From NCBI GenBank assembly GCA_005116835.1, contig SWDM01000018.1, forward strand, positions 1 to 64,000: a stretch of DNA of 64,000 bases, in the 5' to 3' direction. Of the stretch, positions 1 to 64,000 are shown in pieces. The first letter of the stretch is position 1; each line of letters starts with the position of its first letter. Below the pieces are notes generated by a model. It did no database searches, was not told the DNA's origin, and worked only from the letters and a program-made list of their open reading frames with translations. A program made the translations under genes and the position numbers. The DNA comes from Nitrospira sp. GTDB taxonomy: Bacteria > Nitrospirota > Nitrospiria > Nitrospirales > Nitrospiraceae.

Positions 1-2
1 CG

Positions 3-305
3 CTGCTCTATGGCGCGACGATCAATCCGTTGGACCTGGTCCTCAGTCAACAGGCCAATAGCCTCCGGATTGCCATCCATGGGTCGACCGACAGAGTCAC
101 GATTCAGAATTGGTTCAGTGCGCCGACTACGGCGCGAGTGGAAACGATCCAAGCAGGGAATGGACAAACGTTGCTCAGCACACAGGTAGATCAATTGATT
201 CAGGCGATGGCCTCGTTCAGTCAGCAAACGGGTCTCACCTGGGATCAGGCCATCGACCAACAGCCGCAGCAAGTGCAGGCGGTCTTAGCCGCGAGCTGGC
301 AGTAG
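3..305 (+). CDS. RTX (haemolysin-type Ca-binding) protein, C-terminal part
   Basis: The reading frame is open from the window edge, so only the last 100 residues are seen. They are about 79% identical by eye to the C-terminus of the RTX protein at the other end of the window (63415-63999), which does show glycine/aspartate nonapeptide repeats just upstream. That homology, rather than repeats seen here, is the basis for the call. The region holds the module LLYGATINPLDL, then VTIQNW, typical of the segment that follows RTX repeats in secreted proteins. RTX proteins usually leave the cell by type I secretion with a C-terminal uncleaved signal, and a type I system lies at 11.5-15.3 kb. The gene ends with TAG. 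Confidence 0.8.
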   Translation: MLYGATINPLDLVLSQQANSLRIAIHGSTDRVTIQNWFSAPTTARVETIQAGNGQTLLSTQVDQLIQAMASFSQQTGLTWDQAIDQQPQQVQAVLAASWQ

Positions 306-381
306 CCTCGTGAGCGCGTGACCCGAATAAGTAAATCGACGAGAGTGTTCGGGCAATGAGACCCCTCTCGGTGTCGTAGGA

Positions 382-423
382 CGCGGAGCGGCAGCGCCCC
401 TGTGTCGCAGCTGCCGCTCCGCG
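382..423 (+). terminator. GC-rich hairpin downstream of the RTX gene
   Basis: A perfect stem of about 14 bp (left arm GCGGAGCGGCAGC at 383-395, right arm at 410-422, extended by one C-G pair) encloses a 14-nt loop, about 80 nt after the RTX stop codon. No T-run follows, so it may be a Rho-assisted stop or RNA-stabilising hairpin rather than a classic intrinsic terminator. Confidence 0.5.
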
Positions 424-762
424 CTCCATAATTCTGACTGTTTCTGCAGTGGGGACTTAGCGTGGCATCATGAAGACCGGTCGGGAGTTATTGTGCCACC
501 ACACTGCTAGTCCTCAGCTGCACCCCGGACGGTTTCGAGCGCAGGTGGCTGGATCCTGAGACTGCAATACGGACAGATTTCGTTATAGCGATGCCGTTAG
601 TCTTCTGTCAGGACTTGTGCTTTCTTTGAATCTCAAAGCGGGGAAGTGCCCTCAACACTGGCTGGATACCCTGCCCTCCACCAAACTTATTTCCCCAGTC
701 ACAAGCCACAGCTCGCGCTGCCTTAGGTATTGGGAAGGCATGAAACTCTACCCATTAAGACG
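424..762. other. Intergenic, no gene seen
   Basis: About 340 bases lie between the RTX terminator hairpin and the converging minus-strand gene. The open frames here have no ribosome binding site and their translations look like no protein family. Nothing else was recognised. Confidence 0.4.
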
Positions 763-1248
763 CTACGTAGGTTTTCTCTGGCCATCCTCTTTGCGCCTCT
801 GTTGCTTCCCTCCTATGCTGTTGCGCTCATTCTCGTAACCCACAGCGGCGTAGTACAGCACGAGATTGAAGAACTGGCCGAGCAGGTGCATCAGCTCCAG
901 CTGCCCGTGCAGCTCCATGGCGCTATCGGACAGACCTTCGCGCTCGACGAAGTCGCGCACATGCTCCTTGGTGGCGATGATGGCCCAAACGAAGTGGCTG
1001 TAGGCTACGCCCTGCTGGGCGCGCGCCGCGCCCAGCTCGGTGTAACGCCGCTCCACCTGGGTTTCGGTCTTGTCTAACAGCCAGTCACTCAGGTTGCGGT
1101 AGATCTCGCGGGTGCGGGCTTCGAGTTCCTTCACCGGAACCTTGTTCAAGTCGCTGCACCGGGGAGAGCTCCAAACCTTCTCGCTGAGATCGCGGGAAAG
1201 CTGTTCGATGTGATTCTCGATAAGTCGCACCAATCGGACAGCCAGCAT
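763..1248 (-). CDS. RsbRD N-terminal domain-like sensor protein
   Basis: A 161-residue soluble, all-helical protein. The arrangement (an N-terminal helix with IENHIEQLSRDLSEK, a central FVWAIIATKEHVRDFVE segment and a C-terminal FFNLVLYYAAVGYE helix) resembles the RsbRD N-terminal domain, a globin-like fold found in stressosome proteins and at the N-terminus of some histidine kinases. Here it stands alone with no output domain. The start is fixed by a strong ribosome binding site, GGAGGTACCTC then ATG. No operon partner is close: the next minus-strand gene is about 420 bases downstream. The assignment is from motif memory and is moderate; ligand and partner are unknown. Confidence 0.6.
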   Translation of the reverse strand: MLAVRLVRLIENHIEQLSRDLSEKVWSSPRCSDLNKVPVKELEARTREIYRNLSDWLLDKTETQVERRYTELGAARAQQGVAYSHFVWAIIATKEHVRDFVEREGLSDSAMELHGQLELMHLLGQFFNLVLYYAAVGYENERNSIGGKQQRRKEDGQRKPT

Positions 1249-1666
1249 GAGGTACCTCCAGATAGAATTAGCGTCTTCGTCGGGGGATTCGCGGTTCCCA
1301 AATCCTAGGCGGAAACATTACTCGATAGGTGACGCCAACGTCAATCACGCGCTGGCCAAAGACGTCTGGTGACTCTATACCGAGAGATACTGTCCTTGAG
1401 CGGGTGGACAGGGAAGCGCAAAAGGCAAAGAAAAGTCTATGGCAATGGCTCAAGTGGATGGAGTATGGGTGCGGAGGGTTATGACTTGTTGTTGCCGAGC
1501 TTGGATTCCGTCTGCAACGTTCTTAGCGGCACCAGAATTGTGGGGCAATACAGCAGGCAACCCCGCCCTCTCCAGGCTTCACTCAAGCCCAGGCTGACGA
1601 GTCAGCTGTCGCGAAGGCGGTCCACCGGATCATCGGCTTGCAAGTGCAGGAAGGGAGGCGGCTGCT
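1249..1666. other. Intergenic, no convincing gene
   Basis: About 420 bases between the RsbRD-like gene and the HPt gene. A plus-strand stretch near 1374-1482 reads as a charged, tryptophan-containing peptide, but it has no start codon or ribosome binding site and could be a decayed gene end. No hairpin or repeat was recognised. Confidence 0.3.
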
Positions 1667-1996
1667 TCATTTCCGATACACCACATTAACTCGAGCAAGA
1701 AAGTCGATGAGTTTTTCGGTATGCCGTCGAATTGCATCTCTGTCTTCCCGTGCTGCCGCTTGTTCCAAACCAGCCCCCAGCTCACTGATGGCCTCGAACC
1801 CGTATCCTCCTCCATCCCCCTTCATACGATGACCGATGACTTGAATCTGGGATAGATTTCTCTCCAGTAACGCAGTTTCAATTGTCTGCACATCACGTCG
1901 GCGATTCTCCAAAAATCCTGGGACGATCTCTTCAAGGCCTTGGTCGATGTACAGAGTGATGCCGTTCTCAGTATTTCCGTTTGATCTCGTGGTCAT
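1667..1996 (-). CDS. Standalone histidine phosphotransfer (HPt) protein
   Basis: 109 residues, the size of a single HPt four-helix bundle. The phospho-acceptor is His56 in the motif [14 protein letters not shown], which matches the HPt signature (His-x-x-Lys-Gly followed by glycines and an aromatic). Its ATG overlaps the TGA of the upstream hybrid kinase by four bases, so the two are translationally coupled. In the inferred relay it would take phosphate from one of the kinase's receiver domains and pass it to a separate response regulator; the two regulators at the head of this operon are the obvious partners. It carries no other domain. Confidence 0.88.
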
Positions 1997-4900
1997 GATA
2001 TATGCCGTCCTTTACAAACATGGAGGACTTCCAAGAGGGTATGCTTCTTGATGGGCTTTGTCATATGGGCATTGCAGCCGGCGTCGAGAGTCTTGAGCAC
2101 CTCTTCTTTGAGTGCCAGAGCAGTCAAGGCAATCACCTCTGTGGGCGGAAGATCATGCTCCCGTTCCCAGGCTCGAATGGCTTTCGTCGCCTCATACCCG
2201 TCCATGACCGGCATCTGCACATCCATCAGAATGAGGTCGTAGTGGCCTTCCTTAAACAACTTCAGCGCGATGGCTCCGTTGTCTGCGATGTCGAGTCGAT
2301 TGGGAGTCTGCTTCAGATAGGAACGGATCAGCACCTGATTATCTGGAGAATCATCTGCCAATAAAATGCGCAGCGCTCTCGATTCGGTATGAGATGCCTG
2401 AGCCGCTGCCGCTGTACCAGTCGCCGGTTGAATACCCTTAGTACGGTCAAGGGCGATGCCGATGGTATGTAACAGATCCGATCTCCTAATGGGTTTGATC
2501 AAATAGCCCCCTAACCCCATGTCGTAGGTACGGGCGATATCGTCAGCCCAATGGTCAGAAGCCATCATCACGATCGTCGGGCACTGGGGAGAACCGGCCC
2601 GTCTGATCTCTTCGACGACTTGAAACCCATCCATCTCAGGCATGCGACAGTCGAGAACCAAGAGGGCGTAGGGTCGTCCTGAAGCGGCGGCTCGCTGCCA
2701 TTCCGCGATAGCCTCACGACCGGACGCAATGGCCATTACTTCCGCGCCAAAAGCCGCCATGGTTTCTTGAAGAATCAGGCGGTTGGTGGCATGGTCATCG
2801 ACCGCGAGGATTCTGACCCCTTCAAGATTGAGTGGAGCCACGTCTTGTGAGGCTTTCGGGCCGGATTGCGCCGTGAGCCGGACGCAACAATGAAACGTGC
2901 TGCCCCCTCCGAGGATGCTCTCCACCCAGATTCGTCCGTTCATGAGTTCCGCTATTTGCTTTGAAATGGTCAGACCTAAACCAGTCCCCCCATACTTGCG
3001 CGTTGTGGAGGCGTGGGCTTGCGTGAAACTTTCAAAAATAGAGGCAAGCTTATCCGGCGGTACGCCGATCCCCGTATCGCTGACAGAAATTCGTATGGCG
3101 CCAGGCATAGGGAGTTCCGGATCCGGCATGACCCGTACCGTGACAGAGCCGCTATCGGTGAATTTGATCGCATTACCGATGAGATTCAGGAGGATCTGGT
3201 GGAGTCGATTCGGATCGCCGATCACCGCGCAAGAGACGTCAGGGGAGAGATGGCACGCCAGTTCGAGGCCTTTCTCATTGGCCCGCATGGCGAGAATCTC
3301 GATGGCCTTTTCAAGCAAGTCATTCAAATCGAAGTCGGTTGATTCCAGTTCCAGATGGCCGACTTCGATTTTCGACAGGTCGAGAATGTCATTGATGAGA
3401 TTCAATAGGTTTCCGCCGGCACGGCGGAATATGCGCAGGTATTTTCGTTGCTCCGGATTCAAGTCCGTTTCCCATAACAGGTCAGCCATGCCGATTATGG
3501 CGTTCATGGGCGTACGGATCTCGTGACTGACGCTGGCAAGGAATTCATTTTTTGCGGCGCTCGCATTTTCTGCTCTCTCCTTAGCCAGGCGCAGGGCTTT
3601 CTCTGATTCCTCACGTTCCATAGACTCCATCGCGAGCGTCACCATCGTGGCGAATGACGAAGCAACCGTCATTTCCTCGGTGGTCCAACTGCGATGGCTG
3701 CCGAGATGTTCATGGCACAGAACCCCCACTGTCTTCCCCTTGTACCTGATCGGCGCATCGAGCATCGCGCCGATTCCAAGCGGCGTGAGATACGTCGAAG
3801 AAAACTCGCTGGTGCGAGGATCGGAATGGGCATCGTAGGCAGCAAGAGTCGATTCTACCTGTTCCAACGCCTGAAAATAAGACGGGTATTGGTTGGCTAG
3901 GAGAACGATCCCAGCACTGTGTTGCCTGGTCGACGCCTCATACAGATCTTGCAGCCGAATGGCCGAGCGGTCTTCCTGAAACAGCCAGATGCCGGCGCGC
4001 CCTACCGTCAACACGCGGCTCGCCATTTCAGTAATAGCCTGGAGCGCTTGCTGGAGGTCTCCCGAGATGATTGACTCTCTCTGGGCCAATTCGAGCAGCG
4101 CTGCCTGGTGTTTTTGGAGCAAGGTGAAGCGCTGCCTTTCTTCTTTGGCAACTCGCTTGCTTTCTGTGATGTCACGACAGGTGCAAATGAGGTCGGGGTT
4201 CTGCCCCTCGCTCAAACTCACCTGCTGCAACGCCACTTCGACGTCGAAGGGCTCTCCGCTTTTCTTTCTACCCACCAATTCTCCGCGCCAATATCCGACC
4301 AGCTTCAAGAATGGAACATGGTCTCGCTCAATCGTGCGCTGTTGATCGGGCCCGTAGAGCTCTTTCCACGACTTTCCGATCAACCCTTCGACCTCGTAGC
4401 CATACAGCGAGGCATGGGCTGGATTCATATAGGTGAACCGCCCATCGGCATTGAGAATGGCCATGCCTTCCATGCCGTGATCCACAGCGCGTTGAAGTTG
4501 AAGCAGCTTCTCATGCTGGCGTTTCTGCTCTGTGATATCTTCCGAGATGCCGAGCAAGTAGCGGGGGCGTCCTTGCTGATCCATAATAGGGATTTTTTTC
4601 GTGTGAAGAATCCGCTGCCCATTTCTTTTCGTCTCGATGGATTCTTCAGGAATATCGATAAGACTTCTACCCTCAAGCACTTCCTGATCCTTGCTCGTAA
4701 AAAAGTCTGCTTCAGCCTTTGGAAAGAAGTCGTAGTCGTTCCTGCCCAGGAGCTCATCGCGCGAATACCCAAGTAGACTCTCTCCTGCACGATTTAATCG
4801 AACGAACCGGAGATCGCGGGCATCCTTCACAAATATCATATGCGGAATGTTCTCAAGAATTGATTGCGTGAAGCAATCAACCTCCTGCATGTCCAGCTCA

Positions 4901-5421
4901 ATGCGCTTGCGCTCGCTGATATCTTGGCCGATAGCCAGAACGCCTTGCACTTTGTCCTTGCCAACGACGACACGGTTGACGCTCCACAACAGTGTGTGTC
5001 GGACACCGTTCCGGCTGATGACCTCATTTTCATATGCAGGAGTGGGCACCCCTTGAATCACCTTCTGGATGTCGGCGGATACAGCTTTCTGGACTTCCTG
5101 AGGCAAGAAGGTTGTGAGATAGTCTTTCCCCACGACCTCTTCCCGGAGCCAACCATAGATTCGTTCGGCCGCGTGATTCCACTCGAAGATTCGGCACTGT
5201 GGCGTTAGACCGATGATCACACATGGGCTGGTCTCCAACAAGCATCGATACAAGTCCTCGCCCGCCAACAACGCTTGTCCGATAGCGTTCGGTTCGCGAT
5301 AGCCAACGGCTGGGACACGAGATCGTGCAGAGATTCCGTTTTGTGGTGCTTCAGCTTGGCGTGGTGAACGACTCTTTTTGGTAGAGCTCTGGCGGGCAGG
5401 CAACTTCGATCGCTTGATCAT
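1993..5421 (-). CDS. Hybrid sensor histidine kinase, 3 PAS, GAF, HisKA, HATPase, 2 receivers
   Basis: 1142 residues with no membrane segment, hence a cytoplasmic sensor. Domains in order: PAS at about 55-172, PAS at about 180-302, PAS at about 308-425, GAF at about 440-605, HisKA dimerisation domain with phospho-acceptor His633 ([15 protein letters not shown]), HATPase (DTGIGVP and [12 protein letters not shown]-binding boxes) and two receiver domains, the second with [13 protein letters not shown]. The first PAS ends in the usual GQDISERKR linker. It is the third gene of a four-gene operon ending in an HPt protein, and it lacks its own HPt domain. Phosphate flow His - Asp - His(HPt) - Asp is inferred. 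The signal is unknown; multiple PAS domains plus a GAF suggest redox, light or small-ligand input. Confidence 0.93.
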
Positions 5422-5491
5422 AGTGTGGAGTAAGGAGCCGGCTGTTCGGCCAAGGGGCCTTCCTATGGTTGGCTCTGGACAGTGCGAACCA

Positions 5492-6499
5492 TCACGTATC
5501 GTGGTTATGCGGTACGAGGGTGAGGACGCTGGCTTGTTTGGCCCTGTTTCGTCCTTCTTGCTTGGCTTGATAAAGTGCTTGATCCGCTGCCTTGATCAAA
5601 TCGGTGGGAGAGGTGTTTCGGCTGGGGATCATACTGGCGAAGCCCGCGCTGATGGTCCCGCAACTACCATCGGCATGTGTAATTCCGAGAGCCTCGATCC
5701 GTTGCCGAAGCGTTTCCGCTACCTGCGCCGCCCCATCCATACGGGTGCCGGGAAGCACAATGACGAATTCGTCTCCGCCGTACCGAGCCACGAGATCTCC
5801 CGGCCTGTTGACGGCGGTGGAAATCGCAGCGGCGACCTGCCTGAGACATTCGTCGCCCGACGTGTGGCCGAGAGTATCGTTATAGGATTTGAATCGATCG
5901 ATGTCGAGCATGATCAGAGAGAGAGGCGTCAATTCACGGACGGCACGCCGCCATTCCTGGTCAAGGAAATCGTCGAACTGCCGTCGGTTGGTAATGCCTG
6001 TGAGACCGTCAAGACAGGACAGGCGAAGCAGCATCTGATTCGCTTCCTGGAGTTGACGCATCACTTCAAGAAGTTCCTGCTCCCTGGCGCGCCGCCGGTC
6101 GATTTCATGGACCAGCCGCAACACCGATCGGACACGAGTTAGGATTTCACTCTTGTTGATGGGTTTCCCAATGTAGTCGAGTGCGCCGGCGGCAAAGGCA
6201 AGTTGGAGATCGACCGGGTCGGTCTTTACTGTGACCATCATGATGGGCGTATCACGAAACCGTTCGACCGCCTTAATCTGGCGGCAGGCTTCAATGCCGT
6301 TCATCTCCGGCATGAGAAGGTCCATGAGAATCAGGTCGACTCGAGAGGCGGCAGCGTGCTTCCCATCGTCGAGTCCCAATAGACGGAATGCCGCGGCGGC
6401 CGAGTCGGCCACCAGAAGATCGTCGTAACCGGCAGCTGAAAGGATCGACTGAAGCAAGATGCGGTCATCGGCGGAGTCGTCAACGATTAAGATACCCAT
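5492..6499 (-). CDS. Response regulator with GGDEF diguanylate cyclase output
   Basis: 335 residues from the chosen start: an N-terminal receiver ([13 protein letters not shown], phospho-Asp in [13 protein letters not shown], conserved Lys in [11 protein letters not shown]), a coiled linker and a GGDEF domain with an intact GGDEF signature. An RxxD inhibitory site (RPGD) lies five residues before it, so product inhibition by c-di-GMP is expected. An upstream in-frame start would add 30 residues overlapping the preceding gene; the start that begins right at the receiver strand is preferred. It is the second gene of the phosphorelay operon, so the operon's output is most likely a change in c-di-GMP level. 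The domain layout is PleD/WspR-like. Confidence 0.92.
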
Positions 6500-6549
6500 G
6501 TCGTGTGTATCCAGTGAATAGGAGCGATATACTTGAGAAATCGTAGCAG

Positions 6550-7188
6550 TTAGTCCTGATAAACTCCAGGATAAAGCTTTTTCACACAAGGCTGGCAGAT
6601 GCCGTGGCTGAATTCAGCCTCAGAATGTTCGCCGATATATTCCTCCAACTGTTGCCAAAATCCACCATCATTGCGGATTTTCTTACAGGATGCGCAGATT
6701 GGAATGAGCCCTCTAAGGACTTTGACATCCCGCAGTGCTTTCTGCAGCTCTTCGTTGCTTCGACGGAGCTCCGCTTCGCGGGCTTTGCGACAATCCATTT
6801 CTTTTTTCAGCACCAGCGCGGAGGAGACACGAGCCAGGAGTTCCATGCTGTTCACCGGTTTGGTGATGTAATCGTTCGCTCCCGCCGCAAAGGCTGCTTG
6901 GAGATTTGCGCGATCACTTTGAGCCGTAATCATGATGATGGGAATATCGCCTAGGTGCGGACGACTCTTAATTTGGCGGCAGGCTTCGACTCCATCCAAC
7001 TCCGGCATAAGGATGTCCATTAGAATCAAGTCGATGGGGACGGTCGACTTCTGGCTACCCAGATCGAGTATAGAGAATGCAGCCTTTGCCGAGTCAGCGC
7101 TCAGGAGGTCCGTGTGACAAGCCTTCCCAAGAATTGTGCGAAGGAGTACTTGTTGGTCCGGAGAGTCGTCGACGATAAGAATGCTCAT
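6550..7188 (-). CDS. Receiver-domain protein with C-terminal cysteine motif
   Basis: 212 residues: a receiver domain ([37 protein letters not shown]), a coiled-coil linker near 130-160 and a C-terminal module with two CxxC pairs, ICASCKKIR and [12 protein letters not shown], separated by an aromatic-rich HSEAEFSHG stretch. This tail occurs on many receiver proteins; it resembles a zinc ribbon but its role is not established. The start is set by AGGA about eight bases before ATG. It is the first gene of the operon and its receiver is closely related to that of the next gene, which suggests duplication. Confidence 0.88.
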
Positions 7189-7259
7189 GCTGATTCCTGC
7201 CGGGCGCTTGCACATTCGGTGCGAACAATCACCCTTCAGTATAGCAGGCGGCGAATCGG

Positions 7260-7706
7260 CTACTGGAGCTTAGCGCGAACGAGGTCGCTGACCTGTTTGC
7301 CGTCCACAGGTTGACCTGCCAGACGAACCATCACAGCCTTCATCACCGCGCCTATTTCTTTCAGAGTTCGTGCGCCGGTTTCCTGAATGACCGAGTCCAC
7401 AAGGGTGGCGAGCTGGTCTGGGGAGAGCGCCTGAGGGAGGTAGGATTCGAGAATGGTGATTTCCTGTCGTTCTTTTGCCGCAAGTTCTGCTCGGTTACCT
7501 TTTTCAAACTGCTCAACCGATTCCCGACGTTGTTTGATCATCGTCGTCATCACACGACTCATCTCGGCATCGTCGAGATCCTTTTTTATCTCCATTTCCT
7601 TGTTCATTACGGCAGCCTTGATCATGCGAATCACGTCCATCCGCAATTGATCGCGGGCTTTCATGGCCAACTTCAGGTCTTCGCTCAGGCGGTCATGTAA
7701 TGACAT
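7260..7706 (-). CDS. yqeY: GatB/YqeY domain protein
   Basis: 148 residues covering the whole YqeY family: helical N-terminal half (MSLHDRLSEDLKLAMKARD) and the C-terminal domain shared with the GatB subunit of the tRNA amidotransferase (ESYLPQALS, then GAVMKAVMVRL and VSDLVRAKL). The GatB tail binds tRNA, but the function of free YqeY is not settled. A GAGG ribosome binding site precedes the ATG. It is transcribed in the same direction as the phosphorelay operon, 71 bases upstream of it, and could share its transcript. Confidence 0.9.
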   Translation of the reverse strand: MSLHDRLSEDLKLAMKARDQLRMDVIRMIKAAVMNKEMEIKKDLDDAEMSRVMTTMIKQRRESVEQFEKGNRAELAAKERQEITILESYLPQALSPDQLATLVDSVIQETGARTLKEIGAVMKAVMVRLAGQPVDGKQVSDLVRAKLQ

Positions 7707-7891
7707 AGAACCTCATCAATAAATGGATGCGTAGGCGTGGAGAATACCCCTTCGTCCTGCATCAGTCAACGTTCGGCTGTTACTCATGAGACGATCTGGA
7801 GGCATAGTTTTCATCTCGCGCGTAGAGTATGATATGGGTAGGATTAGGCTATAGCTCAAAGCGAGACGGGAATATCTTGGAAGGGCTGGCT

Positions 7892-8536
7892 ATGACAAGA
7901 TGTACCTCCGTGATCCAGCTGGTGAATATCCTCACGATGGCAGTGCTCGCAGCGGGTTGTACCGCCCCCACTACACAAATGACTTCGACATCCAGTTTCC
8001 GCGACACATCCCCGATGTTGCCGATACCTGCTGACGTCCAGCGTGTGGCGGTGTGGTATCCGCGTAGCGAGAGCCCTGACTGGGCCAGCGCCTATGGTCG
8101 CTTGGAAGAAGCGGCGTTCGAACTCAAGCTTTCTCGCCCGGAACTGAGGATCATTGATCGATCCCACATACCGAGCATTGTTTCAGAACAGCGCTATCAG
8201 GTCAGCGGACTGGTCTCTGAAGAAAGCGCCGTCCGCATAGGACAGATGTTGGGTGTCGATAGCGTGTTGATCTATCGCATCGACGGACCGACGTTGCGCG
8301 ACCGATTCTTCGCGCGCAAGGATCGCGATCTTCCGCCGGTAACCATCACGAGCAAGATTATTCGGGTCGAGAGCGGAGAAGTCGTCTATCACAATGTGGT
8401 ATCGGCGCGGGCAGACGAGCCTGAGCGATCCGCTTGGTCACTCTCAGACAATGTCGACTATCACCGCTGGAGCCGCGAGGCATTAGACCGGAGCATCAGG
8501 CAGACGGTCGACGATTTGCATCGCGCATTTGATTAA
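7892..8536 (+). CDS. Predicted lipoprotein with CsgG-like domain
   Basis: 214 residues from an ATG preceded by GGAAGGG. The N-terminus is a lipoprotein signal with lipobox LAAGC (MTRCTSVIQLVNILTMAVLAAGC). The mature part has the pattern of CsgG/curli-assembly-like periplasmic proteins: VQRVAVWYP, then LRIIDRSHIPSIVSEQ, VGQM-type strand IGQMLGVDSVLIYRI and SKIIRVESGEVVYHN. A longer in-frame start at 7829 exists but lacks a ribosome binding site and would bury the signal peptide. It is followed 23 bases on by a second small lipoprotein gene, probably co-transcribed. A related domain occurs in the lipoprotein at 23.2 kb. Confidence 0.72.
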   Translation: MTRCTSVIQLVNILTMAVLAAGCTAPTTQMTSTSSFRDTSPMLPIPADVQRVAVWYPRSESPDWASAYGRLEEAAFELKLSRPELRIIDRSHIPSIVSEQRYQVSGLVSEESAVRIGQMLGVDSVLIYRIDGPTLRDRFFARKDRDLPPVTITSKIIRVESGEVVYHNVVSARADEPERSAWSLSDNVDYHRWSREALDRSIRQTVDDLHRAFD

Positions 8537-8559
8537 CTGTCCGTACAGGGAGCTCGCAC

Positions 8560-8775
8560 ATGATTCATTGCCGGAACTGCTTTCAGCAACGGGGGGCCGC
8601 TATTGCCGGGAGTCTGTTTATCATTTTGCTGGTCACGGCTTGCACCAGCGACCAATCTAAACCCCTTCCACCGCCGACGCCGGACCAAGTACGGGGTCAT
8701 GCCGACCGGACCTTCGAAAAGCTCAGGCTAGAGGAACAGGAACGAAGCGGTCAGCCGGCGGTACCACGATACTAG
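8560..8775 (+). CDS. Small lipoprotein
   Basis: 71 residues: basic N-terminus, hydrophobic stretch GSLFIILLVTAC with lipobox LVTAC, then a proline-rich linker and a charged tail. A GGGAG site lies seven bases before the ATG. No family was recognised. Its stop codon TAG is the first three bases of the repeat element at 8773-8893, so the native C-terminus may once have been longer. Confidence 0.65.
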   Translation: MIHCRNCFQQRGAAIAGSLFIILLVTACTSDQSKPLPPPTPDQVRGHADRTFEKLRLEEQERSGQPAVPRY

Positions 8776-8893
8776 CCCGCATTATTCAGGACGGTTCGTC
8801 GCGAAATCGTTGGGCCGCGTCGCGAGAGCGGCGGGCTCGTCGTAGCAGCGGATCGGCGATTGCAGCAGAAATCCCCCTGAATAATGCGGGCTA
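8773..8893. repeat. MITE-like element, short copy, 16-bp terminal inverted repeats
   Basis: 121 bases bounded by perfect 16-bp inverted repeats, TAGCCCGCATTATTCA at the left and its complement at 8878-8893. A longer copy with the same ends and the same internal segments lies at 48449-48642. No coding capacity. It sits in the gap between two converging genes and supplies the stop codon of the plus-strand lipoprotein gene. Confidence 0.85.
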
Positions 8894-8896
8894 AAC

Positions 8897-10305
8897 TTAG
8901 GCCTGCCTATTTGATCTGGACAGTGTCCATCCCACAAACTGGACAAACGGTTTCACAAGCGGTAATTCACAGAGAAGTTGCTGGCGAGATGCCCGCGCTA
9001 CTTGGCGCGCTTCATGAAATGTGCCAAGAAGGCTGGACGAGACCAAGAGCCGAACGACGCCTGAAAGAAAGAACACAAACGGCAAATTCGATACTGGCTG
9101 GAGAGCGAACCCACCCCACTCGATGCGTGAGGGAAGACTCACTACCATCCAGCTCCCTATCAAAGCTCCTACCGACCATCCCACTGCGTTAACTGTACTG
9201 TACAGCGCAATGGCCTTCGCTCGGTCTTCCGATCTGACCGAATCGAACACATAGTTTTGCAGCCCCAATGCCAAACCAGCCCAAATAACCCCGCCAAAGA
9301 AATTTACTGCCAAGAGAAAGCCAAGATTCGCGCTCACAAGATACAGCATCGGCAAGAGCGGCACTGTGAAGCCGGTAATGGACAACAAGGCTTTGTTTCC
9401 AAAACGGTCCCCGAATTGCCCCCAGGCCTGTAACGTAAGGAGCTGACCTAGAAGGCCTGCTGCCAACCATCCTCCATAGCCGAGGTATGACAAGTGGAGA
9501 TCCTGTAACATGTACAGCACGAAAAATGGGCCGGCGATCAATACGGACGCATGCATAAGGCCTGAAAAAAGCAGAAAGCGGCGGAAGTCCCTTGTCGCGC
9601 CCTGCCGGAAGAAACTGCGAAACCCTTGCAGCGCCTCACGGTGAGCGGTTGGATGTCGATCTTGAACTGGTGACAAGGCCAGCGCCGAAAGGATGCGCGC
9701 GCTTCCGGCCAAGGCAAAGATTAGCACGAACCCCCACCAAGCAGCGGTGGAGTCCTGCCAGAGACTCAGCATCCATCCGGCTCCACAAAGCGCAAAAAAA
9801 CTGAGCGCGGCAATAATCTGGGCGCGGCGCGCAAATAGGCGCCCCGCTCATGCTGATCGATCCAATCCGTAATCAAACTGTTCCACGCCGGCGTAGTAAA
9901 GTGTGTGCAAGCGAAGTAGGCAGCTGCGCCGCCTACAACGAGCCACGCCCCCCACTGAGGAAACAACAGCGGCAGAAGCACGATGGGAATCCAGACGAAT
10001 GCCTGCCCAACCGTGCCGGCAAAAATGAGCGCTTTACGATCAGGGAACCACTGTAACAACTTCACGGAGACGAGTTGAGCCCCCGTCCCAATAAGCTGAG
10101 GCAACGCCGATAACACGCTCAATTGGAGTGGGCTTGCCTGCAAGAGCAAGGCGAAGGCGGATAAATATTGCTCTCCGCTTCCTTGCGTGATGGCCTGGCA
10201 TGCGCCATCTCGAAGACCGTAACGAAGACCTTGCTCGTCAGCAGTCTGCGTTGCAAGACTGGGTGCCCCTGCCTCTTCCTGACGTACGGGCAATGTGGGT
10301 TGCAC
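8897..10305 (-). pseudogene. MFS transporter broken by a one-base frameshift
   Basis: Two adjacent frames together make one major facilitator transporter of about 470 residues with about 12 membrane segments. The N-terminal part runs from 10305 (LRYGLRDGACQAITQGSG, then WNSLITDWIDQHERGAY). At 9833-9835 the frame slips: restoring one T in the run of three would join it to FARRAQIIAALSFFALCGAGW and the frame that ends at 8897. The C-terminal half shows typical MFS helices (WSVGALIGSWMV). The substrate is unknown. The lesion is a single base in a homopolymer, so a sequencing error is as likely as a true mutation. If real, the transporter is inactive. Confidence 0.82.
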
Positions 10306-10447
10306 AGAATCCTTTCCAACGAGAGATCTCAGACCGAGAGTAACATAGCCCGAGTTGCCGGGCGTAAAGGGATAAGCCGCTCAGTCAATCGGTGATTGAC
10401 CCCTACCCCATCTCTCGATACCATAACGCAATAGGTAACGAGCGATC

Positions 10448-11098
10448 ATGTCGGTTCCAGTGACAGAGACGGGCAGGAAAATGAAGCAGGCCCTGGCGGC
10501 GATACTTGCAGGCCTGAGCATCGTCGTGTGTGCCTGCCAAGAGGTCGAGGCGAGGGATCCATTTGCGCCGAAGGAGCAAGTCACAACCGAGGCCGACCCC
10601 ACTCAAAGCCCCTCGTTCGATGAACAGAAGAAAGGCATCCCTCAGTCCCTGTTCACCTGGATCAAGATGGCCCGTGGATATGATATAGAATGGGATACAT
10701 TCGGGAGAAAGGGTTGGTACACACAAGATCCGAAGCTGAAGCCGGTCGAGCCGGGATCAGTGTTTCCTCGGGATATTCCTGTGATCTATATTGTGTTCGA
10801 GTCGGCCCCGCTGGAAGATCCTGCCCAATTCAGCGCTCAATGGTTTTTGGAAGGTGGAAAGAGGCTCCTCCCGTTCGTGCCTCTCGGCAAGGATACGTTA
10901 GAAGTGCCTGGATATGAACGCTACGGATTCCTGGAACTCAAGAAGCCTGGAAACCTCTGGGACGTCGGAACCTATTTGGTAAAGCTTTTCATTACGCCAC
11001 TCGGACAGCAGCCCTTTCACGCGGCGAATCAAGTAGGGACGATGAGGTTCACCATCGTGGAGGATGCGGGTCCCTCCGTATCGAGCCCCCGCCAGTAG
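10448..11098 (+). CDS. Exported protein of unknown function
   Basis: 216 residues with an N-terminal hydrophobic segment (QALAAILAGLSIVVCAC) that may be a lipoprotein or secretory signal; the likely start is the second ATG at 10481, which gives a compact signal peptide, but neither start has a clear ribosome binding site. The mature part is rich in aromatic residues and prolines (IEWDTFGRKGWY, YERYGFLELKKPGNLW) and reads as a beta-sandwich. No family was recognised. It is divergent from the frameshifted MFS gene. Confidence 0.65.
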   Translation: MSVPVTETGRKMKQALAAILAGLSIVVCACQEVEARDPFAPKEQVTTEADPTQSPSFDEQKKGIPQSLFTWIKMARGYDIEWDTFGRKGWYTQDPKLKPVEPGSVFPRDIPVIYIVFESAPLEDPAQFSAQWFLEGGKRLLPFVPLGKDTLEVPGYERYGFLELKKPGNLWDVGTYLVKLFITPLGQQPFHAANQVGTMRFTIVEDAGPSVSSPRQ

Positions 11099-11203
11099 GC
11101 CTGAAATGCTTACACACGATCTGCACCAATGCCCCAGTATGATAATGTTGGAAACTCGCGCAAAACGGCAACGCTAGGTCAGCACGCCGAAGAGAGGAAC
11201 AGA

Positions 11204-11488
11204 ATGGGAGATCGCAATAAAGTCAATGACCCGGAAAAGCTAACCCTGCTCTACGAGCGGTTTCGAGATGTCTGTCTCGTCGAAAAGGAAGTGTGGAAGG
11301 AAATCTTCATGCCGCGGGATGTAGCGCAGGGACCCGTACGAACGAACCTTCAAGACCGTTACGATGTTGAAATCGACGATCAGGCGGTCGAGGACACCCT
11401 GGAGGCCAACATTTCACGCGGCAGCCAAGCCCTCTCTGCGGCGATCGATGCTTACCGTGCGCATATCAGCTTTGTAAAGAAAAGTTAG
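11204..11488 (+). CDS. Small conserved-looking protein, unknown function
   Basis: 94 residues from an ATG preceded by GAGAGGAACAG. It is acidic and helical (LTLLYERFRDVCLVEKEVW, then a C-terminal AALSAAIDAY-like helix) with no signal peptide or membrane segment. It follows the exported protein by about 100 bases on the same strand. A longer frame starting at 11129 has no ribosome binding site. No family was recognised. Confidence 0.6.
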   Translation: MGDRNKVNDPEKLTLLYERFRDVCLVEKEVWKEIFMPRDVAQGPVRTNLQDRYDVEIDDQAVEDTLEANISRGSQALSAAIDAYRAHISFVKKS

Positions 11489-11523
11489 CGCCGGTAATCA
11501 GCCAGACTTTCCTGATCACACGG

Positions 11524-12888
11524 TTAGTTCAACGTTGTTAGCGAACCGGTCGAACGAGCGAAGTTGACCCGCGCCGCATTGAGCTGAAAGAGAGCGTTGA
11601 CGAGATTTTCTCTCGCCCGCGCCAAGGCGGTCAACGCATTGGTGAGTTCGAAATGACTCGCGGCCGTAATGACGGCATAGCGCTCCCTGGCAAGCTCCAA
11701 TTCTTTGGTCGCTGCCTGCATGCCGATTCGCGCGATCCCGACTTTCTCCTGCGCCCCTGCCAATGACGCGACCGCATCGTGCACCTCCATTTTCACCTGA
11801 TTGAGCACGGAACGCAGGCGTAAGGCTTCCTGCCGCACCTGACTCCGTGCCTCGGCAATGCGTCCTTCACGCCGGCCGCCATCAAAAATGGGGATCTGCA
11901 GCAACAGCGCCATGTTGTAGGTTTCGAGGGTGTTACTCCAACGATTGCCGATCAATCCGTAGTCGCCCTGCGCCACGAGCGATGGCAACCGCTCTCCTGT
12001 GATGGATGAGTAGGTCAGCTCTGTGGCCTTGATCTTGGTCACCTGGGCCTGCACTTCCAGCCGATTTGCCATCGCGTCGTCCACCGCTGCCTGTGGGCCA
12101 GCCAGTTCAAGCACATCCGCCTTAAAGTCATCGCTCAAGACAACCGGCGTCTCGTACGGCAAGCTCAGGAGGTTTAAGAGACTCAATTTTGCATGCTGGA
12201 GGTCATAGCGGGCCGACGCCGCAAGTTGGCGCTCGCCGGCTAATTGCGCCTCCAGCCTCGCAATGTCGAGACCCGTCGCAACCCCGCTCCTCTGGCGCTG
12301 CTTAACCAACCCCAACAAATCGGTCATCACCTGTAAATTGGACTCGTGCATCTTCATCATGCCCATGGCCTTTAGCCCTTCCATGTAGAGCAAGGCCACG
12401 CTCGCCATGGTGTCGAACTTCCGAATGTCAGCTTCGAACTCGACCGCATGTAGGCTTTCGCGGGAAGCGCGCCATCGCTGAATTAAGCTGACACTGACAA
12501 GGTTTTGCGAGGCATTGACCCGGGCGTCAAAAATACTGAAGGGGTCGGTCGCAGTCGGAGAGAGTCCGAACGTCCCGAGAAACTGCGTCTGTCGAGTCTG
12601 CCGAACAGTCGAGGAGAGATTGGGAAGCATGGCCCCCAATTGGGTCTGAACTTGGCCTTGCGCCGCCTCGATACGTTCCTTGTAAAGCTGCACGTCCGGA
12701 TTATTATCCGCGGCCGCAGCCAACGCATCGCGCAGAGTCAGCGTCAACGTCGGCAAGGGCGCCGGCTTCGACAGCATAGCTGGATCGCCCTCGGCATAAC
12801 CAACCCCTTGGCCCATCAATGCGAGGAGGCTGATCCCTATTGCGCAAAGACATATCCCGATGGGTCGAACGATTCTCTTCTGCGTCAT
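11524..12888 (-). CDS. tolC: TolC-family outer membrane efflux protein
   Basis: 454 residues with a signal peptide (to about residue 32) and two copies of the OEP repeat. Each copy begins with a long coiled helix and includes the typical LLGLVKQRQRSGVATGLDIARLEAQL-type pattern (residues near 195-220) and ARENLVNALFQLNAARVNF at the end. This is the outer-membrane channel of a type I secretion or efflux system. It is the last gene of a minus-strand operon hlyB-hlyD-tolC, 17 bases after hlyD, which points to secretion of RTX proteins rather than drug efflux. Confidence 0.9.
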   Translation of the reverse strand: MTQKRIVRPIGICLCAIGISLLALMGQGVGYAEGDPAMLSKPAPLPTLTLTLRDALAAAADNNPDVQLYKERIEAAQGQVQTQLGAMLPNLSSTVRQTRQTQFLGTFGLSPTATDPFSIFDARVNASQNLVSVSLIQRWRASRESLHAVEFEADIRKFDTMASVALLYMEGLKAMGMMKMHESNLQVMTDLLGLVKQRQRSGVATGLDIARLEAQLAGERQLAASARYDLQHAKLSLLNLLSLPYETPVVLSDDFKADVLELAGPQAAVDDAMANRLEVQAQVTKIKATELTYSSITGERLPSLVAQGDYGLIGNRWSNTLETYNMALLLQIPIFDGGRREGRIAEARSQVRQEALRLRSVLNQVKMEVHDAVASLAGAQEKVGIARIGMQAATKELELARERYAVITAASHFELTNALTALARARENLVNALFQLNAARVNFARSTGSLTTLN

Positions 12889-12905
12889 TAGTGAATAGCC
12901 CGTAT

Positions 12906-14297
12906 CTACCGTTCCCGCATGCTCTCTTTGACCGATTTCAGCAGGGGGCTCAGGAGGTATTCAATGACTCGGCGCTGTCCTGTCTTAATCTCAACCGTCA
13001 CTGCCATTCCCGGCGACAAATTGACCTGCTTCCCCTCCACCTGCATGGTTGCCCGATCCATACTCACTCGCGTCGGATAGACCAGGCCGACCTTTTCAAT
13101 CGGAGCGGCATCGTCGGACACACTTAAGACCTTGCCGGGAATCGTCCCATAGAGAGTAAAGGGAAACGTCTCGACTTTAATTTCCACGATCTGGCCGTTC
13201 TTCACAAACCCCACATCTTTATTTTCGACCTGCGCCTCCACCTCCACCGGATGATCCTGCGGAACCACAATCAGCAACTCTTGCGCCGGTGTCACCACCC
13301 CACCCACCGTGTGGACAGCCACTTGTTGCACCACGCCGTCAATCGGAGACGTCAGTCGCTGCAAGTCTGCCCTCTGACCTGCTTTCGTCACATCCTGCAT
13401 CAGCGATGCAACCTTGGTCTCGATCATCGAGAGTTCCACCTGTTTGGATTGCTGGAACTCTGACAGCAGAACTCGATAGTTTTTTTCTGCTTCCGCAAGC
13501 GCGGATTGATCTTGCATAAGCCTCTTGCGCTGCCCGGCCAATTCCTGGGTTTTGTCGATCCGCTGCCCCTCAGCCTGCAGGAAATCCATCTTCGTGACTG
13601 CCTCATGGTCGAGAAGCTTCTTGTAGGCGTCTGCCCGTTCAGCCTCCATGGGGACCGTCGCTTCAAGCCGCCGAACATTTTCGCGCGTTTGATCAAGCCC
13701 CGCCTTGCGTTGATCGATCAGATGTTGCGCCGAGCCAGCTCTGGCCTGATACTCGGCCACCTGATCCCGGAGGAGCTGCCGTTGTAGCTGTACGTATTGA
13801 GGATCCCCATCAGGAGGAGCCTCGAAGGTTGAACGGCCCGCAATGAGCGCGCGAAGCCGCGCCGCCTCGACCTTTGCAGCCCGGTATTCGTTGGATGCCC
13901 GGTCGTGATCCGCCCGGTTCAACGTGGGGTCCAGCTCGATCAACACATCCCCGCGCTTCACAAACTGCCCATTCTGCACATGGATCGCAGCAATGACGCC
14001 TGCTTCATAGGGTTGAATCACCTTCGAGTAGCCGCTCGGAATAATCTTGCCCTGTGCGGTGGCAACGATATCCATCCATCCGAGACTTGCCCACAGGACT
14101 GCGCTCATAAACACCGCCATAATCGTCCAGAGGATGGCTCGACCGATGGGCGAAGGTGGAGCCTGTTGAATCTCCAGCACAGCGGGAAGAAACTCAGTCG
14201 ATCGGCCGCCTGGAATCGATCCCAGTGCTTGGCCGCTCTCGGCCTGCCAGGCGGCTTTCCAGACTGTCCAATGCCGTGAAATTGCACCGAACGCCAT
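12906..14297 (-). CDS. hlyD: HlyD-family membrane fusion protein of type I secretion
   Basis: 463 residues. A short cytoplasmic N-terminus, one membrane segment at about 52-75 (AILWTIMAVFMSAVLWASLGW), then the HlyD lipoyl half-motif (GKIIPSGYSKVIQPYEAG), a long coiled-coil hairpin (about 120-310) and a C-terminal beta domain with GQIVEIKVETFPFTLYGTI. Length and layout match type I secretion adaptors (HlyD/LapC/PrtE) rather than RND adaptors. It bridges the inner-membrane ABC exporter and TolC. The ABC gene 24 bases upstream is truncated, so the complex may not form from this locus alone. Confidence 0.92.
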   Translation of the reverse strand: MAFGAISRHWTVWKAAWQAESGQALGSIPGGRSTEFLPAVLEIQQAPPSPIGRAILWTIMAVFMSAVLWASLGWMDIVATAQGKIIPSGYSKVIQPYEAGVIAAIHVQNGQFVKRGDVLIELDPTLNRADHDRASNEYRAAKVEAARLRALIAGRSTFEAPPDGDPQYVQLQRQLLRDQVAEYQARAGSAQHLIDQRKAGLDQTRENVRRLEATVPMEAERADAYKKLLDHEAVTKMDFLQAEGQRIDKTQELAGQRKRLMQDQSALAEAEKNYRVLLSEFQQSKQVELSMIETKVASLMQDVTKAGQRADLQRLTSPIDGVVQQVAVHTVGGVVTPAQELLIVVPQDHPVEVEAQVENKDVGFVKNGQIVEIKVETFPFTLYGTIPGKVLSVSDDAAPIEKVGLVYPTRVSMDRATMQVEGKQVNLSPGMAVTVEIKTGQRRVIEYLLSPLLKSVKESMRER

Positions 14298-14321
14298 ATT
14301 GTCGCAGTGCCTCCCTACAAT

Positions 14322-15344
14322 CTATGCGGCTGACACACTGCCGTCTTGATGCCTATGTAATCGCGCGTAAATTCCGTTGAGGCGAAGCAGTTCGTCATGC
14401 GCTCCCTCTTCGACCAGCTCGCCTTTCTCGATCACATAAATCCGGTGAGCCGGGCGCACCGTGCTCAGGCGGTGGGCAATGACAAAGACCGTGCGCCCGT
14501 TGCTGATCAGCGCCATGTTGTGTTGAATGATGGCTTCCGACTCGTAATCCAAGGCACTCGTCGCTTCGTCGAAGATGAGAATGCGCGGATTGGCCACCAG
14601 GGCCCGGGCGATCGCGATCCGCTGCCGCTGACCCCCTGACAGCGAACAGCCGTGCTCCCCGACCAGCGTGTCATAGCCGTCCGCCAATTCCAGAATGAAC
14701 TCATGCGCGCCGGCCAACTTGGCCGCCTGCATGACCTGCTCCATCGCCAGCCCCGGATCGGCCAGCGCAATGTTGTCGCGGACGGATTGGTTGAACAGAA
14801 AGTTTTCTTGCAGCACGACGCCCACCTGCCGGCGCAACCAAGCCGGGTCAACCTGCGCCAGATCCACGCCGTCCACGAGAATGCGCCCCCGCTCCGGGAC
14901 ATACAGCCGCTGAATCAGCTTCGCGATGGTGCTCTTACCGGAACCGGAACGTCCAACGATACCGATAATCTTCCCTGGCGCGACCGAGAACGAAACCTTC
15001 CGCAGAACTTCCGTGCCATCCGGGCGATAGCGAAACGTCACCTCATCGAACACGACGTGCCCGGCCACTTGGGGCAGCGTCGTCCGGTTCGGATTGTAGG
15101 AGGGTTCCGGCTGCGTATTGAGCACATCGCCCAGCCGCTCCACCGATACACCGACCTGTTGAAACTCCTGCCAGAGATTGACCATCCGCAGCAGCGGTCC
15201 CGTCACCTGTGCCGCCAGCATGTTGAAGGCGATCAACTGGCCGATGCTCAGGCTCCCTTCGATGACCCGATAGGCCCCTACCCACAAAATGGCCACTGTT
15301 GTCACCTTCTGAATAAAGGTCCCAGTCTGCCCTGCCACGGTCAT
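14322..15344 (-). pseudogene. hlyB: Type I secretion ABC exporter, N-terminally truncated
   Basis: Only the C-terminal 340 residues of an exporter normally about 700 long. The last membrane helices ([20 protein letters not shown], then [18 protein letters not shown]) are followed by a complete ATPase: Walker [13 protein letters not shown], signature [15 protein letters not shown], Walker [13 protein letters not shown], switch His in AHRLST. The peptidase-like N-terminus and most of the membrane domain are missing. Homology stops at about 15344, where a uvrA fragment begins on the other strand with no spacer. The ATG at 15344 is simply the first in frame and has no ribosome binding site. Either a deletion or an assembly misjoin is responsible. 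Confidence 0.85.
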
Positions 15345-15346
15345 CC

Positions 15347-15910
15347 TGCGAAGCCTGCGACGGAAAACGATTCAAACCGGACGTTCTCTCCATTCGCTAT
15401 CGAGGGAAAACGATCCATGATGTGTTGCAAATGACAGCTGAAGAGGCGCTGGGATTTTTTAGCGGCTCAACCAAGCTCACGGAAAAGCTCCATCTCCTCT
15501 CGTCCATCGGACTCGGCTATCTCCGCCTCGGCCAAGCCGCGACGACCCTCTCAGGCGGCGAGGCCCAGCGGTTGAAAATCGCGGCAGAGCTTAAAGACTC
15601 GTCCGCGAAAAATGTCCTCTATATCATGGATGAACCGACCACCGGACTGCACGTCGAAGACATCAAGAAACTTCTGGCGATGCTGCAAAAGCTGGTGGAC
15701 AGCGGCAATACCGTAGTGGTAGTGGAACACAACCTGGATGTGATCAAGTGTGCCGATTGGATTATCGACCTAGGCCCGGAAGGCGGCGCAGCCGGTGGAC
15801 AGATCGTGGCAGAAGGACGACCGGAGCAGGTGGCAAAAGTCGCGGCTTCTCATACGGGAAAATTCTTGGCAGAGGTTCTGATGCCGGCTACTTATGGCCA
15901 TGGTTCATGA
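15347..15910 (+). pseudogene. uvrA: UvrA excinuclease, C-terminal fragment
   Basis: The frame opens with [15 protein letters not shown], the end of UvrA's second zinc finger, and runs through the C-terminal ABC ATPase: LSGGEAQRLKIAAEL signature, YIMDEPTTGLH Walker B, VVEHNLDVIKCADWIIDLGPE. About 187 of the usual 900-plus residues remain. No start codon lies at the 5' end; the first ATG is at 15422. UvrA recognises bulky DNA lesions in nucleotide excision repair; this fragment lacks the first ATPase and the DNA-binding insertions and cannot act alone. The 5' boundary is the head-to-head junction with truncated hlyB. A second copy of its 3' tail lies at 18918-19048. Confidence 0.9.
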
Positions 15911-16002
15911 CACTTTTATTTACCCTAAGTGCCGAAAGGGAAAGTTCTTGCCGGGGATTTTGCGGAGTAGAGTCAGGACTGCCGCGTGAAAATGAATGAC
16001 AG

Positions 16003-16266
16003 CTACGCTCTCACATTTGGGGCCGGTGCGCCCCGGAGGAGGCCTTCACTGCTCAGGTCTTCATCGATTTCTGGCCAGTGAATGCCGTATCCAGCGCCTG
16101 AGACCTCCCAGCGCTGCAGTTGCTTCGGAGTCGCGTTCATGAGCCGTGGATACCACGCAAGCGGAACCATGATCGTGCGGCCATCCATCAGATCGACACT
16201 GAGGACGTCGTCGGATACACGAACGTCTTTCACACGTTCATCAGCTGTGACGGCTAAAATACCCAT
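16003..16266 (-). CDS. DUF2442 domain protein
   Basis: 87 residues from the ATG at 16266. The pattern VKDVRVSDDVLSVDLMDGR, then VPLAWYPRLMNATPKQLQ and GIHWPEIDEDLS, is the full DUF2442 domain. Its start overlaps the end of the DUF4160 gene by 26 bases. The DUF4160-DUF2442 pair is found in many genomes in this order; a toxin-antitoxin role has been suspected from the layout, but I know of no firm proof. It lies between the two uvrA tails. Confidence 0.85.
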   Translation of the reverse strand: MGILAVTADERVKDVRVSDDVLSVDLMDGRTIMVPLAWYPRLMNATPKQLQRWEVSGAGYGIHWPEIDEDLSSEGLLRGAPAPNVRA

Positions 16267-16483
16267 GCCACGCCTCCAGGAATTCAGACTGATGTTCGAT
16301 GACCATATCACGAATCTTTCGTAATTCTACAGGGCTAAACCCAAAATTCCGAGCTAAATTCACAGGACTAAGCCAGAACTTGGCAGAAAAGTTCTCTCGA
16401 TCCACATGGATATGCGGCGGCTCATGAGGCTCATGACTGTGGAAATAGAGACGATAGGGGCCAATTCGCTTGATTGTTGGCAC
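16241..16483 (-). CDS. DUF4160 domain protein
   Basis: 80 residues from a GTG at 16483, chosen because the family normally begins with the PTIKRIGPYRLYFHSHE segment. It continues with EPPHIHVDRENFSAKFW and LRKIRDMVIEHQSEFLEAW, the conserved DUF4160 core. A longer ATG frame starting at 16705 adds a stretch with no family resemblance. It is the first gene of the DUF4160-DUF2442 bicistron. Function unknown; small size, overlap and accessory setting make a toxin-antitoxin-like role possible. Confidence 0.82.
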   Translation of the reverse strand: MPTIKRIGPYRLYFHSHEPHEPPHIHVDRENFSAKFWLSPVNLARNFGFSPVELRKIRDMVIEHQSEFLEAWHGYFSRHS

Positions 16484-16720
16484 GGAATAAAAAGTAACAC
16501 ACTGCCGTTCGTCAGGCAACAGGCCCACGCTTACAGAGGGCAGACGAGCCGACCACCAGCCTGTGCAACATGCACAGAAGCTGCTTATTTCAGCTAATTC
16601 ATGATGTAAATCTCCATCAATTCTTGCGCATGATTGATTTCTGCCATACAGTCTCAATAGCAATTGACTTATTTCCTCACTCCAACTGATACCGCTCCGT
16701 AGCAATTCCGCCTTCTAGAA

Positions 16721-18682
16721 ATGTCACCTCGATACCTCACCAAATCGCGCTTCATGCTTGCCGTTGAATGCCCCACAAAACTGTATTTCACCGGCAAAGA
16801 CACCGAATACCAGAATCTCAATAGGGAGGATTCGTTTCTGGAGATGCTGGCTGACGGGGGATTTCAAGTCGGAGCCTTAGCCAAGCTTATGTATCCAGGC
16901 GGGATAGAAATTCACGCGAAGGATCATGCCACGGCTGAGAAAGAAACCAAAGAACTACTGAAGCGTGACAACGTCATATTATTCGAACCGGCTATTCGCC
17001 ATGGAGACCTCTTCGTCCGAATCGACATCCTTGTAAAACAGAAGGATAGGTTTCAGCTTATTGAAGTCAAAGCAAAGTCCTATGATTCCAGCGACCCTAA
17101 AATTGAAGGGAAGCGGGGAGGAATCACCTCAGACATGCTCCAATATATCCAAGACGTGGCTTTTCAGACCCATGTCCTCCGTTCCGCCTATCCCAAGTTC
17201 CGCATCACAAGCACTCTCCTGATGCCTGACAAATCCAAGCAAGCCACCATCAATGGATTGAATCAGCTATTCGCCATCCAACGCCAAACGGGAACGGTGA
17301 AGATCGACGTCAATCCCCGTGCCTTCAGCGAAGGATATGGCGAGGATATCCTAACCTTGGTCAATATCGATTGCTATATCACGATGGTGATGAGCGAAGG
17401 GATTGATTATCCTGCTGGGCAGGGACCGTTACCGAAATTGGCCGCTCAATGGGCAGAGGCCTACAAAACCGATTCGAGAATCAAGCCTACCCTTGGTTCA
17501 CACTGTACCGACTGCGAATTCCAAACTGAGTCGGAGAATGGCCTCAAGAGCGGCTTTAGGGAGTGCTGGACGCGCGCCAACAACTGGACAGATACAGACC
17601 TAGACCAGGGAACGGTTCTGGATCTCTGGAACTTCCGGGGTAAAGACAAGCTGATCGCGAAAGGAGTGGTCAGGTTGAGCCAGGTCAGCCAGGACGACCT
17701 GAACTATAAAGAGGGTGATGAAGGGCTCAGTAACTCACAGCGGCAATGGCTGCAAATCGACGGCATCCCGCATAAGGCGGACAAGGGCGGTTTTTATCTC
17801 GATGCAAAGTTTATGAAAGCGGAGATGAAACAATGGAAATACCCCTACCACTTTATCGACTTTGAGACCTCGTCCGTAGCCTTGCCCTTCTATAAAGGCA
17901 TGAGTCCATACGAACAGATCGCCTTCCAATTTTCTCACCATACGATGGAACGCGACGGAACGGTGCGCCATGCCCATGAGTTTCTGCAGGCGAAGCCCGG
18001 CAAGTTTCCGAACTACGAGTTCGTCAGAGCACTGAAAGCTGCGTTAGAGGGAGATGCCGGTACGGTGTTCATGTGGAGCCATCACGAGAACACCGTACTT
18101 GAACAGATCGCCGCCCAGTTGAATGCCGATGCCGCTCCGCCCACAGACAAAAAGAAACTGGTGGCGTTCATCAGCAGCCTAACCAAGAACGGTGCTCGGG
18201 CGATGGTCGATCTGAAAACCCTGGCTCAGAAATCCTATTTTCATCCAGACACCAACGGGAGCAATTCCATCAAGAAAGTGCTGCCGGCGGTCCTGAAAAC
18301 ATCCTCGTACTTGCGCACGAAATATGGTCAGCCAGCTTACGGGACTGTAAATGGTATCCGAAGTTTGAATTACACGAATCAGACCTGGTGGATTCAGGAT
18401 GCCAATGGAGAGGTGGCTGATCCTTATGACTCGCTCAAAGCTTATGCCCAAGTTCTATTAGGCAATGACGCGGAGAGTGCGATCACGTCAGAGGGTTTTG
18501 GCATTGCAGAAGGCGGCGCAGCAGCATCGGCCTACGCAAGGCTCCAATTCGAGACCTTGGATGACACCAGCCGCCACCTGATCGAGAAAGCCCTACTACG
18601 CTATTGCGAACTCGACTCCCTGGCGATGGTGATGATCGTGGAAGCCTGGAAAGATACGATTACATCTTCAGCACGTAAATAG
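16721..18682 (+). CDS. DUF2779 protein: Cas4/RecB-like nuclease plus DEDD exonuclease-like domain
   Basis: 653 residues. The N-terminus has VECPTKLYF, the first cysteine motif typical of Cas4/AddB-type nucleases, then VRIDILVKQKDRFQLIEVKAKS, a PD-(D/E)xK core (Asp, Glu-x-Lys), and near 260 a cysteine cluster CTDCEF...C that could close a 4Fe-4S site. The C-terminal half is the DUF2779 domain, starting YHFIDFETS, an Asp-x-Glu motif like that of DEDD 3'-5' exonucleases, with FMWSHHENTVLEQI and a late RYCELDSLAM motif. It is probably a two-domain DNA nuclease. It lies in a short cargo bounded by two uvrA tails, and a role in defence or DNA processing is inferred. Confidence 0.8.
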   Translation: MSPRYLTKSRFMLAVECPTKLYFTGKDTEYQNLNREDSFLEMLADGGFQVGALAKLMYPGGIEIHAKDHATAEKETKELLKRDNVILFEPAIRHGDLFVRIDILVKQKDRFQLIEVKAKSYDSSDPKIEGKRGGITSDMLQYIQDVAFQTHVLRSAYPKFRITSTLLMPDKSKQATINGLNQLFAIQRQTGTVKIDVNPRAFSEGYGEDILTLVNIDCYITMVMSEGIDYPAGQGPLPKLAAQWAEAYKTDSRIKPTLGSHCTDCEFQTESENGLKSGFRECWTRANNWTDTDLDQGTVLDLWNFRGKDKLIAKGVVRLSQVSQDDLNYKEGDEGLSNSQRQWLQIDGIPHKADKGGFYLDAKFMKAEMKQWKYPYHFIDFETSSVALPFYKGMSPYEQIAFQFSHHTMERDGTVRHAHEFLQAKPGKFPNYEFVRALKAALEGDAGTVFMWSHHENTVLEQIAAQLNADAAPPTDKKKLVAFISSLTKNGARAMVDLKTLAQKSYFHPDTNGSNSIKKVLPAVLKTSSYLRTKYGQPAYGTVNGIRSLNYTNQTWWIQDANGEVADPYDSLKAYAQVLLGNDAESAITSEGFGIAEGGAAASAYARLQFETLDDTSRHLIEKALLRYCELDSLAMVMIVEAWKDTITSSARK

Positions 18683-18917
18683 ACCAGTCGGCCGATCGCC
18701 AAATGTCTCAATACTATTCACCTGTGCAAGAGAATAGGGGTAGAAGTCTTTTCCACGATGTCAGTTAAGACTCCCGATTCCTTTATTTTTCAGCCGCCCT
18801 GCGCAAACTCGTCAACACAGGCACAAGTTATCCAACTGATTCGCCTCTGCGACAGCCTTCGTCACTCGTCGTTCGTGAAGCGTATTTCGTTCTGGATTAC
18901 TGTTCGATTCACGCTAC

Positions 18918-19048
18918 AGAGGGGCAAGCAGATTGTGGCAGAGGAACAACCGGAACAGGTGGCGAAAGTGGCAGCTTCATACACAGGACGATTCCTAGCG
19001 GGCACTCTCATGCCAGCTACTGACAACAATGGTTCCCGTCACCTTTGA
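18918..19048 (+). pseudogene. Second copy of the uvrA 3' tail
   Basis: The frame GKQIVAEEQPEQVAKVAAS, then YTGRFLAGTLMPAT, matches the last 40 residues of the UvrA fragment at 15347-15910 with about three quarters identity. Upstream of about 18918 the match fades. The relic shows that this locus once held another uvrA end, so the DUF4160/DUF2442/DUF2779 segment is flanked by direct repeats of a gene's 3' end, as happens when an element inserts in or beside a gene end. Confidence 0.72.
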
Positions 19049-19130
19049 TTCACTCACATGCTGTCTAAATAGCTGGGACCATCTTTCTGGCACCGTTAAT
19101 TCACCAACTTTTGTTTCCACGCATCTACCT

Positions 19131-19916
19131 TCAAAGCTTCCCCTCTTTGCTGCTCAGTGAATCAGTCCACTCTATTGGGAGCGCAACCTCCTTGGCGGGA
19201 TCAAAAAGGTCTTTGCCTCTTGAGAGTATTAGTCTATCAATAGTGCATGTTAGGAAAATAAGTTCGCACCGTTTATGAATTTCCTCCAACGGTCTTTCTG
19301 ACCAGTCATTCCCATCCCAGAAATATTTTTCATTCCTGAGAAGGGCTCTTGCACAGGCCTTAATCTGACGGTCGTAAAATCTATAAGGATTGTTGTGGAT
19401 GGTCTCTCTTAACGCAGGATCGAAGAACTGATAGTTTTTGTTAATGTCCCATAGTGTGTATCCTCCGACCTTCCGGTCTGGCAGTATCAGCAAAAATATG
19501 AAGTAGCGCGGTATTGGCGTACCCTTAGAATAGTAATTGCTAAGTGTCGCATGATAGTACCAAAGCTTGTTGTTATTATCTTTCTCATTTACAGGCCCAT
19601 CAGAAAACAAATATAGCTGAGATCTGTCTAGACTCTCCAATTCCAAGAAAAGAATGGGTTGACCTTTTTTAGTATTGAACACGTAGTCAACGCACTGATA
19701 GCTCATCTTATATTCGGAAGGAAATTCGTTCCTCACTTCGCGCCGTAGCTTTAGATCAATCTTTTCGGCTAGCGTAGCCATTACCAGCTTGAATTGATTC
19801 ACGAAAGTCTTACCCTCGAGATACTTTGGGAGAAATAGCTCGCCATATTTTAAGATGTCATAGTTTGCCTCGATACTGTCCTTCAGGCGGTAATGTAATT
19901 CTTCAATGCCGATCAT
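19131..19916 (-). CDS. Unknown protein, low-GC accessory gene
   Basis: 261 residues from an ATG with a strong GGGAGGT site at 19916; a longer frame to 19988 has none. Base composition is clearly lower in GC than the surrounding genes, a sign of transfer. No family was recognised. The segment YVFNTKKGQPILFLELESL, with an Asp-free but Glu-x-Glu pattern, loosely recalls restriction-endonuclease-like folds; that is weak. The protein is soluble and rich in aromatic and charged residues (FFDPALRETIHNNPYRFYD). Neighbours are other unknown accessory genes. Confidence 0.62.
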   Translation of the reverse strand: MIGIEELHYRLKDSIEANYDILKYGELFLPKYLEGKTFVNQFKLVMATLAEKIDLKLRREVRNEFPSEYKMSYQCVDYVFNTKKGQPILFLELESLDRSQLYLFSDGPVNEKDNNNKLWYYHATLSNYYSKGTPIPRYFIFLLILPDRKVGGYTLWDINKNYQFFDPALRETIHNNPYRFYDRQIKACARALLRNEKYFWDGNDWSERPLEEIHKRCELIFLTCTIDRLILSRGKDLFDPAKEVALPIEWTDSLSSKEGKL

Positions 19917-20118
19917 CTTGACCTCCCATGCAACCAATCGCCCCCGGCTCGTCAACGAACAGAAAAGGTTCAAGTGGCATCTTCCCAAATCGGGGAAGGG
20001 AAAATCTTATATGCTGCACACGCCTATCAGTCAAGGAATACATCGCATCTTCTCCAACAACATTTCTATCCACCCTGATCTCTCTTCCTAGTCCCCCAGG
20101 CAGAAGAGCAACGACCAA
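19903..20118 (-). CDS. Possible short gene or gene remnant
   Basis: A 71-residue frame that overlaps the start of the next gene by 14 bases. Its translation looks protein-like (LLPGGLGREIRVDRNVVGED, then RRVQHIRFSLPRFGKM), and the open frame continues upstream to about 20180, but the only start is TTG at 20118 without a clear ribosome binding site. It may be the decayed end of a larger gene or a coupled leader for the unknown gene downstream. No family recognised. Confidence 0.3.
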   Translation of the reverse strand: MVVALLPGGLGREIRVDRNVVGEDAMYSLTDRRVQHIRFSLPRFGKMPLEPFLFVDEPGAIGCMGGQDDRH

Positions 20119-20394
20119 GGAGACTCGCTTCTGAGCGGGCCAGAATAACTTGTCTGGAGAGCCCGCGATCGGTTTCAGCAGTGGAGATTATCTTAGTCCT
20201 CGTCGCTCGCCATGCCTATAGAAATGGAACTCGAAGGAAGCGAGTTCCATATGGAGGGCGGGCGCACAATGACCTTCGATATCCGATCAATACATAACAT
20301 CCCTTCAGAACAGCTCCAGAAATAGCACAGGCTTGCGGCCAACCTTAAATGACAGATAGCCCCCTCCCCTGTTTGAGTATCGCCATGTCTGACC
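20119..20394. other. Intergenic, no gene seen
   Basis: About 275 bases with a short inverted repeat around 20231-20252 (GGAACTCGAAGGAAGCGAG region, arms GAACTCG and CGAGTTC). Nothing else was recognised. Confidence 0.3.
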
Positions 20395-20799
20395 TCACAT
20401 CCCTCTGAGTTGTTCGTCTTCTTTCAAGAGGTTCTCAATGCATTGGACCAGCCAAGCGACTTGCCCGGCCTCCGACATCTCCCAAAACTCAGTTGGAATC
20501 TCGACATAGCGCCAGAGGAATTTCTCGTAATCATCGTCATACCCCTTCGCCTTATACCCCGCGACCTTCGTCTCGTTTGCGAGCGGCACCGTCCAGTAGA
20601 GGGGCTCCGGACGTGTGGTAAACCCCAGAGAAACATATTGGTCTGTCATACCTGGCATTTCGAGCCATACCTCAAAGAAGGTTTTCGCGTCCGTGACATG
20701 GTCCTCACGGTCACGAGTAAACCGCTCGACTGATTTTGGCAGCGTCTTCTTGAGCACTTGCTTTTGAGTTTCCGTCAATGGCCTGTATTCTTCGGTCAT
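20395..20799 (-). CDS. Unknown soluble protein
   Basis: 134 residues, ATG preceded by GAGGGAATC. It is acidic, helical at both ends (LTETQKQVLKKTLPKSVERF and VQCIENLLKEDEQL) with a tryptophan-rich middle (EPLYWTVPLANET, FLWRYVEIPTEFWEM). There is no signal peptide and no recognised family. It belongs to the run of minus-strand accessory genes between 19.1 and 24.4 kb. Confidence 0.62.
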   Translation of the reverse strand: MTEEYRPLTETQKQVLKKTLPKSVERFTRDREDHVTDAKTFFEVWLEMPGMTDQYVSLGFTTRPEPLYWTVPLANETKVAGYKAKGYDDDYEKFLWRYVEIPTEFWEMSEAGQVAWLVQCIENLLKEDEQLRGM

Positions 20800-20865
20800 G
20801 ATTCCCTCATATTCTGAAGCTGTTTTACAACTCGTTAGTTATTCTCAGGTGATAGTCCAATAACT

Positions 20866-21801
20866 CTATGCACTCACGTATTCGTAATCATCCGGTGGGT
20901 CATACATCATGGCTGTGTTAGCCAAGGCTCCGGGATGCGTGCCGCATCGAGAGGCCAACTTTTTGCACAACCGAGGCGCCAGCCGCTGCATACCTAAAAA
21001 GTTTGAGTAATACAGAGTTTCCTCCTCGGATCCCAAGCTGCGCTTGAGCAATCCCCACCAATGTCCTTGGGCATCCCCTATCGGCAGGACAATTCCTGGA
21101 TGCCCGTGAGGAAGGATGGCGGACTGGACAATGTCGGATTCATGTCCCTGGCCAACCAAATGCTCGATCAATTCAGTCTGGATACCATTTCGGCAGCGCG
21201 GGAAGTAGCCCAGATACAACTCTTCTCTCATCCCTGCTGTCACTCCATGCTTCTTTAACCAGTCTCGTCCAGGCTCACCCTCTTTTGTCTCGCAGAGGAT
21301 ATGGTGATAATACCGGCTCGCTTCGGACATGATGCCCCAGAGCACCTTTTGCTCGTTCCCTCGTCTGTGCAACGACCCACATTTCACTAACACAGCCAGT
21401 CTTTGCATCGCCTCTTCATCTGTGATCCCTTCCATCCTTGCAAAGAAATCCAACGTCGTGCCGGCAGCTTCACATTTGTCACACCTGAAGTCATTTGGGT
21501 GCACATATAGTTTCCCTGCGCTGCAGAAAAGACAGATCCTTGCCAGGAATCCGCCAAGATATCCTCCAACCTTTTCGAACGAACCATATCGTTCGGCTAA
21601 TTCCATACAGTCCACAGAGTCCAGCAACTCGTCCAGGGTTTGAATTGTTAGTGGAGTCGCACCTTCTCCGTCCAGAGTTAGATCCCGCCTCTGGGAAATG
21701 GAGGACAGCACGGACATGTGCTCACCGAATATCTTGCCCGGCAGCATGGCCGAAAAGCCCAGTGTGGAGATGATTTTGAATAACGCACGCCTGGTCAACA
21801 T
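20866..21801 (-). CDS. Truncated DnaG-like primase protein with Tat-like leader
   Basis: 311 residues. Positions of about 90-140 hold a zinc-finger motif like the CHC2 finger of DnaG (CLFC...CDKC, followed by TTLDFFARMEGITDEEAM). Then comes the N-terminal part of the primase core: ASRYYHHIL, GRDWLKKHGVT, LGYFPR, and IVLPIGDAQGHWWGLLKR. The TOPRIM catalytic domain and the helicase-binding end are absent, so it cannot be a complete primase. The first 30 residues (LTRRALFKIISTLGFSAML) look like a twin-arginine-type signal, which is odd for a DNA-binding protein. A good AGGAGG site supports the ATG. It could be a remnant of a phage or plasmid primase, or a DNA- or RNA-sensing accessory protein. 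Confidence 0.65.
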   Translation of the reverse strand: MLTRRALFKIISTLGFSAMLPGKIFGEHMSVLSSISQRRDLTLDGEGATPLTIQTLDELLDSVDCMELAERYGSFEKVGGYLGGFLARICLFCSAGKLYVHPNDFRCDKCEAAGTTLDFFARMEGITDEEAMQRLAVLVKCGSLHRRGNEQKVLWGIMSEASRYYHHILCETKEGEPGRDWLKKHGVTAGMREELYLGYFPRCRNGIQTELIEHLVGQGHESDIVQSAILPHGHPGIVLPIGDAQGHWWGLLKRSLGSEEETLYYSNFLGMQRLAPRLCKKLASRCGTHPGALANTAMMYDPPDDYEYVSA

Positions 21802-21848
21802 CGCATAATCCTCCTAATCTGTTCGCCTACATGCTCGGTAGCGAACAC

Positions 21849-22073
21849 TTAGTTCCTTTCCAAATGGTATCCCTTCACCTGCATACACTCGCGGGTTTCC
21901 ATCGCCGCCGTGAACGGCTCTACCTGTTGCCAGCTGCCGTGTTTGGTGACAATGACGTTTTCACAGTCGAAGTTGTCTCGACGCGAATCGAGATCTGTCT
22001 TGCCTGGCTGCACCCACCGACCGGCGCAGCCGGTCGCAACAATCAGCATCAGACTGACCAATAATAATTTCAT
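21849..22073 (-). CDS. Small lipoprotein
   Basis: 74 residues with a clear lipoprotein signal (MKLLLVSLMLIVATGC, lipobox VATGC) and a strong GGAAGGAGG ribosome binding site. The mature part has two further cysteines that could pair (FDCENV and RECMQV). Probably anchored in the outer or inner membrane facing the periplasm. No family recognised. Confidence 0.7.
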   Translation of the reverse strand: MKLLLVSLMLIVATGCAGRWVQPGKTDLDSRRDNFDCENVIVTKHGSWQQVEPFTAAMETRECMQVKGYHLERN

Positions 22074-22165
22074 GCTTGCCTCCTTCCTGTGACTGAGGGC
22101 GAGGCTAACAGACAGGTGTGACAGAATATGTCACGCTGTTCTGAGAGCTGTTAGGAGAGGGTCCG

Positions 22166-23176
22166 TTATGCTTGGGAGTAATGCTTGAGGGACTTCGAGA
22201 GTTGGTCGGTCATGATCTTGACGAGTTTGGGCGGACTCAGCGCCTTCGCTTCTTTGCCCCACGACAGCACCCAATAGGCGATCTCATCAAAACCACCGGC
22301 GTGGAATCTGACTTCTATCGATCCGTTCTTCAACTTCTTGATCTGCTGGGTAGGATGCCACTGACGTTCAAGCATGAGATGGGCAACGTCACGACTAAAC
22401 CAGACTCTTACTTCCTGCGGTGACTCTTCAATCAATCCAAACTGTTTACTGTAACGGTCAGTGGAGGAATAGGACGCAGGGATCTCAAATCGGTCTTCGG
22501 TCAGCTTGACCTGTTTCATCCGATCCACGGCAAAGAGTCGCTCTGCCACGGAGCGATGGGAATACCCGCGCAGATAGAGACCGTGGTCGTACAAGACAAG
22601 GGCGTAGGGATCGACGCGGTAGATCAACGCCTTGTTTGCATCCGGCTTCTTATAAGTCAGGTCTACGGTCAGTTGTAGCAGAAGCCCGGTGCGAAGCTGC
22701 CGCAGCAGATCGTTCTTTTCGGCGTACGACCTAGTCCCTCGTTGAAGCGGCGCAAACACCTGGACAATTCGTTCAAGATGATTGGCTGTCTTAGCGGGCA
22801 AGGACGCGGCTACTTTAGCAATGACTGTATCCAAGTCTTCTGAGAACGGTGTACCTTTCAGATGGCTGAGACTCGATCGAGCCAGCTGAAGAGACATGAG
22901 TTCGTACCGGGTCAGAGTAATCGGCGGGAGGCCCTTGTATCCAAGCGGCAATTGCCATTGTTTTTCACCGGCATCATCCGAAGAAGTCAGTGGATGACCC
23001 TCTGCTTCAATTTCCTCTAAATCTCGACGTACCTGCCTGGAACTGACGTTGAAGTCTTGGGCAAGATCTTTGATGGTCACGCCTCGGCTGGCCAGAGTTC
23101 TCATCATCCGGGCGAGGCGATCTGCCTGAGTATAGACCCCGCTCTTGCGCCCTTTCGATTTGCGCTGGTTATCCAT
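22166..23176 (-). CDS. WYL-domain transcriptional regulator
   Basis: 336 residues: an N-terminal winged helix-turn-helix (VTIKDLAQDFNVSSRQVRRD) and a WYL sensor domain with the usual strand pattern (DLTYKKPDANKALIYRVDPY, then GLYLRGYSHRSVAERLFAVD) plus a C-terminal WCX extension. WYL proteins bind nucleic-acid-like or nucleotide ligands and often control phage-defence or DNA-repair genes. It starts 4 bases after the CsgG/PDZ lipoprotein gene ends, so it is co-transcribed with it, and it sits at the head of the accessory run that includes the DnaG-like gene. Target genes are unknown. Confidence 0.88.
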   Translation of the reverse strand: MDNQRKSKGRKSGVYTQADRLARMMRTLASRGVTIKDLAQDFNVSSRQVRRDLEEIEAEGHPLTSSDDAGEKQWQLPLGYKGLPPITLTRYELMSLQLARSSLSHLKGTPFSEDLDTVIAKVAASLPAKTANHLERIVQVFAPLQRGTRSYAEKNDLLRQLRTGLLLQLTVDLTYKKPDANKALIYRVDPYALVLYDHGLYLRGYSHRSVAERLFAVDRMKQVKLTEDRFEIPASYSSTDRYSKQFGLIEESPQEVRVWFSRDVAHLMLERQWHPTQQIKKLKNGSIEVRFHAGGFDEIAYWVLSWGKEAKALSPPKLVKIMTDQLSKSLKHYSQA

Positions 23177-23180
23177 TGTT

Positions 23181-24407
23181 TCAGAGCCCCGGTCTCGATT
23201 CCGCCACGACGCTGAGTTCCAACGGAGAACCGGCCCTCCTGATGTCGAGTTTCAAAGTCTGCCCTGCCTCGACCCGACAGAGCCGTTTTGCTTCCCGATC
23301 AGATGATACGCTGGATAAGGCCACGCCGTTGCAGGCGACGACTCTATCGCCGACCTTGAGGCCCGCTTTCTGGGCAGGCAAGCCGCTGCGAAGCTCCCGC
23401 ACGAGGTAGTATCGGACGCCGGACGATTCTTGTAGTTCCCAGTTGATGCCGACCCAGCCTGACCCGATCAACCCGGCTTGCGATCCGAATCGAGCTAGGA
23501 TGCGATGGGCAATGACACGGGCCAAGCCTTCGGGACTATCGGCCGTGGCGTCGGAGCTGTGTCCTTCCCCGTTGAACAGTACCTGGCCACTCTCCACATC
23601 GACGATCCGAAGGGCCAACGATACACGGCTGACTCGGTCGTCATCACTTCGCACCCACTGTTGCACTTCGCCGATCACAATGGCCTGCGCCCCGACGAGT
23701 TTGCCCACTTTCAATACATCGGCATCGTCGACATGGGTCAGTTGCAGCACCTGTTCTTTGAGCACCTCGTCCAACTTCTCCCGCTCCACCATGTTGATAT
23801 CGAGATCCAGCAAGAGCGAGGTCACGATTCCCGCCACACGCGACCCAGATCCCTCTGCATTAGGCGCATCCTCAAACTCCATGACTGCCATCGTCCGGTA
23901 ACGATCGATCGTATCTCGGTTGATCGGACCGATGCCGGTCACGACCGGTTCGGGACGCCCGAACATCCCGCCGGATCCTAGACCGGCGATGCCGGACGAG
24001 GCGCAGGCGCGGCGGCGCTGTAAAATAGCGGCAGGGGTGCCCCAAGCACAGAGTTCGTCGTTCACCAGCACGATGTGATGGGGATATTCCCGTTGATGGT
24101 CCGCGACGATGTTGGTGAAGGGGTAGAAAATGCAGCCGCCGACCCAGACCGATAGAGGGCAGAGGGCCAACTCATAGAGCCACTGTTTACGGGCGGTAAG
24201 GGAATATTCCCAGACCAGCATGCGACCATCGTCACGGAGCACACGATCCGGACGGCCAACGTGATCGATCACCTCAGCCTTGGTCATTGGGACGGCCAGC
24301 CGGTCCAGCTTGGATTCTGACTTCACCACGGTGTACAGCACACCACACCCGGAGCAGGCACCGGCAAGGAGCACCAGCACCATCCAACAGCCAAACCGTT
24401 TGAGCAT
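23181..24407 (-). CDS. Lipoprotein with OmlA-like, CsgG-like and PDZ domains
   Basis: 408 residues. Signal peptide with lipobox GACSGC-type end near residue 20. Residues of about 35-75 (MTKAEVIDHVGRPDRVLRDD) resemble the SmpA/OmlA outer-membrane lipoprotein fold. Residues of about 165-310 form a CsgG-like domain (IDRYRTMAVMEFEDAP, DINMVEREKLDEVLKEQ, GAQAIVIGEVQQW). The end, about 330-405, is a PDZ domain (GLPAQKAGLKVGDRVVACNG). It is predicted to sit in the outer membrane facing the periplasm, acting in assembly or signalling. A GGAG site precedes the ATG. It is co-transcribed with the WYL regulator downstream. The three-domain combination is unusual. Confidence 0.75.
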   Translation of the reverse strand: MLKRFGCWMVLVLLAGACSGCGVLYTVVKSESKLDRLAVPMTKAEVIDHVGRPDRVLRDDGRMLVWEYSLTARKQWLYELALCPLSVWVGGCIFYPFTNIVADHQREYPHHIVLVNDELCAWGTPAAILQRRRACASSGIAGLGSGGMFGRPEPVVTGIGPINRDTIDRYRTMAVMEFEDAPNAEGSGSRVAGIVTSLLLDLDINMVEREKLDEVLKEQVLQLTHVDDADVLKVGKLVGAQAIVIGEVQQWVRSDDDRVSRVSLALRIVDVESGQVLFNGEGHSSDATADSPEGLARVIAHRILARFGSQAGLIGSGWVGINWELQESSGVRYYLVRELRSGLPAQKAGLKVGDRVVACNGVALSSVSSDREAKRLCRVEAGQTLKLDIRRAGSPLELSVVAESRPGL

Positions 24408-24530
24408 ATCTGGCGACTCCGAGAAAGCGAACCCTCACGAGGAGGCAGCGTACCACCCGCACAAACTGGCTGCAATGGAATGGGAAAAGGGAGGAAGCGA
24501 TCGGAGAACTTTCTCGCAACATCCCTCGCG

Positions 24531-24870
24531 TAGAATGCTCAAACAGGCTGTCAGCAAGGCCGCAGCGAACCTCTCACTAGGGGTGGATGAGATGATCCCA
24601 ACTGCGTGCGACGTTCTCACCCGCCCACCCACTGGCACGCCGAGACGTGCCATTTGCCCGGGCGAGGGCCTTCCGATTTGTTACGCCTTTTTTTGGAGGG
24701 AGTGGCTGAGGCTGCACTTTACTGCGCGCATCGAACGAGCACATTCTTATTGTGCGCGTTCTGCGAGCAAGAAGGGCACCTGGCCGCTCCCTCCTCATTC
24801 TTCTGAGGCCGCGCGTTCCGCGAGCAAAGGGATCGTCTCATCCACCCCGCTCACTTTTTCAGCATCCCGC
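24531..24870. repeat. Large imperfect palindrome related to the ~126-bp element
   Basis: About 340 bases whose left end (ATGCTCAAACAGGCTGTCAG) and right end (CTTTTTCAGCATCCCGC) match the ends of the palindromic elements at 54.5 and 56.5 kb. Inner arms GGGTGGATGAGATGATCCC near 24581 and its near-complement (one mismatch) near 24829 extend the palindrome. The middle has two copies of a GCGTTC(C/T)GCGAGCAA motif. No gene was found in it. It abuts the TAG stop of yqgE. Confidence 0.65.
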
Positions 24871-25430
24871 TAATTTAGGGTAGGGTCGAACGGCATATCC
24901 GCATAGTGACGGTACTCTTCACCCAACGCGCTCACGATGTCCGGCCAGATACGAGTGGGATCTTTATGGAAGACGGCATTGGGATCTGCAGGAAGGGTAA
25001 ACCAGGATCCGGTCTGCATTTCCGACTCCAGCTGCCCTGGGCCCCATCCGGAATATCCGAGATAGGCGCGAAAGGCCTCACGGCCTTCGGTGGCAGTCAA
25101 AATACGATCGACAAGGTCTGTATCTCCGCCGAGACAGATCCCGTCAAAGACATGATGGGAATTCTCAGGCAACTGCTCTAAGCGATAGAGCATCATGACC
25201 TGATTCGTTTGCACCGGTCCTCCGGAGAAGAGAACGTGCCGTTGGCCTTCGAGGATTGGAATTTGAGGTAAGGCTTCCGAAACCGACATCGCTGTTGGGC
25301 GATTGACGACGACTCCCAGCGCACCTTCCTCTCCATGCTCACAGAGCAATACGACAGTCTGCCGGAAATTCGGATCGCGCAAGGATGGCGCTGCGATGAG
25401 GAAGATACCTTTGCCGAGTGGAGCTTTCAT
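24870..25430 (-). CDS. yqgE: YqgE/AlgH family protein
   Basis: 186 residues, the family's usual length, from an ATG at 25430 preceded by AGGAT. Family hallmarks are present: GKGIFLIAAPSLRDPNFRQT at the N-terminus, LLCEHGEEGALGVVVNRPT, LFSGGPVQTNQVMML, and GYSGWGPGQLESEM near 140. YqgE is a conserved cytoplasmic protein of unknown biochemical role. A longer open frame reaches 25733 but runs through a 9-bp repeat array and encodes low-complexity sequence, so it is not real. The stop codon abuts a palindromic repeat. Confidence 0.93.
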   Translation of the reverse strand: MKAPLGKGIFLIAAPSLRDPNFRQTVVLLCEHGEEGALGVVVNRPTAMSVSEALPQIPILEGQRHVLFSGGPVQTNQVMMLYRLEQLPENSHHVFDGICLGGDTDLVDRILTATEGREAFRAYLGYSGWGPGQLESEMQTGSWFTLPADPNAVFHKDPTRIWPDIVSALGEEYRHYADMPFDPTLN

Positions 25431-25483
25431 GTAGATGATCCTACCGCGATGACCTGTGTAGCGCAAGCAAGACGAGTCGAACA

Positions 25484-25564
25484 GGTTTATTTGGTTTGGT
25501 TGGTCTATTTGGTTTGTTTGGTTGAACCCGATGAACCAAATGAACAGAACAAACCAAACAAACG
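25484..25564. repeat. 9-bp periodic array, two-armed (GGTTTATTT type)
   Basis: Left arm of about five degenerate nonamers (GGTTTATTT, GGTTTGGTT, and so on), a short centre, and a right arm of the complementary type (AACCAAATG-like). The whole can fold into a long imperfect hairpin. It lies 12 bases beyond the stop of the nitrilase gene and upstream of yqgE. Confidence 0.8.
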
Positions 25565-25575
25565 AGTGCAACCAG

Positions 25576-26364
25576 TTAGCGATAGAGGGACTCGCGGCGA
25601 TCGCGAAGTAGATCATTGTACTGTGTGAGGGCTTTGTTCCGTGCTTCGGCAGGGTCGATCTCGACGATATAGAGTTCTTCCTGATCCCGTGGCGCACGAT
25701 GCAGAATCGCCCCCTTGGGAGCGACGACTTCACTGTTCCCGATAAAGGTCAGCTGATCTTTGCCGCCTCGGGCTTCACTCCCCGTACGATTACACGTGAT
25801 CGCGAACACTCGATTTTCCAGGCATCGAACCGGCATGGAGTCCGGGCAATTGGGCAAGATGAGGTTCGAGGGATGACAGATAATCTCTGCTCCTTTGATC
25901 GCCAAGGTGCGCGCCGCCTCCGGATAGTACCAGTCGAAACAAATCATCGCGCCGATCTTGGCCGATCCGATGTCCCAGACCTGAAATCCTGTGTCGCCTG
26001 GCGAGAAGAACAGCGTTTCTTCAAAAAACAAATGGGTCTTGCGATAGCACCCAATGAATCCGGATGGACCGACGACCACGGCGGAGTTATAGCAGACAGA
26101 TCCGGCTCGTTCCGGAAGACCGGCGACGATCGTCATCCGGCGCCGCTTCGCAAGGTCGATCAGCCGTTGAGTGGTCGGCCCGCTCGGCACTGGCTCCGAG
26201 AACTCGACGACTTCTTCCCGTGATACGAACTGATACCCGGATGCGCACAGCTCGGGCAGGACGATCAGGTCAGCGTCAACCCGGTCGAGCGTATCCACAA
26301 TCGTATCGAGATTGTGCGATACCTCGCCGAACCGTGGAGTGAACTGAAAATATCCAACTCGCAT
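25576..26364 (-). CDS. Carbon-nitrogen hydrolase (nitrilase superfamily)
   Basis: 262 residues with the complete Glu-Lys-Cys catalytic triad: Glu in VLPELCASGY (about 38), Lys in CYRKTHLF (about 110) and Cys in GAMICFDWYYPE (about 142). It is an omega-amidase or N-carbamoyl-amide hydrolase type, cytoplasmic, acting on small linear amides; the exact substrate cannot be told. The gene starts with ATG but no clear ribosome binding site is visible. A 7-bp array lies 15 bases upstream and a 9-bp array 12 bases downstream. Confidence 0.92.
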   Translation of the reverse strand: MRVGYFQFTPRFGEVSHNLDTIVDTLDRVDADLIVLPELCASGYQFVSREEVVEFSEPVPSGPTTQRLIDLAKRRRMTIVAGLPERAGSVCYNSAVVVGPSGFIGCYRKTHLFFEETLFFSPGDTGFQVWDIGSAKIGAMICFDWYYPEAARTLAIKGAEIICHPSNLILPNCPDSMPVRCLENRVFAITCNRTGSEARGGKDQLTFIGNSEVVAPKGAILHRAPRDQEELYIVEIDPAEARNKALTQYNDLLRDRRESLYR

Positions 26365-26378
26365 AAAATTACTGGGTT

Positions 26379-26476
26379 AGAGGCCTGAGGCGAGGGGCAG
26401 AGGGGAGAAGGGAAGGGCAAGAGACAATGGGCTTAACTTCCTCTTGCCCCTCGCCTCTTGCCTCTAGCCTTTGGCT
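26379..26476. repeat. 7-bp periodic array, two-armed (AGGGGCA / TCTTGCC type)
   Basis: Left arm of purine-rich heptamers (AGAGGCC, TGAGGCG, AGGGGCA), a 21-base centre, and a right arm of pyrimidine-rich heptamers (TCTTGCC, CCTCGCC) that pair with the left. It begins 8 bases beyond the smbP stop codon and fills the gap to the nitrilase gene. Confidence 0.78.
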
Positions 26477-26483
26477 GATAAAA

Positions 26484-26831
26484 TTACTTCACTTCAGACA
26501 AATGGGTGACCGCGCCTTCGGCATGTTGCGTAGCAACATCGGCATGGCCGGCCTTGCCATGGGTGATGGCCTCTTTAAGATGTGTAATGCCTTCATCCAG
26601 GTGCGGATTCTTCATGCCGGCTGCCATGGCATGCTTGAGGGCTTCCTCTCCATGTTGCACCACGGCATCGGCATGGCCAGCCTTGCCATGGGAAACCGCT
26701 TCCTTGGCATGTGCGACCGCTTCATCTACATGCTTGTTCCCAGCAAGGGCAAGCCCACTGAAGAGCGGGAAAGCGACAAGCGCGGCGACCGCTGCCACAG
26801 CCAATGTACCACGGTGAGTTCTCATGTTCAT
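26484..26831 (-). CDS. smbP: SmbP-like periplasmic metal-binding protein
   Basis: 115 residues with a secretory signal (AVAAVAALVAFPLFSGLALA) and a mature part made of histidine-rich helical repeats: HVDEAVAHAKEAVSHGKAGH, then HGEEALKHAMAAG and HLKEAITHGKAGH. This matches SmbP, first described in Nitrosomonas europaea, which binds copper and other divalent metals through its many histidines. A role in periplasmic copper buffering is inferred and would suit a nitrifier. A strong GGAGGAACC site fixes the start. It is a single gene, with a heptamer array directly after its stop. Confidence 0.9.
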   Translation of the reverse strand: MNMRTHRGTLAVAAVAALVAFPLFSGLALAGNKHVDEAVAHAKEAVSHGKAGHADAVVQHGEEALKHAMAAGMKNPHLDEGITHLKEAITHGKAGHADVATQHAEGAVTHLSEVK

Positions 26832-26925
26832 GGGTTCCTCCTCACTGATTAAAGTTTATGTGTCGGATGAATGATATCCGCAGGATTATGAGCCTACATC
26901 ACCTTACACAGGCCGTTTTTTGCTG

Positions 26926-27804
26926 TCAAGAAGGCCGCCCCTGCGGGGCGACATTCAAGATATGCTGCAATCCCTTGGTGTCTTTTTCTACCGGGCAGGC
27001 AAAATCGCGGCTCCACTCCCACCAGGACCCCGGATAATTGCGGACCTTTCGATACCCGGCAAGTTTGAAGATGAAATACAGCCAGGAGGAGCGGACGCCG
27101 CCGGTACAATAGCAAATGATCTCTTGATCCTGCGTGAGGCCCTTATCGGCAAGACTCTCTGTAATGGTCTGCAGATCTTTCACCGTGGCATTGGCATGAA
27201 GAAATCCGGTCCAGGCCAGATGAATCGCGGAAGGAATATGGCCGGGGCGCGGAATTCCCGAGATCTCTTTCCCAAGATATTCTTCGAGGCTCCGCGCATC
27301 GACGATCGCGGTGCCGGGATGCGGCTGCTTCACCAAATGTCTTAGGTCATCTTTGCCTGCAAACACGGACGCGACCGGATTAATGGTGAAGGTTCCCGGC
27401 TTGGGCGTCACAAACCCATGTTCGAACGGTCGTCTCTCCTGCACCCACTTCACCCACCCGCCATCAAGAATACGCAATCGCTTGTGGCCAAGATATTCCA
27501 ACATCCAGAACATGCGGCCTTCGTCCCCCCAGTTGTCGAATGGATTGGAGTAGATGACGACATCGCTGTCCTCACTGATGCCCAACGCGCGGATCTTCTG
27601 TTCCATGCGTCCGCGATCTGGATCCAGCAACCCCTTCGGCACCGCCTGGGGATCGCTGTAGTCATGCCAAGTCGAATGGACAGCCCCGGGAATATGGCCG
27701 CCGAATTCATACGTTGCCCGCCCACGCACGTCGATTACGACCAAGCCAGGTTGCCCCAAGTTCTGCTGAAGGGTTTCGGTATCAATCAATAACTCGTGTT
27801 TCAA
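26926..27804 (-). CDS. Two-domain sulfurtransferase (rhodanese)
   Basis: 292 residues. Domain 1 (about 1-140) has the rhodanese fold (VVIDVRGRATYEFGGHIPGA, DVVIYSNPFDNWG) but no cysteine at the active-site loop. Domain 2 (about 150-285) has the catalytic loop YCTGGVRSSWLYFI with the active cysteine. This layout is that of thiosulfate or 3-mercaptopyruvate sulfurtransferases, which move sulfane sulfur to cyanide or thiols. No signal peptide, so cytoplasmic. The start appears to be TTG after GGAGG. It lies just downstream of the five-haem cytochrome gene. Confidence 0.9.
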   Translation of the reverse strand: MKHELLIDTETLQQNLGQPGLVVIDVRGRATYEFGGHIPGAVHSTWHDYSDPQAVPKGLLDPDRGRMEQKIRALGISEDSDVVIYSNPFDNWGDEGRMFWMLEYLGHKRLRILDGGWVKWVQERRPFEHGFVTPKPGTFTINPVASVFAGKDDLRHLVKQPHPGTAIVDARSLEEYLGKEISGIPRPGHIPSAIHLAWTGFLHANATVKDLQTITESLADKGLTQDQEIICYCTGGVRSSWLYFIFKLAGYRKVRNYPGSWWEWSRDFACPVEKDTKGLQHILNVAPQGRPS

Positions 27805-27821
27805 GACATTCCTCCGAGAAA

Positions 27822-27897
27822 AGCTATCAGCCTTCAGCTTTCAGCGGACAGCTTGTTTCTTCCGACTGACGGCTGACGGCTGTCTGCTGAAGGCTCT
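27822..27897. repeat. 7-bp periodic array, two-armed (AGCTTTC type), entering a gene end
   Basis: Heptamers AGCTATC, AGCCTTC and AGCTTTC form one arm and GGCTGAC, GGCTGTC-type units the other. The array lies 18 bases upstream of the rhodanese start and runs into the last 24 codons of the cytochrome c gene, whose stop is at 27827. Confidence 0.78.
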
Positions 27898-29116
27898 CGC
27901 GACGCAATGCCGTCGCGAGGTCTCCGGAAAGCGGAAACTCCCGCTCGTACACAACAAACTGATAGGGATCGTTCCCCGTCAGCCCATATTTCGTCTGCAA
28001 CATCTCATGTTGCTTGTCAGTGAGGATGTGATACTGCACCCGCGTCTTTACTTTCAAGCCCTCCGCATGAGCCGGAAGTTGGTACGCAAACTGGTATTCC
28101 CGGCTGGCCAAGGGTAACAGACGGTTATCATACAACTCGACGATGGCCGGCTGCCACATGATCCAACGCCCCATCGTTGTGGTTTGTTGATCGAGCACCA
28201 ACCCCTGCCGATCTTCCACGGAAAACTCCACCGTAAAATATCGATCGGGATCGCCGGTCGGTATCTTATGGCCGGCTCCTGCGTTGATCAACGTGAGCGT
28301 AAATCCGACTCGATCGCCCGGCTTTGGCGAAGTATTATCGGCCCTGACTTGTATTCCCACCGCCCGCTTGACCATATCTGGGTCATGCCCACCGCGCCAG
28401 AGGTGCTTGCGTCCACGACGGATCGGGCTATTGGTCGCAACCGGTCGGTCGACTTCGGGCATGTGACAGCTCTGACAAATGAAGCCCCGTTCCTGCATGA
28501 AAAACTTGCCTTCGTATTCCGCGTAAGTCCCACAAGGTCCCACGTTATAAAACTGGGCCGGCCCGGACACGACATTGTGACAGCGATAGCAGACCTGCGC
28601 CGTCCTAAAGTTCGGATCGAACTTGGTCGGGTGCGGCGCAGCCGAATCGTCGAACGGTCCGTAGATGACTCCGTCCCTCACATGGCAGACCGCGCAGGTC
28701 ACAGATTCCTTTTGATACTCCGGATCGTACTGTGGATTCGGTTCTTGAACCGCCTTCTCCACCCGCCCTCGCGGAATCTCTTTCACCAGGGTCGGCTGTT
28801 GGTTCTCTAGCGGAGTGTGGCAGTTCAAACAGACCCAGACATTCTTGTCCTTTTTCCAATAGGCCTGAAAGAATGGGTCCTCATAGGCATGGGCATGGAT
28901 ACTCGTTTTCCATTCGTCATAGATCTCGCGATGGCATTCCCCGCAAGATTCGGCCTTCAGGCTCGTCAGACCCTCCGGAACCTTTTGAAAGGGAATCGCA
29001 CGGGCATAATCCGACCGCAACCCAAAAATCACGACCGGTTTGATCTCGGTGTAATACACATACACGAGCACACCGGCCAGGATACAACCGATTAGAACTT
29101 TGACAGAGGTTTTCAT
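27827..29116 (-). CDS. Five-haem cytochrome c
   Basis: 429 residues with an N-terminal membrane anchor ([16 protein letters not shown]) and five CxxCH haem c sites at about 58, 96, 141, 176 and 214. The haem domain resembles the cytochrome c554/NrfB-like multihaem fold ([20 protein letters not shown]). The C-terminal 180 residues form a beta-rich domain ([19 protein letters not shown]) as in related periplasmic cytochromes. It is anchored in the inner membrane facing the periplasm and probably carries electrons. Its ATG overlaps the deacetylase-like stop by four bases. The last 20 or so residues come from the heptamer array and are unlikely to matter. The two cytochromes at 53-56 kb are relatives. 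Confidence 0.92.
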
Positions 29117-30057
29117 GACGCCAGAAGCGCCTGAAGGTGGCGATCCACCGAACCGGCCAACGCCGTCAGATTGTATCCGCCTTCGAGCGAGGAGAGTATG
29201 CGTCCTCCCGCATGGCGCTTGGCAATGCCTGCCACGATGCCTGTGAGGTCGGCGTAGCCCTCTTCCGTCAACCCCATACTCGCAAGCGGATCGTCTTTGT
29301 GCGCATCGAAGCCGGCTGAGATGATCACGAATTCCGGTTTGAAATCATCGGCTGCCGGCGCCAACGACTTCAGAAAGACGGAACGATACTCCTCATCTCC
29401 CTCACCCGCCTCCATCGGCACATTGATCGTGAACCCCTCACCGGCTCCTTTACCTCGTTCCGTCGCACGGCCTGTGCCGGGATAGTGCGGATACTGGTGC
29501 GTACTAAAGAACAGCACCGAAGGATCGTCCTCAAAACTGTGCTGCGTGCCGTTGCCATGATGCACATCCCAATCGACAATCAACACACGCGTGAGGCCAT
29601 ACTTCTTTTGCGCATAGCGCGCGGCAATCGCCACATTATTGAAGAGGCAAAACCCCATCGCGCGCCCCGCTTCAGCATGATGCCCCGGCGGCCTCACCGC
29701 ACAGAATACATGGTCCACTTGCTTGTTCATGATTGCATCGACTGCGGCCAATGCCCCGCCGGCTGCCAAATAGGCGGCAGTCAATGAACCGGGAGACATC
29801 GAGGTGTCGGGATCGAGCGACAGGCGCCCGCTTGCCGGCGCGTTAGCCTTCAGCATCGAAAGATATGCAGGCTGGTGAACCTGCGTAATCCATTCGTCCT
29901 CCGCCTCTCGCGGCGCAATCATCGTCAGTCGAGCCGCCGTACCACTCTGTCCCAACTGCTGCATGATGGCGCGCAGCCGATTGGGCGACTCAGGATGCCC
30001 GGCCCCCATATCGTGGTCGAGATAGCGAGGATCATAGACGAGTCCGGTTTTCCCCAT
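29113..30057 (-). CDS. Histone deacetylase-like (AcuC/HDAC superfamily) enzyme
   Basis: 314 residues from the ATG at 30057. Catalytic features are complete: [11 protein letters not shown] (metal-binding Asp and His), [11 protein letters not shown] with the His pair, [10 protein letters not shown] with the second metal Asp, and LEGGYN near the end. The family removes acetyl or other acyl groups from lysines, polyamines or acetoin-related substrates; the bacterial substrate is not set. A frame extension to 30324 runs through a heptamer repeat and is rejected. It is translationally coupled to the five-haem cytochrome, a pairing that is hard to explain. Confidence 0.92.
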
Positions 30058-30067
30058 GACATAAGCC

Positions 30068-30095
30068 GTGAAACGTGAGACGTAAAAGGTGAACT
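30068..30095. repeat. 7-bp periodic array, single-armed (GTGAAAC type)
   Basis: Four degenerate heptamers (GTGAAAC, GTGAGAC and variants) 11 bases upstream of the deacetylase start. The units are the complement of those at 31380-31414. This is the one clear array at a 5' rather than a 3' end. Confidence 0.65.
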
Positions 30096-30189
30096 GTATC
30101 GCTAGAGATGGTTTTAGATTAGCATGCAGGAATCGGCATAGACAACGAGCGCTCGTCGCTGCTATCGTCAGGCATATCTGGAGGAATAC

Positions 30190-30507
30190 ATGGCAAATCG
30201 CCGCATCGAACCGCTCAAAAAAGTTCTGGCAATTGATCCAAACGACGAGGTGGCTTGGTTCGGTCTCGGGAAGGCCTATATGGAAGATGCAAACTTTGAA
30301 GAAGCGGCCAAGGCCCTTCAGCAATGCGTCACGGTCAAACCCACCTACTCAGCCGCCTACTATGCCTGGGCTCAATCGCTGCACAAGTTGAATCGACTCG
30401 ACGAATGCAGAACCGTCTGCGCCACCGGCATCGACGTCTCCACCAAAAACGGCGACGCGATGGTCACGAAGAATTTTGAGATGCTCAGAAGCTCGCTGCC
30501 TGCCTAA
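30190..30507 (+). CDS. Small tetratricopeptide-repeat protein
   Basis: 105 residues with about two and a half TPR units ([20 protein letters not shown], then [20 protein letters not shown]). A strong GGAGG site precedes the ATG. No signal peptide, so it acts in the cytoplasm as a protein-binding scaffold. It is divergent from the deacetylase gene, with no operon partner. Confidence 0.85.
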
Positions 30508-30590
30508 AAAGAGAGTGTGCGCGCCCTGCTGAGCCGATCTCACAAATTTGTCTGTCACCGAATAGAATGAAGGAAACGGTACTCAGAAGC

Positions 30591-31018
30591 TCACCTTGTT
30601 GACGATGCACCGTTCCACTCTGCGAGAAGCGCCACGTGGCCTTTGCGTGTGGCTCGCTTTACATACGCCTTGTCTGCCGTGAGATAGAGCCCTTTTGTTC
30701 TAATGGCCAAAACATGGTAGGCCGAATCATAGAACGTCACACCCTTCACAGCGGCCATGTGTTCCAACACGGCGAGGGCATAGTCCGCCTTTAAAGGAAC
30801 CTCCTCGAAATCATAGGCCAGCAGCGCGCTCATGAGTTCCATCGCCATTGCTGGCTTCTTCAGTCCCAACACGTTTCCGACTTCATAGCGCCAGAGAATC
30901 GGAAGGCTGATCTCAACTCGATCGGCAAGACTGCGTCTTGAAACCGAAGCGCTTGAGCCTAACCTGGCTCGCTCTCTTTTTCCAGTACCCACTTGAGAAT
31001 AACGGACGCATCCGGCAC
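30591..31018 (-). pseudogene. VapC-like PIN-domain toxin, disrupted
   Basis: From a GTG at 31018 the frame reads PDASVILKWVLEKESEPG, the first acidic motif of a PIN ribonuclease, then meets TAG. The family sequence resumes as AQALRFQDAVL and then shifts by one base into LADRVEISLPILWRYEVGNV and the rest of the PIN domain (VTFYDSAYHVLAIR, YLTADKAYVKRA), ending at 30591. One stop and one missing G in a GG pair break it. VapC toxins cut tRNA or rRNA. It lies 5 bases after the antitoxin gene, so the pair was once a VapBC module. A sequencing error could explain the shift but less easily the stop. Confidence 0.75.
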
Positions 31019-31023
31019 GACAA

Positions 31024-31257
31024 TTATTGGTCTGCTCGTGCCCGGTCGCGTCTCACCGCAGCCGTGATCTCTTCTCCACTCAGCGTTGCGCTACGTTTTC
31101 TCAACCTGCGAATTGCTTCCGTTGCATGCTGCCGCTTTCGGCTGAGTAATTCCTTTCGAAGCGCTTCATTGAGCACCTGGCTGCGACGCCGAGGAGGAAC
31201 GAGACGAAACAGTTCTTCACGAACTTTCTCATCGATTGAGACATTCAGCTTGACCAT
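31024..31257 (-). CDS. VapB-like antitoxin, ribbon-helix-helix type
   Basis: 77 residues. The N-terminus (VKLNVSIDEKVREELFRLV) has the strand-helix pattern of ribbon-helix-helix DNA-binding antitoxins, and the charged C-terminus would bind the toxin. A GAGGGAGAAAGTT site precedes the ATG. It is upstream of the disrupted PIN toxin gene, in the order usual for vapBC. It would repress its own promoter. With the toxin broken it may be a relic on the way to loss. Confidence 0.78.
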   Translation of the reverse strand: MVKLNVSIDEKVREELFRLVPPRRRSQVLNEALRKELLSRKRQHATEAIRRLRKRSATLSGEEITAAVRRDRARADQ

Positions 31258-31379
31258 AACTTTCTCCCTCTACATTTCCCGACGACGCCTACACGTCAAA
31301 GCGGTACGCCTAGTTTTTGATCCCAGTCAAGACGCATATAAGATCCATCTGCTAAGCCATCCGCCCCACTGCTCCTCTC

Positions 31380-31414
31380 GTTTCACGTTTAACGTTTAAC
31401 CTTTCACGTTTCAC
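31380..31414. repeat. 7-bp periodic array, single-armed (GTTTCAC type)
   Basis: Five perfectly phased heptamers of the GTTTCAC/GTTTAAC type, ending 7 bases before the stop of the minus-strand gene at 31421, that is, directly downstream of it. Confidence 0.75.
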
Positions 31415-31420
31415 GATTTT

Positions 31421-31759
31421 CTAAACCGGCTCCGCCCCTTTATCATCGTCATCATCATCTGATGAAAGACCAAGAGCTTCCGGCTGGCGCTTGGCGACTT
31501 CCTCGTACACTTCGTCGAGCCAGCGGCTTGCGCAGCCAAGGATCTCTCTGACCAACGGCTCAGTATGGCCTGTACGCTTGATCGTCCACCGGCAGACATA
31601 TTCCAGCAACACGTCCCGCTCGAACCGCTCCGACGATTGCGTGGCCAGCGACGCCATTTCGCCGAGCCCTGTCGTAAGAATTTCAGCCACCATGTCTCGC
31701 CCATAGGATGTGCGGGCGGTGACATATTGGACTGCCCGGTTGAGTTCTTGGTCCGTCAT
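31421..31759 (-). CDS. Small conserved-looking helical protein
   Basis: 112 residues, ATG preceded by GGGAGACATC. It is helical (LNRAVQYVTARTSYGRDMV, VREILGCASRWLDEVYEEV) and ends in an unusual run of six aspartates. No signal peptide, membrane segment or known family. The gene stands alone between the vapBC relic and the M3 peptidase gene. Confidence 0.65.
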   Translation of the reverse strand: MTDQELNRAVQYVTARTSYGRDMVAEILTTGLGEMASLATQSSERFERDVLLEYVCRWTIKRTGHTEPLVREILGCASRWLDEVYEEVAKRQPEALGLSSDDDDDDKGAEPV

Positions 31760-31915
31760 GATGTCTCCCGTTCAACTGGGAGCATCATACCGAGAATGCC
31801 ACCGCAGATGGAAGATTCCCTGTCATCTCAACCAATGAAAAACTCTGCGGCCTCGACAGCGAGAATGATATGATCGTGGCCGATACGCCCAGCCTGCATA
31901 ATACATGAGGACAAA

Positions 31916-33757
31916 ATGAAGGGGACCAGACCTATGCCTGTGAAGACCAGTCGCCCTACTGTGACGAAACACAAGACCCCATCCCCCAAGCGACAGAAAC
32001 TCGCCTATTCCGAGCGCTGGGACCTCTCGCATTTGGCAGAGAAGCCGGTTCAGAATTTCGAGACCCTGCTGAGAGAGATCGAGGCCAAGGTGGCGCAATT
32101 TGAATCTGTGCGGGCCCAGCTCAGCCCGACCATGGAAACATCGGTTTTCCACCCGCTGTTAACCCTGAGTGAAGACATCGCGGCTGCTGCCTCCAAGATC
32201 GGCGCCTATGCCTACCTCTGGTTCTCCGAAAACACGAAAGACCTCGCCGCTCGTTCATTCAAAACCAAGGTCGAGGAACGGCTCACATCGCTCCAGAACC
32301 GGCTAGTCTTTTTCGACCTTTGGTGGCAGGGCGTCGACGGGAACAATGCCGGACGGCTGATGGCCGGAACAGGCACGCTCCGCTATCACCTCGAAACCAT
32401 TCGCCGGTTTCAACCCCACACACTGTCTGAACCGGAAGAGAAGATCGTCAACATCAAGAACATCACGGGTCGCAGCGCAGTCCAGTCACTGTATGACATC
32501 GTGACGAACGCCTTCACGTTTACCCTCACCGTCAACGGTAAACGAAAAACGATGACACGAGAGGAACTGACGTCCTATCTCCGCCATGCGAGCGGTCGAA
32601 TGCGGGAAGCCGCCTATCGAGAGCTGTACCGTGTTTACGCCGATCAACACGATATGCTGGGCGAAATCTACAAGACCCTGGTCAACGACTGGAAGTCTGA
32701 AAATCTCCAACTGCGCCGCTTCGCCTCCCCGATTGCCACCCGCAACCTCGGCAACGACATTCCAGATGAGGCTGTGGCATCGTTGTTGAGGGTCTGTCAG
32801 AAAAATTCAGGCATTTTCCAGGACTATTTCCGTATCAAGGCTCGCCTCTGCAAGATCAAGCCGATGAGCCGCTACCACATCTATGCGCCACATCGCACGG
32901 CGCAGAAATCCTATCGTTATCAGGATGCCGTCCGAATGGTACTGGAAGCCTATCGTGGATTCTCTCCGCAGTTAGCCGATCTGGCGGAACGGGTCGTTCA
33001 TGAATGCCATGTCGATGCGCGCACGAGGCCAGGAAAGATCGGCGGCGCCTATTGTTATAGCGTGACCCCAGCCATGACCCCCTATGTGCTGCTGAACTTC
33101 ACCGGGGAGGCGCGCGATATCGCCACCATGGCCCATGAACTCGGCCATGCAGTGCACGGCATGTTAGCGGCGAAACATTCTATGTTTACCTTCCACTCCA
33201 CCCTCCCATTGGCAGAAACTGCGTCGGTGTTTGGGGAACGTATCCTGTCCGATGCCCTGATGAACCAGGAACGGGATAAGAAGGTGCGCCAGGCGCTCCT
33301 GCTCAACCAACTGGACGACATCTACGCCACGGTCCTTCGGCAAGCCTATTTCGTCCGATTCGAGAACCAGGCTCACGAAATGATTGCTCAAGGCGCAACC
33401 GTCAAAGACCTGGCCAAGACCTATCTGGCTGAGGTGCGGCAGCAGTTTGGCAAAGGGATCAAGGTTCCGGAGGAGTTTCAGTGGGAATGGCTGACCATCC
33501 CCCACATTTTTGCCAGCCCCTTCTATTGCTACGCCTACAGTTTCGGCAACTTATTAGTTCTGGCCCTCTACCGCATGTACCAAAAAGAAGGCGCTTCCTT
33601 CGTGCCCAAATACCTGGAGCTGTTGAGTGCCGGCGGGTCTGAGTCGCCACAGACCATTCTCGCCAAAGTCGGCGTGGACATGGCCTCTGAAGACTTTTGG
33701 CAGTCGGGGTTCGATACGATCCGCGAGATGGTGGAGCAGTTGGAGCAGACGCTGTAG
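31916..33757 (+). CDS. M3-family oligoendopeptidase (PepF-like)
   Basis: 613 residues with the zinc metallopeptidase motif HELGHAVHG (HExxH) at about 405 and the family's C-terminal PYEFAYCYGNL-like region (FASPFYCYAYSFGNLLVLAL). The long N-terminal helical part covers the active-site channel, as in PepF/thimet-type enzymes, which cut short peptides in the cytoplasm. Starts at 31916 (GAGGACAAA upstream) and 31934 (AGGGGA upstream) are both plausible. It is a single gene, convergent with the SNF2 helicase. Confidence 0.93.
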   Translation: MKGTRPMPVKTSRPTVTKHKTPSPKRQKLAYSERWDLSHLAEKPVQNFETLLREIEAKVAQFESVRAQLSPTMETSVFHPLLTLSEDIAAAASKIGAYAYLWFSENTKDLAARSFKTKVEERLTSLQNRLVFFDLWWQGVDGNNAGRLMAGTGTLRYHLETIRRFQPHTLSEPEEKIVNIKNITGRSAVQSLYDIVTNAFTFTLTVNGKRKTMTREELTSYLRHASGRMREAAYRELYRVYADQHDMLGEIYKTLVNDWKSENLQLRRFASPIATRNLGNDIPDEAVASLLRVCQKNSGIFQDYFRIKARLCKIKPMSRYHIYAPHRTAQKSYRYQDAVRMVLEAYRGFSPQLADLAERVVHECHVDARTRPGKIGGAYCYSVTPAMTPYVLLNFTGEARDIATMAHELGHAVHGMLAAKHSMFTFHSTLPLAETASVFGERILSDALMNQERDKKVRQALLLNQLDDIYATVLRQAYFVRFENQAHEMIAQGATVKDLAKTYLAEVRQQFGKGIKVPEEFQWEWLTIPHIFASPFYCYAYSFGNLLVLALYRMYQKEGASFVPKYLELLSAGGSESPQTILAKVGVDMASEDFWQSGFDTIREMVEQLEQTL

Positions 33758-33800
33758 CTCGACCTTCGACAGTGAGGGGAATGGATCGAGCGCGCGCGCC

Positions 33801-36800
33801 TTACTGAGCGCTCGGCGAGAGCAGATACTCGAAATCGGCTTTCGTCAAGACCCCCTGCCCGGAGCCGCGCACTGCGCCGGCCATGACTGCGTCGTATAGT
33901 TCGAGTTTCCGCTGTTTGAGCGCGATCATCTTTTCCTCAATGCTGTGGCGCATGAGTATCCGCACGATCGAGACGGTGCGCTGCTGCCCGATGCGGTGCG
34001 CGCGGTCCGACGCCTGGTTCTCTACCGCCGGATTCCACCAGGGATCCAGATGAAACACATAGCTCGCTTTGGTGAGATTCAACCCCTGCCCCCCCGCCTT
34101 GAGACTCAAGAGAAACACGCTCGCCTGTTCCCCGGTCTGAAACGCCGCCACGCGACCCTTACGCGCAAGGGCCGCGGTAGAACCGTCCAGCCGATGGTAG
34201 GGTATCTCATGCCGGACGCAAGACTCCTGCACAATGTCCAGAAAACTGGTGAACTGGGAAAAGACCAGAGCGCTGTGTCCCTCATCCAGCAAGACTTGCA
34301 GCCGCTCTATCAGGAAACTGATCTTGGGCGAGGACTCATCGGCTCGGTTCGTCAGAAGGCGAGGCGAAAGACAGACCTGGCGGAGTTTGAGAATGGCCGT
34401 CAATGCAATGAACTGCGCCTGGCCGGAGGTCTTCGTGCGGTAGGCCTCGTCGATCGTGGAACGAACTTGAGCAACCGTCTGCTGATAGAGCGCCTTTTGC
34501 CGATCGGTCAAGTCGAGGAACACCTCGCTCTCGATTTTCGGAGGCAAGTCATGGAGGATCTCAGCTTTGGTCCGCCGCAAGATGAAGGGCCTGGTCCGGT
34601 GAAGCAACCGATCCAGCGCGCGGCCCTCGACCCGCTTCAACTGCGGCTTGAACTTGTCATACTCCCCGAGTAGCCCCGGCATGCAGAGATCGATCACAGA
34701 AAAGTATTCACCGAGATGGTTCTCCAGCGGGGTACCGGTCAAGGCAAGCTTGAAGCGCCCTTGAAGCCGGCGGACTGCGCCGGTGGTGTCCGCCAGAATG
34801 TTCTTCACCGCCTGCGCTTCGTCGAACACGATGACATGAAACGCCATCCGCTCCAAGAGGTCGATGTCCCGGCGAACCAGCCCATACGTCGTAATGACGA
34901 CCTCACCATCCTGGGCATCGAGCGTTCGCTCGCTGCCGCTGTAGGCATGAACCTTCAAGCCTGGCGCAAACCGCGCAAGTTCCTGCTCCCAATTGAAGAG
35001 GAGGCTTGTCGGCACAACGATCAAATGAGGGCCCTTCACGCCCGACGACGTCTTGATGCGGCCTTCCTGAATCGCAGCCAAAAGGCAGATGGCCTGAATG
35101 GTCTTGCCTAGCCCCATGTCGTCAGCCAAGCAGGCGCCGAAGCGGTGATCGTAGAGAAACGCCAGCCAGGCATAGCCGTCTTGTTGATAGGGCCGAAGGG
35201 TTGCGCGCAACCCCTCCGGTAGAGGCTGCGCGGCGATCTTCGTAAATCCCATGAGCCGGGCGAGCAGGGCCTCGTCATCTGCGGGCAGTGAGACCACAAT
35301 GCCCTGTTCGCGCAACGCCAGCCAGTCGAGGATCTGGAGCCTCGGCACACGCACAATCTGCGTGGCGCCTCGTTCCGTCTTCGCCTCTCCGGTAAGTTCG
35401 AAAATGGCGCGTAGCTGTTCCAAAGTTTGGCTATCCAGAACCCGCAGACCGCCCTTGGCGTCGATCAGCCCTCCCTGCTGGAGCGCCGATCGCCATTCCG
35501 CTTCACTCAATGCCACACCGTCGCACCGGATCTCCGGACGGATCTCAAACCAGTCGATCCCAGCGCCTTGCAGATCGCCACGATCCACCTCGACAGAACA
35601 GTCCCATGTAGATGCCTTGAGGGGCTTATCCTCATACAGCAATTCGATCCCAGCGGTCATAAGCGTTTCCAAGAGAGCCGGTAATCGTTGGAACAGCCGC
35701 TGCGCGTCGATCGTCATCTCATCGCTGCGCCGCATACCGCGAAAGACGTCCGGGCCGAAGACCTCGAAGGGGATCCGATACAACAACACCTCGCGAGCTT
35801 TATCAACCGGCTGCAGCTCCCATCGCCCGACGCAAATCCGCAACCGAACATCGTGCCTGGCATAGCCCGATAGACTCCGTCTGAGCCACTGAGCCGCTTC
35901 CTCGCTGACAGCGCGGGACCAGTCCTCCATGTCGATGGCCGTCTTGATACGTTGGTCTCGCTCCTTGGCCTCACGCACAGAAAGCAGCCTGAACAACGTG
36001 TCGTAGAGCACAGCCTTTCGCTTCTTCGCGCGTAACGAGCTTGAAACCGCACGGCCTTGCTCCAATGCCAAGATGCACCCAAAGGTTGAGACGCTCGGAG
36101 CGAACCGGACATCTCCACGACGGCATTGCGCCTGCAATGTCCACGAGACGGACACAGAGTCCGCATCCTTGGACGGAGGCTTCAGGATCAGGGCGCACGA
36201 CGGGGCGATACCGGATGGATGAAGCGCAAGACGTTGAACCGACACGTCCTGTCCATCTATCTTCAGCATGAGATCGCCCAAGACCCGCTCGGCCTCTTTG
36301 GGTATCAACTCGACTTGCGCGGACTGGAACTCGTCCAGCGTCAGTGTAAACTCCGTATCCTGGTTCGCGCCTTGCAGTCGCCCATATCCGGCCTGGCCCG
36401 ACAACGGCACCGCGCGGAATCCTTCGTCGAGATCATCAGAGGAATCGAAGAACGGATGGACCTCCTTGAAACGTTGCCGCAAGGCACGGAACGAGTCCCA
36501 GCCTTGTTCGTCCTTCACATACAGAAACCGCCTGGCCCTCAAATCGGCCACAAACGTCCTGAAGCGCGCGATCCGCTCGAGTGGCACCCCATTGGCGAGG
36601 CAGACCGCCCGGACCCTGATTTTGTTTCCAACGAGGTCGATCTCCGTCTTGCTCCGGCACTTGACCGACTGGTCCCATTGGAGCGGGATAGATTCCTCGC
36701 CAACCATCAGCACGATCGGGCAAGGGCTCTCCTGTGACCTGAGATAGTGAAGCAACGGATCCTCCCCAAAGCCGGAAAACCAAGAGCCATTGAGGAGAGG

Positions 36801-37445
36801 AGCCAATTCGGGCGGAAGCGCGGAGACCCATCCCCCTGAAAGCGGCACGCCGTTCCGGTGGATGAGGAGCCGCGGATATATGTGTCGAACATCGATAACG
36901 ATTTCATAGACCGGTCCCTTGCGGGCAGATCCCTTCTGAAACGTTCCACTGGAAGCCACTTCTATCTTCCGGGCTGCCTCCGGACTGTGGCCGAGCAACT
37001 CGGCTCGAAGCGTAGGCAGCTTGGTTTCCTGCCACGCCGGCACGGTGAACGTCTCCGGTGAGAGGAGGTGTTTGGTCGTGAAGCAGGCGCACAGCACATG
37101 TTTGCAGAGCCCACCGGGATCCCAAGCTGGACAATCGCAGGAGGCCTCAAGGAACCCGTCGTCGAGAGCAAAGACGACGGAGTACAGCCTGGTCCCTTGC
37201 ACCTGCGCCGTTAGGGTCGTGTGATTGTGATTCCAGACATAGTGGTGAAGCCGCTGTTGTCGGTAATACTCGTATCCGCGGACGACGGCTTCCTTTGGCG
37301 CCATTGCGTACACATCGTTGGCGGGGATGGCGCCAAACGCGGCGAGGAGCGCAACCGATTCCGGAGTAGGGCTCACAGGAATACTTCCACTCCCGGAAAT
37401 GGAGCGGCCCCCTGGCTCAAGACCGGATGAAGCCTTTTTCCGCAT
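33801..37445 (-). CDS. SNF2-family helicase with SWIM zinc finger
   Basis: 1214 residues. A SWIM zinc finger lies near 105-125 (SCDCPAW then GLCKHVLCAC). A long middle region follows, and then the two RecA lobes of a Swi2/Snf2 ATPase: DDMGLGKTIQAI (Walker A), FDEAQAVKN (DEAQ box), LTGTPLENHLGEYFS, and in lobe two SLKAGGQGLNL and ASDRAHRIGQQRTV. Bacterial members (RapA/HepA relatives) move along double-stranded DNA and may free stalled RNA polymerase or repair forks. It is a single gene without close partners, and the start is the first in-frame ATG without a clear ribosome binding site. Confidence 0.93.
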   Translation of the reverse strand: MRKKASSGLEPGGRSISGSGSIPVSPTPESVALLAAFGAIPANDVYAMAPKEAVVRGYEYYRQQRLHHYVWNHNHTTLTAQVQGTRLYSVVFALDDGFLEASCDCPAWDPGGLCKHVLCACFTTKHLLSPETFTVPAWQETKLPTLRAELLGHSPEAARKIEVASSGTFQKGSARKGPVYEIVIDVRHIYPRLLIHRNGVPLSGGWVSALPPELAPLLNGSWFSGFGEDPLLHYLRSQESPCPIVLMVGEESIPLQWDQSVKCRSKTEIDLVGNKIRVRAVCLANGVPLERIARFRTFVADLRARRFLYVKDEQGWDSFRALRQRFKEVHPFFDSSDDLDEGFRAVPLSGQAGYGRLQGANQDTEFTLTLDEFQSAQVELIPKEAERVLGDLMLKIDGQDVSVQRLALHPSGIAPSCALILKPPSKDADSVSVSWTLQAQCRRGDVRFAPSVSTFGCILALEQGRAVSSSLRAKKRKAVLYDTLFRLLSVREAKERDQRIKTAIDMEDWSRAVSEEAAQWLRRSLSGYARHDVRLRICVGRWELQPVDKAREVLLYRIPFEVFGPDVFRGMRRSDEMTIDAQRLFQRLPALLETLMTAGIELLYEDKPLKASTWDCSVEVDRGDLQGAGIDWFEIRPEIRCDGVALSEAEWRSALQQGGLIDAKGGLRVLDSQTLEQLRAIFELTGEAKTERGATQIVRVPRLQILDWLALREQGIVVSLPADDEALLARLMGFTKIAAQPLPEGLRATLRPYQQDGYAWLAFLYDHRFGACLADDMGLGKTIQAICLLAAIQEGRIKTSSGVKGPHLIVVPTSLLFNWEQELARFAPGLKVHAYSGSERTLDAQDGEVVITTYGLVRRDIDLLERMAFHVIVFDEAQAVKNILADTTGAVRRLQGRFKLALTGTPLENHLGEYFSVIDLCMPGLLGEYDKFKPQLKRVEGRALDRLLHRTRPFILRRTKAEILHDLPPKIESEVFLDLTDRQKALYQQTVAQVRSTIDEAYRTKTSGQAQFIALTAILKLRQVCLSPRLLTNRADESSPKISFLIERLQVLLDEGHSALVFSQFTSFLDIVQESCVRHEIPYHRLDGSTAALARKGRVAAFQTGEQASVFLLSLKAGGQGLNLTKASYVFHLDPWWNPAVENQASDRAHRIGQQRTVSIVRILMRHSIEEKMIALKQRKLELYDAVMAGAVRGSGQGVLTKADFEYLLSPSAQ

Positions 37446-37478
37446 GGCGTATTACTATATGAGGGAGAAGGAAGAGTG

Positions 37479-38156
37479 CTACTTTATTGAACCAGCCTTG
37501 AATCTCACTGCGACTTCGGCCACACGTTTGCCCAACAATTTGGCGTCGGCCAACTCCTGGTTGTCGATGCCGGGGCTGTCCCCTTCCGTGGTGGCAGATG
37601 CGCCGAAGGCACCGCCCCCGCTGACAACAATCATTTGATTCCCCAGCATTGCGGCTAGGATCGTCAACATCGTGACTTCCTTCCCGCTCGATACCTGACC
37701 ACCGGTGGCAAAGGCCGCGCCGATCTTGTTCTTCATCTTAAAGTCGGGAAACACCCCGAACTTAAACTGCCAGTTATCGAAAAATGTTTTTACCTCGCCC
37801 GACATGTTCGACCAATAGACAGGCGAACCAACCACGACCGCATCAGCGGAAAATAAATCGTCCGCCGTCACTTTACCGACCCGTTTCAAGAGCACGTCCG
37901 CGCCTGGCACACTCTTTACCCCGTCAGCCACTGCTTCGGCCATACGCTCCGTATTGCCTGAGAGTGAATGATAGGTGACGAGCACCTTCACCGGTGGGGC
38001 CGGCTCGTCGGCTGACACCGCGCCGGAGCCCAGCGCCAGCAGAAGAGCGCTTAACAATAGAGAACCAAGAATACGGATTCGGGATATAGAGGCGAGGGGG
38101 GACCCGATCGACTCACAGGGAGAGGGAACTAGCACACACAATCGGCGCCGATTCAA
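37479..38156 (-). CDS. Exported flavodoxin/WrbA-like protein
   Basis: 225 residues: an N-terminal signal peptide (RILGSLLLSALLLALGSGAVSA) followed by a flavodoxin fold like that of NAD(P)H:quinone oxidoreductase WrbA: TYHSLSGNTERMAEAVADG (FMN phosphate loop), GSPVYWSNMSGEVKTFFDN, then ATGGQVSSGKE. Known WrbA enzymes are cytoplasmic; the signal peptide predicts a periplasmic form. The ATG overlaps the upstream zinc-ribbon gene's TGA by four bases, which supports this start. Its partner and electron donor are unknown. Confidence 0.85.
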   Translation of the reverse strand: MNRRRLCVLVPSPCESIGSPLASISRIRILGSLLLSALLLALGSGAVSADEPAPPVKVLVTYHSLSGNTERMAEAVADGVKSVPGADVLLKRVGKVTADDLFSADAVVVGSPVYWSNMSGEVKTFFDNWQFKFGVFPDFKMKNKIGAAFATGGQVSSGKEVTMLTILAAMLGNQMIVVSGGGAFGASATTEGDSPGIDNQELADAKLLGKRVAEVAVRFKAGSIK

Positions 38157-38338
38157 CGACGGACCACTTCTTCTTCCATCCGTTCTTCAACGGAGACTTC
38201 CGTCAAGGTTCCGCGATAGTCACACTTGTGACAGCGAACCCGCCATTCTTCGATCCACTTTTCCTGCACATAGGACTGCCGGCACTTCGGGCAGACAAAC
38301 ACGCCTTTGACATAGTGGACTTTGCGTATCTCTTTCAT
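38153..38338 (-). CDS. Small zinc-ribbon protein
   Basis: 61 residues from the ATG at 38338, which has GAGGGGTGGG upstream. Two CxxC pairs (FVCPKCRQSY and VRCHKCDYRG) 20 residues apart form a classic zinc ribbon; the acidic tail has no known motif. It is translationally coupled to the exported flavodoxin gene. A longer frame to 38404 has no ribosome binding site. Function unknown; nucleic acid or protein binding is possible. Confidence 0.72.
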   Translation of the reverse strand: MKEIRKVHYVKGVFVCPKCRQSYVQEKWIEEWRVRCHKCDYRGTLTEVSVEERMEEEVVRR

Positions 38339-38427
38339 ACACCCACCCCTCGCTTGTTCGAGCCGAGGATCGCATAGGCGACCGCGCGATTGCAAGACGC
38401 ACATGGAAGGAACGGGTCAGCCTTGAG

Positions 38428-38649
38428 CTATTGATGCTGATCGACCCATTTCTTGGCCTTCCCAAGCGCAATTTCATTCGCCTTTTTTTCCGTCTCCCTA
38501 ATCTCATGCGATTCGCCCTGCAGAGTTTTCATAGGCGCTCGTCCTCCCTCTGAGAGCCATGCCAGCGCCTTGGGCGACCATTGGTCGCCTCCGAGATTTT
38601 GGGAACAGGCCTTAATCTTATGATTTTTGTACGTCACCCACTCAGCCAT
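38428..38649 (-). CDS. Small unknown protein
   Basis: 73 residues with a strong AGGAGGG site seven bases before the ATG. It starts with a short beta segment (MAEWVTYKNHKIKACSQNL) and ends in a charged helix (EIALGKAKKWVDQHQ). Cytoplasmic. It is about 90 bases upstream of the zinc-ribbon gene on the same strand and may be part of that transcript. No family recognised. Confidence 0.65.
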   Translation of the reverse strand: MAEWVTYKNHKIKACSQNLGGDQWSPKALAWLSEGGRAPMKTLQGESHEIRETEKKANEIALGKAKKWVDQHQ

Positions 38650-38781
38650 TTTCAGCCCTCCTTTTCTCTCTCATCATTGCGCAGGCTTAAGGATAACAGA
38701 TACGAGTTATCCATTGCCTACAACCTAACCCCACGTGGCCGCCGGCTTGACTCATCTCCAGCGGGCCGATAGGATGCCGCC

Positions 38782-39249
38782 GTGCAACAACACCGGCCAT
38801 TTGCGATTTTCCTCATCCTCTTTTTCTCGTTCCCCGGCTATGTCCTGGCGGGAAACGATCCGGTCCTATCCGGGCTGATCCCGATTGCCATTCCAGGAGG
38901 CGCTGTCATTCAGGCGGAGTTAGCCAACACGCCTCAGAAACGAGCAGAGGGATTGATGTACCGAACGCATTTAGCCCCGGACCGAGGGATGCTCTTTACC
39001 TTCTCCCAAGCAGAGGCCTGGGTATTTTGGATGAAGAACACCAAGATTCCACTCGATCTCATCTGGATCAATGAGAAGAAACAGATCGTCCATATAGAAC
39101 AGAATGTCCCGATCTGCACGAGAACCGACGATAGCTGCCCACAATACCGGCCCAACGAGGGCGCACTCTATGTCTTAGAACTGGCAGCGGGACGAGCCGA
39201 GAGTTTGAAGTTGCAGCGAGGATCGAAACTTCAATTCCTGGTTCCGTAG
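38782..39249 (+). CDS. DUF192 family exported protein
   Basis: 155 residues from a GTG with AGGA about eight bases upstream. The signal peptide (FAIFLILFFSFPGYVLA) is followed by the DUF192 domain: ELANTPQKRAEGLMYRTHL, GMLFTF, WMKNTKIPLDLIWI and ALYVLELAAG. The family is widespread and structurally known as a beta-barrel, but its role is not defined. It is convergent with the rsh gene, and a 9-bp repeat array fills the gap. Confidence 0.88.
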   Translation: MQQHRPFAIFLILFFSFPGYVLAGNDPVLSGLIPIAIPGGAVIQAELANTPQKRAEGLMYRTHLAPDRGMLFTFSQAEAWVFWMKNTKIPLDLIWINEKKQIVHIEQNVPICTRTDDSCPQYRPNEGALYVLELAAGRAESLKLQRGSKLQFLVP

Positions 39250-39260
39250 CAGATGAAACC

Positions 39261-39340
39261 GGTTGATTTGGTTCTTTTGGTTTATTTGGTTCATCTGGTT
39301 AGTCTCCTTCAACCAAACAAACGAAATAGACCAAACAAAC
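39261..39340. repeat. 9-bp periodic array, two-armed (GGTTGATTT type)
   Basis: Five left-arm nonamers (GGTTGATTT, GGTTCTTTT, GGTTTATTT and variants) and a right arm of AACCAAACA-type units pair across a short centre. It lies between two convergent genes, 11 bases after the DUF192 stop and 16 bases from the rsh stop, as a bidirectional terminator would. Confidence 0.8.
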
Positions 39341-39356
39341 CCGAGCACCCTGCCCG

Positions 39357-41537
39357 TTAAGACCGTTCCTGCCACGCCCGCATCCGCCTCGCCGTAATCA
39401 CCCCCTCCACACGCTCAATGGCTTTCAGTACCCGATTGATATGGTTGGTGTCCGACACCTCCACAACAAAATCCAGCACCGCTTTCTGATCTTCCCGTGT
39501 TGCGATTTCTGCGCGGCTGATGTTGGCATGACATTCCGCAATCGCGGAGGATACGTTCGCCAAGACCCCTGTTTTATCGACAGCGACGATGGACATTTTG
39601 ACCGAGTGTGTACTGGGTGTCGCGGTGTCCCATTCCACTTCCACCAGCCGTTCCTTATCGTAGTCCAACGCCTCAAGATTCGGGCAATCGACGGCATGGA
39701 TTGTGAGCCCGCGCCCGCGAGTGATATACCCAAGAATGCGGTCGCCTGGCACGGGATGGCAACAGCGCGACAACTGCATCAGCAGATCCCGAGACCCCTT
39801 GACCTGTACACCTGTGCCGTCGCTCTTTCCACCGACCGTCTTACGCGCAGCTGGAGGCTCTTGGGCCGGCGCCGACGTTCCGGATGAGAGCGCCGTGAGC
39901 TTGCCGATCACCTGCGACGTCGCCACTCTGCCAAATCCGACTGCCGCAGCCAATTCGTCGGTGTTCTCGAATCCAGACTGACGAGCAGCCTCTAACAGCT
40001 CAGCGGACTTGAACATCTTGGCCGGCGCCATGCCCTGACGGCGAAACTCCGACTCCAGTAAACGACGGCCGATCTCGACGCTGCGCTTCTGCTCTTCGAG
40101 TTTGATCCAATGTTTGATCTTGGTCTTCGCGCGCGAGGTGCGGACGAACTTCAACCAGTCCTTGTGCGGCGATTGAGCGGGCGACGTCAGAATTTCGACC
40201 GTATCCCCGCTGGCCAATTGATGCTTGAGCGGCACGATCTTTCCATCCACCTTGGCCCCGACACAATGGTCCCCGACCTGGGTATGGATTGCAAAGGCAA
40301 AATCGACGGGGGTCGATCCCCTCGGCAGTTCTTTCACAATCCCCTTGGGCGTGAAGACATAGACCACATCGTGGAAGAGGTCGAGCTTCACCGAGTCCAT
40401 GAACTGACGGTTATCCGTCAGATCTTCTTGCCACTCGACGAATTGGTGCAACCAACCGAAGGCCTTGCTGTCACGATCTGCAACCTGTCCCTGCTCTTTA
40501 TACTTCCAGTGCGCGGCGATGCCGTGCTCGGCGATACGATGCATCTCATCCGTGCGGATCTGAAACTCGACATGCTCTCCCTTCGGACCCACCACCGTCG
40601 TATGCAGAGACTGGTAGAGGTTGGATTTGGGAATCGCGATGTAGTCCTTGAAGCGCCCTGGGACCGGCCGCCAAATCGAGTGAATCACCCCCAGCACGGC
40701 GTAGCAATTCATCTTGGTATCGGTCACGATCCGTAGCGCCGTCAGGTCATACACCTCTTCGAACGTAATCGACTGCTTATTCATCTTTTGATAAATGCCG
40801 TAGAGATGTTTGGGCCGGCCGGAGACCTGTCCGATCAACTCGTTCTCTTCCATGGCCTTATGCACGAGCTGGCGGACTTCGTCGATGTATTGCTGCCGAT
40901 CTTCATCCCGTTTCGCCACACGGACAAGCAATGTCTCGTAGACCTCAGGCTTGAGATGCTTGAGACAAAGATCTTCCAGCTCGTTCTTAATCCATCCGAT
41001 TCCCAGGCGGTTCGCCAGCGGCGCATAGATCTCCAGCGTTTCCTGGGAAATTTCTTGCCGCTTGGCTGCGCCGAGATGCTCCAACGTGCGCATATTGTGC
41101 AAGCGATCTGCGAGTTTGATGAGGACGACCCGGATATCGTCCGCCATCGACAGGACCATCTTGCGGAAATTCTCCGCTTGTTTTTCCTCGTAGCTCCGAA
41201 ACGTGATCTTGCCGATCTTGGTCACCCCATCGACCAAATGCACGACGTCCTTCCCGAACTCTCGTTCGAGTTCGACGGGCGTCGCAACCGTATCTTCCAG
41301 GGTATCGTGCAGCAGCGCTGCGACGATGGAGGTGACATCCGATTTGAGTGAGGTCAGGACTCCGGCGACGGCGATGGGATGTTGAAGGTAGGGTTCTCCG
41401 GATCGGCGAAGCTGCCCTTCATGGGCTTTCGCAGAAAATTCATAGGCCTTGCGGACTAAACCAAGATCTGCATCGGCAGCATAGCCTCTGATCCGATCCA
41501 GCAGCTGGTCGAGATCTGTGACGGTTTGGTACAACAT
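39357..41537 (-). CDS. rsh: Bifunctional (p)ppGpp synthetase/hydrolase, RelA/SpoT homologue
   Basis: 726 residues, full-length Rsh. An intact HD hydrolase domain (LLHDTLEDT) sits at about 25-200. The synthetase domain (about 240-350) has YDLTALRIV, the RFKDYIA motif (RxKD, typical of bifunctional enzymes), SLHTTV and EFQIRT. Then come a TGS domain (VYVFTPKGIVKELPRG) and a C-terminal ACT domain (SIVAVDKTGVLANVSSAIAE) with a conserved cysteine-rich region before it. The enzyme makes and degrades the alarmone and would set the stringent response. It lies 11 bases after recJ and is co-transcribed with it. Confidence 0.95.
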   Translation of the reverse strand: MLYQTVTDLDQLLDRIRGYAADADLGLVRKAYEFSAKAHEGQLRRSGEPYLQHPIAVAGVLTSLKSDVTSIVAALLHDTLEDTVATPVELEREFGKDVVHLVDGVTKIGKITFRSYEEKQAENFRKMVLSMADDIRVVLIKLADRLHNMRTLEHLGAAKRQEISQETLEIYAPLANRLGIGWIKNELEDLCLKHLKPEVYETLLVRVAKRDEDRQQYIDEVRQLVHKAMEENELIGQVSGRPKHLYGIYQKMNKQSITFEEVYDLTALRIVTDTKMNCYAVLGVIHSIWRPVPGRFKDYIAIPKSNLYQSLHTTVVGPKGEHVEFQIRTDEMHRIAEHGIAAHWKYKEQGQVADRDSKAFGWLHQFVEWQEDLTDNRQFMDSVKLDLFHDVVYVFTPKGIVKELPRGSTPVDFAFAIHTQVGDHCVGAKVDGKIVPLKHQLASGDTVEILTSPAQSPHKDWLKFVRTSRAKTKIKHWIKLEEQKRSVEIGRRLLESEFRRQGMAPAKMFKSAELLEAARQSGFENTDELAAAVGFGRVATSQVIGKLTALSSGTSAPAQEPPAARKTVGGKSDGTGVQVKGSRDLLMQLSRCCHPVPGDRILGYITRGRGLTIHAVDCPNLEALDYDKERLVEVEWDTATPSTHSVKMSIVAVDKTGVLANVSSAIAECHANISRAEIATREDQKAVLDFVVEVSDTNHINRVLKAIERVEGVITARRMRAWQERS

Positions 41538-41548
41538 GGCGCGCGCAC

Positions 41549-43246
41549 CTACTTACTCACACTCGGTCGAACATCGCGAATGCGAAGCTGAATTCGGTCA
41601 CGACCGTTCCAATGGTTCAGTTCAGGCGTGAAGGCCAGATCGACCGGAGCGCGTAACGGAATACCCCGCTCCAGCAAGGACTTCATCCCGAACCCGATAC
41701 TATCGAACGGCATCGATTTCCCCTGCCGCACAGTCATTTTCAGATGTTTCTCCCCAACGGTGCGCGAATCCATCACTTCAAGACTGGTGACCGCAAACGT
41801 GGGCTCAGGATTGCCTGCGCCGAAAGGATGGAGCGAGCAGATCTCCTGGATCAACTGCAGATTCACTTCGTCCAGACGCACCTCGGCATCGACATTCAGC
41901 GTCGGAACCTTTGCGCCCTCATGGCTCCATCCGGCTACCACCTCGGAGAATCTGGCGCGAAACTCATCGATCCGAGACTCCTGAATCGTCACACCGGCAG
42001 CGCTGGGATGCCCGCCAAAACCCATTAACAGCTCCCGGCAAGAAGCCAAGCCCTGATAGAGGTCGAACCCGCCGGTTGTTCGAGCCGAGCCTTTCGCCAC
42101 ACCCTGCTCGTCGATCGCCATCACAATCGCCGGACAATGGAACCGATCGACCAAACGCGCCGCGACGATCCCGACCACCCCAAGATGCCAGTGCCTGGAA
42201 GCCAGTACGAGCGCAGCCGGCGCTTCGAGACCTTTGAGTGACGCCATCGCTTCCGACATGATATCCACTTCGATGCGTTGCCGTTCCCGGTTCAACTGTT
42301 CCAGCCGGTCTGCCAACTGTTGCGCCTCAAGGGGGTTTTCGGTCGTCAGTAACCGCACACCCAACATCGCGTCGTCCAACCGCCCCGCAGCATTGATGCG
42401 CGGCGCCAGTTTGTAGGCAATCGTTTCAGCCGTGCAATCCTGTGTCACCCCCGCCACCTGTTTCAGCGCCCGAACGCCGCAGCGCGCGCCGCGCGACAAC
42501 TGGACCAATCCCTCCCGCACAAAACTTCGATTCTCATCCTGTAATGGGACGACATCGGCAACCGTCGCCAAGGCCACAAGATCGAGCAAGGACTCCAACG
42601 GCACACCGCCAGCCCCATATTGCGACTGGTAGGCCTGAGCCACCTTATAGGCCAGCGCCGCGGAACAAAGACCGCGAAAGGGATACAGAGCCCCGGCCCG
42701 GTGGGGGTTAAGCACCGCCACAGCCGGAGGCATCTCCTCATCGGTCTGGTGGTGGTCAGTGACCACCACATCCATGCCGAGCCGAGCAGCCAATGCGATT
42801 TCTTTATGCGAGGTCGTACCGCAATCGGACGTGACCAGCAGCGAAATACCCTCATCATGCAACCGCTGTACGGCGCCGAGGTTGAGTCCATAACCTTCGC
42901 GTAGACGATGCGGAACGTAGGCGCGAACTTGCGCTCCTAACCCGCCAAAGAACGACAGGTAGACACTCGTCGCGGTGATCCCATCGACATCATAGTCGCC
43001 ATAAAAACAGATCTGCTCTTGAGTCGTCACAGCGCGATGCAGCCTCTCGACCGCCTGCTCCATATCGGGAATTAAAAACGGATCGTGCGGCGTCTGTAAT
43101 GACATCCATGTCGTCGCTTCATCCGCCGTGGTCACGCCACGAGCCAGAAACAGCGACGCTGTGGCAGGAGAAATCGAGAGAGCCTCAGCGAGTGAAGCCC
43201 GCTGAGACAGATTGATATCGCGGAAGACCCAGAGCTTCGACTTCAT
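41549..43246 (-). CDS. recJ: Single-stranded-DNA-specific exonuclease RecJ
   Basis: 565 residues with the DHH phosphoesterase motifs: FYGDYDVDGITATSVY, TSDCGTTSHKE, TDHHQTDE (DHH) and the later GGHPSAAGVT (DHHA1). RecJ degrades single-stranded DNA 5' to 3' in recombination (RecFOR) and mismatch and base excision repair. An AGAGGG site lies five bases before the ATG. It is the first gene of the recJ-rsh operon, downstream of pup. Confidence 0.95.
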   Translation of the reverse strand: MKSKLWVFRDINLSQRASLAEALSISPATASLFLARGVTTADEATTWMSLQTPHDPFLIPDMEQAVERLHRAVTTQEQICFYGDYDVDGITATSVYLSFFGGLGAQVRAYVPHRLREGYGLNLGAVQRLHDEGISLLVTSDCGTTSHKEIALAARLGMDVVVTDHHQTDEEMPPAVAVLNPHRAGALYPFRGLCSAALAYKVAQAYQSQYGAGGVPLESLLDLVALATVADVVPLQDENRSFVREGLVQLSRGARCGVRALKQVAGVTQDCTAETIAYKLAPRINAAGRLDDAMLGVRLLTTENPLEAQQLADRLEQLNRERQRIEVDIMSEAMASLKGLEAPAALVLASRHWHLGVVGIVAARLVDRFHCPAIVMAIDEQGVAKGSARTTGGFDLYQGLASCRELLMGFGGHPSAAGVTIQESRIDEFRARFSEVVAGWSHEGAKVPTLNVDAEVRLDEVNLQLIQEICSLHPFGAGNPEPTFAVTSLEVMDSRTVGEKHLKMTVRQGKSMPFDSIGFGMKSLLERGIPLRAPVDLAFTPELNHWNGRDRIQLRIRDVRPSVSK

Positions 43247-43342
43247 GAGGCCCTCTTGATTGACCCTGTGCTAACTATCTGACAATTAAGGGGATACTAG
43301 ACCTTAAGCCCCGCATTGTCAAACTGGTTGATTGGGTAATGA

Positions 43343-43420
43343 CTCAGGTAGATAGGCTGAAGGGGTTCAGGCTGAAGGGCGGAGTTCCGAACACTTCAGC
43401 CTTCAACCTGAATACTTATC
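43343..43420. repeat. 7-bp periodic array, two-armed (CTGAAGG type)
   Basis: Heptamers of the CTCAGGT, CTGAAGG, GGTTCAG kind and a right arm of their complements (CACTTCA, GCCTTCA). It lies between pup and recJ, 70 bases after the pup stop. Its first 20-plus bases are the same as those of the array at 59951-60040. Confidence 0.75.
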
Positions 43421-43489
43421 AGCATTCCGTAAAAGACCGGAGCGAGATGAGGAGGGGAAAGAAGGGAGTCATTCGCCTGACTACCGGCG

Positions 43490-43687
43490 CTACTCCCCCC
43501 CTTTTTGCACGTAGTTCTTGACGAATTCTTCTGCGTTGGTTTCGAGCACGTCGTCGATTTCATCGACCAGCTTGTCGATGTCTTCTTTCAGTTTCTTGCC
43601 GGCTTCGACGACCTTCGGATTGGCCTTGACCTCTTCCTTCCCCTGAGGCTCCCGCTTGGGCTCCTGCTTGCGCTCTTGTTTTTCCAT
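43490..43687 (-). CDS. pup: Prokaryotic ubiquitin-like protein Pup
   Basis: 65 residues from the ATG at 43687, which has GGAGGT nine bases upstream; a longer frame to 43738 has none. The N-terminal half is charged and disordered (Lys/Glu/Gln rich). The C-terminus VLETNAEEFVKNYVQKGGE is the classic Pup end: a helix that binds the proteasomal ATPase, then Gly-Gly-Glu. Ending in Glu rather than Gln, it needs no deamidation by Dop before ligation to target lysines by PafA. It lies in the unusual setting recJ - pup - hppA, with no dop, pafA, mpa or proteasome gene in this window. Confidence 0.93.
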   Translation of the reverse strand: MEKQERKQEPKREPQGKEEVKANPKVVEAGKKLKEDIDKLVDEIDDVLETNAEEFVKNYVQKGGE

Positions 43688-43817
43688 CCCAGCACCTCCC
43701 GTGAATCCGGGGAACTCTCGCTGATCGGCCACCAGCACGATCCCGTACGATCACCATACTCCACGATTCTTTTAGACGTCAAGCTGAGCGAAGAAAGGTG
43801 AAACGGCGTAAGTCTTT

Positions 43818-43876
43818 AGCTATCAGCCGTCAGCGTTCAGCAATTAGCACTGAGCTGAGAGCTGAACGCTGATTGC
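43818..43876. repeat. 7-bp periodic array, two-armed (AGCGTTC type)
   Basis: Phased heptamers AGCTATC, AGCCGTC and AGCGTTC, then complements AGCTGAA and CGCTGAT, make an almost perfect hairpin 14 bases after the hppA stop. The units are of the same type as the array at 27822-27897. Confidence 0.8.
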
Positions 43877-43889
43877 TTCCATTTTCGTG

Positions 43890-45944
43890 CTATCCCACAA
43901 GCAGCGAGACGATCAACAGAGCCACGATGTTGATCACTTTAATCATCGGATTGATCGCCGGACCTGCCGTATCCTTATAGGGGTCGCCGACCGTATCGCC
44001 TGTCACTGCAGCCTTGTGAGTATCGGTCCCCTTCTTGCCCTGCTCTTCAATAAACTTCTTCGCGTTATCCCACGCGCCGCCGCCGCTCGTCATCGAGATG
44101 GCGACGAACAGACCGGTCACGATACTGCCGACGAGCATGCCGCCCAAGGCCTGCGGTCCCAGGATCACGCCGACCACGATCGGAGAAATGACCGGAATCA
44201 ATCCCGGCACCATCATCTTCTTGATCGCCGCCTGCGTGACGATATCCACGCAAGTCCCGTATTCCGGCTTGCCCGTTCCCTCCATGATCCCTTTGATCGT
44301 CCGGAACTGCCTGCGCACTTCTTCCACCACGAGGCCTGCCGCCTCCCCCACCGCTTTCATACAGAGGGCCCCGAAGATAAAGGGCAACATTCCACCCAGG
44401 AAGAGTCCGACTAAGACTGAAGGGTTGGAAAGATCGAACGTGCTCGCCCCGCTCCCTTTTGCCACCTCACGCGCATATTCGGCAAAGAGCACCACCGCCG
44501 CGAGACCGGCCGATCCGATCGCATAGCCCTTGGTCACCGCCTTCGTCGTGTTACCGACCGCATCCAATGGATCGGTAATATCCCGCACCTCTTTGCCAAG
44601 GTGGGCCATTTCCGCAATACCGCCTGCGTTGTCTGTGATCGGGCCGAACGCATCGATCGCCACCACGATACCGGCCATCGACAACATCGACACCGCCGCA
44701 ACCGCCACGCCGTACAAGCCGCCCGATGCCGCGCCGCCGCAGATCCAGTAGCTCCCAAGAATCGCCGCCCCGATCACCACGACAGGCCAGGCTGTGGCTT
44801 CCATTCCAACCGCTAGTCCTGCAATGATGTTGGTCGCATGGCCTGTTTCACTGGCCTTGGCAATCGCCTTCACCGGCGCATAACTCTTGGAGGTGTAATA
44901 ATCGGTGATAAAGACCAGCGCCAAGGTCACAGCCAAGCCGATCAAGGCCGCGAGGTAGTAGCTCAACCCGCTCACGCCGCCCACGCCATCCATGATTGAA
45001 GAGGTCACGGGGAAGAAGGCAATCGCCGCAATACCGCCTGCCACAAACAGGCCCTTGTAGAGCGCCGTCATAATCCCGCCGCCTTCGCTGACCTTCACGA
45101 AGAAAATACCGATAATCGTCGCGAAGATCGTGACGCCTCCGAGGGCCAGAGGATACAGAATCGGGGCCGTGGCTCCCTTAAACAGTGTGAAGGCCAAGAC
45201 CATCGCCGCCACCGTCGTCACCGCATAGGTTTCGAAGAGGTCCGCAGCCATACCGGCGCAATCGCCGACATTGTCGCCCACGTTGTCTGCAATCACAGCC
45301 GGGTTACGAGGATCGTCTTCAGGAATGCCTGCTTCGACTTTTCCGACGAGGTCGGCGCCGACATCTGCTGCCTTGGTATAAATACCACCGCCTACACGAG
45401 CAAACACCGAGATCAAGCTGCCGCCGAACCCTAGACTCAGCAAGGCATGAATCGCCTTCTCCTGCCCGAAAAACTGCGCAGCCAAGGTGTAGAAGAGGGT
45501 AATGGCCAACAAGCCCAAGCCGATCAACAAGAGTCCCGTCACCGCGCCGCCACGGAAGGCCACGGTCAGCGCCGCATTCATTCCCTTATGAGCAGCCTGC
45601 GCCGTCCGGACGTTTGCCCGCACCGCGATGACCATTCCCACATAGCCGGCCAGCGACGATGCGCCGGCTCCGATCAAGAAGCCGACCGCAGTCAGTAGGC
45701 CAAATTTGTCGGAAAACGCCCCCGCCCCCCACAAGAGAGCGAACAACACAGCCGCAACGACGGCGACCGTCTTATATTGGCGGTTCAGATAGGCGCTCGC
45801 GCCTTCCTGGATGGCCTTGGCAATGTCCTGCATCTTCTGATTGCCGGCGTCGAGTTTGAACACCCACATGGCCAGATACAGGCCATAGATGATGCCCGTG
45901 ACCGCCGCTATCAACGCAAACGTAATGATGACTGAGTCGCTCAC
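43890..45944 (-). CDS. hppA: Membrane-bound proton-pumping pyrophosphatase, K+-independent type
   Basis: 684 residues with about 16 membrane segments and the family signature [20 protein letters not shown], then [19 protein letters not shown]. It hydrolyses cytoplasmic pyrophosphate and exports H+ across the inner membrane. The motif [17 protein letters not shown] has Lys (and Val) where K+-dependent and Na+-pumping forms have Ala, so it is of the K+-independent H+-pump class. The start is GTG with a very strong GGGAGGAGAG site. It is a single gene with a hairpin array behind it. Such pumps recover energy in organisms living near the thermodynamic limit, as nitrite oxidisers do. Confidence 0.95.
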
Positions 45945-46270
45945 AGTGCTCTCCTCCCAATGAATTCAACAGTTCTGTATGTCACACGGTTCCCCATGGC
46001 TTCAACCCATCAAAAGTACATCTGGGAGGGAAACCGCGGAGTGGTGCAGGTCTAATCTTGCAGCTAACAAGCTGAAAAGTTGCGCCATTCTATATGGGTG
46101 AAGAGATGGGATCAAGATGAAAAGAGCAGAGCGCGAACGTCCCTGCCTGTTCCTTTCTCTCTGAAATTGCGTCATTTCGACCTTAACCCTCGGCCTAAGC
46201 CCAGGCCTGAGCGCCCTGGACGATCACTCAGCTTCCCATCCCTGAATAGGCATGTGCGGACTCGAAGCGA
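45945..46270. other. Upstream region of hppA, nothing further seen
   Basis: About 325 bases between hppA and the next minus-strand gene. It should hold the hppA promoter, but no motif could be assigned with confidence. There is a short palindrome GGCCTAAGCCCAGGCC near 46191-46206. Confidence 0.35.
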
Positions 46271-46924
46271 TCATTTCTGTTTTACAGTAAAGATTCCCTG
46301 CACTTTTTCTTTGTTCAAGCCTTCCGGGAAATATGAGATTTTTTGTGGTGGACCGCTGACAAGAGTCAGGCGTCGGCCCTGAGTTTCAGCCATCTTCCGC
46401 TCGGCCTCTTGCAGCCACTGCACCAATTGCTTCCCAGCCTCTCGCTCGATGGCCAGGTCGGCTTGCAACTCGTCGATAGATTTCAGTTGAGACCGGAGGA
46501 TGGTCAGTTCTTCCACCTGCTTCTCACAGCGGGCATGCTCCTCTTTCAGCAAGGACTCCAGAGTCTGCACCCTTTTTTCGAGTGTTGCCGTAGGATTCGG
46601 CTGCCGGGGCTGCTTGGGCATCGACGGTTTGTTGACTTCATCGCACAGTCCAAGCCGTACCATCATTGACTTCAATGAGGATGTCGAGTCATCTGGCCTT
46701 GCAGAAGGCCGTCCACCGGTAGTCGGGCGTTTCGTTTCCTGAGGCCTCGTTGCGAGGCTCCCATCAGCTTGAGGACCAAACAGCACGTCCAACGAATGAT
46801 TGAGAAAATCCGGAAGCTCCCCGATGGCATAGAGCGGCAATCCTCCGGGTCCGCGCCGGATCGCCATGTCGCCCGGCCTGAGCACTCCGCTTTCCATCAT
46901 CATCTTAAAGTCCATTGAACTCAT
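46271..46924 (-). CDS. Unknown protein with C-terminal coiled coil
   Basis: 217 residues from the ATG at 46924 (AGGGGAGCC upstream). A short N-terminal ordered domain (FKMMMESGVLRPGDMAIRRG, LYAIGELPDFLNHSLDVLFG), a disordered Ser/Pro/Arg-rich middle and a coiled coil at about 130-190 (LEKRVQTLESLLKEEHARCE). No signal peptide. The SMMVRLGLCDE segment recurs in no family I know. It stands alone between hppA and the Sel1 gene. Confidence 0.6.
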   Translation of the reverse strand: MSSMDFKMMMESGVLRPGDMAIRRGPGGLPLYAIGELPDFLNHSLDVLFGPQADGSLATRPQETKRPTTGGRPSARPDDSTSSLKSMMVRLGLCDEVNKPSMPKQPRQPNPTATLEKRVQTLESLLKEEHARCEKQVEELTILRSQLKSIDELQADLAIEREAGKQLVQWLQEAERKMAETQGRRLTLVSGPPQKISYFPEGLNKEKVQGIFTVKQK

Positions 46925-47108
46925 TGGCTCCCCTCGCTCCTGCCCGTTGTGAAAGCTCAATCCTGTGTTCCGGTCCCCGAAGTCTCTCCGGGGTCAGTCA
47001 CTAGATGGGTGAGCCCAAGCTATCGTGGTTCGGGGGTCTGGACAATAACGTAAAGGTAGGGAAGTCAGTACTTCAGAGGGAGGAAACAGGGCGGCGTACC
47101 ATTCTTCA

Positions 47109-48350
47109 TCACTCGCATTGAACAAACTGGCTTTCCTGACAGCGCCGTGCCATCTCCTGCGCCTGCAGAATCTGCGCGGGGAGCAGGTCTAACGCCACGG
47201 CAGTCTGATTCATGATGGCAGTCTTCACATCGTCGCCTTTCGACCCTGCGACCGCAACAGTGAGCCACATGTACGCGCGAATCACGTCCTTCGGCAGGCC
47301 CTGCCCGCCGGCATACAACACACCAAGATTGCTCTGCGCCCGCGCATGTCCCTGTCGGGCTGCCCGGCGATACCACCGCCCGGCTTCTGTATAGCTCTGC
47401 GCCACCCCTTGCCCGTTGTCATACCTCACAGCCAGATTGAACTGTGCCCCCGCGTCTCCCTGGTCAGCCGCTCGCCGATACCATTGTCCTGCCATTTCAT
47501 AGTTCCGCGGCACGCCCTGTCCATTCGCATAGAGCACACCCAACTGAAACTGCGCCAGCGCATCTCCCTGCTGAGCCGCCCTCCGATACCATCCTATGGC
47601 CGCGCGATAGTCCTTCGGCAGACCTTGCCCGCGGGCATACAACAAACCCAAATGGCTCTGCGCCCTCGCATGTTCCTGGTCTGCCGCCCGCCGATACCAC
47701 TGGACAGCTTCCTCGTGGCTCTGCGGCACACCTTGCCCATTCTCATAGAACACACCCAGCTGAAACTGCGCCGACGCATCTCCCTGGTCAGCGGCGAGAC
47801 GATACCACCGCCCAGCCTCTTCATAGCTCTGCGGCATCCCCTGACCGTTGGCATAGAGCTCACCCAACTGGAACTGCGCCATAGCCACTCTCTGGTCCGC
47901 CGCCCGCCTGTACCACTGCGAAGCCTCTGCATAACTCTGCGCTACCCAATGCCCCTTGGCATAGAGCAGACCCAGCTGGAACTGCGCCGCGGCATCTCCC
48001 TGTTGGGCCGCCCGCCGGTACCATTGTTCAGCTATCTCATCATTCTGCAGCACGCCCTGCCCATTGGCATAGAGCACAGCCAGAAAGCTCTGTGCTCCGA
48101 CATGTCCCTGTTCAGCGAGAGGACGGAAGAGTCGAGCCGCGAGGTCGTAGTCATCACGATGAATCGCAGAGACCGCATCCTCATAGGAATCGGCAGCCGA
48201 GACGGTCGCACAAGCCGCGACGAAGAACAGGGCGAAGAGGACTCCCAGCATCAATGTGCGAACTTTCAACGTGCCCAGCACATCGAGAACCGGCGCTCCA
48301 CACAGGCAGCGACCAGACATCGAGGTTGTCGACGGTTTCTCTCCTTGCAC
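47109..48350 (-). CDS. Exported Sel1-repeat (TPR-like) protein
   Basis: Up to 413 residues; the likely start is a TTG or ATG near 48265-48250, which gives a clean signal peptide (VRTLMLGVLFALFFVAAC, perhaps a lipoprotein). The mature part has eight Sel1 repeats of 36 residues, each with an ALGxLYxxGQGV-like core (FQLGVLYANGQGVPRN) and an AxxWYRRAAxQGxAxAQ linker. Sel1 proteins are scaffolds in signalling and secretion. Repeats two to seven are very alike, which suggests recent internal duplication. It is a single gene. The antisense frame is open only because of the repeated codons. Confidence 0.85.
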   Translation of the reverse strand: MQGEKPSTTSMSGRCLCGAPVLDVLGTLKVRTLMLGVLFALFFVAACATVSAADSYEDAVSAIHRDDYDLAARLFRPLAEQGHVGAQSFLAVLYANGQGVLQNDEIAEQWYRRAAQQGDAAAQFQLGLLYAKGHWVAQSYAEASQWYRRAADQRVAMAQFQLGELYANGQGMPQSYEEAGRWYRLAADQGDASAQFQLGVFYENGQGVPQSHEEAVQWYRRAADQEHARAQSHLGLLYARGQGLPKDYRAAIGWYRRAAQQGDALAQFQLGVLYANGQGVPRNYEMAGQWYRRAADQGDAGAQFNLAVRYDNGQGVAQSYTEAGRWYRRAARQGHARAQSNLGVLYAGGQGLPKDVIRAYMWLTVAVAGSKGDDVKTAIMNQTAVALDLLPAQILQAQEMARRCQESQFVQCE

Positions 48351-48448
48351 CTTGGATCTCCTTGATCCAATCGGTTACTCGAGACACTTCGCTTCGAACA
48401 GAGCCAGGCACCATCTTCGACGTAGCTGTAACGGCAAACCGAGAGGTC

Positions 48449-48642
48449 TAGCCCGCATTATTCATGACGGTTCGTCGCGAAATCGCTGAGCCGCGTTGTG
48501 AGACGTGCGCGCGGAGCCGTGAGAACCCGATGCGTACTCGTGCAGTACGTTGAGGGTTCGAAGGGCGAGCCCGCAGGCCGAAGGCTCGTCGCAACAGCGG
48601 ATCGGCGATTGCAGCAGAAGCGCTCATGAATAATGCGGGCTA
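48449..48642. repeat. MITE-like element, long copy, 16-bp terminal inverted repeats
   Basis: 194 bases with perfect 16-bp ends (TAGCCCGCATTATTCA and complement). The outer parts match the 121-base copy at 8773-8893 (for example GACGGTTCGTCGCGAAATCG, then CAGCGGATCGGCGATTGCAG); about 73 bases in the middle are extra. No gene. It lies between the Sel1 and dienelactone hydrolase genes. Confidence 0.85.
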
Positions 48643-48752
48643 AAACCATCGAGATTTCTTCGCCGCAAAAGGGACAGGTGAAGGAATGTTCCACGACACC
48701 TACGCTACCGCAAATGCCTGTCGCGCCACAATGGAGCGAGAAGTACGAGGTC

Positions 48753-49496
48753 CTATTCTTTCAATCTGCGGGTGAACAGCTCCAGCACCATGTCGTAACA
48801 GATTCTGGCCACAGCGGGATCGTAGCGGGGACCTTCGTCACGAAGAAAGGCATGTGCGGCGTTGAACTCATGCCATTGGAAGTGTGCGCCGGCATCGCTC
48901 AGGGCGTTGTAGATCAGCGCCCGTCCCTCGCGGGGAATGTGCGGATCCTGCCTGCCCCAGATCATCAGCAGCTCGCCTGTGATCTCGCCGATCCGGTCCA
49001 GGCTGTTGTCGTGCATGCCCTCGCCCAAGCTGCGCTTGTGGATGTCGGTCGCGTAGCAACAGGTGGTGGCCAGCACATCGGGCTGCATCGCCGCACGAAA
49101 CGCCAAATGTCCCCCAAGACAAATCCCCATCGCGCCAAACTTGCCCGTGCAATGGGGTGAGGACGTGAGAAAATCCAGTGCTGCGCGCACATCGCCGTCG
49201 TAACTCGACAGGGTCTTGGTAATCTTGTGCCGGTTGCCCCGCTCTGCGCCGGCCTCGTCATAGGCCAGGACGGTTCCGGCCGGCTCCAGCTCATGGTATA
49301 TTTCCGGGACCGCCACCAGAAATCCGTGGCTCGCCAACAACGCCGCGATGCGCCGGATCGGTCCCGTCACCTGGAAGATCTCCGAATACAGCAGCAGGCC
49401 CGGATACGGCCCCTCAGTCGCCGGTCGAAAGAGGTACGTGCGCATCGGCCCAGTGGAAGTGGGAATATCGACCGACTCGGTATCTTTGATAATCAT
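48753..49496 (-). CDS. Dienelactone hydrolase family protein
   Basis: 247 residues, alpha/beta-hydrolase. Residues matching the DLH active site are the nucleophile Cys in GICLGGHLAF, the acid Asp in WGRQDPHIP, the His in AAHAFLRDEG and the Glu in LLYSEIFQ. DLH opens dienelactone in chlorocatechol breakdown; most relatives act on unknown esters or lactones. It is cytoplasmic. A GGAGAACGGG site precedes the ATG. Nothing else of an aromatic pathway is nearby. Confidence 0.9.
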   Translation of the reverse strand: MIIKDTESVDIPTSTGPMRTYLFRPATEGPYPGLLLYSEIFQVTGPIRRIAALLASHGFLVAVPEIYHELEPAGTVLAYDEAGAERGNRHKITKTLSSYDGDVRAALDFLTSSPHCTGKFGAMGICLGGHLAFRAAMQPDVLATTCCYATDIHKRSLGEGMHDNSLDRIGEITGELLMIWGRQDPHIPREGRALIYNALSDAGAHFQWHEFNAAHAFLRDEGPRYDPAVARICYDMVLELFTRRLKE

Positions 49497-49526
49497 CCCG
49501 TTCTCCGATGTTGAGGGAATCGCGCA

Positions 49527-49640
49527 TCATGTCACTTTCTCTGAAGTCTCACGACCAAGGTCATTCGCAATCAGCCGGAATTGTTCGAGCGCCGCTTCGA
49601 GGTCGTCCACGATTTGAAATTGGAAATGGGTCTCGACACC
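49527..49640 (-). other. Short possible gene remnant
   Basis: A frame without a start codon reads VETHFQFQIVDDLEAALEQF and ends RLIANDLGRETSEKVT, which looks like the end of a real protein. It is bounded by an in-frame TAA upstream. It may be a decayed C-terminus, or chance. The rest of 49497-49816 holds nothing recognised beyond the start region of the small membrane protein. Confidence 0.25.
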
Positions 49641-49816
49641 TTATATTATCCTCACATGCAGTGATGGATGAAAGCGAAAGTCCGGTTGAGGTACATTCAA
49701 CGAAGAACTAGCATTGTAACTTCATGGGTTTTGCCGGCGTACCACATCGAGAACGGAGCTGGCGGTTACTGAATTGCAGGGAACCAGCTCCCGCACCATA
49801 GACGAGGAGGTGCCTT

Positions 49817-49939
49817 ATGGATCTATTTGATAAGACTAGACGAGACATGGAGAACGAAGTCAAAAATTCGTACAAGTGGGTCGTGTTAACCGCCATCTTC
49901 GGACTCGCGCTGTTGACGTTGTATGTCACGTTCAAGTAA
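49817..49939 (+). CDS. 40-residue single-pass membrane protein
   Basis: ATG preceded by a strong GAGGAGGTGCCTT site, 40 codons, then TAA. A charged N-terminal half (MDLFDKTRRDMENEVKNSYK) is followed by one membrane segment (WVVLTAIFGLALLTLYVTF). Probably N-in, in the inner membrane. It is likely real because of the ribosome binding site, the clean helix and the terminator-like array at 50051-50140 behind it. The role is unknown; small proteins like this often modulate a larger membrane complex. Confidence 0.72.
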   Translation: MDLFDKTRRDMENEVKNSYKWVVLTAIFGLALLTLYVTFK

Positions 49940-50050
49940 GCCAACTGAATGTTAATCAGTGCGTGGTCTGGTTAGCCTCAGTAAACGAGTCGCTTTATCC
50001 TTTGTAGCCCAGTACTTTGGTGCAGGAGAAGGGTTGAGGGGGGTCTGTCT

Positions 50051-50140
50051 GGTTTGTCTCGTTTCTTCCGGCCATCGAACCAAATGAACCAACAAACCAA
50101 AGACACTACATGAACCAGACAGACCAGAGAAACCAGATGA
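50051..50140. repeat. 9-bp periodic array, two-armed (GGTTTGTCT / AACCAAATG type)
   Basis: A short left arm and a long right arm of AACCAGACA-type nonamers. It lies between the 40-residue membrane protein and the convergent gene ending at 50180. The centre (CGTTTCTTCCGG...CATCGAACC) matches that of the array at 51213-51306 almost exactly. Confidence 0.75.
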
Positions 50141-50179
50141 GCAAGAGAGACGAACGACGGCGGGCGAGCCGAAGATCGG

Positions 50180-50449
50180 CTACCTGACAACGGGGTGGCC
50201 TGCAGACGCAATAGCGGCGAGGATCTTGGCACGGGATTCTGCGTCGAATTCGTGTCCGTAGAAGCGGAGGAAGAGGCCTTTTCGAACAACTTCAGGAGTG
50301 GCCTGTGGATCTTGTTCCCGTATGGACGCTTCAACGAAAGCACGCGCTGTCTCGCGCATCGCGCACCCCATCGTGAGCCGTTCTTCTCCGGACCGCTGCA
50401 TGAGCATGGCTCCATAGCGGGCATCGACATCGGGCGTTGTATCCTTCAT
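50180..50449 (-). CDS. Small helical protein paired with a nucleotidyltransferase
   Basis: 89 residues from the ATG at 50449 with GAGGT six bases upstream; the frame continues to 50590 without another ribosome binding site. It is a soluble helical protein (SGEERLTMGCAMRETARAFV, RKGLFLRFYGHEFDAESRA). It overlaps the nucleotidyltransferase stop by four bases, so it is coupled to it. No family I can name. Two small genes, one a nucleotidyltransferase, recall type II or IV toxin-antitoxin pairs. Confidence 0.65.
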   Translation of the reverse strand: MKDTTPDVDARYGAMLMQRSGEERLTMGCAMRETARAFVEASIREQDPQATPEVVRKGLFLRFYGHEFDAESRAKILAAIASAGHPVVR

Positions 50450-50991
50450 TGACATACCTCTTGATAGAGTGTGGTCAATCCCAATCGATTTGCCCACCGA
50501 TTCAAATACTCTGTGTCGAGTCCCTGTACGGATCGGAGCAGATTTCTGACATCGTCTAATTGCATCTGGGACCGGCTCTCCTTGGCCCAATCCAGCTTAG
50601 AAAGGATGAGATCTTCTGGCGACACGATGAAGAGCTGCTGGTCTGCAACGGAGATCGCCCGGCGACGCGCAAACTCATTTCGACGGTATTCAGTATCTTT
50701 TCTCACGACACAGTCTACCTTGACCACCAGAGCGTTGTGAATCATGTTGAACATGGCATGGTCTCGCACGGCTCGTTGGACCATCTCGCGATCGATATAG
50801 TACTCCTGTTGAAACAGGCGGGTGACTCGATCCACGTCCCGCTCGGACAATTCGACGACGAGGTCGATATCCCGAGTCATGCGAGGAACGGCGTAGAAGT
50901 TCGCCGCCATTGAGCCGGTCACCATGTAGGGAATGCCTGCTCCTTCCAATTGTGCAGTCACAGATTTCAAAACATCTAGCTCGTCGCTCAC
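50446..50991 (-). CDS. Nucleotidyltransferase (AbiEii/DUF6036-like)
   Basis: 181 residues. The core VTGSMAANFYAVPRMTRDID has the nucleotidyltransferase Gly-Ser and the Asp-x-Asp metal motif, followed by LVVELSERDVDRVTRLFQ and a third acidic strand VVKVDCVVRK. The C-terminal part (VSPEDLILSKLDWAKESRSQ) is conserved in this family, which adds NMPs to protein or RNA targets and includes AbiEii toxins. It is the first gene of a bicistron with the small helical protein; order and target are uncertain. Confidence 0.78.
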   Translation of the reverse strand: MSDELDVLKSVTAQLEGAGIPYMVTGSMAANFYAVPRMTRDIDLVVELSERDVDRVTRLFQQEYYIDREMVQRAVRDHAMFNMIHNALVVKVDCVVRKDTEYRRNEFARRRAISVADQQLFIVSPEDLILSKLDWAKESRSQMQLDDVRNLLRSVQGLDTEYLNRWANRLGLTTLYQEVCQ

Positions 50992-51077
50992 TGGTAACCT
51001 ACGCTCCCATTCTCACAATTGATGGCCCGCAGAATACCCCTTTCCCTTAGAGAAATCACCACGCCCCTTCTGGGAAG

Positions 51078-51112
51078 TTCTGAGTTATGGGTTCTGAGTT
51101 CTGAGTTGTCTG
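51078..51112. repeat. 7-bp periodic array, single-armed (TTCTGAG type)
   Basis: About five phased heptamers (TTCTGAG three times with two variants) between the nucleotidyltransferase start and the 9-bp array at 51213. The rest of 50992-51316 holds only these two arrays. Confidence 0.62.
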
Positions 51113-51212
51113 GCCCAGTACTGAGACGTAAGAAAAGGGATGAGGGGTCTGTCTGCCGCCACGCAAGACTCGCGAGACACGCGGGAAAGGCGAGACTGGG
51201 GCTGGCCTATCT

Positions 51213-51306
51213 GGTTTAATTGGTCAGTCTGGTTGATCAGGTTTATCTCGTTTCTTCCGGACATCGAACCAAATAGACCAAACAAACCAAAGAAACGAAA
51301 TAAACC
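51213..51306. repeat. 9-bp periodic array, two-armed (GGTTTAATT / AACCAAATA type)
   Basis: Four to five left-arm nonamers, a centre with CGTTTCTTCCGGACATCG, and five right-arm nonamers that pair with the left. It ends 11 bases before the stop of the symporter gene, that is, just downstream of it. Confidence 0.8.
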
Positions 51307-51316
51307 GCCCCTCTCC

Positions 51317-52684
51317 TCAGGATGCCTGCGGCTCTGTGGGATTCGTGATTTCGGATTGGGACTGAGGCGCGATTGGTTCAACCTCGGGTGTGACGCGCCC
51401 TACATCGAGAAGGATGGCGACGAGCATGTCGCTCAGGACGTTCACGCCGGAGCGGGCTCGGGCGATGATCCAATCTACGGTCATGATGAGAGGGATGGCT
51501 GCGCCGATGACGTGAGGCGGCAAGCCGGCGGCTGAGAGGACAAGCGGCAATACGATCATCCCTGCTTCAGGAATGCCGGCCACGCCGGCCCCTGCGATCA
51601 TCGAGGCGGCGACGATCAATACCTGGCTGCCCATCGGCAAGTCAAAGCCCAGCGCTTGCGCGAGAAAGAGCGCGGCCATCGCTTCATAGAGGGTAATGCC
51701 GTCGTTGTTGAGGTTGGTGCCGACACAGGCGGCGAGGCGCGCCGATTGAGGCGAGACCTGCATGCGGTCGAGGCACCGGAGAGTGACCGGCACGGCGGCG
51801 AGACTGCTGTTGCACGACACGGCGGTCATGATCGCGTCGGCCCCCTGTCCGATGTAGACCTTCGGTGATTTCTTTCCTATCAGCCAGGCGACAAGCGGAT
51901 AGTAGCCCAGTGAGTGGATGGCAAGTCCGACAAGCATGGTGACGAGGAAGATCCAGAGGACGGCGAAGACGCCGATGCCCGCTTTGCCGACCACCTGGGC
52001 GACTACGCCGAAGACGGCAAGCGGGACCGCAAGAATGATCCATCCGAGGATCTTCACAAGCCAGACATAAATGTGTTCAATGATCCGCACGAGAGTATGG
52101 ACCGCTCCTTGACTCTGATCTCCAGTGCCATGCAAGCGGCGAAGCGTAGCGCCGACGCAGAGGGCCAGAAGGACGACTCCTATGATGTTGCCGCTCGAAA
52201 ACGGCGACATGATGGTGCGGGGAATATAGGACGCAAGGTATTCGATCGGACTCTGATCCCCGGTCTGCACAGTTGCGGTGGCGCCTGCCGATGGCTTGGC
52301 GGTTGGCACAACATTCAGCAGATCGTCGACGTGGCCCAACCAGGATAGGCCCGGCTGCCAAGTATTCATAATCACGAGACCGATCGTCATGGCCACGGAG
52401 ACGTTGATGAAGCAGATGAGGAGCAGCTTGGCCCCCTGACGTAGCGGAAGGCTGGTGCGGATGAGCGCATCGAGGATTGCAAAGAAGATAAGCGGGATGG
52501 CAAGGGTCTTGAGCAGCGTGACGAGTAACAGACCGAGCGAGCCCAGATGCTCATTCTTTAGGCCACCCAGATAGGTCTCTTGACCAAAGACCACTCCCAG
52601 CAACGTGCCGCAGGCCACGGCGATGAGCACTTGCGTGTAGAGCGGCAGGGGAATCAACCTTGGGGTGTCCTGCATTGTGGTCAC
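51317..52684 (-). CDS. Dicarboxylate/amino acid:cation symporter (DAACS family)
   Basis: 455 residues with eight membrane helices and two hairpin loops, as in GltP/DctA: SGNIIGVVLLALCVGATLRR, AVSCNSSLAAVPVTLRCLD (first serine-rich hairpin), VGTNLNNDGITLYEAMAALF (NMDGT-like motif; here NNDGI) and the DWIIARARSGVNVLSD C-terminal motif. It takes up C4-dicarboxylates or acidic amino acids with H+ or Na+. The altered NMDGT motif may change cation coupling. Start is GTG at 52684 or ATG at 52675. It is a single gene. Confidence 0.9.
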   Translation of the reverse strand: MTTMQDTPRLIPLPLYTQVLIAVACGTLLGVVFGQETYLGGLKNEHLGSLGLLLVTLLKTLAIPLIFFAILDALIRTSLPLRQGAKLLLICFINVSVAMTIGLVIMNTWQPGLSWLGHVDDLLNVVPTAKPSAGATATVQTGDQSPIEYLASYIPRTIMSPFSSGNIIGVVLLALCVGATLRRLHGTGDQSQGAVHTLVRIIEHIYVWLVKILGWIILAVPLAVFGVVAQVVGKAGIGVFAVLWIFLVTMLVGLAIHSLGYYPLVAWLIGKKSPKVYIGQGADAIMTAVSCNSSLAAVPVTLRCLDRMQVSPQSARLAACVGTNLNNDGITLYEAMAALFLAQALGFDLPMGSQVLIVAASMIAGAGVAGIPEAGMIVLPLVLSAAGLPPHVIGAAIPLIMTVDWIIARARSGVNVLSDMLVAILLDVGRVTPEVEPIAPQSQSEITNPTEPQAS

Positions 52685-52847
52685 TGTAGGAGCGCGGATG
52701 GTTTGTTGCTTTTATTCGGATGAATAAACCAGGGAACCGAAGAAATTAGATGAACCGAAATACCCTCACGTGATGACAGGATACCCCTATTGCCAGGTTT
52801 GCGGTTCAAAAAAAGACTTGCTATAGTGCGCCGCGGAGGAAACGCTT

Positions 52848-53102
52848 ATGGGCATGGCGCCGGATTATATTTTGGTGGAGGGGCAGCAATTCAGCAAGGC
52901 GAAGCTGTCGCTCGACAACCATGTCTATAAAAACTGTGCGATCGACGATTGCGATATCTATTTCAGCGGTGGACAATACGAGTTACTCGATACCCACATC
53001 ACCAATTCCCGCCTCATTCTCAACCACCCGGCCAAGGGCATGTACAACGCCGTGCAGATTTTCAAGATGAAGTCACCGGGTTCCAGCATCGTCTGCGAGT
53101 AA
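52848..53102 (+). CDS. Small unknown protein, beta-rich
   Basis: 84 residues, GAGGAAACGC upstream of ATG. The sequence (VYKNCAIDDCDIYFSGGQYE, LLDTHITNSRLIL) has the alternating pattern of a short right-handed beta-helix (pentapeptide-like). Cytoplasmic by lack of a signal. A heptamer array fills the gap to the convergent cytochrome gene. No known function. Confidence 0.65.
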   Translation: MGMAPDYILVEGQQFSKAKLSLDNHVYKNCAIDDCDIYFSGGQYELLDTHITNSRLILNHPAKGMYNAVQIFKMKSPGSSIVCE

Positions 53103-53108
53103 TAACCC

Positions 53109-53193
53109 GTGAAGCGTATCTCGTGAAGCGTCGTCGTGGTGATTGGGGAAACGTATCCTCGCAAATCCCATCGCGCTTCACGCTTCACGAACG
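53109..53193. repeat. 7-bp periodic array, two-armed (CGTGAAG / CTTCACG type)
   Basis: CGTGAAG-type heptamers on the left, a 40-base centre, and CTTCACG units on the right. It fills almost all of the 94 bases between the stops of two convergent genes (53102 and 53197). Confidence 0.72.
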
Positions 53194-53196
53194 ACG

Positions 53197-54450
53197 TCAC
53201 TTAGTGACTGCGACATTCTCCGCGTACTTGACGATTTCGATCGACTGGAAGACCGGGTCTTGTGAACCTTTTGATGACTCGGCTTCGACACGCTGCAGAA
53301 ATGGGGCAGGGCCGGTGATCGGCGCGTAGTTGAGGGTTGCCTCGACATCGAACGTCTTGGTGTCTTTTGGCGTCGGGAAGGTAAAGGTCTCGACCCGGGC
53401 TTCCTCCGGCTTCAAGACCGTATCTTCAAGGACTTTGACCGCCTCATAATCAAAGTGTGTCTTCTGTCCCTTGGCATCTTGATAGACCCGCCCATAGACC
53501 CGCTTGTCGGTAAACACGGTCGTCAGATTCTTCCCTTTGATATCCAGATCCAACACCACGGTCGCCCAGGCCGGATGGGTCGTCGGCAGGTTGTGCGGAA
53601 CGAGACTCTGCACCTTCACCGTCACCGTAGTTTTTTCGCCCTCGACTTTTGTTTTGACCTCCAGTTTAGCCGCTTCCTGGCGGAGTTTGCCGATTCGGCC
53701 AGGGAAGGTGTGGTTCGCGACCCTGCGTTTCTTCTCCCCGTTCGCCGACTCCCCGACCTGCTCCGGCATGTGGCAGGTTTGGCATTCCTTGCCGGACTTG
53801 GCCGCCTTACTCTGGTCCCAGTTTCCCAGCAGGTCGTTGGCCTTGCCTAACCCGACAGCCGAAGGAACCGACTGGTGGCAATTGAGGCAAAGATCCGACT
53901 TTTGAAACAACCCCAGCTCGATCGACTGGTGCGCGCGGTTCTGAATAGAATCCTTATAGGGGCCATAGACTATCTTGCTCTCGAGTTCGTACTTGGGCTC
54001 CGGCGGTTGCTTTGTCCGGTCGACATGCTTGATCAAATGGCATTGCGCGCAGGCCACCCCATCCAACGACGGGTCGCCGGCCTTGGCCTGGTTGATAAAC
54101 AGCTGAACTTGATCGGGGAACTCGCGAACGTGCGGAGCATGGCATCGAAAGCACTGAGCTTTGTCTTTTCCTGCAGGAGATGCCAGAAATGTATCGAGCG
54201 AGGCGCGAAAGGCCGGGGAATGGATCGAACGTGAGAGAGGAGAGGTGTCCCACTCTTCAAAGACTCGCTCATGACAGCGTTTGCACTTGCTGGAAGTCGG
54301 AAAGGCCTGTTCGATAGTACTCTGCGATAAGACTGTTTCTTGCGCAACCGCGCCGTGGTCGAGCCAAGGGCCGAGCAACAACGCCGCCACGGCGAGCGCC
54401 GCGATCTGTCCAATCTTCACAGGGCTCGACTTTCCCACCATCATCCTCAT
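53197..54450 (-). CDS. Five-haem cytochrome c, periplasmic
   Basis: 417 residues: signal peptide (IGQIAALAVAALLLGPW), then five CxxCH sites at about 56, 100, 134, 188 and 223 and a beta-sandwich end (LNYAPITGPAPFLQRVEAES). Its plan is that of the cytochrome at 54597-55898 and the one at 27827-29116, all with SxCxxCHxxxxxEW near the first haem and GPY about 25 residues after the third. It is soluble or weakly bound in the periplasm. It is the last gene of the 53-63 kb cluster, behind a ~126-bp palindrome. It probably passes electrons to or from its neighbour. Confidence 0.92.
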   Translation of the reverse strand: MRMMVGKSSPVKIGQIAALAVAALLLGPWLDHGAVAQETVLSQSTIEQAFPTSSKCKRCHERVFEEWDTSPLSRSIHSPAFRASLDTFLASPAGKDKAQCFRCHAPHVREFPDQVQLFINQAKAGDPSLDGVACAQCHLIKHVDRTKQPPEPKYELESKIVYGPYKDSIQNRAHQSIELGLFQKSDLCLNCHQSVPSAVGLGKANDLLGNWDQSKAAKSGKECQTCHMPEQVGESANGEKKRRVANHTFPGRIGKLRQEAAKLEVKTKVEGEKTTVTVKVQSLVPHNLPTTHPAWATVVLDLDIKGKNLTTVFTDKRVYGRVYQDAKGQKTHFDYEAVKVLEDTVLKPEEARVETFTFPTPKDTKTFDVEATLNYAPITGPAPFLQRVEAESSKGSQDPVFQSIEIVKYAENVAVTK

Positions 54451-54470
54451 TCTTCCAATTCAACTGCTTC

Positions 54471-54597
54471 GCAGGATGCTCAAAAAGGCCGTCCAGCAAG
54501 GCCGCAGGCGAATCGAAACCGGAGGCGTACCCTCAGGGGTACGTTGAGGATTTCGATGAGTCGAGAACGCCGCTGGCGGGCTTTTTCAGCATCCTGC
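54471..54597. repeat. Palindromic element, ~126 bp, copy A
   Basis: 127 bases with imperfect inverted ends (GCAGGATGCTCAAAAAGGCC at the left, GGGCTTTTTCAGCATCCTGC at the right) and an inner palindrome CGTACCCTCAGGGGTACG. Copy B at 56475-56600 differs in only about a dozen places. It abuts the TAG stop of the cytochrome gene at 54597. Confidence 0.88.
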
Positions 54598-55898
54598 TAT
54601 AACGATTTGGCCCGATACGTCAACAACCGCGGCTGCGTATACTCATCGAAAATCATCTTCGCGTTCTCTCGCTCTTTGTCGGTTGCCAAGGTGGCAAGAT
54701 ACTTCTCTTTAAGCCCCTGCTCCGGCGTTGGAATCAACGCATAGTTCAACACTGCTTCAATCGACGCAGCGGTCGATCCGGACGGGATGGCAAGGGAGAA
54801 GGGAACCTTTCTCGTATGGCCTCCCTTAATGAAGGGGTCGGGAATCGGACCCCGGAGAATTTTGTCGTAGGGTAGCCCAAACTGTTTGGTCTCTTCTTTC
54901 AAGACCCTGCCCTGCGCATCCTTGGCGGTCAGGACCAGAAAGAACTGCTTGAGCACCGGGTCGCCGTCAGGAAAACTATGCGGGAGGCTGCCGATTCTTA
55001 CCAACGCCGTCCCCTCCACCGCAGCAGCCGACTTCGTGGCCTCAATATCGACACGGGGCATCCATTCGGCCTGCACGTTGCGATTCTTGATGAGGGCGCC
55101 TGGACCCACTACGCCGCGGAACCAGTGCCGGCCGATGGCGCGGGTCATGGCGCCGCGCTTGGACGTGGAGCTGCCGGTCGATGGTTCCATATGGCAATCT
55201 TGGCAAATCGTTCCCTGCAAGATCTCTCCGGCCAAATCTTTCTGCGTCACATCCTTCACCTTATCGAAGTGACAGGAGGCGCAATAGTTTGCGCCACGGA
55301 ACAGTTCAGATTGCGTGGCAGGATGGACGAGATTGTCTTCCGGATTCGCATAGGGCCCATAAATCATCTTGCCAGGCTCGATCTTGAACGAAGGCGGTGA
55401 ATCGGCCGTCTGAGCCACTTGTTTGATCAGATGGCACGAAGCGCAGCCGATCCCTTCAACCTGGGGTTTTCCGGATAGCACCTGGGCCACAATCTTATCG
55501 ACATGTTGCGGGAACACGGTCGTCGATGGCACATGACAGGCGAGACAGCGGCGGCGTTCATCGGCTGTGGGATCGGTCTGGAGCCAGATACCCAACACTG
55601 TGCGGAAGACCGGCGACTCCAGCGACGTACCATGCAACAGCGCCGCATCGACCCGACCGAATGTCTTGAGATCCGGTGTTTGTTCGCGCGCGCCTTTCCA
55701 CTCTTCATAGTGCCGATCGTGGCATTGCTTGCAGTCTTCCGATCGTATGAAAATCTTTTCGATGTCCGCGACCCAGTCGGCCTGAGGCTCTGCCTTCTGG
55801 GCAAAGGCAACACCCCAATCCAGACCGATAATGCCCACGGTGAGCGCGAAGAGGAAGCCTGCGGCAATGTGCTGTAAGTACCGTCTGTGTCGAGACAT
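54597..55898 (-). CDS. Five-haem cytochrome c, periplasmic
   Basis: 433 residues from the ATG at 55898, two bases after the PDZ gene stop. Signal peptide (HIAAGFLFALTVGIIGL) then five CxxCH sites at about 56, 118, 152, 206 and 232, and a C-terminal beta domain (VEGTALVRIGSLPHSFPDGD). It is a paralogue of the next cytochrome and is directly coupled to the PDZ protein gene. Haem count, EWKG spacing and the YGPYANPED loop match the c554-like group of NO or ammonia-oxidation electron carriers in other nitrifiers; a role in electron transfer is inferred, not the partner. Confidence 0.92.
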   Translation of the reverse strand: MSRHRRYLQHIAAGFLFALTVGIIGLDWGVAFAQKAEPQADWVADIEKIFIRSEDCKQCHDRHYEEWKGAREQTPDLKTFGRVDAALLHGTSLESPVFRTVLGIWLQTDPTADERRRCLACHVPSTTVFPQHVDKIVAQVLSGKPQVEGIGCASCHLIKQVAQTADSPPSFKIEPGKMIYGPYANPEDNLVHPATQSELFRGANYCASCHFDKVKDVTQKDLAGEILQGTICQDCHMEPSTGSSTSKRGAMTRAIGRHWFRGVVGPGALIKNRNVQAEWMPRVDIEATKSAAAVEGTALVRIGSLPHSFPDGDPVLKQFFLVLTAKDAQGRVLKEETKQFGLPYDKILRGPIPDPFIKGGHTRKVPFSLAIPSGSTAASIEAVLNYALIPTPEQGLKEKYLATLATDKERENAKMIFDEYTQPRLLTYRAKSL

Positions 55899-55900
55899 CG

Positions 55901-56386
55901 TCAATCCTGTTTGCACCCGACGAAATGGAAGTTCACGCCCCACCCGACCGGATCGCCAGGATCGGCCGGCTCATAGGTGCCGACAGTGAAGTTACAGGCC
56001 TTCATCCCACGCTTGATCGCTCGCCCGAAGTCGATCATGTTTCTGATTTCGACCTTGTCGATTTCCTTGATGATCGATCGGACCTTGATGCCGGCATTGT
56101 CGGCGCGCGAACTCCCGATCACTTCGAACACCGCAACACCTTGCGCCCGTTCCAGATGCAATTCTTTTTTGATATTCTCGTCCACGTCTCCGACAATCAC
56201 GCCGAACTCTTCACCCAATTTTGCGGCTTCATCCACGGTCATCGGCTCCTGATCCGCCGCGCTCACAGACGCCGGCGCAAGACAGCACAGAACGCCAAGA
56301 CCGAAGCAGACACACAAGAAAAAAGCCCTCCCACTCCGAAGGGCCTTTGTATGTGCTCTGACTAAACGACTTCGAGCCTCCTCCAA
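55901..56386 (-). CDS. Periplasmic PDZ-domain protein
   Basis: 161 residues: signal peptide (AFFLCVCFGLGVLCCLAPAS, cut near SVSAAD) and one PDZ domain (GVAVFEVIGSSRADNAGIKV, IIKEIDKVEIRNMIDFGRAI). There is no protease domain. Two cysteines remain in the mature part. It is the first gene of the PDZ-cytochrome pair, with two bases to the next start. A lone PDZ would tether or chaperone the cytochromes in the periplasm; that is inferred. Confidence 0.85.
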   Translation of the reverse strand: MEEARSRLVRAHTKALRSGRAFFLCVCFGLGVLCCLAPASVSAADQEPMTVDEAAKLGEEFGVIVGDVDENIKKELHLERAQGVAVFEVIGSSRADNAGIKVRSIIKEIDKVEIRNMIDFGRAIKRGMKACNFTVGTYEPADPGDPVGWGVNFHFVGCKQD

Positions 56387-56474
56387 CGTCTATGCCTCGC
56401 TACGAACATTCCGCCAAAAGTTTAACCGGTTGCTGGAGGATTTTACAGCTGCAGCACAACAGAAGCACCCTCCC

Positions 56475-56600
56475 ACAGGCTGCTCAAATAGGCCGTCCAG
56501 CAAGGCCGCAGGCGAATCGAAACCGGAGGCGTACCCTCAGGGGTACGTTGAGGATTTCGATGAGCCGAGAACGAAGCTGGCGGACTATTTCAGCAGCCTG
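56475..56600. repeat. Palindromic element, ~126 bp, copy B
   Basis: Same structure as copy A: ends CAGGCTGCTCAAATAGGCCG and its complement, with the centre palindrome CGTACCCTCAGGGGTACG. It lies 7 bases beyond the stop of the EbdC-like gene, between it and the PDZ gene. Confidence 0.88.
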
Positions 56601-56607
56601 CCTAGAG

Positions 56608-57426
56608 CTATAAAACTGGGTCGATGACAAGCTGAAACCAAGGCGCAACAGATTTCTGCCCGTTCCGTTCTTTATTCTCCCCGTTCCATACGGCAAACGA
56701 TACGGTTTGAACCCGGCCTGGAATCAGTTTGGCTTCATTCTCCTGCTCTTCGCTCACCAGGGGCCTGCGCATGACGACATGCCACACTCCATCTTTCCAC
56801 GCAGCCTGCCCTTGGACCCGCCCCTGCTTCTCCTTTGTCGTCAGGGTGCTAAAGCCCCCGCCGATGAGATCCTCAACCGAAGAAACGCGGCGCGGAATGA
56901 CTTCAAACGTCCGCACGCCGTCGCGGGCTTTTTCGGAAGCCTTGGCGGCTCGGCGATCGATATCGCTCTGCCAATCGGCCTTCCAATGCCAGATGTTGAT
57001 GTAGTGGTCGAGTTGGCCCATGCAGAAGAATGAGGGAGCATCGCCAAGCGGCAACCCTATCGCGACGCCATCGCGAAAGGTTCCGGGTGTCAGACGGTCG
57101 TTCTTCGTATTGTCCTGCCATTCAAGCAGAAACGCGATCTCAGTGCCGTTATGAAGCGACCGCACGGTCAAGGCTCTGGCGCTCGGCTCCGGCCAGACCG
57201 GCCTGGTAATGATTTGACCGCTCAAGGGCAGGGTCATCGGCGAGACCTTGGCCCAGGCCACATCGTCAGGCCCTGCAGGCAGTTCTCCCTCGATCAGGCG
57301 CGCGCGAAGAATCATCCCCTCTGAACTGACGAGGGGAACACCGAACCCAACCAAGACGCCGGCCACAATTAGAATGAAAAGAAACAGGAGAAGCAACGGG
57401 CGGAATGAAACCTTCGTCGTACGCAC
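56608..57426 (-). CDS. EbdC/NxrC-like haem-binding protein
   Basis: 272 residues with an N-terminal membrane anchor (LLLLFLFILIVAGVLVGFG) and a beta-sandwich of the ethylbenzene dehydrogenase gamma/cytochrome c-552-type haem-b domain. The motif FFCMGQLDHYINIWHWKADW gives Met and His/Lys that would hold a haem b. Related proteins are gamma subunits of molybdenum enzymes such as nitrite oxidoreductase (NxrC), moving electrons in the periplasm. A GTG with GAGGACC upstream is the start. No alpha or beta molybdenum subunit lies here, so it may serve the cytochromes beside it. Confidence 0.8.
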   Translation of the reverse strand: MRTTKVSFRPLLLLFLFILIVAGVLVGFGVPLVSSEGMILRARLIEGELPAGPDDVAWAKVSPMTLPLSGQIITRPVWPEPSARALTVRSLHNGTEIAFLLEWQDNTKNDRLTPGTFRDGVAIGLPLGDAPSFFCMGQLDHYINIWHWKADWQSDIDRRAAKASEKARDGVRTFEVIPRRVSSVEDLIGGGFSTLTTKEKQGRVQGQAAWKDGVWHVVMRRPLVSEEQENEAKLIPGRVQTVSFAVWNGENKERNGQKSVAPWFQLVIDPVL

Positions 57427-57520
57427 TATGTATGGTCCTCAGGTGACCGGTGGAAGCACATCGTGTTGAGTACAGGCTGCCCCACAGCCCGAGCCAAACC
57501 AACCAGAGCGCGCCCAACTC

Positions 57521-58774
57521 CTACCAGAGTTTCACGCGGCGAATTTTGTTTTCGCCCCGTTCGCAGATGTAGAGATAGCCTTGAGAGTCCAGCGAGAGCC
57601 CGACAGGGGAATTGACGACCGCCTCCACTCCAAGGAGTCCGTCTCCGTGCTTGACCGTCCCTGACGACTCCTTCGCCACGAAGCGTGCCGCGCCGCAGCC
57701 GCCCATATTCTTATCTTCGTAACCGCTGTCTCCATTGCCCGCTACCGTGGTGATCAGCCCGGTTGCCACGTCCACCTTGCGCACGCGGTGATTCATCGTG
57801 TCGGAGATGTAGAGATTGTCCTGTCGATCGACGACCACGGCTTCCGGCGCATGGAGCATGGCTCTAATTGCCGGCTTGTCGTCGCCATCGTAGCCATACC
57901 GGCAGACTCCCGCCACAGTCGAGATAATGCCGCTACGGTGATCGATACTGCGCACGCGATTGCTCCCCTTATCGACAAACACGATATCGCCTTTGCCGTT
58001 CACCGTCAGCCCGACGATATCGTAGAGGCGCGCTTCCATCGCAGGCTTCCCGTCGTCGAGATACATGGACATATCCAGTCCGTCCGAGCAGACCGGCATG
58101 AGCCAGCCATGGTCATCGCTGAAATCGATACCGATCGCATCACCGGACAGCACCACCAGATTCCGCGCCACGAGCGGCTGCTCACGGGCCTCGTCCTCGG
58201 AAGTCCAGGCTCCGGCGACGGTCGTCACCATGCCGGTCCTAGGATCGTAGCGGCGAATTCGATGCGCCTGTGTATCGGCGATATACATCACGTCATCCGG
58301 GTCGAAGGCGATGGCGGCAGGCCAGGTGAGATTGGTCTCCAGCGCCGGACCGTCTCCGTTGAATCCATGCTGTCCCGTCCCGATGATGGTGGTAATGATG
58401 CCGGTCTCTCGGTCTATTTTCCTGATGCGATTGCTGCCTGAATCGCAGATGTAGAGGTCGTTGTGGGAATCGAACGCGACGTCGAGCGGTAAATAGAGTC
58501 CGGCTTCCCCACAGGGGCCATCGTCCCCGCTATAGCAGGTTTCGCCGATGCCGGCGAAATTATGGAGCGTGCCTTCATGGAGGTTGACCCGCCGGATACG
58601 ATCGGACCCCGACTCGGCGAAATAAAACCAGGTCTCGTCTTTATCGAGCGCAGCATGATGCGGCAGGGGAATCCCGGACTTGACCGCCCGTTTTCCGTCC
58701 CCGGTGCTCCGGGCCTTGCCGTTGCCCGCAAACGTCTCGATGTAGCCGGTCGCAAGTTGCAGTTCAACTTCCAT
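57521..58774 (-). CDS. NHL-repeat beta-propeller protein
   Basis: 417 residues of six NHL repeats with recurring GSNRIRKIDRETGIIT-type blades (QAHRIRRYDPRTGMVTTVAG, KGSNRVRSIDHRSGIISTVA, MNHRVRKVDVATGLITTVAG, and a last GENKIRRVKLW). There is no signal peptide, and an in-frame TAG stands upstream of the ATG, so it is not just a mis-set start; the protein would stay in the cytoplasm although the cluster is periplasmic. Propellers of this type bind proteins or small ligands. It lies 25 bases after tatA. Confidence 0.88.
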   Translation of the reverse strand: MEVELQLATGYIETFAGNGKARSTGDGKRAVKSGIPLPHHAALDKDETWFYFAESGSDRIRRVNLHEGTLHNFAGIGETCYSGDDGPCGEAGLYLPLDVAFDSHNDLYICDSGSNRIRKIDRETGIITTIIGTGQHGFNGDGPALETNLTWPAAIAFDPDDVMYIADTQAHRIRRYDPRTGMVTTVAGAWTSEDEAREQPLVARNLVVLSGDAIGIDFSDDHGWLMPVCSDGLDMSMYLDDGKPAMEARLYDIVGLTVNGKGDIVFVDKGSNRVRSIDHRSGIISTVAGVCRYGYDGDDKPAIRAMLHAPEAVVVDRQDNLYISDTMNHRVRKVDVATGLITTVAGNGDSGYEDKNMGGCGAARFVAKESSGTVKHGDGLLGVEAVVNSPVGLSLDSQGYLYICERGENKIRRVKLW

Positions 58775-58799
58775 GTAACTGTCGCCCTATCCCGGCTGG

Positions 58800-59081
58800 T
58801 TAGCCGCGTGACGCTGAATGAACCGGCGCAACCGGCTGTTCTACGGAAGCCGATACTTGCGCCGTCGGTTGCGGAATCGCTTGCTGCGGAGCGGCCGCAG
58901 CCTGCTGTTGAGCCGCTTGAACTTCCGGCTCAACTGCATCCATTTCCTGCGCGGACTTCTTGAAGCCCCTGATGGCCTTGCCGATTCCTTCTCCCAACTG
59001 CGGGAGTTTTCCCGCGCCGAAGATCACCAGCACAATGACCAGAATCAGGATCAACTCTGTTATACCAAGACTCCCAAACAT
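58800..59081 (-). CDS. tatA: TatA/TatE-type twin-arginine translocase subunit
   Basis: 93 residues: short N-terminal segment, one membrane helix (ITELILILVIVLVIFGAGKL), the TatA FGAGKLPQLGEGIGKAI hinge and amphipathic helix, and an Ala/Gln/Pro-rich tail. A GGGAGGAA site precedes the ATG. TatA forms the pore that lets folded cofactor proteins out. It lies in the cluster without tatB or tatC, so it either serves the main Tat system or is dedicated to a partner here. Confidence 0.93.
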   Translation of the reverse strand: MFGSLGITELILILVIVLVIFGAGKLPQLGEGIGKAIRGFKKSAQEMDAVEPEVQAAQQQAAAAPQQAIPQPTAQVSASVEQPVAPVHSASRG

Positions 59082-59109
59082 GGTGTGTTCCTCCCTATGA
59101 ATGGAGCGG

Positions 59110-59919
59110 TCAGGACGCGCTACCCTCTTTTGCCCGCTTTGAAAACCGGTCTTTCAGCCGTTTCCTCGCCTGCTCGGCCTGCTCGAACATCTTCGCCTTG
59201 TCGTACACGCTGATCAAGTTGTAATAGGCCAGCGGCTCCTCGGGATTCTGCTCGACGGCATCCTCCATGACCTTGATGGCTAGGTCCGTCTTCTTGTGAT
59301 TCAGCGCCAGCTCCATCAGTTTAAAACTGCCCTCCAGATGCTTGGGATCCAATTCAAGCGTGCGCACATAACATTGAATGGCCATGTCGATGGTGTTGTA
59401 GTCCGAAACCTGGGGATTATCGAGTTCGACATAGACTCCGGCAAGATTGTACCAGGCCATGGGATCCTCAGGCGTGATTTCCACCAAACGTTCGTAATAC
59501 GACTTGGCTTCCATGAACTTCTTTTTGTCGGCGTAGACCCGCCCCAGGTTGAAGAGCGCCAAGACATCGTGAGGAAACACGTCGAGCGCATGCTTAAACT
59601 CGGTTTCCGCTTCGTCCGTCATGGCCTTCGTCGCGTAGATCGTGCCCAAATTCGAATAGTACATGGCCAGAGACCGATTCATTTCGGCACGGAGCCCCTC
59701 CGCCATCTCGATCGCCTTCTTCACCTCGACCAGCGCGTCGTCCATCCGCCCTTTACTGAAGTACAACTCGCCTAATCTGCAGCGGGCCTGGAAATCGTCC
59801 GGCTCAATCGCCAAGAGCTTTTCAATCTCGACGATCTCTTCGTCAGGATTCAACGGCTGATCGCCTGGATCGACGCTGGCCTGGCTTTGATCGAGTGTGG
59901 GAGCGGTTGGTTCGTTCAT
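59110..59919 (-). CDS. TPR-repeat protein
   Basis: 269 residues with about six TPRs (LGELYFSKGRMDDALVEVKK, NLGTIYATKAMTDEAETEFK, NLGRVYADKKKFMEAKSYYE, NLAGVYVELDNP, NLISVYDKAKMFEQAEQARK). There is no signal peptide. A good AGGAAACC site precedes the ATG. It would be a cytoplasmic scaffold. The gene follows the membrane protein gene, with a heptamer array between them, and is 28 bases before tatA. Confidence 0.9.
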   Translation of the reverse strand: MNEPTAPTLDQSQASVDPGDQPLNPDEEIVEIEKLLAIEPDDFQARCRLGELYFSKGRMDDALVEVKKAIEMAEGLRAEMNRSLAMYYSNLGTIYATKAMTDEAETEFKHALDVFPHDVLALFNLGRVYADKKKFMEAKSYYERLVEITPEDPMAWYNLAGVYVELDNPQVSDYNTIDMAIQCYVRTLELDPKHLEGSFKLMELALNHKKTDLAIKVMEDAVEQNPEEPLAYYNLISVYDKAKMFEQAEQARKRLKDRFSKRAKEGSAS

Positions 59920-59950
59920 ATGGTTTCCTGTAATAAAATTCTGGTACCTG

Positions 59951-60040
59951 CTCAGGTAGATAGGCTGAAGGGGTTCAGGCCGAAGGTAGAAGGTCCGAAC
60001 ACTTCGGCCTGAACCCCTTCAGCCTGAACCCCTGAGTAGT
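59951..60040. repeat. 7-bp periodic array, two-armed (CTGAAGG type)
   Basis: Left-arm heptamers CTCAGGT, AGATAGG, CTGAAGG and GGTTCAG pair with right-arm units (GCCTGAA, CCCCTTC). It lies 30 bases after the membrane protein stop. Its start is shared with the array at 43343-43420. Confidence 0.8.
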
Positions 60041-60069
60041 TACTCACATTTCACCTTTCACGGCTCTTG

Positions 60070-61203
60070 CTAGACATGTCCGCCTGCCAACGAATCCGGC
60101 GCGCTGACCATTGGACCGTTCGTCACCGGCGCCGATTCCGCCGCATCGCGCTTCTGCCGATCCATGGTCAAGAGCATGGCGCCCAGCACCACCATGAGCG
60201 TCAGATTCGAATAGAGGAGCGCATACCCCGCGATAAACATCAATCCAAGGCCATACCCGGCAAGCCGTCCCATGTTGAGTAACTTAATGACCGTGTAGGA
60301 CCAGCACAACAAGCCTGTCAGGTAGAAGGCAAAGGGGAGGAAGAATGTGTAGCCCATGCCGAATTGAAAAATCCACCCGATGCCGTCCGCCGCCTTACGA
60401 ATGTTGCTGGCCATCGCCGGGTTATATTGGTGAAGGAAATAGTCCAAGAACAGCATCGACGTAAACAGGGATACAGAGGTCGCCCAAAACCAGATGGCGC
60501 GGCGGCGCTGCCGCTGGTTCCGCGTCCGAAACGAAACACCCTGCCCATAGGCCCACATCACCAGGATACTCGACAGGACCAATAGCCCTTCGCCCCCGCG
60601 ATGGGCCTCGTAGACAAAAGGCGGAGCCTGTACGGTTCCGATAAAACTGTAGATGGTGGACATGATCTGATAATACAACCAGCCCCCGACCCCCAGGAGA
60701 TAGGTGATGCCCACGGCGCGATGCGACCATTCGGAGTGGGTGGAGATATATTCCACCATCAGGGTGGTCAAGGCGACCAGCGCCACGAGGTTATAGATCG
60801 CCGACCCCAGAAAGGCAGGCGGAACCAACAAAAATCCTGCCGTGAGGAGCAAGAGGAGCGCGACACAGGGAATCACGATCGCGTTCACTCCCGTAAATCC
60901 ACGGCTCGCCACTCGGCTGATGGCCGCCACGCCCAGGGCCAGAAACAGTAGAATCGCCACGACATTGAGCAGCCACTGCCCGATCTGAGTCAGGGCCGTG
61001 AAGGTCGGAACGATCCACTCGTGTTCCTGAGCCAGCTTGCTCAGATGCATGCCTAAGCGCGACACAAGCCGATAGAGGATCAACTCCGCGAAAGACACGA
61101 GCAGGACGAGCTTAATCGTCGATCGAAACAGCAGGGATTGATCGCTGAGCTTCCCGGTAATCTTGTCGATGGTGGGATTCATCGTGGCAATCACGCTATG
61201 CAC
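60070..61203 (-). CDS. Polytopic membrane protein, unknown family
   Basis: 377 residues with nine or ten membrane helices (LVLLVSFAELILYRLVS, WLLNVVAILLFLALGVAAIS, MWAYGQGVSF near 217, SLFTSMLFLDYFLHQYNP and others) and a hydrophilic C-tail. No motif of a known transporter or quinol oxidase was seen. His residues inside helices (for example HLSKLAQEHEW and DYFLHQYN) could hold haem or quinol; that is speculative. It is the second gene of the cluster, 52 bases after the radical SAM gene. It may be the membrane partner that links the periplasmic cytochromes to the quinol pool. Confidence 0.75.
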   Translation of the reverse strand: MHSVIATMNPTIDKITGKLSDQSLLFRSTIKLVLLVSFAELILYRLVSRLGMHLSKLAQEHEWIVPTFTALTQIGQWLLNVVAILLFLALGVAAISRVASRGFTGVNAIVIPCVALLLLLTAGFLLVPPAFLGSAIYNLVALVALTTLMVEYISTHSEWSHRAVGITYLLGVGGWLYYQIMSTIYSFIGTVQAPPFVYEAHRGGEGLLVLSSILVMWAYGQGVSFRTRNQRQRRRAIWFWATSVSLFTSMLFLDYFLHQYNPAMASNIRKAADGIGWIFQFGMGYTFFLPFAFYLTGLLCWSYTVIKLLNMGRLAGYGLGLMFIAGYALLYSNLTLMVVLGAMLLTMDRQKRDAAESAPVTNGPMVSAPDSLAGGHV

Positions 61204-61255
61204 CCTTGAGGAACATCCGAGTTACAGAGACCGAACCACGTCGCGATGGATAGGC

Positions 61256-63037
61256 TCACAAGCCCGCCGGCTGCGGCACGCGCACTTCCTGGGCCTTGGC
61301 CCGCGCGATATACAGTAACCCGTCGGCCATCGAATAGTTGAACGGCAATTCACACACGACTTCGCTGACCTTTTCGTAGACATGCTGATACAACCGCTCG
61401 GCCTCTTCCGGCGTCATGCCTTCCGACACTTCATAGAAGAAGCCCAGGCTCAAGTCCTCTGCCGACGGACGCATGATCCGCCTAATGCCATAGCTGCCCG
61501 GATCGCTCATGATCGGCGCTTCTTTTTCCAAATCGAAGAGACAGGGTTGACAAGAGAACCCGTACGATCCGTGAAGCCGCTCGTTCTCCACGATGAAATT
61601 CATCGTATCCCGAGCCTCTTCTTCCTTCTCGGTCGGGAACCCCACAATGATGTAGCAGTGCACCGCGATTCCCAGATCGACACAATCGTCGGCAATCCGC
61701 CGCACCCATTCCTGCTTGATCCCCTTCTTCATGAAGTCCATCACCCGCTGATTGAAGGACTCCAATCCGAACACGATCTTCAGACATCCGGCATCCCGCA
61801 TCGAGGACAGGAGCTCACGGGAAAGATGCTTCTCGAATCGCATCTCACAGGTCCATTTGATATCCAGTTTCTTGTCGATGATCTGTTGGCACAACCGTTT
61901 TGCCGGCGAGAGGGCCACACATTCGTCGGTAAAGAAGAACCGCTGGGCGCCGTACCGCTGTTTGAGCCATGCCAATTCCTCAACCGTCCGCCCCGGTTCT
62001 TTCTGTCTGAAATTCTGGTGGTCCAGCGTGAGGGCGCAGAAGGCACAGTCCTTATAGTAGCAACCCCGTGAAAACTGCACGGGCAAGACCGGCTCCGGCG
62101 ATAAATAGAGCCCCAGCGGGAAGCCGTCGTAGTTGGGGGCCGGAAGCTGGTTGATGTTTTCAGAATAAAACGGCTGGTTGATCGTGATCTTTCCGTTCTG
62201 GCGATAGATCAGGTTCGGGACTTTGCTAAAATCTTTTTTCCCGTCCAATTGATGCACGAGTTCGAGCAACGCGGTCTCGCCTTCAAATACGATGATATCG
62301 TCGGTCAGATCGAAGAGGCTCGGGCAGCGGCGCACGTTATCCACCAATCTGGTGAAGATGCTCCCGCCGATGGTCAGATGGATGTTGGGAGCGGCTTCCT
62401 TGATCAGACGACAGAGTGTCAGACCGGGAATAATCTGCGAGGTCGCAGTAATCGACACGCCGATCAGATCCGGCTGGTCGCCGATAATCGACTGCAGGAA
62501 CTGCTCACGAAAGAGCCTGATGTAGGGGTTCTGGGCTTCATCCCTGATGATCTTCATCAGATCTTTGGATGAATAGATCGAGTAGTTGCCGAACTGGTTG
62601 TCGACCACCGTCAATCTGGTCGGGAAATAGAGGGTCGAGAGCACCTCCAGCCATTTGTCGATGAGAAAAAGGCTTTCCTTGTAGGACTCAAGATCGTAGA
62701 AGCCCTCCCCGCGAAGGGTCTCCTTGGCCGGCTCGATCCGGTCGATGAGGTAGGGAAACCGATCCAGCGACTCCACCAGTCTCGCCAAATGCTCGGCGCT
62801 TCCCGGCCCCGTTTCTCCAGTCCGTTCCCGCTCAAGCGCCCGCTGTTTATCGACGAGATCCTGGTAGAGGCCTACTCCATAGGAGTGGGTAACCACCCTG
62901 TCCAGGAGTTCAATCCCGAGGTCTCGCTGAGACACATTGGTGACCCCACCCTGGGCCAAAAACCCCGTCAGCGAGGGGAGGCTCAGATAGGGTTGTGACG
63001 GGTGCCACGTTGGAGGAAAGAGCAGTGAAACCTTCAT
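61256..63037 (-). CDS. B12-binding-type radical SAM protein
   Basis: 593 residues. The N-terminal 200 residues resemble a cobalamin-binding Rossmann domain (VSLLFPPTWHPSQPYLSLPS, PDLIGVSITATSQIIPGLTL); the His of the classical DxHxxG motif is not obvious. At about 328-336 the radical SAM cluster motif is RGCYYKDCAFCAL (Cx4Cx2C spacing of this group), followed by FFTDECVALSPAK and IVFGLESFNQRVMDFM. Such enzymes do methylations, ring changes or RiPP and cofactor steps. It is the first gene of the cluster, so it may make or modify a cofactor for the haem proteins. Substrate unknown. Confidence 0.88.
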   Translation of the reverse strand: MKVSLLFPPTWHPSQPYLSLPSLTGFLAQGGVTNVSQRDLGIELLDRVVTHSYGVGLYQDLVDKQRALERERTGETGPGSAEHLARLVESLDRFPYLIDRIEPAKETLRGEGFYDLESYKESLFLIDKWLEVLSTLYFPTRLTVVDNQFGNYSIYSSKDLMKIIRDEAQNPYIRLFREQFLQSIIGDQPDLIGVSITATSQIIPGLTLCRLIKEAAPNIHLTIGGSIFTRLVDNVRRCPSLFDLTDDIIVFEGETALLELVHQLDGKKDFSKVPNLIYRQNGKITINQPFYSENINQLPAPNYDGFPLGLYLSPEPVLPVQFSRGCYYKDCAFCALTLDHQNFRQKEPGRTVEELAWLKQRYGAQRFFFTDECVALSPAKRLCQQIIDKKLDIKWTCEMRFEKHLSRELLSSMRDAGCLKIVFGLESFNQRVMDFMKKGIKQEWVRRIADDCVDLGIAVHCYIIVGFPTEKEEEARDTMNFIVENERLHGSYGFSCQPCLFDLEKEAPIMSDPGSYGIRRIMRPSAEDLSLGFFYEVSEGMTPEEAERLYQHVYEKVSEVVCELPFNYSMADGLLYIARAKAQEVRVPQPAGL

Positions 63038-63414
63038 GCCGATTCACCACCAACTGGGGAGAAAATAAGATGAATTCTCAATAAATTCAGATCAATTTTA
63101 TACACTCCGCTCCCGGCCAAATGCAACCCTCGGAGACGCCCGCTTCTCCCCCTAAACCCTATGATCTGCTGGATGAGTTGGCTAGACAGGACAGTCTGAC
63201 AGAGAAAACGAGAAACCCCGGTTCAGCCTACCGCCAACCAGGGCTTGCGTGTAATACGAGTTCCTATCCTAAGATCTTCCCCCCTCACACACGTGTCGCT
63301 ACCGCGTGAGAGGGTTACTTTCCCTCCAACCATTCACCATCATTCATTCTCAACCCCCTCATGCCTGACTTCTTCCATGGGCTTTACGTTTCACGCTTTA
63401 TCTTCAATGCCCAA
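63038..63414. other. Intergenic, no gene seen
   Basis: About 375 bases between the RTX gene end and the radical SAM start. It should hold the promoter of the cluster, but no promoter motif was clear. One possible heptamer unit (GTTTCAC) near 63387 is isolated. The short plus-strand frames have no ribosome binding site. Confidence 0.4.
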
Positions 63415-63999
63415 TCACTGCCAGCTCGCCGCCAGCACCGCTTGTACATTCTGAGGCTGTTGATCGATCCCCTGATCCCAGGTGAGACCGGTCTGTGCCG
63501 TGAACCCCGCCATCGCCTGAATCAACTGATCGACTTGCGTGTTGAGCAACGCCTGGCCATTACCGGCCTGGATGGTCTCGACCTGGTTCGTGGTCGGACT
63601 CGCATACCAATTCTGGATGGTCACCTGTTCGGTCCCGCCATGAATGGCGAGCCGTAGATCGTTCACCTGTCGGCTGATCACCAGATCCAAGGGATTGATC
63701 GTGGTGCCGTAGAGGAGCCGATCTTGGTTCCCCGGGAATGGGTCCGAGTCGATGATCGTGTCTTGACCGTCGCCTCGTGCGAAGGTGTAGAGATCGTTGC
63801 CGGACCCGCCCGTCATGGTGTCGTTGCCGGTGCCACCGGTAAACTGGTCCGCCCCGCTGCCGCCCGTGAGCGTGTCATTGCCCGCCCCGCCGAGCAGTTG
63901 GTCATCGCCTGCTCCCCCGTCGAGCGTATCCGTGCCGTCACCGCCATTGAGCGCATCGTTGCCGCTCCCGGCATTCAGTGTATCATGGCCCAGTCCACC
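63415..63999 (-). CDS. RTX (haemolysin-type Ca-binding) protein, C-terminal part
   Basis: The frame runs open to the window edge, so only the last 194 residues are seen. From the edge there are about eight nonapeptide repeats of the RTX form GGxGxDxLx ([55 protein letters not shown]). Then comes [20 protein letters not shown] and the tail with INPLDL and VTIQNWY found also at 3-305. The repeats bind Ca2+ and fold outside the cell after type I secretion. The tail is likely the secretion signal. Its paralogue is at the other end of the window, pointing toward it. Confidence 0.93.
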
Positions 64000-64000
64000 G

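Follow-up and report, generated by a model that had tools for sequence, protein, structure and literature searches.

Identity of the Detached pup Gene

Pup is a small protein by which bacteria tag other proteins for the proteasome. In the stretch of 64,000 nucleotides of Nitrospira DNA analyzed here (the window), a pup gene stands alone, which raised the question of whether it serves an ordinary Pup-proteasome pathway, represents a second tag or has been put to another use. The first-pass annotation had described a Glu-terminal Pup at 43490-43687, alone between recJ and hppA, and this description agreed with the coordinates, the profile searches and the neighbors. The features of the region were the following:

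39357..41537, minus strand: relA/spoT homologue, an ORF named by sequence reading, next after recJ
41549..43246, minus strand: recJ, single-strand exonuclease (PF01368, PF02272, PF17768), downstream neighbor of pup in the conserved block
43294..43322, minus strand: putative separate recJ promoter, TTGACA-17-TAGTAT, between pup and recJ (consensus scan, conserved in the downstream alignment)
43490..43687, minus strand: pup, ATG at 43687 and stop codon TAG at 43490-43492, 65 aa ending in GGE
43693..43700, minus strand: Shine-Dalgarno sequence gggaggtg before the pup ATG (sequence, locus comparison and alignment)
43753..43782, minus strand: putative sigma-70-type pup promoter, TTGACG-18 nt-TATGGT (consensus scan and upstream alignment)
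43890..45944, minus strand: hppA, membrane pyrophosphatase (PF03030, 890 bits), upstream neighbor of pup in the conserved block

The translation of the minus-strand ORF (MEKQERKQEPKREPQGKEEVKANPKVVEAGKKLKEDIDKLVDEIDDVLETNAEEFVKNYVQKGGE, 65 aa) reached 77.4 bits (E 1.7e-21) against Pfam PF05639, well over the curated cut-off of 27, and 63.2 bits against NCBIfam TIGR03687 (cut-off 41.45). PF05639 was its sole Pfam family, and the UBact model PF20513 gave no match to this protein. The length lies inside the 50-90 aa expected of a Pup, the C-terminus KGGE fits the pattern GG[EQ], and the helical C-terminal half, which binds Mpa and PafA, is conserved. Residues 27-65 aligned with the Pup chains of 3m91, 3m9d, 7px9 and 4bjr, and solved Pup chains matched the protein far above chance (3m91_B, for example, with E 7.7e-11). 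The nearest named relatives were Nitrospira sp. CG24C and CG24E, whose Pup is 98% identical.

It is established biochemistry that a Pup ending in GGE can be used by PafA without earlier deamidation by Dop. Both forms, PupE and PupQ, have been described (PMC3511204). The Glu end stressed in the first-pass annotation was indeed present, but the importance given to it did not stand: the majority of Nitrospirota Pups end in GGE and some in GGQ, regardless of gene location, and the ending of the window Pup appears ordinary, being common to most relatives with the gene either detached or in the operon.

Transcription and Translation Signals

A strong Shine-Dalgarno sequence lies ahead of pup (ggaggtgctgggATG), and the string ggaggtgct-ATG was nearly invariant when the Nitrospirales pup loci were compared. 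The putative promoter, which precedes the start codon by about 65 nt, has kept its sequence and spacing in most close genera (TTGACG-N18-TAaGgT in the upstream alignment of the relatives); a search with the strict pattern gave no match in several less closely related genera. This call combines a consensus match with conservation and is putative. Since pup carries its own conserved sigma-70-like element upstream and recJ has a conserved element of its own, pup is most likely transcribed alone. A promoter common to pup and the mpa operon was also considered and was not seen, mpa having a different conserved TTGACC/TAGAAT element. An imperfect inverted repeat with 24-nt arms of the TCAGCGTTCAGC type lies between hppA and pup (window 43825-43877), and the relatives showed no conservation of it when their upstream regions were aligned.

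Position of pup Across Nitrospirota

Pup, UBact and PafA were searched for in 295 Nitrospirota genomes and the positions of the genes were compared, pup being counted as adjacent when it lay within 6 kb of pafA. The Nitrospirales sample comprised 98 genomes from three families (f1, f2 and f3), and 91 of these 98 carried pup together with a full-length PafA. In none of the 91 was pup near pafA, as against 36 of the 39 genomes outside the order; in the remaining three, pup and pafA were on different contigs, consistent with contig ends. The two genes shared a contig in 38 of the Nitrospirales genomes having both (44 kb to 1.41 Mb apart) and were on different contigs in the other 53; the present assembly likewise has pup and its partner operon on separate contigs, and the distances are those of the relatives. 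Reading of the DNA gave the order dop-pup-prcB-prcA-pafA in seven loci from other orders and mpa-dop-prcB-prcA-pafA, without pup, in eight further Nitrospirales loci. The unusual location was thus confirmed, yet it is a trait of the whole order Nitrospirales.

The block hppA-pup-recJ was found in nearly all sampled members of the three families, and where one partner of the block is absent, the other or relA/spoT is still there. In the relatives L059, L061 and L068, recJ has gone from the interval and relA/spoT stays beside pup; in L059 and L061 (family members G163 and G236) no recJ lies between pup and relA/spoT, the block being otherwise intact. When a named genome collection was scanned, the 23 contigs that matched best repeated the block (some of them belong to the assemblies already sampled), and the actinobacterial pup loci met in that scan were mostly in the operon.

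True loss of pup was considered for two genomes (G179 and G260) and rejected, as the state of the assembly explains both cases: G179 also lacks hppA, and in G260 hppA is cut by a contig end exactly where pup would come next. Seven pup-bearing genomes lacked a full-length PafA, with contig-end cuts in G216, G185, G276 and G086 and a fragmented gene in G092, the other two being G206 and G272. Two incomplete genomes of other orders (G069 and G106) showed two pup copies each and are possibly strain mixtures.

A detached pup was also observed in Rokubacteria (L117, about 7001-7198, and L170, about 6061). As in the present genome, the gene stands alone there and the Dop/PafA pair is on another contig, but its neighbor is the dCTP deaminase gene (dcd) instead of hppA and recJ; because of this different neighbor, the detachment in that phylum is apparently an independent relocation.

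Partner Genes on Contig C18

The assembly (3.94 Mb, 99.3% complete) is a draft of 24 contigs. The window Pup was the only PF05639 match in all of it, and the suggestion of a second Pup was not borne out, the other tag of the genome being UBact, of a different family. No Pup-ligase/Dop or proteasome-subunit genes were found on the 543-kb contig of pup itself. The genome search did locate them elsewhere, one of the options that the first-pass annotation had offered, as a full set on contig C18 in the order mpa-dop-prcB-prcA-pafA, all on one strand:

C18 19297-21066: mpa (TIGR03689, 735 bits)
C18 17782-19284: dop (TIGR03688, 555 bits)
C18 16927-17754: prcB (TIGR03690, 303 bits)
C18 16238-16930: prcA (TIGR03691, 301 bits)
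C18 14696-16198: pafA (TIGR03686, 564 bits)

All five proteins exceeded the curated TIGR equivalog cut-offs, so the canonical pathway set is complete. Adjacency of pup to dop, prcBA and pafA, which is usual but not essential for function, is absent here, and the gap between dop and prcB, the usual slot of pup, is empty and 27 bp long. The catalytic Asp of PafA, changed to Asn in 4bjr, is kept in the C18 protein (FYQD; alignment to 4b0t/4bjr), as is the corresponding Asp in Dop (LYVD; alignment to 4b0r). The alignment of the C18 Mpa to its mycobacterial counterpart takes in the N-terminal coiled-coil region, and the C18 protein ends in GHYL. Immediately upstream of mpa and in the same direction lie genes resembling thiE, thiG and thiS of thiamine synthesis (L009:14198-15955, minus strand), named from the sequence alone; ThiS has a ubiquitin fold.

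The UBact System and the Weighing of Alternatives

A complete UBact system was found on contig C16 (C16:97753-104515, equivalent to L010:5753-12515), with ARC, Dop-like, UBact, PrcB, PrcA and PafA-like genes in one run. The tag gene lies inside this operon:

C16 101122-101316: UBact, ending in RTGQ (PF20513 and NF033388)

No Pup model matched this UBact, which, being Gln-terminal, would need deamidation. An AMO gene of the amoA family was observed near the end of the same contig (C16:398023-398727; L172), and because of it this Nitrospira is probably a comammox organism.

The co-existence of the two systems, with pup, pafA and UBact together in 74 Nitrospirales genomes, and the homology of the C16 ligases to Dop and PafA would both be expected if Pup were common to, or had been switched to, the UBact enzymes, so that two tags used overlapping machineries. 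The distribution of the ligases speaks against such cross-talk, since Nitrospirales genomes gave at most two strong PafA/Dop matches without UBact and nearly always three with it. The third match tracks UBact and not Pup, and therefore the additional lineage of ligases goes with UBact, and the canonical pair with Pup. G019, a genome in a single contig, has UBact and no Pup, other genomes have Pup and no UBact, and therefore neither tag depends on the other. Moreover, the alignment of the C16 ARC with Mpa starts only shortly ahead of the OB domains, and this ARC has neither the coiled coil that binds Pup nor the GHYL end; because of this anatomy, the window Pup would pair with the C18 set, and cross-talk with the C16 enzymes is considered improbable. 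UBact was also rejected as the cause of the detachment of pup, as pup is detached in genus g13, which has no UBact, and lies in the operon in UBact-bearing genomes of other orders.

The isolation of the gene, away from every partner, had also suggested an orphan, either decaying without a role in the pathway or recruited to a new role outside pupylation. Apart from the complete partner set in the genome and the strict co-occurrence with full-length canonical PafA across the order, selection on the gene itself argues against this. The dN/dS values, calculated by the Nei-Gojobori method from 17 pup sequences of equal length (28 unsaturated pairs), had a median of 0.056, which indicates strong purifying selection. 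The ratio was 0.03 for residues 26-65 compared with 0.13 for residues 1-25, so the stronger constraint falls in the half of canonical sequence that binds Mpa and PafA. With an intact and conserved ribosome-binding site as well, an orphan is highly improbable. A foreign pup brought in by an assembly artefact or a mis-binned contig might be suspected in a draft of 24 contigs, but the gene lies 43 kb inside a contig of 543 kb and the hppA-pup-recJ block recurs in other assemblies, several single-contig genomes among them; this explanation is already contradicted and its probability is negligible.

Discussion

The window pup is thus very probably functional and supplies the only Pup to a Pup-proteasome pathway of the ordinary kind, the gene having been relocated in the ancestor of Nitrospirales and having its own promoter. 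In that ancestor, pup would have left the dop-prcB slot and settled between hppA and recJ, the enzymes and the proteasome remaining together as mpa-dop-prcB-prcA-pafA; a single relocation before the order radiated, with closure of the old slot, would be the simplest history. The gene is presumably expressed and its product is a likely substrate of the C18 enzymes. The pathway should run as in actinobacteria. PafA would join the gamma-carboxylate of the ready C-terminal Glu to substrate lysines with no deamidation, Dop would take Pup off, and the Mpa coiled coil would bind the Pup helix and pass the tagged protein to the PrcBA core. Separate transcription would let the supply of the tag be set independently of that of the enzymes.

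Compared with the actinobacterial locus (in Mycobacterium: mpa, dop-pup-prcB-prcA and pafA), Nitrospira has the same components, all at equivalog level. The C-terminal half of Pup is alike (DEIDDVLE..AE.FV..YVQKGG), and the catalytic Asp residues and the Tyr-Leu ending of Mpa are retained. The differences are the position of pup outside the locus, between hppA and recJ, and the terminal residue, Glu here and Gln in mycobacteria. Within the same phylum, a figure legend (PMC3511204) describes the system as present twice in Leptospirillum ferrooxidans, with no GGE on the 'Pup' of the second copy. As far as that legend describes it, this organism has a Pup system and a second, divergent one that would fit UBact, so the combination seems not to be new to the phylum; there, both tags are given in loci of identical gene context, whereas in Nitrospira pup is detached.

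Both GGE Pups and the pathway itself were already known, the latter also in Nitrospirota (PMC2588565 and PMC7947786). However, pup has been stated to be invariably the neighbor of a pafA gene (PMC2588565), and every organism capable of pupylation to have a rigidly conserved gene order (PMC3511204). Neither rule holds for Nitrospirales. Because surveys give pup as invariably beside pafA, its detachment here represents a modest new variant of gene order, not a new function. No report of it was found in the literature searched; the original UBact paper was outside that search, and an earlier mention there is possible.

In this whole order of nitrifiers, which are important in the environment, the departure from the rule is stable and the former slot has been closed. 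Co-transcription of Pup with its enzymes is thus not a necessity, and Pups placed like these should not be called orphans. A further reading, possible but rather unlikely in our estimation, is that two ubiquitin-like tagging systems operate in parallel in Nitrospirales and that Pup is separately controlled at transcription, the supply of the tag and not of the ligase being regulated, with a possible exchange of tags or division of substrates between them. The genomes of this order allow Pup and UBact to be compared side by side.
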